Origin: Nitrospirota bacterium
GTDB lineage: Bacteria > Nitrospirota > Thermodesulfovibrionia > Thermodesulfovibrionales > SM23-35
Reading direction: 5' to 3'
DNA length: 44,780 nt
NCBI GenBank assembly: GCA_040754395.1
Contig: JBFMCL010000023.1
Coordinates: 1-44,780, forward strand
How positions within the stretch are numbered: position 1 is the stretch's first letter; every line of letters starts with the position of its first letter. Under the pieces are notes generated by a model. That model did not search any database and was not told the origin of the DNA. It was given only the letters and a program-made list of their open reading frames with translations. Position numbers and translations under genes: made by a program. This document shows, piece after piece, positions 1 to 44,780 of this stretch.

Positions 1-34
1 ACGGCTGTACTGCCCCGGTGATACCCTTTCTCAT
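1..34 (-). CDS. Start of an unidentified gene running off the left edge
   Basis: On the minus strand an ATG at 34-32 opens a frame of 11 codons (MRKGITGAVQP) that continues beyond the window edge. A strong Shine-Dalgarno, AGGAGA, sits 7 bases upstream (about 42-47). This site, and the position about 60 bases after the REC-PAS regulator on the same strand, support a real gene start in the same operon. Too little protein is visible to name a family. Confidence 0.5.
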   Translation of the reverse strand, partial: MRKGITGAVQP

Positions 35-97
35 GGTGGTGTCTCCTTTCTTTTGTTGATTCCAGTTCAACCTTAAAAGGATACACCGCCTACTCAT

Positions 98-1000
98 CTA
101 TTTACACACTTTTTGATTGTACTCCTTCATTTCCTCCATCTTTTCCTTGAGTTCCTTCATCCTCAGTTCTCTGCCGACAGCCATAGCATAGAAGTCCTCA
201 AGCTCCTGTATCCTTTTCTTAATTTCTTCCTCTGTCTTTTTGCGATCAGTGATATCAGTCAATATAACCAGAATAGCCCTGTCTTCTCCATATGGTATAA
301 GAGAAGCATTTATAAGGCAATCTTTTATCCCGTGGGATTTAGTAATAACCTTTATCTCATACTGTTCAACAATTTCCCCGGCCAATCTCCGCTTCATATT
401 TTTAAAAGTCAACTCTTTTGAATCATCTGCGAGAAATTCAACGATTGATTTGCCCTGAATCTCCTCTCTGGAATATTCTATAAAGCTTAATCCAATCTCG
501 TTGATATAAAGAATTGTGCCTTCTCTGTGGACAAGCACTACATTTGGGGAAGCATTTAGCATGTTACTGAATCGTTCCTCGCTCTTCTTCAGCTCCTCCT
601 GTGCTTTTATCTGTTCCATCCGAATCTTCTTTTCTTTCAACCCATGGAGAACAGCAGGTCCCAGTCGCTTCAGATGTTGTTTTATCACATAATTTGCAGC
701 GCCGGCTTTCATGCAGTCCACTGCGATGTCTTCGTTCATCGAGCCGGTGACGATAATAAAGGGAGTAAGAGGCGATTTTTCCTTTGTTAATCTGAGGGCT
801 GTCATACCGTCAAAGGCAGGCATTATGTAATCCGATATAATCAGGTCAGGCTTAAACTCATCGAGAGCCCGGAGGAAATCCTTCTTGGTCTCCACCCGTT
901 GGAAGACGCAAGGCTTCAATACCTTCCGTATTGCCCTTTCGTTTAATTCCGCATCCGTGAGCACATCTTCCACAATCAGGACACGATATTGAGTATCCAC
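98..1000 (-). CDS. Response regulator with REC and PAS domains
   Basis: Predicted cytoplasmic signalling protein of 300 residues. The N-terminal receiver domain (about 5-125) has the acidic pair E11/D12, phosphoacceptor D57 in the segment LIISDYIMP, a conserved T85 and K107. A PAS domain follows (about 140-260), then a charged, probably coiled-coil tail; there is no DNA-binding or kinase domain. I place the start at a GTG (1000-998) because AGGGGAGA lies 4 bases upstream; a longer TTG start at 1021 lacks such a site and overlaps the previous gene. It lies last in the visible SBP/kinase/regulator series, so it may receive phosphate from the kinase at 1285-3516. Its output is unknown and could be protein-protein signalling through the PAS domain. 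Confidence 0.85.
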   Translation of the reverse strand: MDTQYRVLIVEDVLTDAELNERAIRKVLKPCVFQRVETKKDFLRALDEFKPDLIISDYIMPAFDGMTALRLTKEKSPLTPFIIVTGSMNEDIAVDCMKAGAANYVIKQHLKRLGPAVLHGLKEKKIRMEQIKAQEELKKSEERFSNMLNASPNVVLVHREGTILYINEIGLSFIEYSREEIQGKSIVEFLADDSKELTFKNMKRRLAGEIVEQYEIKVITKSHGIKDCLINASLIPYGEDRAILVILTDITDRKKTEEEIKKRIQELEDFYAMAVGRELRMKELKEKMEEMKEYNQKVCK

Positions 1001-1017
1001 AATGTCTCCCCTATGCC

Positions 1018-1269
1018 TCAAACTGACCTTAGAAATTCCCTTTCAGGGGCTGATTTATCAAAAGCCAGAACAGTCCAGCATTGCTCATTGCCTGGCTTTC
1101 GTTCTGCAAATTTTCTCCGGCAGAAAATAAAATCGCGTGCCTGTGCTCCGTCTTCGACAATATAAATCCTGTTGGCCAATTTCTGTTCCCCCAGCGCCCT
1201 GATGGTCAGTTCTGCGTCATTCGGGTTGTCTTCCACAATCAGGATTTCGACTGTATCAAATTGCCTCAT
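1018..1269 (-). pseudogene. Truncated response regulator (receiver domain fragment)
   Basis: The first ~60 of 83 residues match the start of an Rcp1-like single-domain response regulator, with EILIVEDNPNDAEL (acidic pocket E13/D14) and a typical alpha1-beta2 region ending near KPGN. The expected next segment, containing the phosphoacceptor Asp, the conserved Thr/Ser and the Lys, is absent. Instead there is a ~23-residue unrelated tail and a stop. Only 17 bases separate this stop from the start of the next gene, so the missing ~60-80 residues were deleted rather than merely frame-shifted. It begins with ATG 15 bases after the kinase stop codon. As it stands it cannot be phosphorylated at the usual site. 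I read it as a decayed partner of the upstream kinase; a shortened regulatory peptide is the alternative. Confidence 0.65.
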
Positions 1270-1284
1270 GTGGTATCATACCGT

Positions 1285-3516
1285 TCATTTCGGCAAAGAG
1301 AAACAGAACTCTGCTCCTTTATCGACCTCTCCTTCTGCCCATACCTCCCCTCCATGCCTGCGTACAAGTCTCTGTATAATTGCAAGCCCAACCCCGGTTC
1401 CAGGAAATTCCTGGTCGCTGTGCAGGCGCTGGAACACTCCGAAAAGTTTATCCTTGTATTGCATATCGAACCCGGCTCCGTTATCCTTAACGCAATACAC
1501 TGTCCGGTCTTCCTCCTCCCTGCTTGTAATCGAGATAACCGCGTGCTCTCGGTTTGAGGTGAATTTGATTGCATTTGAAATCAGGTTAACCCAGACCTGT
1601 TTCATTAATACAGGGTCGCTGCTGGCTTTGTCCAAATCACCGAGTTGCATATCTATCCGCTGCCTTGTTTCCGGTGTAGCCAGTTCAAAATATACTTCAT
1701 GTGCCATATTCTTCATATCGATTGAGGAAAAATGCATTTCTGCCCGGCCAAGACGCGACAACGCCAGGATATCATCAATAAGTTGCCCCATTTTCTGTGC
1801 ATTTCCGGTAATTATGGAGCATATCCTCTTTCCTTCGTCATCCAGCTTTGTGCTGTATTTTCTCATGAGGATTTCTGTAAACCCGTCGATCGCCCTGAGC
1901 GGCGCGCGCAAATCGTGTGAGACGGAGTAGGAGAAGGCTTCAAGCTCTTTATTTGCAGCTTCTAACTGAGATGTACGCTCCCTGACACGATGTTCAAGTT
2001 CTTCATTCAGCTTTTGTATTTCTTGCTCTGCCTTCTTGCGCCCGGTGATATCATTTGCGATGGCAAGAATCAACGTTTCATGATCTAAATAAATCGCTCC
2101 TAAAGAAATCTCTACGGGAAATGTTTCACCCTCTTTGCGTTGATGATGACTCTCGAAGACAGCGGGTTCCCCCTCGATCACCCTATCCCAAAGTTTGTCT
2201 TTACCCTTCTCAATTTCTTCAGGATCGATATCAGCAATAGTTTTTGAAAGAAGTTCCTCTCTTGTGTAGCCGAGGCTATGGCAAGCTTTTTTATTGACAT
2301 AAACTATTTGGCCCTGCGTGTTGTGAATGATAAATGCGTCAGGCGCTTGATCCATAATGTCACTAAATCGTTTTTCGCTTGTTCTCAGCATCTCCTCTAC
2401 CAGCTTTTGCTTCTCTAAACTCTGCTTCATCTCGTTAAAGGAGCGTTTTAGGGCAACAGCCATAGTGTTGTAATGCGTTGCTAAAGTCTCAATTTCATCG
2501 CCGGTCTTTGGATTTACAAGATAGTTGAAATCTCCGTCGGTAATCCGCTGTACACCAACGGCAAGATCTTTGATAGGTTTCAGAATCTTTCCGATGACCA
2601 AAAATATCAGTGTTCCGGAAATAATACCTCCCGTCGCTAACAAACCCAAGATCATAGCGTTGTTACTTCGAATAGGCTGAATAATATTTTTCCATCTCTC
2701 ACGGGTAATAACTCCCCAACCAGTACTTGGAACCGGAGCGAAGCCAGATACAACTCTTTCCCCTTTAGGATCATCAAAAAGGACAGCACCGCTTCCTTTC
2801 TTTAAAAGCATGACTGGTAAAGTTTTTGCTAGGTCGATGCCCAACTGAGAGCTGTAGCGATGGTAAATAACTTTGCCATTGCCATCCACTAAATAGGCAT
2901 AGCCATCATAACCTGCTTTAATCTCAAGTACTTCGACGATCTTAGCCCAGATTATGGAGTATTTAATGGTACACATCCCTGCCAAAACTCCTTGGATCTT
3001 CTTATCCCTTCCGACGATCGGTAATGCAATCAGGACTACATTTTCGCCAGAAACTTGATCCTGAAAAATATTCGAGAAGGCGGGTCGTAGTGTACTCTGC
3101 ACTGTAGCGATTTCGTTCATAACAGAAGCTTTCTTTTTCTCTGCTCCGGCAGCTCTCGACTTATACCAAACAACATCCCCTTCTTTGTTGTAGACTACTA
3201 TTCCGGCATCGAAAACATTGAGCAGATTATTTGATTTTCCTATTGCTGAATCGAGACGTTCAGGTTTCATAGAACGCACCTCTTCCCAGTCTAAACTGCC
3301 TTCGAGAACCTTAATAAACCGAATAAGGGTTTCAGAGACCCGGGCAGCTGATATCCTTGCCAACTCAGAATCCCTCTGCTCGACAACATCTTGGGCTATA
3401 CGGTCAAAAGTATAATTAATAATAATAAGCACAGCCAGAATCGCAAGTATTGCCGGGATAAAAATAGCGAGGAACAACTTCCATCTGATGCTTTTGAAGA
3501 AAAACATTCCTTGCAT
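1285..3516 (-). CDS. Membrane sensor histidine kinase (dCache-HAMP-PAS-HisKA-HATPase)
   Basis: 743-residue inner-membrane kinase. Visible order: TM1 (about 12-34), a large extracytoplasmic sensor of double-Cache type (about 35-275), TM2 (about 288-310), HAMP (about 308-362), PAS (about 380-492), coiled coil, HisKA with phospho-acceptor H534 in SVSHDLRAPL, then HATPase_c with the N box NLISNAIKF, DNGAGF, and GTGVGLAI. Cache domains typically bind small ligands in the periplasm. The gene begins directly after the stop of the glycine-betaine-like binding protein, so the binding protein could present ligand to the kinase or simply be co-expressed. The receiver partner immediately downstream is truncated, leaving the REC-PAS protein at 98-1000 as the likely acceptor. 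The ATG at 3516 is used; another Met lies 3 codons inside. Confidence 0.92.
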   Translation of the reverse strand: MQGMFFFKSIRWKLFLAIFIPAILAILAVLIIINYTFDRIAQDVVEQRDSELARISAARVSETLIRFIKVLEGSLDWEEVRSMKPERLDSAIGKSNNLLNVFDAGIVVYNKEGDVVWYKSRAAGAEKKKASVMNEIATVQSTLRPAFSNIFQDQVSGENVVLIALPIVGRDKKIQGVLAGMCTIKYSIIWAKIVEVLEIKAGYDGYAYLVDGNGKVIYHRYSSQLGIDLAKTLPVMLLKKGSGAVLFDDPKGERVVSGFAPVPSTGWGVITRERWKNIIQPIRSNNAMILGLLATGGIISGTLIFLVIGKILKPIKDLAVGVQRITDGDFNYLVNPKTGDEIETLATHYNTMAVALKRSFNEMKQSLEKQKLVEEMLRTSEKRFSDIMDQAPDAFIIHNTQGQIVYVNKKACHSLGYTREELLSKTIADIDPEEIEKGKDKLWDRVIEGEPAVFESHHQRKEGETFPVEISLGAIYLDHETLILAIANDITGRKKAEQEIQKLNEELEHRVRERTSQLEAANKELEAFSYSVSHDLRAPLRAIDGFTEILMRKYSTKLDDEGKRICSIITGNAQKMGQLIDDILALSRLGRAEMHFSSIDMKNMAHEVYFELATPETRQRIDMQLGDLDKASSDPVLMKQVWVNLISNAIKFTSNREHAVISITSREEEDRTVYCVKDNGAGFDMQYKDKLFGVFQRLHSDQEFPGTGVGLAIIQRLVRRHGGEVWAEGEVDKGAEFCFSLPK

Positions 3517-4569
3517 CTACCCTGAGTTTTCATCGAGCGCCTTATTGATCCGCTCGTACACATCTGATGTTACCCAAGTCTTCCAACGGTCTTTATTGTT
3601 TTTCAGATAATAGATAGCAGCCTTGTTGAAATCTTTTACTTCATTCTTTCTTTTCCAAGCCATGGTATTGTTAAGTGGTTCAAGTCCTATTACCATATTT
3701 CTTAGCATCTCCACTACGTCCGGAGCCTTTTTCAACAGGTTTTTATGAGCAACCTTATCAATAGGTGGAGATGGATAAGCGCAAGCCTGATCTAAAGGGC
3801 GCAATTTCTTATCCTTTATTGCCTCCATAATTTTTTTCCAGGTCGAATCATTATATGGCGGCTCTTCGAGGATATGCCACTCGTAGTCCGCCATTATATC
3901 GGTCGGGATCCAATAATAGGCAAATATTGGCTGGCGATTCATCTGGGCATGCTCCAGAGCTGCTTTAAGTGCCTCTTGGCTACCAGGGGTAATGGTATTA
4001 TAGAACTTGGATAACTCGTAGGCTTCGATTTTGACCTCGTTAACCTCTTTACAGGTCCAGCCGATAATGCAGTTGTAAAACAAACCTTTAGAGGGATTTT
4101 CAGGGTCTTTAAACAACTCCCAAGAGAACCTCATATCAAACACGGTCTTGATGTCATACTGTTCCGACATCCATTTGGGTATTATGAATACCTGAGGGCT
4201 GCTCTCAAACGTCATCCCCAGGTTAACAATGCTCCCCTTCTTAATCTCCTCGTCATACCAAACCATATAGTTCTGCCTCCACATTTCCATGTTCAGATCA
4301 ATCTCACCATCTTGCATCGAAGCTTGCATCATTGTGCTGGTTTCTTCCACAATTTTCACAGGGTATCCATAACCCTTCTCAATAATGAATCTAACGATGG
4401 CATTGTTGATTTTTAGTGAATTCCACTGGCCATCATAGAGTGTTATAAGCGGTTTTGGCCTATCGCCAGATATGAGCGAGAAGATGACCAAAACCCCGAT
4501 GACAACCAATGCGGCAAGAATAGGAAGTGCCGTTTTTTTCATGAAAAGTGTTTTGGGATTACCTTCCAT
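3517..4569 (-). CDS. Glycine betaine/proline-type substrate-binding protein (OpuAC-like)
   Basis: 350 residues. One N-terminal hydrophobic segment (about 11-33) preceded by Lys residues looks like an uncleaved anchor or signal peptide. The remainder (about 40-330) matches the OpuAC/ProX type of periplasmic binding protein, with the early segments LYDGQWNSLKINN and DLNMEMWRQNYMVWY, where aromatic residues usually form the quaternary-amine cage. No ABC permease or ATPase is adjacent; the next gene, with no gap, is a dCache kinase. That context suggests a sensing role, binding a betaine-like ligand and reporting to the kinase, rather than transport. Ligand identity cannot be read from sequence alone. 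A candidate promoter lies about 100 bases upstream. Confidence 0.8.
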   Translation of the reverse strand: MEGNPKTLFMKKTALPILAALVVIGVLVIFSLISGDRPKPLITLYDGQWNSLKINNAIVRFIIEKGYGYPVKIVEETSTMMQASMQDGEIDLNMEMWRQNYMVWYDEEIKKGSIVNLGMTFESSPQVFIIPKWMSEQYDIKTVFDMRFSWELFKDPENPSKGLFYNCIIGWTCKEVNEVKIEAYELSKFYNTITPGSQEALKAALEHAQMNRQPIFAYYWIPTDIMADYEWHILEEPPYNDSTWKKIMEAIKDKKLRPLDQACAYPSPPIDKVAHKNLLKKAPDVVEMLRNMVIGLEPLNNTMAWKRKNEVKDFNKAAIYYLKNNKDRWKTWVTSDVYERINKALDENSG

Positions 4570-4665
4570 AGAATCTCACTTCCAGTATATCAAAGGTTTT
4601 CTAAATTTCCACGCTTTTCGTCTATGTTTCAGTTTCCTGTGCATATTCAGTATTGCTGAAAGGAT

Positions 4666-4693
4666 GTTATACCTTGATAGTTTTTTAGACAAG
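4666..4693 (-). promoter_or_regulatory. Candidate sigma-70 promoter of the binding-protein/kinase operon
   Basis: On the minus strand a CTTGTC-like -35 (4693-4688) and a TATAAC -10 (4671-4666) are separated by 16 bases. The predicted start near 4659 gives a leader of about 90 bases before the ATG at 4569. A 7+7 dyad lies immediately upstream of the -35. The -35 is a weak match. Confidence 0.4.
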
Positions 4694-4704
4694 CAAAAAC
4701 AGGA

Positions 4705-4758
4705 CATTTTGCCAAAATGATCATATTACTGTTTTAAGTGTTATGGGTGACCCCATAA
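4705..4758. promoter_or_regulatory. Two perfect dyads upstream of the binding-protein operon
   Basis: CATTTTG-C-CAAAATG occupies 4705-4719, and TTATGGG-TGAC-CCCATAA occupies 4741-4758. The first ends about 12 bases upstream of the candidate -35 hexamer at 4693, a normal place for an activator site. The second could be another operator or a small hairpin. No regulator can be assigned. Confidence 0.35.
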
Positions 4759-4759
4759 T

Positions 4760-4993
4760 GTGTGATCATAGTATCAGGAAGGCGATTATTGCTATGAATA
4801 TGCACTGCTTTCAAATAAAGCTTTCTTCAGAAAGTGGGTGGCTGTCGAATAGTTGACTACAATGTGTGAGAAATGTTTGCTGAAAAATCATCAATTATGA
4901 TAAGAAATGATCAGTTGTACCGGCGGTAAGCAACCTTTTACAAGTCAAAAAAGTTTATTGCCAATTCATTGTATTTTCTGTAATGATTTACTT
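4760..4993. other. A/T-rich stretch without a recognisable gene
   Basis: Together with the promoter region described above, 4570-4993 holds no credible reading frame. Composition is visibly A/T-richer than the housekeeping block that begins at 5.49 kb, and short degenerate repeats such as TGATCAT recur at about 4718, 4763 and 4907. I see no RNA gene here. Confidence 0.5.
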
Positions 4994-5401
4994 TTAGGGC
5001 TGCTCCAAAGATTTCTCAATGTCGCCAGACTCTTGATTGCCTACGGCATTAATAATCGCTTGAGTGATTCCCCTTGACTGCTTACGCACCTCATGCCCAT
5101 AAGCTAGATAATCCAGACTTCTTGCCACTATTCGCAAGGTAGATGCACCTTCGAAAATCTTCATGCATACATTGGATAGCAAGGTTCTCGCATACGCTGG
5201 TTTTTCGAAGATTTCCTTGATATCCACGGGAACCTTATGAATGATACCCTGTAGCGTAGGTGAGATACGTGCCGCTACTATACGGTAATCTATGCTTTTC
5301 ATCTGCGTGACCATTTCATTGAATGTCCAGTAGTAGGAAGGCGGCTGTGTAAATCTCTGCCACTTGATTTCAATTTTTCCATCTAAAAAGCAGGCGAACC
5401 T
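4994..5401 (-). pseudogene. Unidentified, N-terminally truncated gene remnant
   Basis: The minus-strand frame is open from a TAG at 5404-5402 to the stop at 4994, about 135 codons, and reads like real protein (for example KWQRFTQPPSYYWTF, then RIVAARISPTLQGI and KIFEGASTLRIVARSLDYLAYG). The first usable start, ATG at 5314, lies well inside this protein-like stretch. The 29 codons upstream contain no ATG, GTG or TTG, so the natural N-terminus appears lost. I do not recognise the family. It could still be expressed from the internal ATG as a 106-residue protein, but there is no clear ribosome-binding site. Surrounding non-coding A/T-rich DNA fits decay. Confidence 0.45.
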
Positions 5402-5491
5402 CTATAGTTATTGGATATAGGCTGGGGTCAGTATATATTTACCTTCAAACTGCTCACTTGCTAGCTACTCAGTTTACTGTACAACTTTATT

Positions 5492-6232
5492 TTAAAGGGA
5501 CTTTCCGGAAGTTCTCCCTTTTATCTTTCTCTCCACCTGCGAGCACAATCCCTGCAGCATTTTCAGCTCCCACTCTGTCAGACCCGCCCTGCCGATGAGG
5601 TGCCTGAGGTTCTTCATGATCTTCTTTTCGAGATCGGTATCTCCTCTCGGAACGAATTCGAGCAGCCTGAGGGTCGATTCGATCCGTGCATACAGCGGAC
5701 CAACCTCTTTTTGTGTCATGAATGCAGGCGACGCAGCAGCATAGGTTCCCCGGCTCAGTTCATAGGCAACCAGCAGGACGCTCTGTGCAAGGTTCAGTGA
5801 GGGCGACTCCGGGTCTGAAGGGATGGTGACCAGAAATCCGCATTGCGCAACTTCGTGGTTCGTCAAACCGGTCCGTTCCCTTCCGAATAACACCGCAACC
5901 GTATTCCTGCGGGCTGCGGTGATTATCCTCCTGACGCTCTCCTGCAGCGGGATGATAAGCCCCCTGCTTTTCCCGAGTCGTCTCGTCGTTCCGATGACGA
6001 GATTCTTTTCCCTTACTGCATCTTTGAATTTTGCATGGACTGACGCCTTTTCAAGGATATCAGCCGCATTGCACGCCATCTCCCTTGCCTCATCATTCAG
6101 GAATTCACCGGGCTTTACCAGTGCGAAATTCCTGAACCCCATGTTCTTGAGTGCCCGTGCTGAGGCGCCGATATTGCCGGGTTCCTTTGGCTCCACCAGG
6201 ATAAAGGAAATATTGTCTTTCCAGGATTTCAT
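5492..6232 (-). CDS. trmJ: tRNA 2'-O-methyltransferase, TrmJ/TrmH (SPOUT) family
   Basis: 246-residue SPOUT methyltransferase, predicted to methylate the 2'-hydroxyl of residue 32 in the anticodon loop of certain tRNAs using S-adenosylmethionine. Motifs seen in order: FILVEPKEPGNIGASARALKN (motif 1 with the catalytic Arg region), VAVLFGRERTGLTN (motif 2, start of the trefoil knot) and IPSDPESPSLNLAQSVLLVAYEL (motif 3, the SAM-binding knot). The C-terminal ~80 residues are the helical extension typical of TrmJ rather than TrmH or TrmL. The start abuts the stop of the upstream prenyltransferase gene, so the two are co-transcribed. Which tRNAs are modified cannot be told. Confidence 0.85.
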   Translation of the reverse strand: MKSWKDNISFILVEPKEPGNIGASARALKNMGFRNFALVKPGEFLNDEAREMACNAADILEKASVHAKFKDAVREKNLVIGTTRRLGKSRGLIIPLQESVRRIITAARRNTVAVLFGRERTGLTNHEVAQCGFLVTIPSDPESPSLNLAQSVLLVAYELSRGTYAAASPAFMTQKEVGPLYARIESTLRLLEFVPRGDTDLEKKIMKNLRHLIGRAGLTEWELKMLQGLCSQVERKIKGRTSGKSL

Positions 6233-7159
6233 TCACCGTATGAATTTATCGACTGCAAATGAAAAAATGGTAAGCACTGCCGTGATCATCTGGAACTTGA
6301 TCGTTCCTGCCTGGGCCGGGATGATCGCCACAGGATCTGCGTGGTGCTTCCACATATGCTGCGAAGCCTTTATTGCCATCGGCAGGGACACCAGTATTGC
6401 AAGCGACCAGACAGGATAGAGCCTGAGATACACAAGCAGGAGCACGGAAAGATAAAAAAGCGATTCAAGGATGATATACCCGTACCGGGCGCCTGATGTC
6501 CCGATCCGGACCACAAGGTTCCTTTTCCCGGCATTTCTGTCTGCCTCGTAATCCGGAAATTCATTGATCCAGAGAATGTTTGCCACCACAAATCCGTTGG
6601 GAGCGCCGATAAGGAAATACTCCGGCCTGAATACCCCGAAATTGATATATCCCATTCCAAGGGTGATGAGGGGGCCAAACGCAAGAAATATGATGATTTC
6701 CCCCAGTCCCCGTGACTGAAAAGAGAACGGCTTCATCGAATACAGTATCCCGCAGAGACCGCCGATTGTCCCGATCAGCAAGACCAGCGGCCGGCCAGAC
6801 AGAATGAGCAGGATGCCTGATGCTCCCGCCAGAAGGAAGAATATCAGCGACATATGGAGAAACGTTTTTCTGGTCAGGATGCGTTCGAGACGGCTCCTGC
6901 TTCCTCCGCTGAACGGCGTAGGGAAGCGGTTGATTCTGTCGCTTTCGTCCCAGTCAAAATAGTCATTGAGGGTATTCGCGCCGAGATGCAGAAACAGCAC
7001 GCCCGAAATCCCCAAAAAGGCGTTGAGCAGGAAAAATCCGTTTCCGTACGCCCAGCACCACACAGAACCCAATATGGCGGGCAGGACAGAAGCAGCCACA
7101 AACGGGAGTCTGGTGCCGATGATATATGACTGTTGTCTTGAGAGACTTTCAGCAGACAT
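6233..7159 (-). CDS. UbiA-family prenyltransferase (MenA-like)
   Basis: 308-residue integral membrane enzyme with about eight or nine hydrophobic segments. Both Asp-rich Mg-diphosphate motifs are present: NDYFDWDESD at 65-74 and DYEADRNAGKR at about 203-212. An FSGGSR segment follows the first motif. It should transfer a polyprenyl chain from a diphosphate donor to an aromatic or similar acceptor. Relatives include MenA (menaquinone synthesis) and several uncharacterised UbiA groups. Menaquinone synthesis would suit the neighbouring complex I and anaerobic respiration, but no other men or mqn gene is in the window, so the acceptor is left open. The gene leads a two-gene unit with trmJ. Confidence 0.75.
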   Translation of the reverse strand: MSAESLSRQQSYIIGTRLPFVAASVLPAILGSVWCWAYGNGFFLLNAFLGISGVLFLHLGANTLNDYFDWDESDRINRFPTPFSGGSRSRLERILTRKTFLHMSLIFFLLAGASGILLILSGRPLVLLIGTIGGLCGILYSMKPFSFQSRGLGEIIIFLAFGPLITLGMGYINFGVFRPEYFLIGAPNGFVVANILWINEFPDYEADRNAGKRNLVVRIGTSGARYGYIILESLFYLSVLLLVYLRLYPVWSLAILVSLPMAIKASQHMWKHHADPVAIIPAQAGTIKFQMITAVLTIFSFAVDKFIR

Positions 7160-7312
7160 TCCTTCCCTCCTTCTGCAACACCGGAATTATAACAGAATGC
7201 GCATGTTATTCAGCAAGCCGTGCATGTCCGTTTCGGGGCTGCTCCTTGCCAATGGGGAGGCATATAAAGTAATCTAACTGTCACGAAAATTCATTGCAGA
7301 AAGGAGCGCCGT

Positions 7313-7864
7313 ATGGAAAAGTTTCTCCTTGACCGTGATAATTCCGCACTGCTGATCATAGACATCCAGGAAAGGCTTGCTGCGGTAATGAAAGCTAAGG
7401 AACCTGTCGTACAAAACTGTATTCATCTCATCGAACTCGCAAAGATGCTCGGGATACCGGTCATTGTGACCGAGCAGTATCCGAAGGGTCTCGGGCAGAC
7501 TGTCGAAGAGATCAGGAGTTCACTTGCAGAATACCGGCCTGTTGAAAAAATGACGTTCAGTTGCTGCGACGAGCCGGCATTTCTGGATGCGATACGGAAA
7601 TTGAACAGAAAAACCCTTATTGTCACGGGCATGGAAACACATATCTGCGTTCTTCAGACATCACTCGGACTGATCCTGAACGGATTTAATGTACACCTCG
7701 TTAAGGATGCGGTCTGTTCACGGGCAAAAGAAAACTGGAAGACCGCATGCGGTTTCATGCGGGATGCAGGCGCGGCAATAACCTGCACCGAGGCAGTCCT
7801 GTTTCAGGTGCTGAAAATCGCCGGGACTGAGGAATTCAAATCTGTCGCAAAAAGGATCAAGTGA
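7313..7864 (+). CDS. Isochorismatase-like cysteine hydrolase
   Basis: 183-residue cytoplasmic hydrolase of the isochorismatase-like (cysteine amidohydrolase) superfamily. The likely catalytic triad is D17 (LLIIDIQERL), K79 (VEKMTFSC) and C112 (METHICVLQT), followed by a conserved segment ending in KDAVCSRAKENW. Members hydrolyse amides such as nicotinamide, N-carbamoyl compounds or isochorismate; substrate cannot be predicted here. The protein is of the short subtype that often lacks a defined pathway. A good ribosome-binding site, AAAGGAG, precedes the ATG. The gene stands alone on the plus strand, divergent from the prenyltransferase and convergent with the nitroreductase. Confidence 0.85.
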   Translation: MEKFLLDRDNSALLIIDIQERLAAVMKAKEPVVQNCIHLIELAKMLGIPVIVTEQYPKGLGQTVEEIRSSLAEYRPVEKMTFSCCDEPAFLDAIRKLNRKTLIVTGMETHICVLQTSLGLILNGFNVHLVKDAVCSRAKENWKTACGFMRDAGAAITCTEAVLFQVLKIAGTEEFKSVAKRIK

Positions 7865-7865
7865 G

Positions 7866-7890
7866 CGGGGAAAGGGAATATTCTTCCCCG
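7866..7890. terminator. Inverted repeat between convergent genes, possible bidirectional terminator
   Basis: CGGGGAA (7866-7872) and TTCCCCG (7884-7890) form a perfect 7-bp stem around an 11-base loop, immediately after the isochorismatase-like gene and 17 bases from the nitroreductase stop. There is no clear T-tract on either side, so terminator function is uncertain. Confidence 0.35.
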
Positions 7891-7906
7891 TAGAATCTGC
7901 CGAATC

Positions 7907-8530
7907 CTATTCCAGATATCTGACTTTCATTTCGACCGGCTGCTTTTGGGGGCCGCTTCCGGATCGTTCCGCATAGCCAACGGGAATAACCGCCATGAAC
8001 TCTCCCTTTGGCTCGCCGAGAAAATTGAGGACCTCGTCCTTGAGAAGGAAGAGTATCCCGAGCCAGACAGTCGCGAGACCGAGAGAAGTGGCCGCAAGCA
8101 GAAGATTCTCCACCGCAGCGGCAGAACTCTGAATCTCCATGGTACGGAAAAAATCCCTCGCCATGTCCTGCTCGATCCTGAAAAGCTGAGTTCCGCGTTC
8201 CATCAGCTCACCGGTATTGGCGACCGCAATCACCACAGGAGCGCTTATTATGCTCCGTGCAGCCATCCGCAGCAGGGCTGAAGCGGGTTTTGGAAATTCG
8301 TTCGATTTCGCGGTAACAAGCTGTGCCAGTTCCTGCTTCTTCGCGCTTTTCATGATAATGAACCTCCACGGCTGCTGGTTATGCGCTGAAGGCGCTTCAT
8401 TGGCAGCCCGAAGAAGCATGCTCAGCAGATGATCAGGCACTTCCTTCTTTGCGAAGGAACGGATGCTGTGGCGGTTCTTGATGGTCATCAACGTCTCATT
8501 GGCATGAAAGACTGAATCACTTGCTGTCAT
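7907..8530 (-). CDS. Nitroreductase-family FMN oxidoreductase
   Basis: 208-residue flavoprotein of the nitroreductase fold, expected to use FMN and NAD(P)H as a homodimer. The early segment IKNRHSIRSFAKKEVPD carries the RxSxRxF FMN-phosphate motif, then APSAHNQQPWRFIIM, a central region for the dimer flavin pocket, and TSLGLATVWLGILF near the C-terminus. I use the ATG at 8530, 14 bases inside the previous gene, with GAGG upstream. A longer frame to 8620 only adds sequence overlapping the acyltransferase. The physiological substrate is unknown; quinones, nitro compounds or coenzyme precursors are all possible in this superfamily. It is translationally coupled to the acyltransferase. Confidence 0.83.
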   Translation of the reverse strand: MTASDSVFHANETLMTIKNRHSIRSFAKKEVPDHLLSMLLRAANEAPSAHNQQPWRFIIMKSAKKQELAQLVTAKSNEFPKPASALLRMAARSIISAPVVIAVANTGELMERGTQLFRIEQDMARDFFRTMEIQSSAAAVENLLLAATSLGLATVWLGILFLLKDEVLNFLGEPKGEFMAVIPVGYAERSGSGPQKQPVEMKVRYLE

Positions 8531-9323
8531 CTTTGCGATCCTCTTTTCCCCACTCTTTGAGTTTTTCCTGTATGAAATGCAGTATTCTCTCATGCTCCGC
8601 AGCCCCCCGTCCCTCAACACTCAGGGGTTTTCCGAATTCGAAATGGACCTTCTTTGTTCTGTCCACAGGACCGAAATCTTTCAGGTGTTTCCCGATGCCC
8701 CAGGCGCTGGTCTTCAACGCAAACGGCACGACCGGGACCCCGGCCCTCGACGCGAGTTTCACACCAAGCGTATTGAACTCTTCCGGCCTGAAGACGACTG
8801 ACCGCGTGCTCTGGGGGAAAATGATTATCGATATTCCTGCCTGCAGTTTCTTTACCCCCTCTTCCAGCACCGCTTTCAGATCTTCACGCGGTTTCGTCCT
8901 GCCTACGGTAATCGGGTCCCTCGATCGCATGATGTGCTTGAATACGGGGGTGTCTGTCAAACTCTTTTTTACCACAAACGTAACCGGTCTGAAGGGCCGT
9001 ATGAGACAGGGCAGGACAAACGTTTCAAGCGCGCTCATGTGGTTGCCGATAAAGACTGCCGCTCCATGGAGGCCGCGGATATTCTCCATGCCGCGAATTT
9101 CGAACCTCACTCCGACATTCTCGAGTGACCTCATGACCGCCAGGCTCCCCTCAATCCAGTCGGCATCACTGTATCCACGTGTCGCAGCCCTCCTGCTGTG
9201 CACGCATACGTACCAGATCCATTGCGGATAAAACATGAATTCTGGACTGAGAAAAAGCTTTGAGAGGAATGAACGGGGGCGGTTTATATCAGTTGTATAT
9301 AAGTCTTTGTCCGTAATAGCCAT
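8517..9323 (-). CDS. Lysophospholipid acyltransferase family protein (PlsC-like)
   Basis: 268-residue acyltransferase, probably membrane-associated, that should esterify a lysolipid with an acyl chain. The catalytic block is NHMSALE (H95), in which the usual Asp of the HX4D motif is Glu (E100). The substrate-binding block is FPQSTRS (169-175) instead of the common FPEGTRS. Both variants occur together in this protein and the rest of the fold is intact, so this looks like a subfamily trait rather than decay. The gene's 3' end overlaps the nitroreductase start. ATG at 9323 is the first start in frame after the upstream gap. Confidence 0.75.
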   Translation of the reverse strand: MAITDKDLYTTDINRPRSFLSKLFLSPEFMFYPQWIWYVCVHSRRAATRGYSDADWIEGSLAVMRSLENVGVRFEIRGMENIRGLHGAAVFIGNHMSALETFVLPCLIRPFRPVTFVVKKSLTDTPVFKHIMRSRDPITVGRTKPREDLKAVLEEGVKKLQAGISIIIFPQSTRSVVFRPEEFNTLGVKLASRAGVPVVPFALKTSAWGIGKHLKDFGPVDRTKKVHFEFGKPLSVEGRGAAEHERILHFIQEKLKEWGKEDRKDDSK

Positions 9324-9374
9324 TGTTTACTTCATGCAGCGCACAATACATGCCCTGCTTCTCTGTCAACTGCA

Positions 9375-10478
9375 TCAGTTCCCTGCCGGTGCCTTGCCGG
9401 TGAGTTCGTCCATGAGGGTTTTCACAGAGAGTATGGCGTTGATTCTGTAGGCATTTGTCCCAACGGTATAGAGAGGGGCCTCCTTATCGGGATTATAACC
9501 CGCAGAGCTCAGAAGTCCGTTGCAGATGCAGAAATGATGCTCATTGCTGTATTTTGCAAGGCAATTGGTAAACTTGCCTTCCTGGTCCTTCACAAGCACG
9601 TATCCCTTATCACACTTGGGTATTCTGAGCTTTTTCTGCGCTATCACATACATCGGGGACTGCCTGATAACCCGGAAGGGAAGTCCGCAGGGAGAACCGG
9701 GGTCAATCGCGATAATGATGTCTTCCTTCTGCACATCAAGAACCGCCTGCTTATACTCCCTTGTCGCACTGCTCTCCTCGGTCACAAGAAACCGTGTGCC
9801 CATCTGGACACCGCGCGCTCCCATATCGAGGAATTGCACGATATCGGCATTTGTATAAATCCCTCCTGCGACGATCACCGGGAAATCACCATATTTCCGT
9901 GCGGTGTCCAGAACAGGGGGCAGCAGGTTCTCCAGCTTATTGGAATCGAGGTCTATCTGGTCGCCCTTGAAACCGAGATGCCCGCCTGCAAGCGGTCCCT
10001 CAAGCACAACTGCATCGGGTCTGTAGCGCAGCTTCTCCCATTTCTTGCATATGAGCTCAAGCGCCCTTGCCGATGATACGATAGGGATAAGCGCGGTATC
10101 TTTCGGGTCCTGAATGGCAGGGAGTCCCAGAGGCAATCCGGCTCCTGAGATTATAAAATCCGCTCCGGCGTCCAGAGCTCCCCTGACCGAATCCTCATAA
10201 TCCCGCGCAAGGGCGATCATGATATTGATTCCGGTAAAACCTCCCGATGCCTTTGACAGTGAAACCTCTTCGTACGCAGCCTCATAGCTGTTTACTTTCC
10301 TGCCTTTGCGTTGTGACACAAGCCTGTCGAGGGCCGCGCTCGAGATGATTCCCACGCCTCCCTCCTTTGCAACAGCGCTTGCAAGGGGGGACAGGGATAC
10401 ACCAATCCCCATGCCGCCCTGAATAATGGGCTGGAAAATTCTTTTGCCTTTAATGAAAAGCGGTGGCAGTTCTGGCAA
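9375..10478 (-). CDS. Nitronate monooxygenase-like FMN protein
   Basis: 367-residue TIM-barrel flavoprotein of the 2-nitropropane dioxygenase/nitronate monooxygenase family. Motifs: QPIIQGGMGIG (phosphate and FMN contact) near the N-terminus, GGHLGFKG with the likely catalytic His, VIVAGGIYTNADIVQFLDMGA, and VQMGTRFLVTEES. A Cys-containing C-terminal region of ~80 residues (CDKGYV, FTNCLAK, HHFCICNGLL) extends beyond the smallest family members. I choose a TTG start at 10478 with AGGAG 5 bases upstream; 26 residues further upstream are not family-like. FabK-type enoyl-ACP reductases share this fold, so a fatty-acid role cannot be excluded. It lies 50 bases upstream of the acyltransferase on the same strand. 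Confidence 0.75.
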   Translation of the reverse strand: MPELPPLFIKGKRIFQPIIQGGMGIGVSLSPLASAVAKEGGVGIISSAALDRLVSQRKGRKVNSYEAAYEEVSLSKASGGFTGINIMIALARDYEDSVRGALDAGADFIISGAGLPLGLPAIQDPKDTALIPIVSSARALELICKKWEKLRYRPDAVVLEGPLAGGHLGFKGDQIDLDSNKLENLLPPVLDTARKYGDFPVIVAGGIYTNADIVQFLDMGARGVQMGTRFLVTEESSATREYKQAVLDVQKEDIIIAIDPGSPCGLPFRVIRQSPMYVIAQKKLRIPKCDKGYVLVKDQEGKFTNCLAKYSNEHHFCICNGLLSSAGYNPDKEAPLYTVGTNAYRINAILSVKTLMDELTGKAPAGN

Positions 10479-10836
10479 TGTGACTCCTAAAAAAAGCTGC
10501 GCACACAACCGTTTGATTGTCAACGAAATCAAAGGGAAGCTTCGGTTTATACGCAAGACTTCTCAGCATATATCGATGTGGTATTGTAGCAGATTTACAC
10601 AGTTATTTGCAGGAAATACGCGCATTCAGCAGAGGTTGTGAAGAGATTTCTGGTGAATGCGTCTCAACGCAGACAATGTCCGGGAGAAATCCGTGACAGG
10701 TCGCGCTCCTGCTGGAAGAACATCAACCAACAGGATGCAGGAAGCAACAGCATATGATGCTGCACATTCATTCATATGGAGGTCTGCATGAAAAGTATCG
10801 TGAAAAAATCAGGCTTCGATCTCCGTGAGAGGTGGA
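10479..10836. other. Non-coding stretch between the nuo operon end and the flavoprotein gene
   Basis: It holds the leader of the flavoprotein gene on the minus strand and the 3' flank of nuoN. A plus-strand ATG at 10788 with a GGAGGT site heads a 55-codon frame, but two thirds of it runs antisense through nuoN, so I do not count it. On the minus strand just after nuoN there is a T6 run near 10805-10810 with only a weak hairpin before it. Confidence 0.4.
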
Positions 10837-12264
10837 TCAGAACCCTTTTACCGCTGCTTTGGCAAATTCAACAAGGGCTGTGGGGAATACTCCGACAACA
10901 AGAATCACCACAGCAGTCAATGCCAGGGCAACACCGTTTGAAAACGATGTGGTAAGGCTCACGTCAGTCTTTGGTTCCCTCATATACATATACATGATGA
11001 TCCTCAGATAGAAGTAGGCTGATATGGCGCTGAATATTACTGCCACAACCACAAGCCATGTATATCCTGCGTTGATCGCACTCATGAAAATATACAGTTT
11101 GCCGATGAACCCGGCTGTCGGCGGAATCCCGGTCAGGGAGAACATGAAGATAAGCATGAGCATTGCCGCTAAGGGATGCGTCTTCCCAAGTCCTTCATAA
11201 TCGTAAATACTGTCTCCCCTGAACCCCTCGCTCCTGAGCATGATGATAACCGCAAAGGCACCGATATTCATGAATGTGTATATCATGAGATAATTCATCA
11301 TGCTGGCGAGCCCTTCGCTGTTTGCTGTAATGATACCGATGAGGGCGTATCCCGCATGGGCGATTGACGAGTACGCAAGCATTCTCTTGATATTCGTCTG
11401 TGCAAGTGCAACGATGTTGCCAACTGCCATTGTGAGGATCGAGATGGGAATGAGTATTGCAACCCAATCAACCTTTACCGACACAAAGGCTATCATGAAA
11501 ACCCTTCCAAGCACCGCAAACCCCGCCGCCTTTGGACCGACAGACATAAAGGCAGTGACTGATGTCGGCGCACCTTCATAGACATCAGGTGCCCACATAT
11601 GAAAGGGTGCAGCGGCAATCTTGAACCCGAACGCAACCACCAGGAATATGACAGAAAGCAATAATGACATATTGTCTGTCAATCCTCTTTCCGTTACAAA
11701 CCCTGCGATGGCCTTCAGGTCGGTTGTCCCTGTCAGGCCGTACACAATAGAAATTCCGTACAGCAGGAACGCCGATGAAAACGCCCCGAGCAGAAAATAC
11801 TTTAACGCCGCCTCATTTGACTTGACGTCATGCCTGATAAACCCGGCAAGGATATACGTGCTCAGCGCCATCAGTTCAAGGCCGAGATAGAGCACGATAA
11901 GGTCTCCTGCGGAAGCCATAATCATCATGCCGATCGTCGCAAAGAGGATCAGGCTGTAATATTCGCCATAATTCATCCGCTCAACCGCAATATATTTGAT
12001 CGATATCAGAATCGTAAGGATAACATTGATAAAGAATATGAGCTTGAAAAAGGTACTGTAGCTGTCCGAGATAAACATGGTGCCGAAGGTTTCGCCTGAG
12101 GTGCCGAACAGTGATAGTCCTATCAGCGCCACTCCTGTCATACTGATGATCGCAATGGCCTCCTTTTTCTTGACAAGAAGGTCGATGAGTATGACGATCA
12201 GCGCAAAAGCAGTCAGAAGCAGTTCAGGTATCATTGGTGTGAGGTCTGGGAGCTGAAAATTCAT
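10837..12264 (-). CDS. nuoN: Complex I subunit N, antiporter-like membrane subunit
   Basis: 475-residue, about 14-helix proton-pumping subunit of respiratory complex I, in the antiporter-like family with NuoL and NuoM. Family signatures include LVALYLGLELMALS-type sequence near 125-135 (here IVLYLGLELMALSTY, with the conserved Glu of TM5), GFKIAAAPFHMWAPDVYEGAP (TM7-8 broken helix with the essential Lys) and ANIKRMLAYSSIAHAGY-like sequence. It is the last gene of the operon; its ATG overlaps the nuoM stop as ATGA, implying translational coupling. Length is normal for NuoN. No terminator of high quality follows. Confidence 0.93.
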   Translation of the reverse strand: MNFQLPDLTPMIPELLLTAFALIVILIDLLVKKKEAIAIISMTGVALIGLSLFGTSGETFGTMFISDSYSTFFKLIFFINVILTILISIKYIAVERMNYGEYYSLILFATIGMMIMASAGDLIVLYLGLELMALSTYILAGFIRHDVKSNEAALKYFLLGAFSSAFLLYGISIVYGLTGTTDLKAIAGFVTERGLTDNMSLLLSVIFLVVAFGFKIAAAPFHMWAPDVYEGAPTSVTAFMSVGPKAAGFAVLGRVFMIAFVSVKVDWVAILIPISILTMAVGNIVALAQTNIKRMLAYSSIAHAGYALIGIITANSEGLASMMNYLMIYTFMNIGAFAVIIMLRSEGFRGDSIYDYEGLGKTHPLAAMLMLIFMFSLTGIPPTAGFIGKLYIFMSAINAGYTWLVVVAVIFSAISAYFYLRIIMYMYMREPKTDVSLTTSFSNGVALALTAVVILVVGVFPTALVEFAKAAVKGF

Positions 12265-13799
12265 CTGACTACCTCCATGATCGTTTTGGCGACATTCACT
12301 TCCTGCATGCCGCCGGAATTAACTCTCTCCATAAGATGCTGGACAGAAACATGCATGAAACTGAGGAATGAGCTCGGATACACGCCTATCCAGAATACAA
12401 GCAGCAGAAGGGGGATAAGGGTGAGTGTCTCCCTGGTATCCATATCCGGCAGACCAACGACTTTTGGATTGACTTCCATGAAAAAGATTTTCTGATACAG
12501 CCAGAGCATATATCCTGCACCGATGATTATTCCGGTACTCGCAAGCACACCGGCCAGTTTGTTGGCGGTGAATCCTCCGAGAAGAATGAGGAATTCCCCG
12601 ACGAACCCGTTTGTCGCAGGAAGTCCGATTGCCGACAGGGTGAAGACCATGAAGAAGGCTGCATAAATCGGCATCACCGTTGCAAGTCCGCCATAATCTG
12701 CGATCTTTCTTGAATGGGTTCTGTCATAGACGATTCCAACCGACAGGAAGAGCGCTCCTGTCACAATCCCGTGGTTCAGCATCTGAAGGATTCCCCCTTC
12801 AAGCCCCTGGCTGTTCAGGGCAAATATTCCGAGTGTGACAAACCCCATGTGACTCACGGAACTGTATGCAATCAGCCTCTTCAAATCTGTCTGCGCAAGA
12901 CATATGACCCCGCCATAAATGATCGCGATGACCGAAAGCGTCATCATCACAGGCACCATCGCGGTAGAAGCCTGCGGGAACAGGGGCAATGAAAATCTGA
13001 GAAAACCATAGGCGCCCATCTTGATCAGCACTGCCGCAAGGATGACGCTGCCCGCAGTAGGAGCCTCTGTATGGGCATCCGGAAGCCATGTGTGCACAGG
13101 CCACATCGGAACCTTTACGGCAAACGCTGCAAAAAATGCCCAGAACAGCCACATCTGCATCGTGTACGGGTATGTCTTGGTCATTAATTCAAGGATATTG
13201 AAGGTCTTGCCGGCATAGAGATAGAGGATGATGATCCCGACAAGCATCAGGACGCTTCCGATCAGTGTATACAGGAAAAACTTTATTGCCGCATATACCC
13301 TGTTAGGGCCTCCCCAGACCCCGATGATAAGGAACATGGGGATCAGCATCGCTTCCCAGAACAGGTAGAAGAGGAAGAAGTCGAGAGAACAGAATACCCC
13401 GACCATGAACGCGGTAGTAAGCAGTATTGCGATATAGAATTCCTTTACTTTTGTCTTTATCGATTCCCAGGAGATAAGAACGCATAAGATCGCGGTAAGC
13501 GTTGACAGGAGGACAAGCAGCACACTGATTCCGTCCACTCCGAGGAAATAGTAAATATTCCAGTTTGAAATCCAGCTGTGCCTTTCGGCAAACTGCATTT
13601 TGTACGTTGACTTATCGAAGTGTGTAAACAGCGGGAGTGAGAGGAGAAATGTTCCTATGCTGGTGGCCAGCGCGATCCCTTTGGTCAAAAGTTCCCATGA
13701 CCTTTTGTTGATAAGGATCAAGAGAGCACCGAGAATAGGCAGAAATATGATCGTACTCAGGATCGGATAGCTTAATTGATTCATGATTACCTGTTCCAT
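12261..13799 (-). CDS. nuoM: Complex I subunit M, antiporter-like membrane subunit
   Basis: 512-residue pumping subunit. Seen: LFYLFWEAMLIPMF with the TM5 Glu, KVPMWPVHTWLPDAHTEAP with the TM7 Lys, TDLKRLIAYSSVSHMGF, and the C-terminal transmembrane bundle. Start placed at the ATG at 13799, preceded by AGGGGAGA; a frame extending to 13835 only overlaps the nuoL end. A normal-length NuoM, with no sign of the duplicated or enlarged form known from some nitrite-oxidising Nitrospira. It couples conformational change in the membrane arm to one proton-translocation path. Confidence 0.94.
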   Translation of the reverse strand: MEQVIMNQLSYPILSTIIFLPILGALLILINKRSWELLTKGIALATSIGTFLLSLPLFTHFDKSTYKMQFAERHSWISNWNIYYFLGVDGISVLLVLLSTLTAILCVLISWESIKTKVKEFYIAILLTTAFMVGVFCSLDFFLFYLFWEAMLIPMFLIIGVWGGPNRVYAAIKFFLYTLIGSVLMLVGIIILYLYAGKTFNILELMTKTYPYTMQMWLFWAFFAAFAVKVPMWPVHTWLPDAHTEAPTAGSVILAAVLIKMGAYGFLRFSLPLFPQASTAMVPVMMTLSVIAIIYGGVICLAQTDLKRLIAYSSVSHMGFVTLGIFALNSQGLEGGILQMLNHGIVTGALFLSVGIVYDRTHSRKIADYGGLATVMPIYAAFFMVFTLSAIGLPATNGFVGEFLILLGGFTANKLAGVLASTGIIIGAGYMLWLYQKIFFMEVNPKVVGLPDMDTRETLTLIPLLLLVFWIGVYPSSFLSFMHVSVQHLMERVNSGGMQEVNVAKTIMEVVR

Positions 13800-13809
13800 A
13801 TTTCTCCCC

Positions 13810-15804
13810 TTACCGCAACAATAATGCCAGCGCAACGATAAAGAATGCGCCGGCTGCCATGATAATTCCGTAATGCTGCGCCAGCCCTGTCTGAACCTTG
13901 CGCAATTTCTGGCTGAATCTCCCGATTGCTCCCGGGACCCCGTTCACCACACCTTCGATCATTCTTGCATCGGTGATGGCGACGAGAACCTGTTTTGCAA
14001 TCCATACCGTAGGTTTTACTATGGTATGGTTATACAGTTCATCAATGAAATACTTGTTATACAGCAGCCGGTACACTCCGGCAAATTGTGTTGAGATCTT
14101 TTCGGGCAGATCGCTTTTCCTGAGGTACATGAAAGCTGCAAGCACAAGGCCGATCAGCGCTAAGGTCGTTGAAAGACCCATGACCCCCCACTCTTCGGCA
14201 TGAGTGCCGTGCAATTCGGGATGTCCGACGACCGGCTCAAGGAAATGGGTAAAGTGTGCACCGCCGCCGAGTATCGGGGGGATACCGAACCAGCCTGCTG
14301 CAACAGCACCTACAGCAAGCAGCATCAGCGGAATAGTCATGACCTTGGGCGATTCATGGATATGATGTTCACCATGATGCCCTCCGTGGGAATCATGCGC
14401 TCCGTGGGAACTGTGTCCCCCGTGGGAAGCTCCATGGCCAGCACTGTGATGCGCCCCGCGAAACTTTCCATGGAAAGTCAGGAAGATAAGCCTGAACGTA
14501 TAGAATGGAGTGAAAAATGCTCCGGCAAGTGCCAGTATCCATACAAATTTTCCGACTGCGGAGCCGGAGGCGTATGCTGACCAGATAATCTCATCCTTGC
14601 TGAAAAATCCCGACAGTCCCGGGAACCCTCCTGCGCTCAGACCTGCGATCACAAAGACCGCATAGGTGATCGGCATATACTTCTTCAGTCCCCCCATCTC
14701 CTGGATATCATTGGTATGGACCGCATGAATAACGCTTCCGGCCGCGAGAAAGAGCAGGGCTTTGAAGAATGCATGCGTATAAAGATGGAAAATACCTGCC
14801 GCATAGGCGCCGACGCCGCATGCAAGGAACATGTATCCCAGATGACTGCAGGTAGAATAGGCTATGATCCTCTTAATATCGTTTTGCACAATGGCAATGG
14901 TTGCAGCAAAAAACATTGTAAGTGCACCGATTACCGCGACTGTATTCATTGCCACTTCAGACAGGTTGAATATGGGGCTGCACCGCGCAACCAGAAAAAC
15001 ACCGGCTGTCACCATGGTAGCAGCATGGATCAGCGCACTGACCGGGGTAGGACCTTCCATGGCGTCAGGAAGCCAGACATGGAGAGGAATCTGGGCAGAT
15101 TTTCCGACCGCGCCGCAGAAGAGCAGGAGTGCGATAAGGGTCGGGAGATCAACGTTCCATCCCAGAAAATTCACTGTCTGACCGGCTATCCCCGCGGTAT
15201 TCGCAAAGACAGGGGCATAATGCAGCGTTCCGAACGTCAGGAATACCATAAAAACCCCGATACCGAACCCGAAGTCACCGAACCTGTTTACGATGAATGC
15301 CTTTTTACCGGCATCAGCAGCTGATTTCTTGTTGAAGTAATATCCGATCAGGAAATATGAACAGAGGCCGACGCCCTCCCATCCGAAATAGAGCTGGAGG
15401 AAATTATTTCCCATGACCAGCATGAGCATGCAGAAAGTAAAGAGGCTGAGGTAGGCGAAGAACCGGTAATAGCCAGCGTCTCCGTGCATATACCCGATCG
15501 CATATATATGGATGAGTGACGCGCAGGTAGTGACCACAACCAGCATAACCGCGGTCAGGGGATCGATAAGAAACCCGACCGAGACCTTAAAGGTGCCTGA
15601 GACAATCCATGTATAAAGATCTTCATCAATGACCTTGCCCGCCATAACCTCCGGCAGAACCGATGTGATGGTAATAAAGAAAGAGCCGACGATTGCGAGG
15701 ACAGACGGCCAGTGAGCCTTGTCCTTCAGGGCTTCCTTGCCGAGCAGGATATTGATGATAAACGCTAGGAGCGGCAGAAATGGTATCAAAACATAATATT
15801 TCAT
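13810..15804 (-). CDS. nuoL: Complex I subunit L, distal antiporter-like subunit
   Basis: 664-residue distal pumping subunit with the long C-terminal lateral helix region expected of NuoL. Signatures: FGWEGVGLCSYFLIGYYF (TM5 Glu about residue 143), GAVGKSAQIPLHVWLPDAMEGPTP (TM7 Lys about 235) and NDIKRIIAYSTCSHLGYMF. Between the helix carrying PFYTFRLIFLTFHG and the next helix there is a His/Gly/Ser-rich loop at about 451-483 with 13 His in roughly 33 residues, much longer in His than usual. Start ATG at 15804, 10 bases after nuoK. The His-rich loop would lie at the membrane surface and might bind divalent metal. Confidence 0.94.
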   Translation of the reverse strand: MKYYVLIPFLPLLAFIINILLGKEALKDKAHWPSVLAIVGSFFITITSVLPEVMAGKVIDEDLYTWIVSGTFKVSVGFLIDPLTAVMLVVVTTCASLIHIYAIGYMHGDAGYYRFFAYLSLFTFCMLMLVMGNNFLQLYFGWEGVGLCSYFLIGYYFNKKSAADAGKKAFIVNRFGDFGFGIGVFMVFLTFGTLHYAPVFANTAGIAGQTVNFLGWNVDLPTLIALLLFCGAVGKSAQIPLHVWLPDAMEGPTPVSALIHAATMVTAGVFLVARCSPIFNLSEVAMNTVAVIGALTMFFAATIAIVQNDIKRIIAYSTCSHLGYMFLACGVGAYAAGIFHLYTHAFFKALLFLAAGSVIHAVHTNDIQEMGGLKKYMPITYAVFVIAGLSAGGFPGLSGFFSKDEIIWSAYASGSAVGKFVWILALAGAFFTPFYTFRLIFLTFHGKFRGAHHSAGHGASHGGHSSHGAHDSHGGHHGEHHIHESPKVMTIPLMLLAVGAVAAGWFGIPPILGGGAHFTHFLEPVVGHPELHGTHAEEWGVMGLSTTLALIGLVLAAFMYLRKSDLPEKISTQFAGVYRLLYNKYFIDELYNHTIVKPTVWIAKQVLVAITDARMIEGVVNGVPGAIGRFSQKLRKVQTGLAQHYGIIMAAGAFFIVALALLLR

Positions 15805-15814
15805 TGTATACTCC

Positions 15815-16117
15815 TCATCCCTGCATCTCTTTTATTTCATCCACATGCGCAGTAGCCTTGTTCCTGAATAACGCGATGATTATCGCAAGTCCGATAGCTG
15901 CCTCGGCAGCCGCGACTGCAATCACAAAAAAGGCAAGTATCTGTCCCCTGAGATCCTGCAGGTAATGGCTGAGCGCGATCAGATTGATATTGACCGCATT
16001 CAGCATCAGCTCAATTGACATAAACATAATAATGATATTCCTCCGTGCAAGGAAACCGAAGACTCCAATTGCAAAGACTATCATGCTGAGAACCATATAC
16101 CAGCTTAACGGGACCAT
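15815..16117 (-). CDS. nuoK: Complex I subunit K
   Basis: 100-residue, three-helix membrane subunit, homologous to MrpC. The two conserved membrane carboxylates are present: E36 in [11 protein letters not shown] and E72 in [11 protein letters not shown]. It contributes to the fourth proton path next to NuoJ and NuoH. The ATG at 16117 is immediately before the nuoJ stop on the minus strand, as expected in a tightly packed operon. Confidence 0.95.
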
Positions 16118-16630
16118 TTAGGGTTTGAGCCTCCTTTTTGCCAAGACTATCGCACCGACAATCGCGATCAGCAGGATCAGAGATGTCACCTCAAACGGGA
16201 AAAGAAATTCCGTGTACAGAAGTTTCCCCAGCGCCTTGGTGTGGGTCTCCTTTTTTATCATCTCTATGGAATAAATGCCGGGAGGTGCAGCAATGAAAGA
16301 CCTGACCGACATCACCATCACCACCAGCAGACCGACCGCAAATGCAAAACTTGTGGGGGCAGCACCGATATATTTACTAATCCTGATTTCTTCCCTGATG
16401 TTCATCAGCAGCACAACAAAAAGGAACAATACGAGTATGCCGCCGGCATAGACTATAACCTGGATCGCTGCCATGAATTCAGCATTCAGAAACAGGTATA
16501 TACTTGCGATATGGAAGAAGAGCAGGAGCATCCAGAGAACGCTGTGCACCGGATTCTTCCTCGTTACCACAAGAAGCGACAGCACCACTATCGCAAACGC
16601 ATAATATGCGAAGAATGCCTGTTGGATCAT
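16118..16630 (-). CDS. nuoJ: Complex I subunit J
   Basis: 170-residue, five-helix membrane subunit. The characteristic segments NPVHSVLWMLLLF and AAIQVIVYAGGILVLFLFVVLL (TM3 pi-bulge region that rotates during turnover) are clear. Its start overlaps the nuoI stop by 4 bases, and its stop touches nuoK. Normal length. It links the quinone-site subunits to the antiporter chain. Confidence 0.94.
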   Translation of the reverse strand: MIQQAFFAYYAFAIVVLSLLVVTRKNPVHSVLWMLLLFFHIASIYLFLNAEFMAAIQVIVYAGGILVLFLFVVLLMNIREEIRISKYIGAAPTSFAFAVGLLVVMVMSVRSFIAAPPGIYSIEMIKKETHTKALGKLLYTEFLFPFEVTSLILLIAIVGAIVLAKRRLKP

Positions 16631-17157
16631 TGCTTTTTCCCTTTAAAGACCGCCTGTCCGGGAGGTGTTTCAAAATCCGCAGACATGGGACACCAGAATC
16701 TCTTGAAATACTCATCCCCTTTATTCCCGGGCATATGCTTGTCCCAGGTGGACAGCAGTTTTTCCTTGGTCATATACAGTCTTTCCTTGTAGTATTCAGA
16801 ATACTCATAATTTTCTGTCAGCACGACCGCGCCATAGGGACATGCCTCAACACAAAATCCGCAGAAGATACATCTCAGGATATCGATCTCGTACTTCTCG
16901 ACCTGTCCCTTTGCCCTTGTGATATGAATGCACTGTGACGGGCATATCGCGGCGCAAAGCCCGCACCCGACACATTTGGCCTGCCCCTCCTTGTTTTTTG
17001 CCAGTGCATGCTGGCCCCTGAACCCCGGAGCGATCGGCCTTCTTTCCTTCGGATACTGTATGGTAACCGCCTTTGAAAACAGTCTCCTCAGGGTCAGGGA
17101 CATTCCCTGCAATATTTCAATAAAGGTAAACCGTTTTACGATCTCCCTGACAGTCAC
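16627..17157 (-). CDS. nuoI: Complex I subunit I, 2x[4Fe-4S] ferredoxin-type subunit
   Basis: 176-residue peripheral-arm subunit. Eight Cys in two CxxCxxCxxxCP sets, C62/C65/C68/C72 and C96/C99/C102/C106, bind clusters N6a and N6b that feed N2 in NuoB. The N-terminal amphipathic region RLFSKAVTIQYPKERRP is typical. GTG start at 17157 with GAGGGAG upstream. In this operon NuoI is the outermost canonical Fe-S subunit, because NuoE, NuoF and NuoG are missing, so the electron donor must dock here, on NuoC/D/B, or via the extra Fe-S domain in NuoD. The C-terminal ~70 residues extend past the ferredoxin fold, as usual. Confidence 0.95.
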   Translation of the reverse strand: MTVREIVKRFTFIEILQGMSLTLRRLFSKAVTIQYPKERRPIAPGFRGQHALAKNKEGQAKCVGCGLCAAICPSQCIHITRAKGQVEKYEIDILRCIFCGFCVEACPYGAVVLTENYEYSEYYKERLYMTKEKLLSTWDKHMPGNKGDEYFKRFWCPMSADFETPPGQAVFKGKKQ

Positions 17158-17175
17158 TCTATGCTCCCTCAGTTA

Positions 17176-18222
17176 TCATAGTAAGATTTTCACCAGACCC
17201 GTTACCAGGATGTTTGCCAGCGCCACCGGGATGAGTATCTTCCAGCCGACCGCCATTAGCTGGTCGTATCTGTACCTTGGCAGGGTCGCCCTGATCCAGT
17301 AATAGAAAAACATAAATGCATACACTTTCATGAGAAACCATACGATACCGGGAACCATGGTTATGAAAGGCACATATTTTGTGATATACCACGGCAACGT
17401 CCATCCCCCGAGGAAACAGATGGTTGCCAGTGAAGCCATGAGGAGCATTGCGATATATTCACCGAGAAAGAAGAGTGCGAATCTGAACCCGCTGTATTCG
17501 GTGAAATATCCGGCAACAAGTTCGCTTTCCGCTTCTGGCATGTCAAAAGGTGTCCTGTTCGTTTCAGCCACCGCTGCAATGGTAAAGACAACAAAACCGA
17601 CTATCTGCGGTATTGCGAAGATCCCGAAGACCGATTCTTCCTGGGCACGGACAATCTCTGTGAGGTTCAGAGAACCCGCCATGATCATGACTCCCACAAG
17701 ACTCAGTCCGAGCGCAATCTCATAGCTGATGACCTGGGCAGCCGACCTGAGACCGCCCATAAACGCATACTTCGAATTGGATGCCCAGCCTGATACGAAT
17801 ACTCCGTATACTCCGATTCCTGCCATCGCGAAGATAAACAGGAGCCCCACATTGATATCCGCGATGACGAAACCGTAGGAGAACGGAATGACAGACAGGT
17901 TCACCATCGATGAGGCCATAAAGATTATCGGAGCAATATAAAAGACGGGCTTGTCCGCCTTATCGGGGATGATATCTTCCTTGAAGAAAAGTTTCAGACC
18001 GTCTGCGAACGGCTGCAAAAGTCCGTGCGGCCCTACCCTCATGGGGCCGAGCCTCACCTGCATATGTCCAATAACCTTCCGCTCAAAATATGTCGCATAG
18101 GCGACATGCAGTAATCCGATGCCGAGCACCACGGCGATCTTAATAATGATAATAAACACGTTGATCCCGAATTTGATAAATCCGTCGAGCTGCTGGGGCG
18201 TTATGATATTTGAGATATCCAT
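17176..18222 (-). CDS. nuoH: Complex I subunit H, quinone-site membrane subunit
   Basis: 348-residue, eight-helix subunit forming the quinone channel with NuoB and NuoD. Clear signatures: ERKVIGHMQVRLGPMRVGPHGLLQPFADGLKLFFKE-type sequence at about 48-85, the acidic loop IPDKADKPVF, and AVAETNRTPFDMPEAESELVAGYFTEYSG (about 220-250) that lines the quinone site. ATG at 18222, 2 bases after the nuoD stop. Nothing unusual in length or motifs. Confidence 0.95.
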   Translation of the reverse strand: MDISNIITPQQLDGFIKFGINVFIIIIKIAVVLGIGLLHVAYATYFERKVIGHMQVRLGPMRVGPHGLLQPFADGLKLFFKEDIIPDKADKPVFYIAPIIFMASSMVNLSVIPFSYGFVIADINVGLLFIFAMAGIGVYGVFVSGWASNSKYAFMGGLRSAAQVISYEIALGLSLVGVMIMAGSLNLTEIVRAQEESVFGIFAIPQIVGFVVFTIAAVAETNRTPFDMPEAESELVAGYFTEYSGFRFALFFLGEYIAMLLMASLATICFLGGWTLPWYITKYVPFITMVPGIVWFLMKVYAFMFFYYWIRATLPRYRYDQLMAVGWKILIPVALANILVTGLVKILL

Positions 18223-18224
18223 GA

Positions 18225-19691
18225 CTATCTGTCACATTCTCCGAGCACGATGTCGATCGTCCCGATCACTGAGATGACGTCGGCGACCAGATGCCCTACA
18301 CAGAGCCTTGGCAGGCAGCCGGCATGAATGTATGATGGAGCCCTCAGCCTCATCCTGTAAGGCTTCCCGGATCCGTCGCTCACGAAATAGAACCCGAGTT
18401 CGCCTTTCGGCACCTCAGTCGCAACATATATTTCTCCCTCGGGAACTTTCGGTCCCTTTTTGATGAATTCAAACTGCTTTACCAGATGCTGGTGCGCTGT
18501 CTTGATGTCTTCCGGCAACTGATCGGGCGCCACAGCAAGTTCCGCCAGCTTTTCATCGCTCAGCCCCTTTCCTCCCGGCACCACAGTAAGCGCCTTGAAT
18601 TTACAGGTGGCCAGACAGGTTGAGCAGGCTACGCAGAGTTCCTGATTGATTTTATGCGGCACTTTTTTCTGGCCGGTTATGGCCTTTGCAGGACATGCCC
18701 TGAGGCACATTCCGCAGGCCTTGCAGGCCTTTTCAAGAATAAAATATGTCAGATCCTTTGTCGGATGGGTAATCGCCATCATTTTGTCTTTTGGCTGAAG
18801 GGTATATTTGGGCTCATCCGCCATCACAGGCCCTGTCGGAAGTTTTTCGATGCACTGCCTGATGATGTTGTTTGATTGCCTCATCTCAAGCATCCTGCAG
18901 CGGTACCGGTCATAGGTATCGCCTTCGGTTCCGATCGGCACATCAAATTCGACCTGGTCATATGCATCATACGGCATATGCTTTCTTATGTCATAAGAAA
19001 CCCCGGAGCCCCTTAAGGTAGGGCCTGTCATGCCCCAGCTTACCGCTTCTTCCGCTGATATCACCCCGATGCCTTTTGTCCTCTGGAGCCAGATCCTGTT
19101 CTGATCGATCAGTGTCTCATATTCAAGAATCCTCGAGGGAAACTCATCGGTAAATTTCCACAGGCTTTCGAGAAATTCCTGGGGAACATCATTTCTCACG
19201 CCGCCTATCCTCGGATAGGTTACCGTAAGTCTTGCGCCGCATATCATTTCATACAGGTCGAGAATCCATTCCCTTTCACGGAAACAATAGAGAAATACGG
19301 TCATTGCACCGATATCGAGTGCGTGCGTCGCAAGCCATAGAAGGTGGTTTGCGATCCTTGACATCTCGCCGACGATCGTTCTGATGAATTTTGCCCTTAC
19401 AGGGACTTCGATTCCGAACAGTTTTTCCGCTGCAATGCAATAGCCGATATTATTCGACATCGCAGACACATAATCCATCCTGTCGGTCAGCGGCAGGGCC
19501 TGGAAGTAACTCAGACTTTCCCCGAGTTTTTCAATGCCGCGATGAAGATATCCCACATATGGAGTTACCTTCACAATGGTCTCTCCATCCATATCAAGCA
19601 CGAGCCTCAGGACACCATGTGTGGCAGGGTGCTGCGGCCCCATGTTGACATTGAGTTCCCGGGTTTCGAATATCTTCTCTAACTGTTCCAT
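18225..19691 (-). CDS. nuoD: Complex I subunit D with inserted two-[4Fe-4S] ferredoxin-like domain
   Basis: 488-residue 49-kDa-type core subunit. The canonical body is intact: [22 protein letters not shown] near the N-terminus, [12 protein letters not shown] with quinone-site His and the following Tyr region, [13 protein letters not shown]-type sequence near 270-280, and a C-terminal block from [18 protein letters not shown] to IVLGECDR. Normal NuoD has about 400 residues. Here, between about 300 and 410, a loop is replaced by a ferredoxin-like insertion with C323/C326/C329/C333 ([12 protein letters not shown]) and C353/C356/C359/C363, spaced for two [4Fe-4S] clusters, plus a ~40-residue linker. 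The frame is continuous, so this is not an assembly of two genes. Start at ATG 19691, with AAGGA upstream; the longer frame overlaps nuoC. Confidence 0.95.
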
Positions 19692-19692
19692 A

Positions 19693-20274
19693 TTATCCTT
19701 CCCACTCAAACTCGCGTAACTCTTTGGACCTCTTGAGAACCTGGATAAATTCCGGCCAGTCATTCTCAAGGGCTGGTCCCTGGAGAGGATAGTCTTTTCT
19801 TAACGGATATCCTTCCCAGTCTTCCGGCATAAGGATTCTCCTCAGATCCGGATGACCGGAAAATTCAATTCCGAACATATCGAAACATTCCCTTTCGTGC
19901 CAGTCTGCACCGGCCCAGATGGGAACTACAGAAGCTATTTTGGTATCATTTTCAGGGACCTGCGCCCTGATCCGTATATGATGACGGTATCTGATTGAAT
20001 AAAGGTTATAAACGACCTCGAACCGTATTTCCTTCTTTTTCTGGTAATCAACCGCAGTGAGGTCCTGAAGATGGTCCAGGCTCAGGAGGGGATCATCGTG
20101 GAGATATCTGAGAATCTGGAAAATCTGATCCCGTTTCACGATAACCGAGACCTGATCCCTGAATTCGGCGATATCGATCACCTGTTCGGGGAATTTCTCC
20201 TTTATTTTTTCCGCGATCGCCTGCGGGGCAAGACCTGCAGGATATACAGATACTCTGACTTCTGTTACCGCCAT
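19693..20274 (-). CDS. nuoC: Complex I subunit C
   Basis: 193-residue 30-kDa-type peripheral subunit. The family signature [21 protein letters not shown], followed by [12 protein letters not shown], is near residues 130-170. It scaffolds NuoB, NuoD and NuoI and has no cofactor. NuoC and NuoD are separate here, not fused as in Escherichia coli. I take the ATG at 20274, preceded by GAGGTGGAG, rather than 20292; either way the start overlaps the nuoB end slightly. Confidence 0.93.
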
Positions 20275-20786
20275 GGGCTCCACCTCGCGCATTCCTTGCG
20301 AATCTTCTCCTGGAGCATCATCATGCCCTCAAGCAGTGTCTCGGGCCTCGGGGGGCAGCCGGGCACAAATACGTCAACAGGGAGGAAGGTGTCGCATCCC
20401 TGAACAGTGCTGTAAGTCCTGAACACCCCGCCTGTACACGCGCAGCTTCCCATGGCAACCACATATCTCGGCTCAGGAATCTGATCATATACCCTTCTGA
20501 CCACTGGGGCCATCTTCTTGGTGACTGTCCCTGCAACGATCATGCAGTCCGCCTGTCTGGGAGACCCTCTGAAAATAATTCCGAACCTGTCAAAATCATA
20601 ATGGGCTGCACCGACAGCCATCATTTCGATTGCGCAGCATGCAAGGCCGAACGTCGTGGGCCATATGGAGGATAACCTTCCCCAGTTTACGATCTTGTCC
20701 AGTGAGGTGATAATGACATTCGGGGGCAGTATTTTTGTTCCTTTTTCAACTTCTACAAGTCCGACTGTTGATGTATCGATCAACAT
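20265..20786 (-). CDS. nuoB: Complex I subunit B, cluster N2 subunit
   Basis: 173-residue subunit carrying the terminal [4Fe-4S] cluster N2 that reduces quinone. Ligands are the tandem C50-C51 ([12 protein letters not shown]), C115 (MGSCACTGG) and C144 (VPGCPPRPE). It resembles [NiFe]-hydrogenase small subunits, from which the family derives. AGGGGGT lies upstream of the ATG at 20786. Length and all ligands are normal. Confidence 0.95.
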
Positions 20787-20812
20787 CTCACTACCCCCTT
20801 GTGGTTATTGTG

Positions 20813-21184
20813 TTAATCCCACTGAAATGCCTCTTTTTTCCAGGCATAGATGTAACCAATCAGAAGTATGACGATAAAGAGCACCATTTCTATAAAGGCA
20901 AAGATTCCGATATTATCAAATACGATAGCCCACGGATAGATAAAAATCGCTTCGACATCGAACACGACGAAGAGCATGGCGATGATGTAGAATCGTACCG
21001 CAAACCGTGTACGCGGTTCACCGGTCGGGGTGATGCCGGATTCATACGGCATGAGTTTTTCAAAATAGGGTTTTTTCAGCCTGAAGATGAGCCCGATTAG
21101 CAGGGCGCCAAAGCCAAAGGCCGTAGCGATGATGATAAAGATGAGAACCGGCAAATATTCTGATGGTAAATAGGTTCCAGGCAT
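20813..21184 (-). CDS. nuoA: Complex I subunit A
   Basis: 123-residue, three-helix membrane subunit and first gene of the operon. Signature MPYESGITPTGEPRTRFAVRFYIIAMLFVVFDVEAIFIYPWA matches the family loop and TM2 with conserved acidic residues. The ATG at 21184 has no Shine-Dalgarno; a good promoter ends only 10 bases upstream, so the transcript may be almost leaderless. No other plausible start lies before the first helix. Confidence 0.94.
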   Translation of the reverse strand: MPGTYLPSEYLPVLIFIIIATAFGFGALLIGLIFRLKKPYFEKLMPYESGITPTGEPRTRFAVRFYIIAMLFVVFDVEAIFIYPWAIVFDNIGIFAFIEMVLFIVILLIGYIYAWKKEAFQWD

Positions 21185-21194
21185 AAGCGGTTAT

Positions 21195-21224
21195 GTTATA
21201 CTGAAAAGCAATTGCTCTTGTCAA
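21195..21224 (-). promoter_or_regulatory. Promoter of the nuo operon
   Basis: On the minus strand a perfect TTGACA -35 (21224-21219) and TATAAC -10 (21200-21195) are separated by 18 bases. Transcription should begin around 21187-21189, giving a leader of only about 4 bases before the nuoA ATG. Confidence 0.65.
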
Positions 21225-21292
21225 GAAAAAAATTGCTGGCTTTGCGCATGTGGAAAAAAACTCATTTAATATGAAGAGAGGAAGGATTTCTG

Positions 21293-22132
21293 ATGTTTAA
21301 AATCTTGAGAAAAGAGGCAGTCTCGGAACTGGTCACGCTGTTTGAAATTAAGGCAAAAGATATCGCGAAGAAAGCAAAGGCGGGCAACTTCTTCACTCTC
21401 AGGATACATGAACACGGAGAAAGGATTCCGCTGACAATAGCGGATTATGACAGGGACAGAGGTACGATCACCACAGTTTTCCAGAAGGTCGGAAAGACCA
21501 CCTATCAGCTTGCGTCCCTGCGGGAAGGCGACTATATTACTGATGTGATCGGTCCGCTCGGGATGCCTTCCCATATAGAAAAATTCGGGAAGGTCGTCTG
21601 TGTCGGCGGCGGAGTAGGAATCGCTCCCATATATCCGATTGCGAGGGCGCTAAAGGAGGCGGGGAATACCGTGATTTCGATAATCGGCGCAAGGTCGAAA
21701 AATCTGATCTTCTGGGAAGAAAAGATGCGCGGTGTCTCTGACGAGCTTCTCATCACCACTGATGACGGCTCATATGGAAGGAAGGCTGTCGTTACGGTTC
21801 CCCTGGATGAGCTCCTGAAGGAGCACAAGGACGACATCCCGCTGGTCTACGCAATCGGCCCGGCCATAATGATGAAGTTCGTCTGCGTGACAACCGAAAA
21901 ACACGGGGTAAAAACAATCGTCAGCCTGAATTCCATCATGGTCGATGCAACAGGGATGTGCGGCGCCTGCAGAGTCGAAGTCGGCGGAGAGACAAAATTC
22001 GCCTGTGTCGACGGACCCGAATTCGACGGGCACAAGGTAGATTTCAATCTCCTCATGTCAAGGCAGAGAATGTACGCCGAGGAAGAGAAGACCGCGCTGG
22101 AAAAGTATAGAGAAACGATGGGAGTTCAATAG
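21293..22132 (+). CDS. NfnA/SudB-like FAD and [2Fe-2S] oxidoreductase subunit
   Basis: 279-residue protein of the ferredoxin-NADP+ reductase-like family that includes NfnA, SudB and the electron-transfer subunit PyrK. Seen in order: an FAD-binding barrel with RIPLTIAD (44-51) and IGPLG (87-90), an NAD(P)-binding half beginning CVGGGVGIAPIYPIA, and a C-terminal [2Fe-2S] site with D218, C223, C226 and C238 (DATGMCGACR and FACVDG). With its partner gene 1 base downstream it would form a heterodimer that moves electrons between NAD(P)H and ferredoxin or sulfur compounds. GAGAGGAAGG provides a strong ribosome-binding site. It is divergent from the nuo operon with a 108-base shared intergenic region. 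Confidence 0.85.
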   Translation: MFKILRKEAVSELVTLFEIKAKDIAKKAKAGNFFTLRIHEHGERIPLTIADYDRDRGTITTVFQKVGKTTYQLASLREGDYITDVIGPLGMPSHIEKFGKVVCVGGGVGIAPIYPIARALKEAGNTVISIIGARSKNLIFWEEKMRGVSDELLITTDDGSYGRKAVVTVPLDELLKEHKDDIPLVYAIGPAIMMKFVCVTTEKHGVKTIVSLNSIMVDATGMCGACRVEVGGETKFACVDGPEFDGHKVDFNLLMSRQRMYAEEEKTALEKYRETMGVQ

Positions 22133-22133
22133 C

Positions 22134-23576
22134 ATGGAAAACAACAGAGAAGAAACACAGCCTTCCAGCAGAATACCCTTGAAAGAGCAGGCCCCGCTTA
22201 CACGGGCAAGGAATTTCATGGAAGTCCCCTATGGATACACCCCTGAGGAGGCGGTCCAGGAAGCGTCACGGTGCCTGTCCTGCCTGAAACCCACCTGCAG
22301 GAGCGGCTGTCCGGTAGCAGTCGACATTCCCTCATTCATCAAACTGATTAAAGAGGGAAGGTTTATCGAAGCGGCATGGAAAATAAAGGAAGAGAACGCC
22401 CTTCCTGCTGTCTGCGGAAGGGTATGCCCGCAGGAGATTCAATGCGAATCCCTGTGCATCCTCGGGAAGAAGGGAGAGCCTGTCGCGATAGGAAATCTCG
22501 AACGATTCGTGGCCGACTATGAGCGCGAAAAGGGAGATGTGCAGGTTCCCGAAAAACCGACCCTGACCGGGCGGAAGATCGCGATAATCGGCTCAGGACC
22601 TGGCGGGCTGACCTGCGCAGCCGACCTCATTAAGGCAGGGCATCAGGTCACCCTGTTTGAAGCACTGCACAAGCCGGGGGGGGTTTTGATTTACGGCATA
22701 CCGGAATTCAGGCTTCCGAAGGCGATTGTCGAAAAAGAAGTTGACTATATCAGAAATCTCGGGGTCAGTGTAGTGGTGAATGCGGTCATCGGCAACCTTT
22801 TCACCGTCGATGAACTGCTTACTGAACACGGCTACGATGCATGCTTTATCGCTACCGGTGCCGGTCTGCCGGTTTTCATGGGGATACCGGGTGAAAACCT
22901 CAACGGCGTCTATTCCGCGAATGAATTCCTGACAAGGGCAAATCTCATGAAGGCATATCTTTTTCCGGAATATGACACCCCGATAAAAAGGGGGCGGAAT
23001 GTCGCGGTTTTCGGAGGCGGCAACGTCGCAATGGATTCCGCACGGGTTGCGCTCAGGCTCGGTGCAGAAAAAGTATATCTCATCTACCGGCGCTCCGAGG
23101 CAGAGATGCCCGCAAGGAAGGCGGAAATCCATCATGCACATGAAGAAGGAGTGGAATTTCTCATGCTCACCAACCCTGTCCGGTTTGTCGATGACGGCAA
23201 GGGAAATGTCTGTGCGGTTGAATGCATGAAGATGGAACTGGGAGACCCCGATGCCTCGGGCAGAAGAAAGCCCGTTCCGGTCAAAAACAGTGAATTCCGG
23301 ATCGAAATCGATGTGGCAATTCCCGCGATCGGGACACGATCTAATCCCCTTCTGACAAAGACGATGCCTGATCTGTCATTGAACAAGAGAGGCTATATTG
23401 TCGCTGATGAAGAGACCGGAATGACTTCGAAGCCGGGCGTATTTGCCGGCGGAGACATCGTCACAGGTTCTGCAACGGTAATCCTCGCAATGGGGTCGGG
23501 AAGAAAAGCGGCATCAGCAATCAATGAATACCTCAGGTGGAAGTACTGGGACACGGGCAGATTCATCAGCCGGTAA
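22134..23576 (+). CDS. NfnB/SudA/GltD-like FAD-dependent pyridine nucleotide oxidoreductase
   Basis: 480-residue flavoprotein related to NfnB, sulfide dehydrogenase SudA and the glutamate synthase small subunit. The N-terminal domain carries two [4Fe-4S] sites: C47/C50/C55/C59 and C94/C98/C104/C108. An FAD-binding Rossmann motif follows (IAIIGSGPGGLT, about 149-160), then an NADPH-binding motif VAVFGGGNVAMDSARVALRLG, and the closing GVFAGGDIVTGSATVILAMGSG. Pairing with an NfnA-like subunit and no gltB in the window favours NfnAB or SudAB over glutamate synthase. NfnAB bifurcates electrons between NADPH, NAD+ and ferredoxin. Its place beside a complex I lacking the NADH module makes a ferredoxin link plausible but unproven. 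Confidence 0.85.
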   Translation: MENNREETQPSSRIPLKEQAPLTRARNFMEVPYGYTPEEAVQEASRCLSCLKPTCRSGCPVAVDIPSFIKLIKEGRFIEAAWKIKEENALPAVCGRVCPQEIQCESLCILGKKGEPVAIGNLERFVADYEREKGDVQVPEKPTLTGRKIAIIGSGPGGLTCAADLIKAGHQVTLFEALHKPGGVLIYGIPEFRLPKAIVEKEVDYIRNLGVSVVVNAVIGNLFTVDELLTEHGYDACFIATGAGLPVFMGIPGENLNGVYSANEFLTRANLMKAYLFPEYDTPIKRGRNVAVFGGGNVAMDSARVALRLGAEKVYLIYRRSEAEMPARKAEIHHAHEEGVEFLMLTNPVRFVDDGKGNVCAVECMKMELGDPDASGRRKPVPVKNSEFRIEIDVAIPAIGTRSNPLLTKTMPDLSLNKRGYIVADEETGMTSKPGVFAGGDIVTGSATVILAMGSGRKAASAINEYLRWKYWDTGRFISR

Positions 23577-23588
23577 ACACCGTTTTTT
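23571..23588 (+). terminator. Short hairpin plus T6 after the NfnAB-like pair
   Basis: CGGT-AAAC-ACCG forms a 4-bp stem overlapping the stop codon (23574-23576), followed directly by six T. The stem is short, so termination may be inefficient. Confidence 0.35.
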
Positions 23589-23785
23589 ACTGCCCGGGCC
23601 TTTCTCTGAATGATTCCGGGCGAGAATGATTGCCCTCCATAATGCGCGTTCTTTTTTCCTGCGGGACAGTTGCAGACATATGAACGGCTGGACGACATGA
23701 GCTTTGTAAAAGAGGCGGATACCCTCCTGATCTATTGAAGCGGCTGGCAATATAAAAGTATTTACACACCATGAAAACAGAGGCG

Positions 23786-23926
23786 TTATGTCTTCCTCTT
23801 TTTCTTTTTTCTGACTGAAAGCGCCAGTAACGCAGCAGCACCAAGACCGATTGCCCCCCGGGCGATCAGACCTGATACCATACACGCCTTCTCGAAAATC
23901 CGCTTTCCCTTCACCATGAATTCCAT
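23786..23926 (-). CDS. Possible 46-residue single-helix membrane peptide
   Basis: A minus-strand ATG at 23926 opens 46 codons encoding a basic N-terminus (MEFMVKGKRI), a small-residue-rich hydrophobic helix (about 16-37, with Gly/Ala spacing GAIGLGAAALLAL) and a Lys/Arg-rich C-terminus. This architecture is typical of small membrane proteins, and the frame ends cleanly. The ribosome-binding site is weak, and I see no promoter. It lies in an otherwise empty 500-base gap between the NfnAB-like pair and the next plus-strand promoter. Could be chance. Confidence 0.3.
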   Translation of the reverse strand: MEFMVKGKRIFEKACMVSGLIARGAIGLGAAALLALSVRKKKKRKT

Positions 23927-24018
23927 GTTTCCATGATATCATCAACCGAAGAATAAAGAAAACGTGTCTGATTTTCCTGAGCAGCATACATGCTCAGCAA
24001 CGATTCGCGCTGATGACC

Positions 24019-24046
24019 TTGTATCAAAAATTTTTTATGCTATACT
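24019..24046 (+). promoter_or_regulatory. Strong sigma-70 promoter for the small Cys/His protein
   Basis: TTGTAT (24019-24024) and TATACT (24041-24046) are spaced 16 bases apart, with an A/T-rich spacer. The -35 hexamer is part of a 12-base sequence, TTGTATCAAAAA, repeated exactly at 24056-24067, just after the predicted transcription start. Confidence 0.6.
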
Positions 24047-24085
24047 TAATGGAAGTTGTATCAAAAACCTTTTAAAGGAGGGACT

Positions 24086-24196
24086 ATGGCAACAGTCAAG
24101 AAAGCAGCATGCGCCGCAAAAACCACAAAAGGAACAAAATGCAAGAAGACCGCAGTCGGAAAATCAAAGTTCTGCGCGACTCACAAGAAAAAATAG
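24086..24196 (+). CDS. 36-residue basic Cys/His zinc-binding-like protein
   Basis: Very small protein with about one third Lys. The pattern C9...T-x-x-G-x-x-C19, then C30-x-x-H33 (FCATHKKK at the end) matches the compact Cys3His zinc motifs seen in short DUF5763-like proteins. The gene is complete: a good promoter 40 bases upstream, GGAGGG 6 bases before the ATG, a clean stop and a rho-independent terminator 15 bases later. This monocistronic layout suggests high independent expression. Charge and the zinc-like knot point to nucleic-acid or ribosome binding, but that is inference; no function is known to me. Confidence 0.7.
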   Translation: MATVKKAACAAKTTKGTKCKKTAVGKSKFCATHKKK

Positions 24197-24211
24197 AGAG
24201 CTGAATATTTC

Positions 24212-24250
24212 CCTGTCTCCGGTATTTTCTCCGGGGACAGGATTTCTTTT
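24212..24250 (+). terminator. Rho-independent terminator
   Basis: CCTGTCTCCGG (24212-24222) pairs with CCGGGGACAGG (24231-24241) through 11 base pairs, one of them G-U, around an 8-base loop, followed by a T-rich run. It ends the transcript of the small Cys/His protein. Confidence 0.75.
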
Positions 24251-24431
24251 CTCTGCCCATACCTCTGTTCACGGCCGGTGCTCATAGCATCTTCCATACA
24301 GCATAGCCCTTTTTCCGGCACACTCAATACGATCAATAGATGCGCGCACATCATGTCTGCAATGATTCATCTCCTGTGAGCGAAAATATTCTGTCCTCGG
24401 TATATTCAGAAAAATTTATGAATACTATGGA
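24251..24431. other. Short non-coding gap
   Basis: Between the terminator and the convergent HD-domain gene I see no reading frame or RNA gene. Confidence 0.4.
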
Positions 24432-25217
24432 TCAGACACTGAGTTTTTGGTCTACAAAATCCTTCAGAAACAAGAAGACATTTTGTATCTCCTCTGTGCG
24501 GGGAAGGTTCGAGATCATCCTGTTGAGGTAATCCCGTTCGGAGAGCAGCCGGAAGGATGGCAGGAAGTTAAGATCGAATATCCACGAAAGCTGCAGGAGC
24601 TTGAAATCGTTCAGGGTCTGTATCTTTGCAAGTGATATTATCTCCCTTTTATATATTTGGGACAGCACACCCGGTGTATACTCGGGGATATCGGGCAATC
24701 CGAGGGCAACTGCGGAAGCCCTCTGGTCTTCAGGGCTTTCATAGTACTCAAGGAAGACGCGCCATATATCGAGCTTGTCCGCATCCCTCACCAGCCTGAT
24801 GAAAAAGATCACGTCATCTTTTTCTTTTTTCGGAACGGAAAATGCATTGTGAAATTTCACTGACCGGATGATCAGTTCCTGTTCCTCGTCAGGGAGTTTC
24901 TGGAGGACATGTGTCTCTTCGAGAGTCTGCGCCCCGAGAAGCCCGTGGTTGACCGAAATACTGTCCCTGAACGTCCTGTACTTCCTGTACTGGGGAAATC
25001 TGCCGATGTCATGAAAAAGAGCGGCTGTTTCTGCCAGGAGTGCATTGTTTTTACTGAGTGACAGGCCCCCTGCGAGTATAGTCATGTTGCTGCATACGTT
25101 GAAGGTGTGTTTTTCCTTAAGACGGATATTCCTCTGGTCCTCTATATCCCCTGAATGGAAGGACCTGCAGTACTCACCAAACCATTTCTGAAAAAATATC
25201 AGATCATCCTTTTTCAT
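24432..25217 (-). CDS. HD-domain phosphohydrolase-like protein
   Basis: 261-residue cytoplasmic protein of the HD superfamily. The metal-binding core is visible: a His near residue 33 region followed by ETAALFHDIGRFPQY (HD pair about 89-90), then SVNHGLLGAQTLEE and a later conserved D in VRDADKLDIW (about 150). Such proteins usually hydrolyse nucleotides or second messengers with Mn or other divalent metal. It is not an HD-GYP protein since the GYP signature is lacking. The substrate is unknown. The gene stands alone, convergent with the plus-strand small protein. Confidence 0.75.
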   Translation of the reverse strand: MKKDDLIFFQKWFGEYCRSFHSGDIEDQRNIRLKEKHTFNVCSNMTILAGGLSLSKNNALLAETAALFHDIGRFPQYRKYRTFRDSISVNHGLLGAQTLEETHVLQKLPDEEQELIIRSVKFHNAFSVPKKEKDDVIFFIRLVRDADKLDIWRVFLEYYESPEDQRASAVALGLPDIPEYTPGVLSQIYKREIISLAKIQTLNDFKLLQLSWIFDLNFLPSFRLLSERDYLNRMISNLPRTEEIQNVFLFLKDFVDQKLSV

Positions 25218-25426
25218 GACAGGTCAGTATACATTTTAAACAAACTGCAGAGATGTTATAAAACATTTTCTCAAGCAGGCATCACCAGGGCACGAAAAAT
25301 AACAGTGTGTTGCATATACCAGGGAACCCTTTTCTTTATGTCCTGCGGTCTGCCGGACAGGCCGTGCATCATGGATAACTTCCGTAATCATGAATTTTTC
25401 CCCTCCTTCCGATACAATAGACCCAC

Positions 25427-25885
25427 ATGTCTTTGCAGGAAAACGATACCTATTTCATGAGACTCGCCCTGGAGGAAGCTGAAACAGCGTTTCAGGAAGG
25501 GGAGGTTCCTGTCGGAGCGGTCCTTGTGAAAAACGGCAACATCGTTATCAAGACACACAACCGCAGAGAAACTGCACATGATCCCGCAGGGCATGCGGAA
25601 ATTCTCGCACTCAGGTTCGGGGCGCACAAAACAGCAAGCTGGAGGCTGACAGACGCAACGCTGTATGTTACTAAGGAACCCTGCATCATGTGTGCAGGTG
25701 CGATGGTCAATGCGAGGCTCGGAAGGCTTGTGTACGGATGCAGGGATGAAAAGGGCGGTGCCGTTCACAGCCTCTATCAACTGCTGTCTGACACAAGACT
25801 GAACCATCAGGTGGAAATACTGTCAGGCGTTCTCGAGGATGAATGCGCCTCGCTGCTGAAAAGATTTTTCAGGGAACGCAGATAA
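25427..25885 (+). CDS. tadA: tRNA-specific adenosine deaminase
   Basis: 152-residue zinc deaminase that converts A34 to inosine in the wobble position of tRNA-Arg(ACG). Active-site residues are H56 and E58 in GHAEIL and C86/C89 in PCIMCAGAM. Length is the usual ~150-165. The start used is the ATG at 25427; the Shine-Dalgarno is weak. A tRNA-Ser gene follows about 90 bases downstream. Confidence 0.92.
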   Translation: MSLQENDTYFMRLALEEAETAFQEGEVPVGAVLVKNGNIVIKTHNRRETAHDPAGHAEILALRFGAHKTASWRLTDATLYVTKEPCIMCAGAMVNARLGRLVYGCRDEKGGAVHSLYQLLSDTRLNHQVEILSGVLEDECASLLKRFFRERR

Positions 25886-25975
25886 TCCCCCGCTCACTCT
25901 GTATTCCTTATTTATTACATTTTGATTTAAACTAACAGCTGACAGCTGTTCATTTTCGATGTATGAATCATGTCC

Positions 25976-26065
25976 GGAGGGGTGCCAGAGCGGTTGAATG
26001 GGACGGTCTCGAAAATCGTTGTGGGGGCAACTCCACCGAGGGTTCGAATCCCTCCCCCTCCGCCA
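25976..26065 (+). tRNA. tRNA-Ser(CGA)
   Basis: Complete 90-base class II tRNA. The acceptor GGAGGGG pairs with CCCCTCC (26055-26061), followed by G and encoded CCA (26063-26065). The anticodon stem is ACGGT/ATCGT with loop CTCGAAA, anticodon CGA at 26010-26012. A long variable arm rich in G/C pairs follows, and a GGTTCGAAT T-loop. It reads UCG serine codons. Confidence 0.95.
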
Positions 26066-26179
26066 TCTTCACAGTGAATTACCCCGCGTTTGTGATATAG
26101 TGAAATTAATCCGGTTCTGCATTTCACGGAAGTTCCCTCCGGAATATACCGGAAATTTTATCGATGGTGACATGCTGGT

Positions 26180-29100
26180 ATGGTCAGGAAAAAAATTTCC
26201 CGTCGTGCAACATCTCTCCGCAGAACCGGGAACAGTCCACGAAAAGCTGATGCGACCAGTAAAAAACCCTCCGCAACAAGGAAAAAAAGCCCTCCCGCTT
26301 CGTCGGAATCAAGGCTCTCCCTGAAAAAAGAACGCGATTTCATCTCTGCTGTCCTCTCGACCGCAGGAGCGCTTGTCATTGTCCTTGATCCGCAGGGGAG
26401 AATTGTCAGCTTTAATAAGGCATGTGAAAAGCTGACAGGATACTCGTTCGATGAGGTAAAAGGCAGGCCGTTCTGGGATTTTCTCCTGATCCCCGAAGAG
26501 ATGAGCCCGGTGAGGGCCGTCTTTAAGAAACTGGCATCCGGTCATTTTCCCAATACGTTCGAAAATCACTGGATATGCAGAGACGGCTCCCGTCGTCTGA
26601 TTTCCTGGTCGAACACGGCATTGCTTGACAGCAGGAATACCGTTGACTATGTGATAGGCACAGGGATTGACGTCACCGAACAGAGGCTTGCGGAGGAGGC
26701 GCTCAGAAAAGCGCATGAGGTGCTGGAGATGAGAGTCAGCCAAAGGACGGAAGAACTCCGCAGGCTGAACAGGGAACTCCAGGTGCAGCTGACGGAACGG
26801 TCAAAAACGGAGAGCGCCCTGGTCGAACATGCAAAGATGCTGGATTCATTTTTCAAGGACACCATTACTCCTCTGGCGCTGCTCGACAGAAATTTCAATT
26901 TCGTCCGCGTAAACGAGGCATACGCCAGGTCGTGTGAGAAAAACACAATGGACTTTGCCGGACATAACCATTTTGAGTTCTTCCCTCATGAGGAAAATGA
27001 GAAGATTTTCAGGCAGGTGGTCGAGACCAAACGACCATATCAGACACTTGCGAAGCCTTTTTCTTTTCCTGACCATCCGGAGTGGGGAGTCACCTATTGG
27101 GACTGGACGCTTACGCCACTGCCGGACGATACAGGCGAAGCAGAGTATCTCGTATTCTCCCTGCAGGATGTGACGCAGAGAACGCGGGCTGAAAAACGCC
27201 TGCATGCCACCAACAGGATTCTGCAATTATTCACCGTCAGATCGTCAAGAAAGGAGTATCTCGATTCTGTCGTGCGACTTCTGCAGGAATGGACAGACTG
27301 CTGCTGTATCGGCATCAGGCTTATGGACAAAGAGGGAAATATCCCCTATGAAGCATATACCGGGTTTGCCGGGGAATTCTGGGAATCCGAAAACTGTCTT
27401 TCTACAAAAGAGCACCAATGCGCGTGTATCCGTGTAGTTCTTCAAAGGCCGGACCCGCAGGATTTCCCTGCAATGACACATTTCGGTTCCTTTGTCACCA
27501 ACAATTCTGTCAAATTTATGCAAGGCCTGTCGAAAAAAGAGCGGGCGAGATTCAGGGGGAAGTGCATACAGAACGGATTCCTGTCCACCGCCATCATACC
27601 GGTGCGTTACGAAGACCAGGTGATCGGAACCATCCAGCTCGCTGACAAAAAAGAGGGAATGATACCACCGGACAGGATCGAATTTGCTGAATCAATAGCG
27701 CCCCTGATCGGGGAGGCAATCCACCGCTTCTCTGCAGATGAAGAACTGACACGTTACCGCACCCATCTTGAGGAACTGGTAAAGGAACGCACGGAGCTTC
27801 TCGATATCGCAAACAGGGGATTAAGGGAAGAAATTATCGTACGCAGGCAGGCGGAAAGACTTCTGCACGACGCCCTTGAAGAATCAGAGCGAAGCAGGAA
27901 AGAGATCGCGGCCCTGCTGGAGGCTGCCCATGCGGTCATGAAATATCAGGATTTTCGGGATGCAGCCAGCGCCATATTCGATTCCTGCAAAAAACTGCTC
28001 GGGGCCGGTTCCGGATATATCGCGCTTCTCAGCAAGGATGGTACCGAGAACGATGTCCTGTTTCTGGATGCGGGATCAACGCCATGTACTGTTTCCCCTG
28101 ACCTGCCTATGCCGGTCAGGGGATTACGTGCTGAAGCATACCGCAGAGCCACCGTTGTCTATGAAAATGCCTTTGCAGGAAGCAGGTGGGAGCAGTTCAT
28201 GCCTGCCGGACATGTCAGGCTTGAAAATGTTCTGTTCGCGCCATTGACGTATGAAAACAGCGTAGTCGGCCTCCTCGGCCTTGCCAATAAGCCCGGCGGG
28301 TTTACCGACAATGATGCCCGCGTGGTATCGGGCTTCAGCGAACTGGCCTCGATTGCCCTCATCAATAAGAGAGCAGAGGAAACGATCAGACGCAGCGAAG
28401 AGTATTTCCGGCTGCTCATCGAAAACGCGATGGACGTAGTGACCATCGTCGAGGCCGATGGAACCATCCGGTACCAGAGTCCATCGATTGAACATGTGCT
28501 CGGGTACAGCCGTCGGGATCTTGTCGGCAGAAACGCATTTGAGTTCGTCCACCCGGATGATCTGCAGGATGCCAGAAATTCTTTCAGTCACCTGGTCCAT
28601 AGACCAGGGGCAAATTTCTTCATCCAGATGCGGTACCTGCATAAAGACAGGTCATGGCGCATTCTTGAAGCTTCGGGAAAGAACCTCCTCGACAATCCCG
28701 TAGTTGCGGGAATTGTGGTCACTTCCCGGGATATCACCGAACGTAACCGGGCTGAACAGGAACTGATCGAGCTCACGAATGAGCTGAGGCGTTCGAATGC
28801 CGATCTCCAGCAGTTTGCCTATGCAGCTTCACACGATCTTCAGGAGCCTCTGCATGTGGTTGCAGGCTTTGTAAAACTTCTTGAAAAGCGCTATAAAGAC
28901 CGCCTTGACGAAAAAGCACGCGAGTTCATCGATTATTCTTTGGAAGGTGTGGAGAGGATGCAGATGCTGATCAGGGACCTGCTTGCCTATTCGCAGGTCG
29001 GGGAAAAAGGAAAAAGATTCACACGTACCAGCGCCTCCGAAGCGCTTGAGACAGCTATCCACAACCTCCATTCAGCTCTCGGGGAGAGCAATGCAAAGGT

Positions 29101-29464
29101 GACCTATGACCTGCTTCCGACTGTCATGGCCGACGCCTCACAACTGAGCAGACTGTTCCAGAACCTCATCGGCAACGCCCTCAAATTCAGGAGCAGGGAA
29201 AGGCCGGAAATCCATATCTCAGCAGAAAGAAAGCCGAATGAATGGGTATTTTCCGTGCGTGACAACGGGATCGGGATAGCACCGAAAAACCTTGACCGCA
29301 TATTCATCGTTTTCCAGCGCCTGCACAGCAGGGAGGAATATGAAGGCACCGGCATCGGACTTGCCATCTGCAAAAGGATCGTCGAGCGCCATGGTGGCCG
29401 AATATGGGCAGAGTCAGAGCCGGGAAACGGTTCGGTTTTCTTCTTCTCCATCCCGGCACACTGA
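26180..29464 (+). CDS. Large cytoplasmic sensor histidine kinase with PAS and GAF domains
   Basis: 1094 residues with no transmembrane segment. Order: basic Lys/Arg/Ser/Pro-rich N-terminus (1-50), PAS (about 51-170), coiled coil, PAS (about 215-340), GAF (about 345-510), coiled coil, GAF (about 580-735), PAS (about 735-865), HisKA with H885 in AASHDLQEPL, and HATPase_c with NLIGNALKF, DNGIGI and GTGIGLAI. The first GAF domain carries a Cys series: C374-C376, C414/C416 in CACIRVV and C462 in RGKCIQ, suggesting a metal, heme or redox site. No receiver domain or response regulator is adjacent, so the partner is an orphan elsewhere. The ATG at 26180 has a weak ribosome site. Confidence 0.9.
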   Translation: MVRKKISRRATSLRRTGNSPRKADATSKKPSATRKKSPPASSESRLSLKKERDFISAVLSTAGALVIVLDPQGRIVSFNKACEKLTGYSFDEVKGRPFWDFLLIPEEMSPVRAVFKKLASGHFPNTFENHWICRDGSRRLISWSNTALLDSRNTVDYVIGTGIDVTEQRLAEEALRKAHEVLEMRVSQRTEELRRLNRELQVQLTERSKTESALVEHAKMLDSFFKDTITPLALLDRNFNFVRVNEAYARSCEKNTMDFAGHNHFEFFPHEENEKIFRQVVETKRPYQTLAKPFSFPDHPEWGVTYWDWTLTPLPDDTGEAEYLVFSLQDVTQRTRAEKRLHATNRILQLFTVRSSRKEYLDSVVRLLQEWTDCCCIGIRLMDKEGNIPYEAYTGFAGEFWESENCLSTKEHQCACIRVVLQRPDPQDFPAMTHFGSFVTNNSVKFMQGLSKKERARFRGKCIQNGFLSTAIIPVRYEDQVIGTIQLADKKEGMIPPDRIEFAESIAPLIGEAIHRFSADEELTRYRTHLEELVKERTELLDIANRGLREEIIVRRQAERLLHDALEESERSRKEIAALLEAAHAVMKYQDFRDAASAIFDSCKKLLGAGSGYIALLSKDGTENDVLFLDAGSTPCTVSPDLPMPVRGLRAEAYRRATVVYENAFAGSRWEQFMPAGHVRLENVLFAPLTYENSVVGLLGLANKPGGFTDNDARVVSGFSELASIALINKRAEETIRRSEEYFRLLIENAMDVVTIVEADGTIRYQSPSIEHVLGYSRRDLVGRNAFEFVHPDDLQDARNSFSHLVHRPGANFFIQMRYLHKDRSWRILEASGKNLLDNPVVAGIVVTSRDITERNRAEQELIELTNELRRSNADLQQFAYAASHDLQEPLHVVAGFVKLLEKRYKDRLDEKAREFIDYSLEGVERMQMLIRDLLAYSQVGEKGKRFTRTSASEALETAIHNLHSALGESNAKVTYDLLPTVMADASQLSRLFQNLIGNALKFRSRERPEIHISAERKPNEWVFSVRDNGIGIAPKNLDRIFIVFQRLHSREEYEGTGIGLAICKRIVERHGGRIWAESEPGNGSVFFFSIPAH

Positions 29465-29609
29465 GCCGGGGCCGGGATCAACTGGTTGATATACTTCCCT
29501 CAAAGGCGGCGCGAGGCTGCTCCGCATATCCTCCAGCCTCCTCCTTTACCGCATAACCGCAGTCTCCGGTCTCCGGTAAACTGCGTTATCCCGACCCCTC
29601 TCACACATA

Positions 29610-29635
29610 AAAGGCATCTCTCATAGAACGCCTTT
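29610..29635 (-). terminator. Weak hairpin after the HU gene
   Basis: AAAGGC and GCCTTT form a 6-bp stem around a 14-base loop. On the minus strand it lies 32 bases after the HU stop and is followed by a short T-rich stretch. A second imperfect inverted repeat (about 29546-29590) lies beyond it. Confidence 0.3.
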
Positions 29636-29666
29636 AATGAAAAGACTTGCTGTATTGATAACAGAT

Positions 29667-29954
29667 CTATTTCTTGCCGAGGATGGCGTCTTTTGCAGCC
29701 TTCGCGACCCTGAATTTCACTACCTTCTTGGCGGGAATCTTGATAGCCTCGCCAGTCTGGGGGTTTCTTCCCTTACGGGCCTTGCGCTGGACAAGCACTA
29801 CTTTCCCGATGCCGGGAAGAGTGAAAGAATTCTTGGCCTCCTTGTATGCAAGCTTCGCGATCTCATCAAGAATCATGACCGCCTGCACCTTCTTGATATC
29901 GGCCTTTTTCGCAATGTGGTCTGCAATCTGGGACTTTGTCATGGGCTTTGCCAT
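29667..29954 (-). CDS. HU-family nucleoid protein
   Basis: 95-residue DNA-bending protein of the HU/IHF family. The beta-arm signature GRNPQTGEAIKIPAKKVVKFRVAKAAKD is intact, with the Pro that intercalates DNA in RNPQTG. The N-terminal MAKPMTKSQIADHIAKKADIKK helices are typical of the HU variants common in delta-type bacteria and Nitrospirota. A strong GGAGGAAGG site precedes the ATG. The start lies inside the last codons of the DsrE2-like gene, so the two may be translationally coupled. Confidence 0.9.
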   Translation of the reverse strand: MAKPMTKSQIADHIAKKADIKKVQAVMILDEIAKLAYKEAKNSFTLPGIGKVVLVQRKARKGRNPQTGEAIKIPAKKVVKFRVAKAAKDAILGKK

Positions 29955-30496
29955 AATATACCTTCCTCCTTCAAGTGAAATTTCCCTATTATAAAGTATT
30001 GTCCCAAGAATTGCTGCACTGTGTATTTGCTGTGCCGGATTTCCGGGTACGATACCTTGATCTTGCAGTCCTTGGCATATCTCAGGAATGTTTCCGCGGG
30101 CTCTATCACAACTCCCCCAATGAAATCCTCCTGCTTCAGCCCCATCATGTCAACCGTCATCTTGCATGCCACAAACTCCACACCCTCCAGCTGGGCCATC
30201 TCCAGAAGATCAGGCAACGCAGGTATCTGGGCCTTCTCTATCTTCCCCTTCATCATCCAGGTAGCCAGTGCCGACATGCCGGGTATAGCTGCCATCAGCC
30301 CCGGGGGATAGAATTTGGCTTTCTCCGTCCATCCCTTCCGAATCACGTTGATCCCCATGAAGGTATAAAATACCTTGCACTGCATCCCCAAACGGCGCGC
30401 GTTAATACCGAGTATCAATCCCGGATATGCGCCGTCAAGTGTGTCGCGTGAAGTAATAAACGCCGAAGTCTCTATCTGTTTGTTCGAATTCTCCAT
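29939..30496 (-). CDS. DsrE/DsrF-family protein (DsrE2-like)
   Basis: 185-residue protein of the DsrE/DrsE superfamily, related to the DsrE2/peroxiredoxin-like group involved in sulfur transfer. Recognisable parts are ITSRDTLDGAYPGLILGINARRLGM, a long Met/Gly-rich central segment, and VEFVACKMTVDMMGLKQEDFI, where the conserved Cys of DsrE2 lies (about residue 115). The final ~40 residues, starting near KVSYPEIRH, are not family-like and read through the HU ribosome-binding site, so the C-terminus may be extended or frame-shifted. Start at ATG 30496 with AGGGAGA upstream rather than 30529. No dsrAB or rhodanese is in the window. Confidence 0.7.
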   Translation of the reverse strand: MENSNKQIETSAFITSRDTLDGAYPGLILGINARRLGMQCKVFYTFMGINVIRKGWTEKAKFYPPGLMAAIPGMSALATWMMKGKIEKAQIPALPDLLEMAQLEGVEFVACKMTVDMMGLKQEDFIGGVVIEPAETFLRYAKDCKIKVSYPEIRHSKYTVQQFLGQYFIIGKFHLKEEGILWQSP

Positions 30497-30664
30497 AGTT
30501 ATTCTCCCTTTCAGTGTATGGAAACACAAAATGTGCTTCCGTTAATGGCACCTCAGGTAAATCTGCGAGGAACTTCCCGGCTGAGCCGGACATCTTTTAT
30601 GCGTACGATCCCCGGCAAGAAAGGCTGAAGGCTTACGTACGGCATTTTCTTCATGCCGCTGTAA

Positions 30665-32065
30665 TCAGTGAAGGGGCAGACTTATTGTGAAACAACTTCC
30701 TTTATCAATCTCGCTGGTCACCCTGATTGTACCACCGTGTGCTTCTATAATCGCCCTTGCAATACTCAGTCCAAGTCCGGTAGACTCCGAACCCCTTGAA
30801 GTATCTATCTGGTAGAATCTGTCAAATATCTTCTCCAGTTCATCTTCCGCCATTCCTGGGCCCGTATCTTCCACCATTATCTTGATACCGTCGGTGTCTT
30901 TAAAAGTCGATATCCCCACTCTGCCACCTGCCACGTTATATCGTATTGCATTTTCGATAATATTCAGAAATGCTTCAGTCAGCGCGTTTTGATCACCAAG
31001 AACAGTTGTCTGTTCTGCAAATACCGCATCAATTGTTATGCGTCGTTTTTTTGCAAGAACTTCTGCCAACTTTATTGCATTGCTCAGGCAAACAGGTATG
31101 GAGACAGATTGGAAGCTGGAAGAGAGAATCACCCCTGAATCAAGTCGGGTCAACGAGAGCATGTCATCTATCAGTTTTTTCATGGAACCGGAAATATCCC
31201 TGACAGTATTTAAAGCATGCGTATATTCTTCTTTTTCTCTATCTTTTTCCAGGAGCACATCACACTGAGCCCTGATAACAGACAAAGGGGTCTTAAGCTC
31301 ATGGGATACATCTGCAATCAGACGTTTTTTCATATCAAATGCCTTCTCAAGTCTGTTAAGCATGGCATTGAACGATTTTGCAAGTCCCTTTATTTCTTCA
31401 GCCTGCAGTTCGATCTCTATCCTGTCACTCATGGTTTTATGAGTGATTTTTTCAATTTTGGAAGAGAATTCCTTTAACGGGATTAAAGAACGTCTTGTTA
31501 TCCATAGACTTACTGAAGCAACGACAAAGATACTCACCAGTATTGCACCCAGCAGAAAATTATTGAACCTATCAAGCAGCTTGATTCTGTCTTCAAGCGT
31601 TTGCGCTGCGAATATCGTTGCAGGCTTGCCGAATATCTCAAAATCGTGCTGTATTACCATCATCAACTCACCGGCAGGACCGGTTGCCGTGGAAACCCTT
31701 TCCTTCAGTTCCCCATTGGAGGATTCAAAGTCTCCGGAAGCAAGATCGTATTCGATTTCAACTAATGAAGGGGAGGTGGCAAGAACCTTTTTATTCACAA
31801 GAACTGTATAGTAATGTCCCGACCTTGGGATAGAATATTCGCCCAGAATGACCTCCGCACGTTCCAGCTTGATCTCACCATCCTTTTCAGTCATAAGCCC
31901 TTTCAGTATCTGTATTTTTGAGTGAAGCACAAGCTCAACAGAAAGGTAAATGTTTTTCCTGACCTCTTGATAGATCGAAATACCAAGTATGATAAGCAGA
32001 CCGGTTATGAAGAAAAATATCCACAGAAATAACCTTCCTTTTATGGAGCTCGCGAGGGAATTCAT
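30665..32065 (-). CDS. Two-component sensor histidine kinase (CusS-like)
   Basis: 466-residue membrane kinase. TM1 (about 12-32), a ~135-residue periplasmic domain, TM2 (about 169-189), HAMP (about 190-245), HisKA with H255 in ADVSHELKTPL, and HATPase_c with the N box NIIENAIRYN, DTGPGM and STGLGLSIARAI. The layout matches the heavy-metal and copper kinase group (CusS/CopS) in size, but the periplasmic domain has no obvious metal-binding His/Met cluster, so the signal is open. It overlaps the response-regulator gene by 4 bases. Confidence 0.88.
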   Translation of the reverse strand: MNSLASSIKGRLFLWIFFFITGLLIILGISIYQEVRKNIYLSVELVLHSKIQILKGLMTEKDGEIKLERAEVILGEYSIPRSGHYYTVLVNKKVLATSPSLVEIEYDLASGDFESSNGELKERVSTATGPAGELMMVIQHDFEIFGKPATIFAAQTLEDRIKLLDRFNNFLLGAILVSIFVVASVSLWITRRSLIPLKEFSSKIEKITHKTMSDRIEIELQAEEIKGLAKSFNAMLNRLEKAFDMKKRLIADVSHELKTPLSVIRAQCDVLLEKDREKEEYTHALNTVRDISGSMKKLIDDMLSLTRLDSGVILSSSFQSVSIPVCLSNAIKLAEVLAKKRRITIDAVFAEQTTVLGDQNALTEAFLNIIENAIRYNVAGGRVGISTFKDTDGIKIMVEDTGPGMAEDELEKIFDRFYQIDTSRGSESTGLGLSIARAIIEAHGGTIRVTSEIDKGSCFTISLPLH

Positions 32066-32736
32066 GCGGGCCCCTTCAAAATATACCCTGCCCCCCTGAC
32101 AGTGTGAATGAGCTTTTTACTGTAGTTCCTGTCAATCTTGTTTCTCAGGAAATTGATGTAAACATCTATTACATTGCTATCAAGGTCAAAATCTTCAGCA
32201 TACACATGTTCAATAAGTTCGGTTCTGCTTATTATTCTTCCTTTGTTTATGGCGAGATATTCAAGTATGGAATACTCTTTCGCTGAGAGCTTTATCTCTT
32301 CATCCGTTCTCCTAACTGTTCTTGCGTTCGTGTCAATTGTCAGGTCATCTATTATGATAAGCGGGGAAGCTTTCCCTTTGGTCCTTCTTATTATTGCTTT
32401 CAATCTTGCCAGGAGTTCCGAAAAATCAAACGGCTTCACAATATAATCATCTGCTCCTATGTTCAGCCCCCTAACCCTGTCTTCAACGCTTCCCCTGGCG
32501 GTTAGCAAAAGAACCGGCACATCCACCTTGCTTTTTCGCAGATTGTCCAGGACTGTGAGCCCATCGACCTTGGGCAGCATAATATCGAGAATTATTGCGT
32601 CATATGTGAATGTTTCAGCCATGTACAAACCTTCTTCGCCGTCAAAAGAGCAATCTATGATAAAAGAATGTTCCTCAAGCCCCTTTTTCAAAATTTTTAC
32701 CAGATTTTTTTCATCCTCAACAATAAGAATCTTCAT
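32062..32736 (-). CDS. OmpR-family response regulator
   Basis: 224-residue transcription factor with receiver domain (phosphoacceptor D51 in AIILDIMLPKVDG, T80 region LLLTARG, K102 region YIVKPF) and a C-terminal OmpR/PhoB winged helix (about 125-222, ending VIDVYINFLRNKIDR and VRGAGYILKG). Closely resembles the CusR/CopR/MprA group. It probably controls its own operon via the dyad about 55 bases upstream. GGAAGACAACGGGAT provides the translation start at ATG 32736. Confidence 0.92.
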   Translation of the reverse strand: MKILIVEDEKNLVKILKKGLEEHSFIIDCSFDGEEGLYMAETFTYDAIILDIMLPKVDGLTVLDNLRKSKVDVPVLLLTARGSVEDRVRGLNIGADDYIVKPFDFSELLARLKAIIRRTKGKASPLIIIDDLTIDTNARTVRRTDEEIKLSAKEYSILEYLAINKGRIISRTELIEHVYAEDFDLDSNVIDVYINFLRNKIDRNYSKKLIHTVRGAGYILKGPA

Positions 32737-32789
32737 ATCCCGTTGTCTTCCTGGTGATGATTATTTGAACATTCATGATTTTCCTGCGG

Positions 32790-32808
32790 TACTGAAATAT
32801 TATCAGTA
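32790..32808 (-). promoter_or_regulatory. Candidate operator of the OmpR-type regulator
   Basis: A perfect inverted repeat TACTGA-N7-TCAGTA, with an A/T-only spacer, lies 54 bases upstream of the response-regulator ATG. Self-regulation through such a site is common in this family. A -10-like TATAAT element is not clear. Confidence 0.4.
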
Positions 32809-33197
32809 ATAGGGAAGAAGCTCAAGACAAACGGGGATTGCGTCTTGTGCCTTCAACGGCAACAGAATACTTCAAATGCTTTTTATCCTTATGTCACACA
32901 TACGGATATTTATCAAACTTGCACATTCTGACCGGACCATACGGAACGGTAGTGGTAAATAATTAGAGATTTTTAAAAATGCTGAGGAGAATATTTGCGC
33001 AGATTCTTTTGCTGACAGTCAAATACCCTATCAGTAAATAAAGAGGCAAAAACCTCGCAGGAAGGAACGACTGAGAAACTCCTTCCTCAGTAGAATCAGA
33101 AAAATTCATGAATAATAAGGGCAAAGAAACGTTTTTTATTCCACGTTGTCCAGATGATTATGGGCCTGCCTGCGAAATGATACTTGTTCCCGTTTCC
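32809..33197. other. Non-coding interval with nested inverted repeats
   Basis: No credible gene. On the minus strand it follows the DUF5666-like gene. GGAAGGA (33060-33066) pairs with TCCTTCC (33080-33086), and an overlapping ACTGAG/CTCAGT pair could form an alternative stem. A small hairpin GAGG/CCTC followed by a T-rich stretch lies at about 33043-33056 on the minus strand. These may end the upstream transcript. Confidence 0.4.
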
Positions 33198-33524
33198 TTA
33201 TTTTTCAATGCTTTCTCTTCTGACTTCAATCTCGTACGCAGTGAAGGTTTCGTCAAGGTAATTACCTTCCACTTCTATATATGCACCTGCTTCTGCTTTG
33301 CCATATTTTTCCTCAATCTTAGTCTGATCGGTTACGAGAATTTCCCTGCCATTGACAACCCATATCCCCTTCCAGCTTCTTCCCGGCATCTTCTCAATCA
33401 CACCATAAAACTTGGCGGGATAGCTATCATGGCTTCTGGTCTCATCACTTTCACTCGCGACCGCGGTCACCGCGAATAATGCGAAGAGTATCCAAGATAC
33501 CAAGATCTTTGAAATATTTTTCAT
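33198..33524 (-). CDS. Secreted DUF5666-like small protein
   Basis: 108-residue protein with a Lys-initiated hydrophobic signal peptide (MKNISKILVSWILFALFAVTA, cleavage likely after VAS) and a single beta-rich domain. It contains an FYGVIEKMPG segment, then GIWVVNGREILVTDQTKI and GAYIEVEGNYLDETFTAYEIEV. That is the pattern of DUF5666/OB-like secreted domains. I use ATG 33524 because it begins the signal peptide and has GGAAAAC upstream; the longer frame adds a non-family leader. It follows the small lipoprotein gene with a 63-base gap and probably shares its transcript. Function unknown; an envelope role is inferred. Confidence 0.65.
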   Translation of the reverse strand: MKNISKILVSWILFALFAVTAVASESDETRSHDSYPAKFYGVIEKMPGRSWKGIWVVNGREILVTDQTKIEEKYGKAEAGAYIEVEGNYLDETFTAYEIEVRRESIEK

Positions 33525-33587
33525 GTTTTCCGGCAGATTGACTAATTCATGAGGTCTCAAAAAATCAGCCGCAGATTAAGGCAACAC

Positions 33588-33875
33588 TTATTTTGCCTGA
33601 TGTAATTCGAATGCCTTTCTGGCTCTTTCCGCAGCTGTTTCAGCCTTTTTGAAGGTAGCTTCAGCACGATCTGCAGCAGCTTCAGCACTATCACGGCAAT
33701 CCTTTGCGGTTTTCATCGCCTCCTGGGACTGCTCTTTGGCTTCTGTAACCAATGATTCCAGTTGGCTAATCCTCTCCTCGAGGGGATCTATCTGCAGTTT
33801 TACATAGTCTTTTGTGGCACATCCAAAAGAAAACAGAATTATTGCAACAAATGCCAGCAGAAATATTTTTTTCAT
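33588..33875 (-). CDS. Small alanine-zipper lipoprotein (Lpp/OprI-like)
   Basis: 95 residues. MKKIFLLAFVAIILFSFGC gives a type II signal peptide with lipobox Cys at residue 19, followed by a long amphipathic helix rich in Ala with heptad spacing (TAKDCRDSAEAAADRAEATF and so on). This resembles the trimeric coiled coil of Lpp/OprI outer-membrane lipoproteins. A Cys remains inside the helix (about residue 59). It may stabilise the outer membrane or bind peptidoglycan via its C-terminal Lys, which is the last residue. Same operon as the DUF5666-like gene. Confidence 0.75.
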   Translation of the reverse strand: MKKIFLLAFVAIILFSFGCATKDYVKLQIDPLEERISQLESLVTEAKEQSQEAMKTAKDCRDSAEAAADRAEATFKKAETAAERARKAFELHQAK

Positions 33876-34385
33876 TTTGCCATTCTCCTCCCAAAAGAAA
33901 GATTGTTGTCCCCAAAAAACTTCACATTCACACGAATTCCACAGCGGAATTCAGAATACCTGCAAAACCAAAAACAGCTGGGGCAGGCACCGATCCTGCC
34001 CCGGCTCCAGCACCAGCACCAGAAAAACCAGCACTGTTATTCTGAACAGAGCAAAGCATTTGTCGCGGGAATTCCCTGCATAAAACCAACCCCGAGCCAG
34101 AAAAAGAAACCTTTCTTGCTTCGCTCAGGTTGCCATATTGCGAAGGCTTTGAAAACACGCTTACGCAACTTCCGTGCTACCTTGATACTGTAACAAATGA
34201 AAGATTAAAGGAAGATTAAAAAATTGCCGCAAAATTATTAATAATGAATGCGCACAAGCAAAGAACGCCTCGAATACCTCACGCGTTAGTCTGACACGGT
34301 TCGGCCTTCGTGGCGTATGAATTGCCCATACGCGACCGCCCACACATGGGGACGGTCACGCTGAGATTAGAAGACAGTGAACTGT
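33876..34385. other. 510-base region without a gene
   Basis: No reading frame is convincing: the Pro/Ala-repeat frame on the plus strand (about 34000-34045) comes from a CCAGCA repeat. Two tandem hairpins occupy 34314-34334 (GCGTATG/CATACGC) and 34335-34358 (GACCG/CGGTC, with inner CCC/GGG). They lie just past the YdjY-like gene on the minus strand and may protect or end its transcript. Confidence 0.45.
33962..34002 (-). terminator. Candidate rho-independent terminator
   Basis: On the minus strand CCCCGTCC-type arms GGGGCAGG (33980-33987) and CCTGCCCC (33995-34002) form a perfect 8-bp stem with a 7-base loop. A T-rich stretch containing T5 follows at about 33962-33975. It would stop transcripts from the YdjY-like gene direction, leaving a long 3' region of ~380 bases. 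Confidence 0.5.
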
Positions 34386-35273
34386 TTATGCTTTGGTTGA
34401 GGACATCCTGTACGGGCCATAGATGGATTTCAGCGCTACCTCCACTTTTGAGCCCACATCCGGCATCCTGTCCCAGTTCACCTTGTAATAATTGACCGTT
34501 GTCTTCAGAGGCAGAACATTATCAGTGATAATCCCGCCGTTGCAGTCAGAAGGACAGACGATGCATCCGGACGGAAATGCGATGGCCTCGGCAGTGCCAT
34601 GGTAAATGAAATGGGGAGTATACGGCTTGAATACTTCCCTCCCGTCGACAAAAATTTTCTCATCAATGAAGTCTTCGAGAGCTGCCTCAACGATAAGCGA
34701 GCCTTTCTTGAATCTGACGGTAACAATAATCGGATCGCCCTGGAGATAATCGTCACGCGTTGTTGTAGCTTTCAGTCCGGTACGCGCCTGGACTTCCTCC
34801 ATCGGAATCTGCCTCCGTGATTTTACCCCGATTTCCCGCAATGCCTTATCGATGTCGGTCCGGGACACATCGGTGGTAAACACAAAGAATGGCTCCATCT
34901 TTCCGCCCTTGGTACCAAAAAATGCCTGGAATCTCCGGCCCCAGTCTGCTACAGCAGGTTTAGAACTGTCTTTCGTCACTGTCGCGGAAATACGCAGTTC
35001 CTTGTTCTCCTTATCGACAACCATGCGGTCCTGCTTTCCTTTTACTATCCTCGTATTTTTTGTTTTCTGTGTTGCCGCATATGCCTGTGTCCCGGCAACA
35101 GAGCTCAACCCGAGGACGCCAAGGCCTATGACTTTCAGAAATTCATATCTGCTCATGCCCTCTGCGCTCTTTTCGTTCGCCTGTTTTTCTGACTGTTTAC
35201 CCAGAAGAACCGTGAAGGGATCAGCGCAGCAGGAACAATGAGAGTTCTGTTTTTCCTTTTTTGTGTTTTTCAT
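34386..35273 (-). CDS. YdjY-like exported protein with Cys-rich N-terminal segment
   Basis: 295 residues. An unusual N-terminal extension of ~40 residues holds HCSCCADPF before the signal segment MSRYEFLKVIGLGVLGLSS (about 40-58). That segment resembles a twin-arginine signal but has RY rather than RR. After the likely cleavage near AYA, a YdjY-type domain follows (about 80-295), with PFFVFTTDVSRTDIDKALREIGV, then GSLIVEAALEDFI and a Cys pair in GCIVCPSDCNGG. YdjY proteins are small exported proteins of uncertain function; the Cys motif suggests a metal or Fe-S site. Start at ATG 35273, preceded by AAGGAGG. Fourth gene of the minus-strand cluster below the DsrE/Fe-S/VTT genes. Confidence 0.6.
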   Translation of the reverse strand: MKNTKKEKQNSHCSCCADPFTVLLGKQSEKQANEKSAEGMSRYEFLKVIGLGVLGLSSVAGTQAYAATQKTKNTRIVKGKQDRMVVDKENKELRISATVTKDSSKPAVADWGRRFQAFFGTKGGKMEPFFVFTTDVSRTDIDKALREIGVKSRRQIPMEEVQARTGLKATTTRDDYLQGDPIIVTVRFKKGSLIVEAALEDFIDEKIFVDGREVFKPYTPHFIYHGTAEAIAFPSGCIVCPSDCNGGIITDNVLPLKTTVNYYKVNWDRMPDVGSKVEVALKSIYGPYRMSSTKA

Positions 35274-35321
35274 GTCTTCCTCCTTATATGACCGCATTCG
35301 GCCGGAAATACAATGTTCCCG

Positions 35322-36008
35322 CTAAATGAAAATGTCCGGTAATGATATGAGCAAAAGAATGCGTACCGTGAACCCGGCTATCATGATGATGAGTACGGGC
35401 TTTACGCGTATCCGGAACAGGGCACTGAGAAATGCAGGGATGACGACAGGCATGAGAGGTACGGAAAACAGGATTCCCGCGATTCCGCAGGCAGCATATT
35501 TCTTTGAGACAGACAGGTCATGCACATCCTGTTTTTTCAGGAGCACCGGCAATATATCGCCGAGGAAGAAAACGCCGAGCCCGAAGGCAATCAGTCCTGT
35601 CAGGAGAAGACTTGCATAGTTCAACGCCGTACTCTGCGGCAACCCCGCAACAGAGGTTATTGCTGCGACAAGAACAGGGTCGGAGAAGACCACCCAGAAG
35701 TTCTGGACAATATGGGCGAATAGAAGCAAAGGCAGTATCTTCGGGATAGTCTCAAGGGATTTGAAGTAATCCACAAGCATTTCCGTGTTTGCGCTCCTGA
35801 GATTGTTTTTCATGAAATTCACATGAAACTCTGCTGAATAGTAGTATGAATCCAACAGGTAGAAATAGTGGCTGAAAACCTTCACCGAAACAAGGGCCAG
35901 CACCGCAAGGACAGCAAGCGCGACGATTTTTTTCAGCAGTATCCTCTTTCTTGAAATCTCATATTCGCCTGTCCGTCCAGTTTTATTGTAAGTCATCCGT
36001 ATCTGCAT
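35322..36008 (-). CDS. Multi-pass inner-membrane protein, unidentified
   Basis: 228 residues with an N-terminal cytoplasmic stretch, one hydrophobic segment (about 28-48), a soluble loop and about four further helices from residue 92 on (PLLLFAHIVQNFWVVF, YASLLLTGLIAFGLGVFF, ACGIAGILFSVPLMPVVIPAFLSAL, PVLIIMIAGFTVRILLL). I do not recognise the family; permease-like and SoxW/DUF-type membrane proteins are possible. It starts 3 bases after the Fe-S/VTT fusion stop and precedes the YdjY-like gene by 48 bases, so it belongs to that operon. A second Met lies 4 codons inside. Confidence 0.6.
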   Translation of the reverse strand: MQIRMTYNKTGRTGEYEISRKRILLKKIVALAVLAVLALVSVKVFSHYFYLLDSYYYSAEFHVNFMKNNLRSANTEMLVDYFKSLETIPKILPLLLFAHIVQNFWVVFSDPVLVAAITSVAGLPQSTALNYASLLLTGLIAFGLGVFFLGDILPVLLKKQDVHDLSVSKKYAACGIAGILFSVPLMPVVIPAFLSALFRIRVKPVLIIMIAGFTVRILLLISLPDIFI

Positions 36009-36011
36009 TTG

Positions 36012-37871
36012 TTATAAAGGGTCTGTTGAGCCTTTCTTTATCTTGTACCGGTTATAGAAAAGGGGGATGAGGGAAACCAGTATAATCATTCCCAGCCCTA
36101 TGACAAAAGCCGGGGATACTTTTCCGCTGAAAAGATCGAGCAGCGAGCTCGAAAAAACGATGAACGCGATGCACGCCGGCAGCATGCAGATAAAGGTAGT
36201 CACCGCATAATGGAGAAATTTGATTTTTGTCAGTCCAAACGCGTAATTCAGGAGATTAAAGGGGAAAAGCGGAATGAGACGCGTGAAGGCGACAATCTTC
36301 CATCCGTGCTTTTCAACCCCTTCGTCGAGTCTGCGCCAGCGGGGGCTTTTGAGTTTCCCGTCCACCCAGTCCCGCGCAATGTAGCGTGATATGAGGAACG
36401 CCAGACAAGCGCCGGCAGTCGCGCTCGTGATTGTATACACCACACCCCAGAACGGGCCGAACAGAATACCTCCGGCTATGGTGATCGGAAGCCCGGGAAG
36501 GAAAAGGGCAGGTGCAACCGTGTACGCAAGCATATATATTACGGGAGCAAGGGCTCCGTATCCCTGGATGAGTTCCCTGAGCGCATCCTGTTCCAGATAG
36601 TGCGTGGCGCCAGTGTAGCGGATTGCAAAAATGGCAGCTATGACAAGAAGAAGCACGATACTGCGTGCTATTGTACCGTTTTTTTTCCGTTCATCACCGG
36701 TTGCAAGAGTTCTCTCACGTGTTATTCCGCCGTGTGCCATAGTTTTAAAGTAGTTTTTCAACTTCACACGGTTGAGATAGGTAAAAGGAGCCTTTGCCAC
36801 TTTTGCCTTTCCGGACATCGCTGCCCCAGGCTCAAATATGAGGTCTATGATATGGCTGGTCGGAGTCAGTGCATTCAGGAAATTTGCGCAGCCCGCACAA
36901 TAGGAAACGAGCATGGTTCCGTTGGTCTCTTTTTTTCTGAGAATCCCCCAGTTTTTTGCCAGATCCTGCGAAAGGAATCCAACAGCTCCCCCCTCACCAC
37001 AGCAGAGGGTTTTTGCTCCGCTGTGAGGCATTTCCTCCACCGACAGGCCTTTCCGCGAAACCAGGTCCCGTACCGTCGCATGGATTGACTCTTCGTATCT
37101 CACTGCGCATGAATCGTGGATTGCAACCGTGCCGGAAGCCCTGCCGGTTTCAGGCAGGCCATTCACTGCCATGAACTCGTATACCGTGCGCACCGAGAGT
37201 TCATCGCCGTATTGGTGAAAGACCTTGTAACAATTAGGGCAGGCAACAATGACATTGCGGACCCCGTGTGTTACGAGAAAATCCCTCATTTCGTCAAAGA
37301 AGGAATGAAAAAACCCGTCTCTTCCCAGATCATGGGATGGTTTGGTGCAGCAGTCAAGGACGATCCCGAGGGTTGGAACTGTTTTTTTCATATGCTCAAA
37401 TATTTTTCTCACTTTATCCGGCCTTGTGCCCGGAAGCGTACATCCGGGGAAAAAAACAGTGTCACATCCCTTGGGAAGGGAATAGTACGTATATTTCCGA
37501 GAGGTTCCCCGTTTTTCGTATCCAAGGATGAGGCCGTGCTCAGGGTAATTGCCATTCCCCCTGCGTACTGTCTCGCGCCGCATATCAAGAAACATCAGGG
37601 CAGGATTGATCTTGACCGGACAGACAGCCGCGCAGAGCTGGCACAGGCTGCATTCAAAGGGCATTCCCTGATGCACTTTGTCCGCCGGATCATATGCATC
37701 GGCAATATCCTTCGGCTTGCCGTATTTCCTCAGAAAAGCGCACTCCTTTTCGCAGAGTTTACATTTGATGCACTTTTCCGAGATTGCCATGATCTGCTCT
37801 TTCAGACCCTGACTTACCTCAAGCGCCGATACATCTCTGACCTGAACTTCTCCGGTTACCATAATACTCAT
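36012..37871 (-). CDS. Fusion of CCG-type Fe-S oxidoreductase and VTT/TVP38 membrane domain
   Basis: 619 residues in one continuous frame. The N-terminal half resembles HdrD/GlpC/LldE-type oxidoreductases: two [4Fe-4S] ferredoxin sites (C34/C37/C40/C44 and C74/C77/C80/C84), then CCG-domain Cys motifs DCCTKPS (C174-175), CPNCYKVF (C211/C214), CCGEGG (C290-291) and CAGCANF (C325/C328). After a linker (about 345-400) a VTT (SNARE-associated/TVP38/DedA) membrane domain begins, with helices at about 403-420 and 440-600 and the signature LPGLPITIAGGILFGPFWGVVYTITSATAG. No NAD or FAD domain is present. The arrangement suggests quinone or membrane-linked electron transfer, perhaps coupled to transport. 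ATG start 3 bases after the DsrE-like gene. Confidence 0.8.
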   Translation of the reverse strand: MSIMVTGEVQVRDVSALEVSQGLKEQIMAISEKCIKCKLCEKECAFLRKYGKPKDIADAYDPADKVHQGMPFECSLCQLCAAVCPVKINPALMFLDMRRETVRRGNGNYPEHGLILGYEKRGTSRKYTYYSLPKGCDTVFFPGCTLPGTRPDKVRKIFEHMKKTVPTLGIVLDCCTKPSHDLGRDGFFHSFFDEMRDFLVTHGVRNVIVACPNCYKVFHQYGDELSVRTVYEFMAVNGLPETGRASGTVAIHDSCAVRYEESIHATVRDLVSRKGLSVEEMPHSGAKTLCCGEGGAVGFLSQDLAKNWGILRKKETNGTMLVSYCAGCANFLNALTPTSHIIDLIFEPGAAMSGKAKVAKAPFTYLNRVKLKNYFKTMAHGGITRERTLATGDERKKNGTIARSIVLLLVIAAIFAIRYTGATHYLEQDALRELIQGYGALAPVIYMLAYTVAPALFLPGLPITIAGGILFGPFWGVVYTITSATAGACLAFLISRYIARDWVDGKLKSPRWRRLDEGVEKHGWKIVAFTRLIPLFPFNLLNYAFGLTKIKFLHYAVTTFICMLPACIAFIVFSSSLLDLFSGKVSPAFVIGLGMIILVSLIPLFYNRYKIKKGSTDPL

Positions 37872-37874
37872 ATC

Positions 37875-38210
37875 TTACAGAGTGATTGCCTGATCAATCC
37901 CCACCTCGCCAAGCGCTTTATAAAGGTCAGGGAAGCAGCCGATCATGGCTCCTTCCACAAGATCGCCGTCAATCTTTCGCTCAATTGCGCACCGGTCACA
38001 TCCCATGAGCAGCATGCCGGTAGACTTTGCGATTTTCGAAAGGCGTTCACCCACGTCATTCCCCCTCACAAGAAGAAATGTATTATCAACGAAAAAAAAC
38101 ATGCCGACTACCTCCGCAGCGTGTTCACCCTTTTCCATCTGAGGAATGATCATGTTGCTGAGGATATAATGGGCGAGGTTTGTTGAAAATATATAGGCGA
38201 CTTTCATCAA
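37875..38210 (-). CDS. Small DsrE-like protein (possibly SaoD-type)
   Basis: 111 residues in the DsrE/DsrF fold: MMKVAYIFSTNLAHYILSNMI, GMFFFVDNTFLLVRG, then GERLSKIAKSTGMLLMGCDRCAIERKI with a CxxC pair (about C70/C73), and a Cys in IGCFPDLYKAL, ending in AITL. From memory this closely follows the pattern of the DsrE-related proteins called SaoD. The CxxC and the additional Cys suggest persulfide or chalcogen handling. It is the first gene of the minus-strand cluster and is divergent from the ArsS-ArsM fusion gene 338 bases away. Confidence 0.65.
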   Translation of the reverse strand: MMKVAYIFSTNLAHYILSNMIIPQMEKGEHAAEVVGMFFFVDNTFLLVRGNDVGERLSKIAKSTGMLLMGCDRCAIERKIDGDLVEGAMIGCFPDLYKALGEVGIDQAITL

Positions 38211-38548
38211 AAACTCCTTTTTATTATTTCTGCTTTTTTATAATGTAACGTTCACAAGTGACCAATATCCAATTCTTAATTTCTATGAATTGCAGACGAT
38301 CCATAATACCCGTCAATATTTTTGCGGCATTTGAACCCCGGCTGCATGTTCCTTCCTCGTTGTTGTTGTTTCCGGAAAAAGGGGCGGCCGAAAGAATGCT
38401 TCCCTACTATCTCATCAGGAACATCACACCTCCGGAAATCAGATTATATAGAAACTTTCTATGGGAGAATCATGAATTATTGAACCGGCGTATTTGACAA
38501 TCAAAAAGTATGTTCCTGATAATACAGGAAATATACACAGGGGGAATA
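38211..38548. other. Divergent regulatory gap between DsrE-like and ArsS-ArsM genes
   Basis: No gene fits. The minus-strand side contains an A/T-rich stretch ending in AAAAAGGAGTT just before the DsrE-like ATG. The plus-strand side contains AGGGGGAAT before the ArsS-ArsM ATG, and -10-like ATTATAT around 38443. No clear repressor site or riboswitch was seen. Confidence 0.4.
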
Positions 38549-40546
38549 ATGGCTGTTTTATGGGCTGACAGCAAACTCAGCAAGTCAGGGCTTCAGACCA
38601 TCCAGATCAATCTCGGGAACAGGTGCAACCAGAACTGTTCCCATTGCCATGTCGGGGCCTCACCAAGCGGCAAGAAGAATATGGATGAATCTGTTGCAGG
38701 AAAAATTCTCTCGAAGCTCTCCGATTCTGATATAGCCCGCAGTGATATTGAATTCACAGGAGGGGCTCCGGAACTGAACCCGAACCTCGAATTGTTTCTC
38801 ACCGAACTCGGAAGGCTCGGCCGACACACCGTGGTGAGAACAAATCTCACGATACTTGATGCTCCGGAATATGCTTTCTACATTGATTTGTACAGGCGTT
38901 GCGGGGTAAAGGTTATTGCGTCACTGCCGAGCTGTTTCAAGGATATCACTGACCATCAGAGAGGCAAAGAGGTTTTCGACAGAAGCATCAGGGTACTCCG
39001 GAAACTGAATGCGGCTGGATACGGGACCGACGAACTGAGCCTGAGCCTCGTATATAATCCCCAGGGCACATATCTGCCCCCTTCTCAGGAAGAACTTGAA
39101 AGGGACTACAAAAAACTCCTGAAGGAAATGTACGGCATCACCTTCAACCGGCTAATCACCATTACGAATACCCCCGTGGGCGGGTTCAAGAGATACCTCC
39201 TGAACCAGGACAAATTCGATGATTACATGAACATGCTGGTGAATAATTTCAATCCGGCAACTCTGGACAACATCATGTGCAGACGCCTGCTTTCCGTAGA
39301 TTATCAGGGACATATATACGACTGCGATTTTAATCTCGCCCTCGGGATAAGGGTTAAAGAGTATGAAAAGAAGAAATTCTGGGATATAGATTTCAGCGAC
39401 TTCAATCCCGAGATAACATGTGCGGAGCATTGTTATGCGTGCACCGTAAACCGGGGCAGCAGTTGTCACGGAGCGCTGATAAAGGAAGAGGAAGGGTTTG
39501 ATGTGAAAGGGACTGTGGAACGGTACTATGGTTCTGAATTGAAAAGCACTGCAGACCTGAAGACCGGCGCATGCTGTACGGCAGACTCGCTTCCCGCGCA
39601 TGTGAAGGAAGTGCTTCCCTACATCGCGGAAGAAATCAGGGAACGGTACTATGGCTGCGGTTCTCCTGTCCCGCCTGTGCTCAACGGGTTGAAAGTCCTT
39701 GACATCGGGTGCGGTACCGGACGGGACTGCTACGTCTTTTCGAAGCTGGTAGGAGAGGAAGGAAGTGTTCATGGAATCGACATGACCGCGAGTCAGATAG
39801 AAGTCGCCATGAGGTATCAGAACGAACAGGCAGCGAGATTCGGCTACAAGAATTCCAATGTGCACTTCATTCATGACTATATAGAAAACCTTGGAAAGCA
39901 TTTCTCTGAAGGTTCCCTTGACCTGATCGTCTCAAACTGCGTGGTCAACCTCATCGAAGAAAAAGAAATGCTTATGCAACAGGTTTACAGGATTCTGAAA
40001 TACGGCGGGGAATTCTACTTTTCGGATATCTATGCAGACAGGAGACTGCCTGAACGTCTGAGAAGGAATCCTGTGCTCTATGGTGAATGTTTGGGAGGCG
40101 CACTTTACTGGAAGGATTTCGAAAGGATTGCCCGAAAAGCGGGTTTCGTCGATCCCCGGGCAGTCTCAAAAAGAGTCGTCGCGATATCACACGAAGAAAT
40201 AAAAACACTCACAGAAAATATCACTTTCTTTTCAATTACCTACAGGCTCTGGAAAATCAAGGGGCTTGAAGATGCGTGTGAGGACTACGGTCATGTCGCG
40301 ATATACAGGGGAGGGATTCCGGAATCACCTTACAGGCTGGAACTCGACGCAGCCCATGTCTTCGAAAAGGACAAGCCTGAAAGAGTATGCGGCAACACTG
40401 CGCGCATGCTTTCCGAGACCAGGTTCTCTCGCTACACCGAGGTTATCGGCAGCTTTGTGCAGCACTTCGGGCTGTTCGAAAGTTGCGGCACTCAAAAAAG
40501 CCGGGAACAAGGAAGAGACAGCCAGGGCCAATCCTCATGCTGTTAA
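38549..40546 (+). CDS. ArsS-type radical SAM enzyme fused to ArsM-type methyltransferase
   Basis: 665 residues. The first ~310 residues are a radical SAM protein with C26/C30/C33 (CNQNCSHC), EFTGGAPELNP, and C-terminal auxiliary Cys C244, C259, C291/C295/C298 and C306, matching arsenosugar-biosynthesis ArsS. Residues ~320-600 form an ArsM-like arsenite methyltransferase: SAM motif VLDIGCGTGRD, Cys at C342/C343, C370 (YYGCGSP), C464 (SNCVVNL) and C514 (GECLGGALYW). A ~65-residue tail ends in Cys-Cys. Substrates would be arsenite and a SAM-derived moiety, giving methylated arsenic and a 5'-deoxyadenosyl arsenical. I start at ATG 38549 with AGGGGG upstream. Normally ArsS and ArsM are separate proteins. 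No selenocysteine codon is seen. Confidence 0.88.
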   Translation: MAVLWADSKLSKSGLQTIQINLGNRCNQNCSHCHVGASPSGKKNMDESVAGKILSKLSDSDIARSDIEFTGGAPELNPNLELFLTELGRLGRHTVVRTNLTILDAPEYAFYIDLYRRCGVKVIASLPSCFKDITDHQRGKEVFDRSIRVLRKLNAAGYGTDELSLSLVYNPQGTYLPPSQEELERDYKKLLKEMYGITFNRLITITNTPVGGFKRYLLNQDKFDDYMNMLVNNFNPATLDNIMCRRLLSVDYQGHIYDCDFNLALGIRVKEYEKKKFWDIDFSDFNPEITCAEHCYACTVNRGSSCHGALIKEEEGFDVKGTVERYYGSELKSTADLKTGACCTADSLPAHVKEVLPYIAEEIRERYYGCGSPVPPVLNGLKVLDIGCGTGRDCYVFSKLVGEEGSVHGIDMTASQIEVAMRYQNEQAARFGYKNSNVHFIHDYIENLGKHFSEGSLDLIVSNCVVNLIEEKEMLMQQVYRILKYGGEFYFSDIYADRRLPERLRRNPVLYGECLGGALYWKDFERIARKAGFVDPRAVSKRVVAISHEEIKTLTENITFFSITYRLWKIKGLEDACEDYGHVAIYRGGIPESPYRLELDAAHVFEKDKPERVCGNTARMLSETRFSRYTEVIGSFVQHFGLFESCGTQKSREQGRDSQGQSSCC

Positions 40547-40567
40547 GCGGCAGGGACGCTGATGAGG

Positions 40568-40590
40568 GCATCATGATTGCCCCATGATGC
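40568..40590. terminator. Inverted repeat between convergent genes
   Basis: GCATCATG (40568-40575) and CATGATGC (40583-40590) form a perfect 8-bp stem with a 7-base loop. It sits in the 77-base gap between ArsS-ArsM and the hydrogenase large subunit, but lacks a T-tract, so terminator function is uncertain. Confidence 0.35.
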
Positions 40591-40623
40591 GTATACCTGA
40601 AGCGGCCACAGACAGACAAAGGT

Positions 40624-41937
40624 TCAGTGGGTAGCACATGCGATGCAGGGATCAAACGCCCTCACGACCCTTCCCACTGCACGTTCGATTTCCATATCGA
40701 TACGGTCAGAATCTATATATCGTTCTACAGAATTCCGCAAAGCCTGTTCTATTGCAATTATGTTGTGCACTGTAGGAAGAATGAATTTCGCCTCGGAAAT
40801 GATTCCGTTTGTGATCCGATAGTGGTGGATCAGCGGACCGCGAGGGGCCTCAACAAGACCATAGCCTTCGCTATCCCTTGTCCTGTATCCAACCATGGTC
40901 TCATCATTATCAAGCGGCTGCCGGAGTATCTCGATTGCACGTTCCAGGGCATATATGAGTTCAATGCCGCGTGCTATGTCGAACAGGAGAATCGCATGTG
41001 CAGGTCTTTCAAATGATTCCCTGAACTGCTCAAGATATCTGTCGGCAAGGGGAGTCCCCATATAGTCAGCAAGATTAATCCGTGCAAGACTGTTGGCACG
41101 GAAAACCTTTCCCCCGTAACTCGATTTCTCCGAATAACTGTACTCGCTTTCCTCAAACTGTATGTGATTCAAGTACCCGCTCGCAGGAAATGTTGCAAGA
41201 ATTCTTCCGTCTGGCCCCATTATCCTTATAGAATCACCCGTATAGTCAGGCCTGTACTCCGAGACTGCTGCGATATAGTGCGTTGGGGTATCGTCTCCCC
41301 AAGTCCCCAGCTGCTCCTTTAAGGCCACTGACTTTTCGATGTAATAGTCAAAGAGCTCACAGGCCATCGGAAGAGTTTTCATCAGTGTGCCATGCATTGT
41401 TTCTGCGAGTTTCTCCTCAATGCCACCGGTGACACCTCCAATGACTGCCTTCACCGGATGAATGAATTGCCCCCCTGCGGTATCGATCAGTTTCGTGCCG
41501 GCATTCCGGACCTGAAGAGCCCTGTGCGCCAGACTACTCAGTTGCTCTGCTGAGCCAGCTTCTCCGGCTGCCTCCAGGATGCTGGACAGACCGAGACGGT
41601 CGGGCATGGTGAAAAGGAAAAGTGAGGTGGCCTGATTTTGTATCATCTGTCCCAGCATCAGGAGCTCGCGAATGCTCAGGGCAAGCGGAGGGGGAATTAC
41701 CCCAAAAGCCATTTCCAATGCCTTAACCGAAGCCAGATGGTGAGCAGTCGAACAGACCCCGCATATCCGGGGCACAATGACGACCATCTGCTCCGGCGCC
41801 ACGCCTTTTACAAAATGTTCAAACCCCCGGTATTCTGTAGCTTTGAATCTTGCTGATACTACCCTGCCTGCGTGCACTTCAATGACAACCTGTGCATGTC
41901 CTTCAATACGGCTGACTGGAAAGACAATCTTCGGCAT
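40624..41937 (-). CDS. [NiFe] hydrogenase large subunit without C-terminal extension
   Basis: 437-residue catalytic subunit, similar to cytoplasmic group 3 (Mvh/Hyd/Hox-type) large subunits. The NiFe ligands are RICGVCSTAH (C59/C62) and the C-terminal DPCIACATH (C431/C434). The stop codon follows the final His directly, so there is no C-terminal peptide for an endopeptidase to remove. That is known for regulatory hydrogenases and a few energy-converting ones but is unusual for group 3. I use ATG 41937, one base after the small-subunit stop; the longer frame to 42105 is a shadow of that gene. No diaphorase, MvhD or HdrA gene is visible, and no hyp maturation gene. Confidence 0.85.
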   Translation of the reverse strand: MPKIVFPVSRIEGHAQVVIEVHAGRVVSARFKATEYRGFEHFVKGVAPEQMVVIVPRICGVCSTAHHLASVKALEMAFGVIPPPLALSIRELLMLGQMIQNQATSLFLFTMPDRLGLSSILEAAGEAGSAEQLSSLAHRALQVRNAGTKLIDTAGGQFIHPVKAVIGGVTGGIEEKLAETMHGTLMKTLPMACELFDYYIEKSVALKEQLGTWGDDTPTHYIAAVSEYRPDYTGDSIRIMGPDGRILATFPASGYLNHIQFEESEYSYSEKSSYGGKVFRANSLARINLADYMGTPLADRYLEQFRESFERPAHAILLFDIARGIELIYALERAIEILRQPLDNDETMVGYRTRDSEGYGLVEAPRGPLIHHYRITNGIISEAKFILPTVHNIIAIEQALRNSVERYIDSDRIDMEIERAVGRVVRAFDPCIACATH

Positions 41938-41938
41938 T

Positions 41939-42787
41939 CTACACAACCTTCTCTTTGGGCCTTGGCAGACGTCCTGTGTGCGCATAGTCAGAAAACTGAA
42001 AAAGAAAAAGGGAAAGCTGGGGTGAGCGGAGACCTTCTTCAATGGCATCATCAGGAATGTCTGTAAGTGCAACAAAGACTTTTTTGATACTCTCAAACCA
42101 TGCATCAGAACCTTTCTCGATCAGGGCATTTGAGGGTCCACGGCATCCTACGCAGGGATGCCCGGCACGTGGACATGGCGCTCCGCAACCATTTCTGGTC
42201 GAGGTACCGATGCACAGGAACCCCTGTTTAATCAGACAGACTTCGGGTGAGACTTTTCCCTCCTGAAACCCGGTAATCTGAGCGGGGCGAATCTCCCGGA
42301 TTTTCTTTCTTCTGCATTCCGCACAGACTGTGGTATTCGTGCGGATCTTTCCATTTTCAGAGAGTACCGAATGGAAAAGTTCCGGTGTCGGAGGACAACC
42401 GGGAAGGTAAAGGTCGACAGAAACATATTCATCAATCGGGTATGACCGGGGAAGAAGACGGGGAACATGATGGCGGGCTGACTGTGAAAAGAATAATTCA
42501 CGCACATTGTCACGATTCCCGAGAGAGGCAATACCGCCTGATATTGCACACGTGCCAATAGCAACAACGTAGCCGGTTTTTCTGACCGCCCGGTGAAGAT
42601 TATACACATCCTCATCAGTCCGGACGCCGCCGCTTATCAGCAGCCTGTCCGTGTCAGGCATATCATGAACCGAGATCACAAGCGGCATGTAGAGAAGCCT
42701 GTATTCATCTATCCAGGCCTGACTGTTCAGGAGTCCGACTTCACAGCCTGCGCAACCTGACAGCTGAAGAACCGCAAACGTCTTCAT
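41939..42787 (-). CDS. [NiFe] hydrogenase small subunit
   Basis: 282 residues. Proximal-cluster ligands C12 and C15 (SGCAGCE), C80 (GTCAISGG) and C131 (LPGCPPTPE) are present. The C-terminal half is Cys-rich: C155/C158 (CAECRRKK), C184, C192, and C201/C205/C212/C215 (NGCGAPCPRAGHPCVGC), enough for the medial and distal clusters plus possibly one more. There is no Tat signal, so the enzyme is cytoplasmic. The pair resembles MvhG/A or the alpha/delta subunits of cytoplasmic group 3 hydrogenases. The large-subunit start follows immediately. ATG at 42787. Confidence 0.83.
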   Translation of the reverse strand: MKTFAVLQLSGCAGCEVGLLNSQAWIDEYRLLYMPLVISVHDMPDTDRLLISGGVRTDEDVYNLHRAVRKTGYVVAIGTCAISGGIASLGNRDNVRELFFSQSARHHVPRLLPRSYPIDEYVSVDLYLPGCPPTPELFHSVLSENGKIRTNTTVCAECRRKKIREIRPAQITGFQEGKVSPEVCLIKQGFLCIGTSTRNGCGAPCPRAGHPCVGCRGPSNALIEKGSDAWFESIKKVFVALTDIPDDAIEEGLRSPQLSLFLFQFSDYAHTGRLPRPKEKVV

Positions 42788-42883
42788 TGTGCAGATGCCA
42801 TCCAGAGAAACAATTGAAGCATCATACGTTTACCCTGAGATACGTGGTACACTGCCTGTGCTCCGGGAAAAGACTCTCCCTTA

Positions 42884-43306
42884 TCATTTCGGGACCCATA
42901 CCTTCCCTTTATCAATAATATGATCGACTTCCCATCCCCTTCTCTGCATCTCCCGGGCGATCCATTTTCTGTGGCACTTCCATGGGAAATGTTCGGCGCA
43001 GACGATTACCGAGGTCTTTGCACGCGCGACGGATTCCAGCATATCGATTCCCCTGCTGAAATCATCCGTGATAACATACGCGGGATACCCGCCTTTTCTG
43101 AACCCGCCCAGTTCCTTCCCCAGAAAAACATATGCTATCCCTTCACGGCTGAGGATCTTTTCCAGGCTTTCCCTGGTGTAAATCTTCACGCTGCTCCTCG
43201 GAAGACTCCGCACGTCAATGAACGCCTGAATGCCGTAGGCGTGGAGGATTTCAACAAAATCTTCCTCGGATCGTCTGCCGGTGCCGAGTGTATATATTCT
43301 TTTCAA
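42884..43306 (-). CDS. DUF488-family protein
   Basis: 140 residues. Recognisable family segments: IYTLGTGRRSEEDFVEIL, AFIDVRSLPRSSVKIY, YVFLGKELGGFR, and CAEHFPWKCHRKWIA, where the Cys/His pair is conserved. Members are small, of unknown biochemical function, often near stress or DNA-metabolism genes. TTG start at 43306 with GGGGAAT upstream. It lies 97 bases upstream of the hydrogenase operon on the same strand and is probably separately transcribed. Confidence 0.8.
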   Translation of the reverse strand: MKRIYTLGTGRRSEEDFVEILHAYGIQAFIDVRSLPRSSVKIYTRESLEKILSREGIAYVFLGKELGGFRKGGYPAYVITDDFSRGIDMLESVARAKTSVIVCAEHFPWKCHRKWIAREMQRRGWEVDHIIDKGKVWVPK

Positions 43307-43563
43307 TGGTTATTCCCCGCATTCCTCATACAGCATTTTTGTCGAACATGCGCATATTTTCCGGTCGGTTTGCAGGAATTGTCTCCAAGAAATTATACCA
43401 CGCATAACCACCAATCCCCTGTGACTCAGTCAGTGCGGGCACCCTTATGAAGACCGGTCTTCAAAAAACAATCAAATTCAGTTAATATACTATGTATTTC
43501 CGGGAAGCTTTCGGAATGAATTTCTTATTCACTCGAAGTCTTTTCTCCGGTTTTTTGGCGTGT

Positions 43564-43638
43564 GGGCGATTAGCTCAGCGGGAGAGCGCTTCCTTCACAC
43601 GGAAGAGGTCGCTGGTTCGAAACCAGCATCGCCTACCA
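43564..43638 (+). tRNA. tRNA-Val(CAC)
   Basis: Complete 75-base tRNA: acceptor GGGCGAT pairs with ATCGCCT (first pair G-U), D-loop AGCTCAGCGGGAGAGC, anticodon stem CTTCC/GGAAG with loop TTCACAC giving anticodon CAC (43596-43598), T-loop TTCGAAA, and encoded CCA at 43636-43638. It reads GUG valine codons. Confidence 0.95.
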
Positions 43639-43936
43639 TATAATTCAATAACTTACCTCGATCTCCCATTCAGCTCAGCTCCCAAATTGTGCTAATCGTT
43701 TTTTCATTGAGAGTATTATCCAGAATACTTACTGCCTTGACCATGTAAGATGGTGCTCAATAACTGCACCTTAACAGCAGGGATAGCGACAATATTGATA
43801 GCCGTGGCGTCACAGAGTTTACAACTTTCGCTACTTGGTTTTTCAAGAGATCTTTCAGGAGAGTCCTTTAGTGATGACGGGTATTCAAGGAAAGTTATTT
43901 TCCAGGCTTCTCCGGGATGCCGCGTTAGCCATATTA
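43639..43936. other. Gap between tRNA-Val and galT remnant
   Basis: 298 bases with A/T-rich composition and no credible gene or hairpin terminator. Confidence 0.4.
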
Positions 43937-44683
43937 TTAAGTAGAGGGATATCTCAAGAACTCCGCATCCTCCTCCGGAATCGAAGGGTTAATGGTAATA
44001 CCCGAACCGATTTCAAACCCTGCGCGCGTTAAGAGCCTAGGCAATATTTGCAGGTACCAGTGTAACTGGGGTTCCTTTGCCCGGTACCTTACTGATGTAT
44101 TGATGACGTAGTTGTAGTCAGGGTCTTTGAGTTTTTCATAATATCTTTCGAATATATTTTTCATAATGCTAGTCAGATCTGTTTTTTCTGTGTCTGAGAT
44201 GTCCCCGAAATCTGCTTTATGTACTTTGGGCATAATCCAGACTTCGAAAGGGACTTCTGCCGCATATGGGACAAAGGCAACAAATGAGTCATTGTCGGAT
44301 ATAATGCGCTGAACATGATTCAGTTCATATGCAAGCATATCACAGAAAATGCACCTTCCCCATTCATCAAAATAATGTTGGGCTTCCTCTTCGCGCCATC
44401 GTATGTGACGGGGCACCATTCCGGTTGCAATGATTTGTGAGTGGGGATGCATAAGCGAAGTCCCCGCACGGAGTCCGTGATTTCTGAATATGATAATCAT
44501 CATGTTTTCATTTCTTTTCATGAGATCGACATATCGTTTGTGATAGGTCTCGATAACAAAGCCAATCTCACCGGCTGACATTTTACCCAACTGTTTATCG
44601 TGCAGAGGCGTCTCGATTACCACCTCATGGGTCCGTATCCCTGCATCGCTAACTAGTTTCTGTTGCGGAAGGCCATATTCCAG
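43937..44683 (-). pseudogene. galT: Galactose-1-phosphate uridylyltransferase remnant
   Basis: The open frame encodes the C-terminal two thirds of GalT: the catalytic His motif in RNHGLRAGTSLMHPHSQ, then RCIFCDMLAYE, AEVPFEVWIMPKVHKADF and PQLHWYLQILPRL with the second Zn/active-site region. Upstream, protein-like sequence (PQQKLVSDAGIRTHEVVIETP) continues without a usable start to an in-frame TAG at 44686-44684. The N-terminal third, which normally has the first zinc ligands, is absent in this frame, and the remaining upstream DNA shows only scattered stops in all frames. A GTG at 44623 could start a 228-residue protein, but it would lack the N-terminal domain. I call it a decayed gene. Confidence 0.7.
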
Positions 44684-44780
44684 CTACCATTCCGCGGTAT
44701 TTCTTTGATCAACATTCCTTTTTGCCTTTGTCCGACCGTCCAGCTCGATCATTTTTCGAATTTGGCCATACTTCTACTCT

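Follow-up and report, generated by a model that had tools for sequence, protein, structure and literature searches.

The 44,780-bp window analysed here is the whole of one contig from a Nitrospirota draft genome (2.98 Mb in 75 contigs, 99.96% complete) whose closest named relatives are Nitrospirota metagenome-assembled genomes. It carries a gene fusing the radical SAM enzyme ArsS to an arsenite methyltransferase (ArsM), which faces a four-gene operon across a divergent intergenic region. All five genes of the initial annotation were found at their positions and on their strands, with domains assigned by NCBIfam and Pfam models at curated cut-offs. Two of the starts were moved on account of ribosome-binding sites: that of SaoD was set at 38207 from AAGGAG, and that of ArsS–ArsM was shifted downstream to 38549, a codon behind the site AGGGGGAA. 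The features are as follows.

30665..32736, minus strand: two-component pair (histidine kinase, response regulator) whose closest models are the heavy-metal CzcS and CzcR
34386..35297, minus strand: YdjY-domain protein of 303 aa at the end of the operon (NF040466, score 92 bits, cut-off 50)
35322..36008, minus strand: 228-aa multi-pass membrane protein that may be a diverged VTT protein (Pfam VTT below cut-off)
36012..37871, minus strand: FeS/CCG–VTT fusion, 619 aa (Pfam: two Fer4 sites, CCG, C-terminal VTT/DedA)
37875..38207, minus strand: SaoD/DsrE-family protein, 110 aa, with a CxxC motif (CDRC), first gene of the operon (NF040732)
38208..38548, no strand: divergent intergenic region, 341 bp, GC 0.38, between the SaoD and ArsS–ArsM starts
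38549..40546, plus strand: ArsS–ArsM fusion, 665 aa, with a C-terminal Cys-Cys (radical SAM ArsS and arsenite methyltransferase)

The ArsS half scores 363.9 bits against the TIGR04167 cut-off of 300 and carries the radical SAM CxxxCxxC motif and the C-terminal cysteines; Cys 26, 30, 33, 244, 259, 295, 298 and 306 are invariant in 14 sequences. Searched against solved structures, the ArsM half hits arsenite methyltransferases with E values of 1e-90 (PDB 5evj) and 1e-81 (4kw7 and 4fr0). Its arsenic-binding stretches, 'YYGCGS', 'SNCV' and 'GECLGGA', align with those enzymes, and the cysteines are invariant or nearly so in ten ArsS–ArsM fusions. Against the single-domain ArsM models of NCBIfam, the window protein falls under the cut-offs.

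The FeS/CCG–VTT gene lies 639 bp from the ArsS–ArsM reading frame as first called. The divergent region contains a promoter-like TTGACA-18-GATAAT on the plus strand (38494–38523) and an inverted repeat, ATAGAAACTTTCTAT, at 38448–38462. An argument from the number of promoters in this region was dropped, the eight found against 5.8 expected being not above chance. An Rfam search of the region returned no riboswitch or other RNA, and two tRNAs are the sole Rfam matches in the window. The kinase and regulator score below the cut-offs of their nearest models (256 bits against 292 for TIGR01386, 259 against 279 for TIGR01387); nearness, taken by itself, suggests that the pair may be part of the module. 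A phage or plasmid origin of the locus was rejected, no close relative being found, as was a defence system, where the matches were only to the methyltransferase and radical SAM superfamilies.

Transcription of the operon runs from SaoD through the FeS/CCG–VTT fusion and the membrane protein to YdjY, with gaps of 3, 3, and 24 bp. SaoD passes NF040732 narrowly (172.8 bits, cut-off 169) and narrowly misses the sister model NF040913 (149.4 against 152). The FeS/CCG–VTT protein has [4Fe–4S] ferredoxin sites at C34/37/40/44 and C74/77/80/84, CCG motifs at C144/174/175/211/214 and C255/290/291/325/328, and a VTT domain scoring 97.7 bits (cut-off 33.9); its 18 motif cysteines, the cluster ligands, are invariant in an alignment of 16 homologues. 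Two CCG motifs are the hallmark of HdrB/HdrD-type reductases, and the fusion holds both of them together with the Fer4 ligands of the HdrD/CCG disulfide reductases. It shares its two [4Fe–4S] sites and two CCG motifs with the HdrD-, GlpC-, and LdhH-type enzymes but is joined to VTT and has no cytochrome-b-type anchor. Compared with these enzymes and with NF045663 ('diclust_near_Sec'), whose C-terminal part it matches at 231 bits, it is without the FAD/NAD domain.

In YdjY, a C-x2-C-x3-C motif (GCIVCPSDC) is invariant in an alignment of eight homologues that includes E. coli YdjY, and an N-terminal extension carries two vicinal cysteines and a putative export signal of degenerate Tat type; the protein is probably exported. 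The second membrane protein has five hydrophobic segments. Its residues 112–222 match Pfam VTT below the cut-off (E 0.005, 17.7 bits against 33.9), and the same region aligns with a VTT set by hhalign (25%, E 8e-4). It occurs in 2 of the 150 sampled genomes of the class, the window genome (G000) and G219. AlphaFold models of this protein and of YdjY, built on alignments of two to three sequences, had a mean pLDDT of 41–42 and were left out of fold searches; a sequence search of solved structures found none resembling YdjY or SaoD.

Comparison with 246 Nitrospirota genomes shows how the genes travel (G and a number for sampled genomes, L and a number for loci). G219 keeps all four operon genes in the same order, with a 79-aa reading frame between the second and third and identities of 83% for SaoD, 70/81% for the fusion, 49% for the membrane protein, and 77% for YdjY; because the order is kept, the operon is not just a chance grouping. 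YdjY is found in nine genomes, of which six also have the FeS/CCG–VTT fusion, always within 5 kb (hypergeometric P 8e-7, a statistic that ignores kinship). Neither SaoD nor the second membrane protein is tied to ArsS in any fixed way.

The co-occurrence with ArsS that the initial annotation expected in other genomes is borne out for about half of the FeS/CCG–VTT loci. Close orthologues of the fusion (61–74% identical) are found at eight loci, and ArsS adjoins two of them, the window and L004, where the order is fusion, YdjY, a DUF3343 remnant, ArsS–ArsM, and a MIP channel. In a second clade, 33–36% identical to the window protein, ArsS adjoins at six of eight loci (G014, G114, G230, G146, G192, and G158, the last split over contigs). 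These operons also hold the TIGR04283 and TIGR04282 glycosyltransferases, often with YedF and rhodanese; in G128 and G109 the second-clade fusion lies near such glycosyltransferases and ArsS does not adjoin. The ArsS-linked fusions are not one clade, and on the fusion tree the linkage takes at least two to three changes. An enrichment of ArsS in genomes with the fusion was rejected (10/14 against 116/232, P 0.17), so the link between the two is one of position and not of presence.

The same association extends to VTT proteins more widely. In a complete census, fused ArsS–ArsM was found in 11 of the 246 genomes, and VTT, alone or fused, lies within 8 kb in 9 of the 11 (for G144 the VTT position came from a separate search, and in G158 the FeS/CCG–VTT fusion is cut by the contig end). 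Among 65 ArsS loci examined, VTT occurs at 22, a disulfide-reductase-type gene at 22, and both at 16; these loci were chosen partly for VTT, and the 11-genome census alone is unbiased. An FAD disulfide reductase and VTT adjoin ArsS in G130, G111, G118, G109, G182, G005, and G024, the flavin enzyme of ArsS loci being of the mercuric reductase/dihydrolipoamide dehydrogenase type. Most Nitrospira-type ArsS loci have neither reductase nor VTT.

Beyond this phylum, reductase and VTT accompany ArsS in Proteobacteria and in a cyanobacterium. Cupriavidus has ArsM, ArsS, FAD reductase, VTT, TIGR04283, and TIGR04282 in order, and Pseudanabaena has ArsR, kinase, regulator, VTT, mercuric reductase, ArsM, VTT, and ArsS. 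In Acinetobacter portensis, ArsS is followed by a 716-aa VTT–FAD-reductase fusion, the two glycosyltransferases, and a methyltransferase that resembles ArsM and shares 50% identity with the ArsM of the window. No reductase/VTT pair was seen in three of the six plasmid lineages of ArsS from other phyla (Burkholderia, Thiodictyon, Hymenobacter). Pyridine nucleotide-disulfide oxidoreductases are the commonest fusion partner of COG0398 DedA proteins (PMC10127716); a literature search of partial coverage found no paper on the linkage of ArsS, VTT, and reductase. Judged by gene content, the recurring unit is a disulfide-type reductase plus VTT, with a reductase chemistry that appears interchangeable, beside either ArsS or SelD/YedF. 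The pairing recurs next to arsenosugar genes of other phyla, and what is new here is the predicted Fe–S reductase fused to VTT.

Among known systems, the window is best compared with the arsenosugar ArsS clusters, which contain ArsM, ArsS, VTT/TVP38, an FAD disulfide reductase, and TIGR04282/TIGR04283. It shares ArsS and ArsM and also the trait of a reductase-like enzyme with an adjacent VTT beside ArsS, the two being fused in A. portensis as well. The reductase of the window, however, is of the Fe–S/CCG (HdrD-like) type where theirs is a flavoprotein, ArsS and ArsM form one protein, and SaoD and YdjY are added. The glycosyltransferases are absent from the locus, and neither TIGR04282 nor TIGR04283 was found over cut-off in the G000 assembly; of the 13 remaining fusion-bearing genomes, all have TIGR04282 and 12 have TIGR04283. 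SelB, present in 13 of the 14 fusion genomes, was likewise not found over cut-off in G000, and the SelD gene there carries an in-frame TGA that is read through. In G219 both glycosyltransferase genes lie 4.4–5.8 kb from SelB, so that one stretch missing from the draft could explain both absences in G000. A genome wholly without these glycosyltransferases was accordingly not concluded, and 'not found' is kept in view of a possible assembly gap shared with SelB.

Our preferred explanation, in which we have moderate confidence, is that this is an ArsS-type organoarsenic (arsenosugar) cluster in variant form, where the Fe–S/VTT protein would have a thiol-reducing role. ArsM turnover leaves a disulfide that needs reduction. 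With ArsM and ArsS fused, one protein should both methylate arsenite and add the 5'-deoxyadenosyl group. The adenosylation of arsenic by ArsS is attributed to Cheng et al. 2021 as cited in PMC12159101. Taken with the ArsM disulfide, it makes the simplest role for the reductase the restoring of thiols, or the reduction of a thiol-bound chalcogen or metalloid, at the membrane. The Fe–S/CCG half would replace the flavin, mercuric-reductase-like partner of VTT in other ArsS clusters and would draw its electrons from a low-potential donor such as ferredoxin. It may re-reduce the active-site disulfide of ArsM, or S–S, S–Se, or As–S species delivered by SaoD, and the VTT part may carry a product, a thiol species, or a lipid through the membrane to YdjY. 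Most likely, then, the operon serves to recycle the thiols (or Se/S species) used by ArsM/ArsS and to move product or lipid. The reductase–VTT–YdjY unit occurs in selenium loci too, which makes a thiol or a selenol/persulfide species a likelier direct substrate for it than an organoarsenical as such. Every step past the gene identities we infer.

A bolder version would be an anaerobe-adapted organoarsenic pathway. There, a ferredoxin-driven, membrane-fused Fe–S reductase would renew ArsM thiols or handle Se/S-bound arsenic, coupled to transmembrane transfer, in a cell without arsenosugar glycosyltransferases, and the end product would be an undescribed arsenic (or arsenic–selenium) metabolite. 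We consider it improbable that all of this holds.

A different reading, tentative yet to be taken seriously, is that the operon is a selenium or sulfur module that reduces and transfers selenide or persulfide, with ArsS–ArsM as an incidental or secondary neighbour. Among the close orthologues, SelD/YedF neighbours are as common as ArsS. The fusion lies in selenium operons in L006 (SelD, DUF3343, YedF, cysteine desulfurase, fusion) and G130 (ArsR, SelD, TauE, YedF, YdjY, fusion), and probably also in L005, where the contig starts inside the desulfurase; L003, L007, and L008 have neither ArsS nor a selenium operon adjoining. The DUF3343 remnant between YdjY and ArsS–ArsM in L004 fits this reading, as do YdjY in G225 (with SelD and a LysR gene of selenium type, the latter below its cut-off, each 2 kb away), the prevalence of SelB among fusion genomes, and the YedF genes within ArsS operons, since YedF and SaoD both have DsrE-type domains. 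Against it, no selenium gene adjoins the operon within the window, SelB was not found over cut-off in G000, ArsS linkage occurs in both clades of the fusion, and reductase and VTT stand beside ArsS in other phyla with no selenium genes. The SAO (selenocysteine-assisted organometallic) genes, reportedly described by Haft and Gwadz in 2023, share with the window a SaoD family member, here just over cut-off, and the organometal theme, but no SAO selenoprotein or ABC transporter was seen beside the operon. A search of G000 with NF040733, an ABC permease model assumed to be SAO and the only neighbouring-accession model used, gave no match over cut-off.

The initial annotation had likened the set to a self-contained system that makes and moves an arsenic- or selenium-containing metabolite. 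In the strict form of that idea, the locus would be dedicated to making and exporting a single organoarsenical, and none of the five parts would act on anything else. The tight divergent layout is in keeping with such a system, as is the joint presence of the fusion, YdjY, and ArsS–ArsM in L004, G230, G192, and G158. Exclusive dedication to arsenic is nevertheless unlikely and does not fit the sparse linkage to ArsS and the selenium operons among the close orthologues. The fusion is present in G164 and G178 without an intact ArsS, and SaoD and the second membrane protein accompany ArsS only in G000. In G219 the intact operon is matched by an ArsS–ArsM remnant elsewhere, three colinear pieces (residues 15–22, 168–248, and 436–466) on a different contig and not all in one frame; the gene may have decayed there, or the draft may contain an assembly fault.

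A last comparison is with the ydjX–ydjY–ydjZ–ynjABCDE operon of E. coli, whose function is, to our knowledge, not known. In both loci YdjY shares an operon with a VTT protein, and in the window YdjY (92 against 50) and this VTT score over their cut-offs; the second VTT of a VTT/YdjY/VTT core is doubtful here (17.7 against 33.9). The Fusobacteria relatives of ydj/ynj have the same Fe–S/CCG domain beside VTT as the window; in their operon it lies behind a flavin domain, with rhodanese, VTT, YnjB- and YnjF-like and ABC genes, and this make-up ties the window to the E. coli operon. The locus studied here differs in having ArsS–ArsM and no ABC transporter, AhpD, or rhodanese. An envelope-lipid or general thiol-redox module unrelated to metalloids, with VTT as a phospholipid scramblase (compare the COG0398/TMEM41B relatives), would suit the absence of arsenic genes from E. 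coli ydjXYZ, the lipid-type role proposed for COG0398 (PMC10127716), and the CDP-alcohol phosphatidyltransferase of the Fusobacteria operon, yet it is very unlikely given the repeated company of ArsS, SelD, YedF, and rhodanese genes.

If the locus is a variant arsenosugar-type cluster, as we prefer, the FeS/CCG–VTT gene is a concrete candidate for the reductant of the ArsM/ArsS pathway. We know of no agreed substrate for VTT/DedA proteins of the COG0398 type. The pairing of VTT with a flavin or Fe–S reductase, sometimes in one polypeptide, beside both ArsS and SelD offers a lead on these proteins and on ydjXYZ, pointing to thiol or selenol redox chemistry at the membrane.

Beyond the SaoD-to-YdjY operon and the divergent fused ArsS-ArsM gene, the window carries these genes, among others:

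29939-30529, sulfur carrier family protein of the DsrE2 type
30665-32736, histidine kinase and response regulator, with the heavy-metal CzcRS/CopRS models as the closest
40624-42787, NiFe hydrogenase of the Mvh/Vhu type (F420-non-reducing), large and small subunits, convergent with ArsS-ArsM

The DsrE2-type gene is the second DsrE-type gene of the window and lies 7.3 kb from SaoD. The kinase and regulator pair scores slightly below the cut-offs of the CzcRS/CopRS models; it is found about 1.6 kb past the YdjY end of the operon, separated from it by two small envelope-protein genes. No heterodisulfide reductase genes were seen adjoining the hydrogenase genes.

Related genes occur in other settings in further Nitrospirota genomes. 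In one genome (G219), three colinear fragments are what is left of ArsS-ArsM (L105:6221-6575), and homologues of the neighbors of the window gene are still intact elsewhere in that genome. Another (G130, L075:8851-14436) has an operon in the order ArsR-SelD(TGA)-TauE-YedF-YdjY-FeSVTT, the last being the Fe-S/CCG-VTT fusion; this SelD is a second copy, located in a selenium-type cluster and adjoining the ArsR-family regulator. In G223 (L145:6578-9857), YdjY is flanked by a methyltransferase gene and a radical SAM gene that falls outside the ArsS family.

Plasmids of the Fusobacteria Cetobacterium and Ilyobacter (L173, L174) carry operons similar to E. coli ydjXYZ-ynjABCDEF, encoding an FAD/Fe-S-CCG oxidoreductase, a rhodanese, a VTT protein, a YnjBCD-like ABC transporter, and a YnjF-like protein. 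In the Nitrospirota genome G140 (L085:5182-7620), consecutive genes encode a VTT protein, a rhodanese, and an Fe-S/CCG protein. The rhodanese gene has an in-frame TGA at the expected active-site cysteine position (VY*IFDRRS), making its product a candidate selenoprotein rhodanese.
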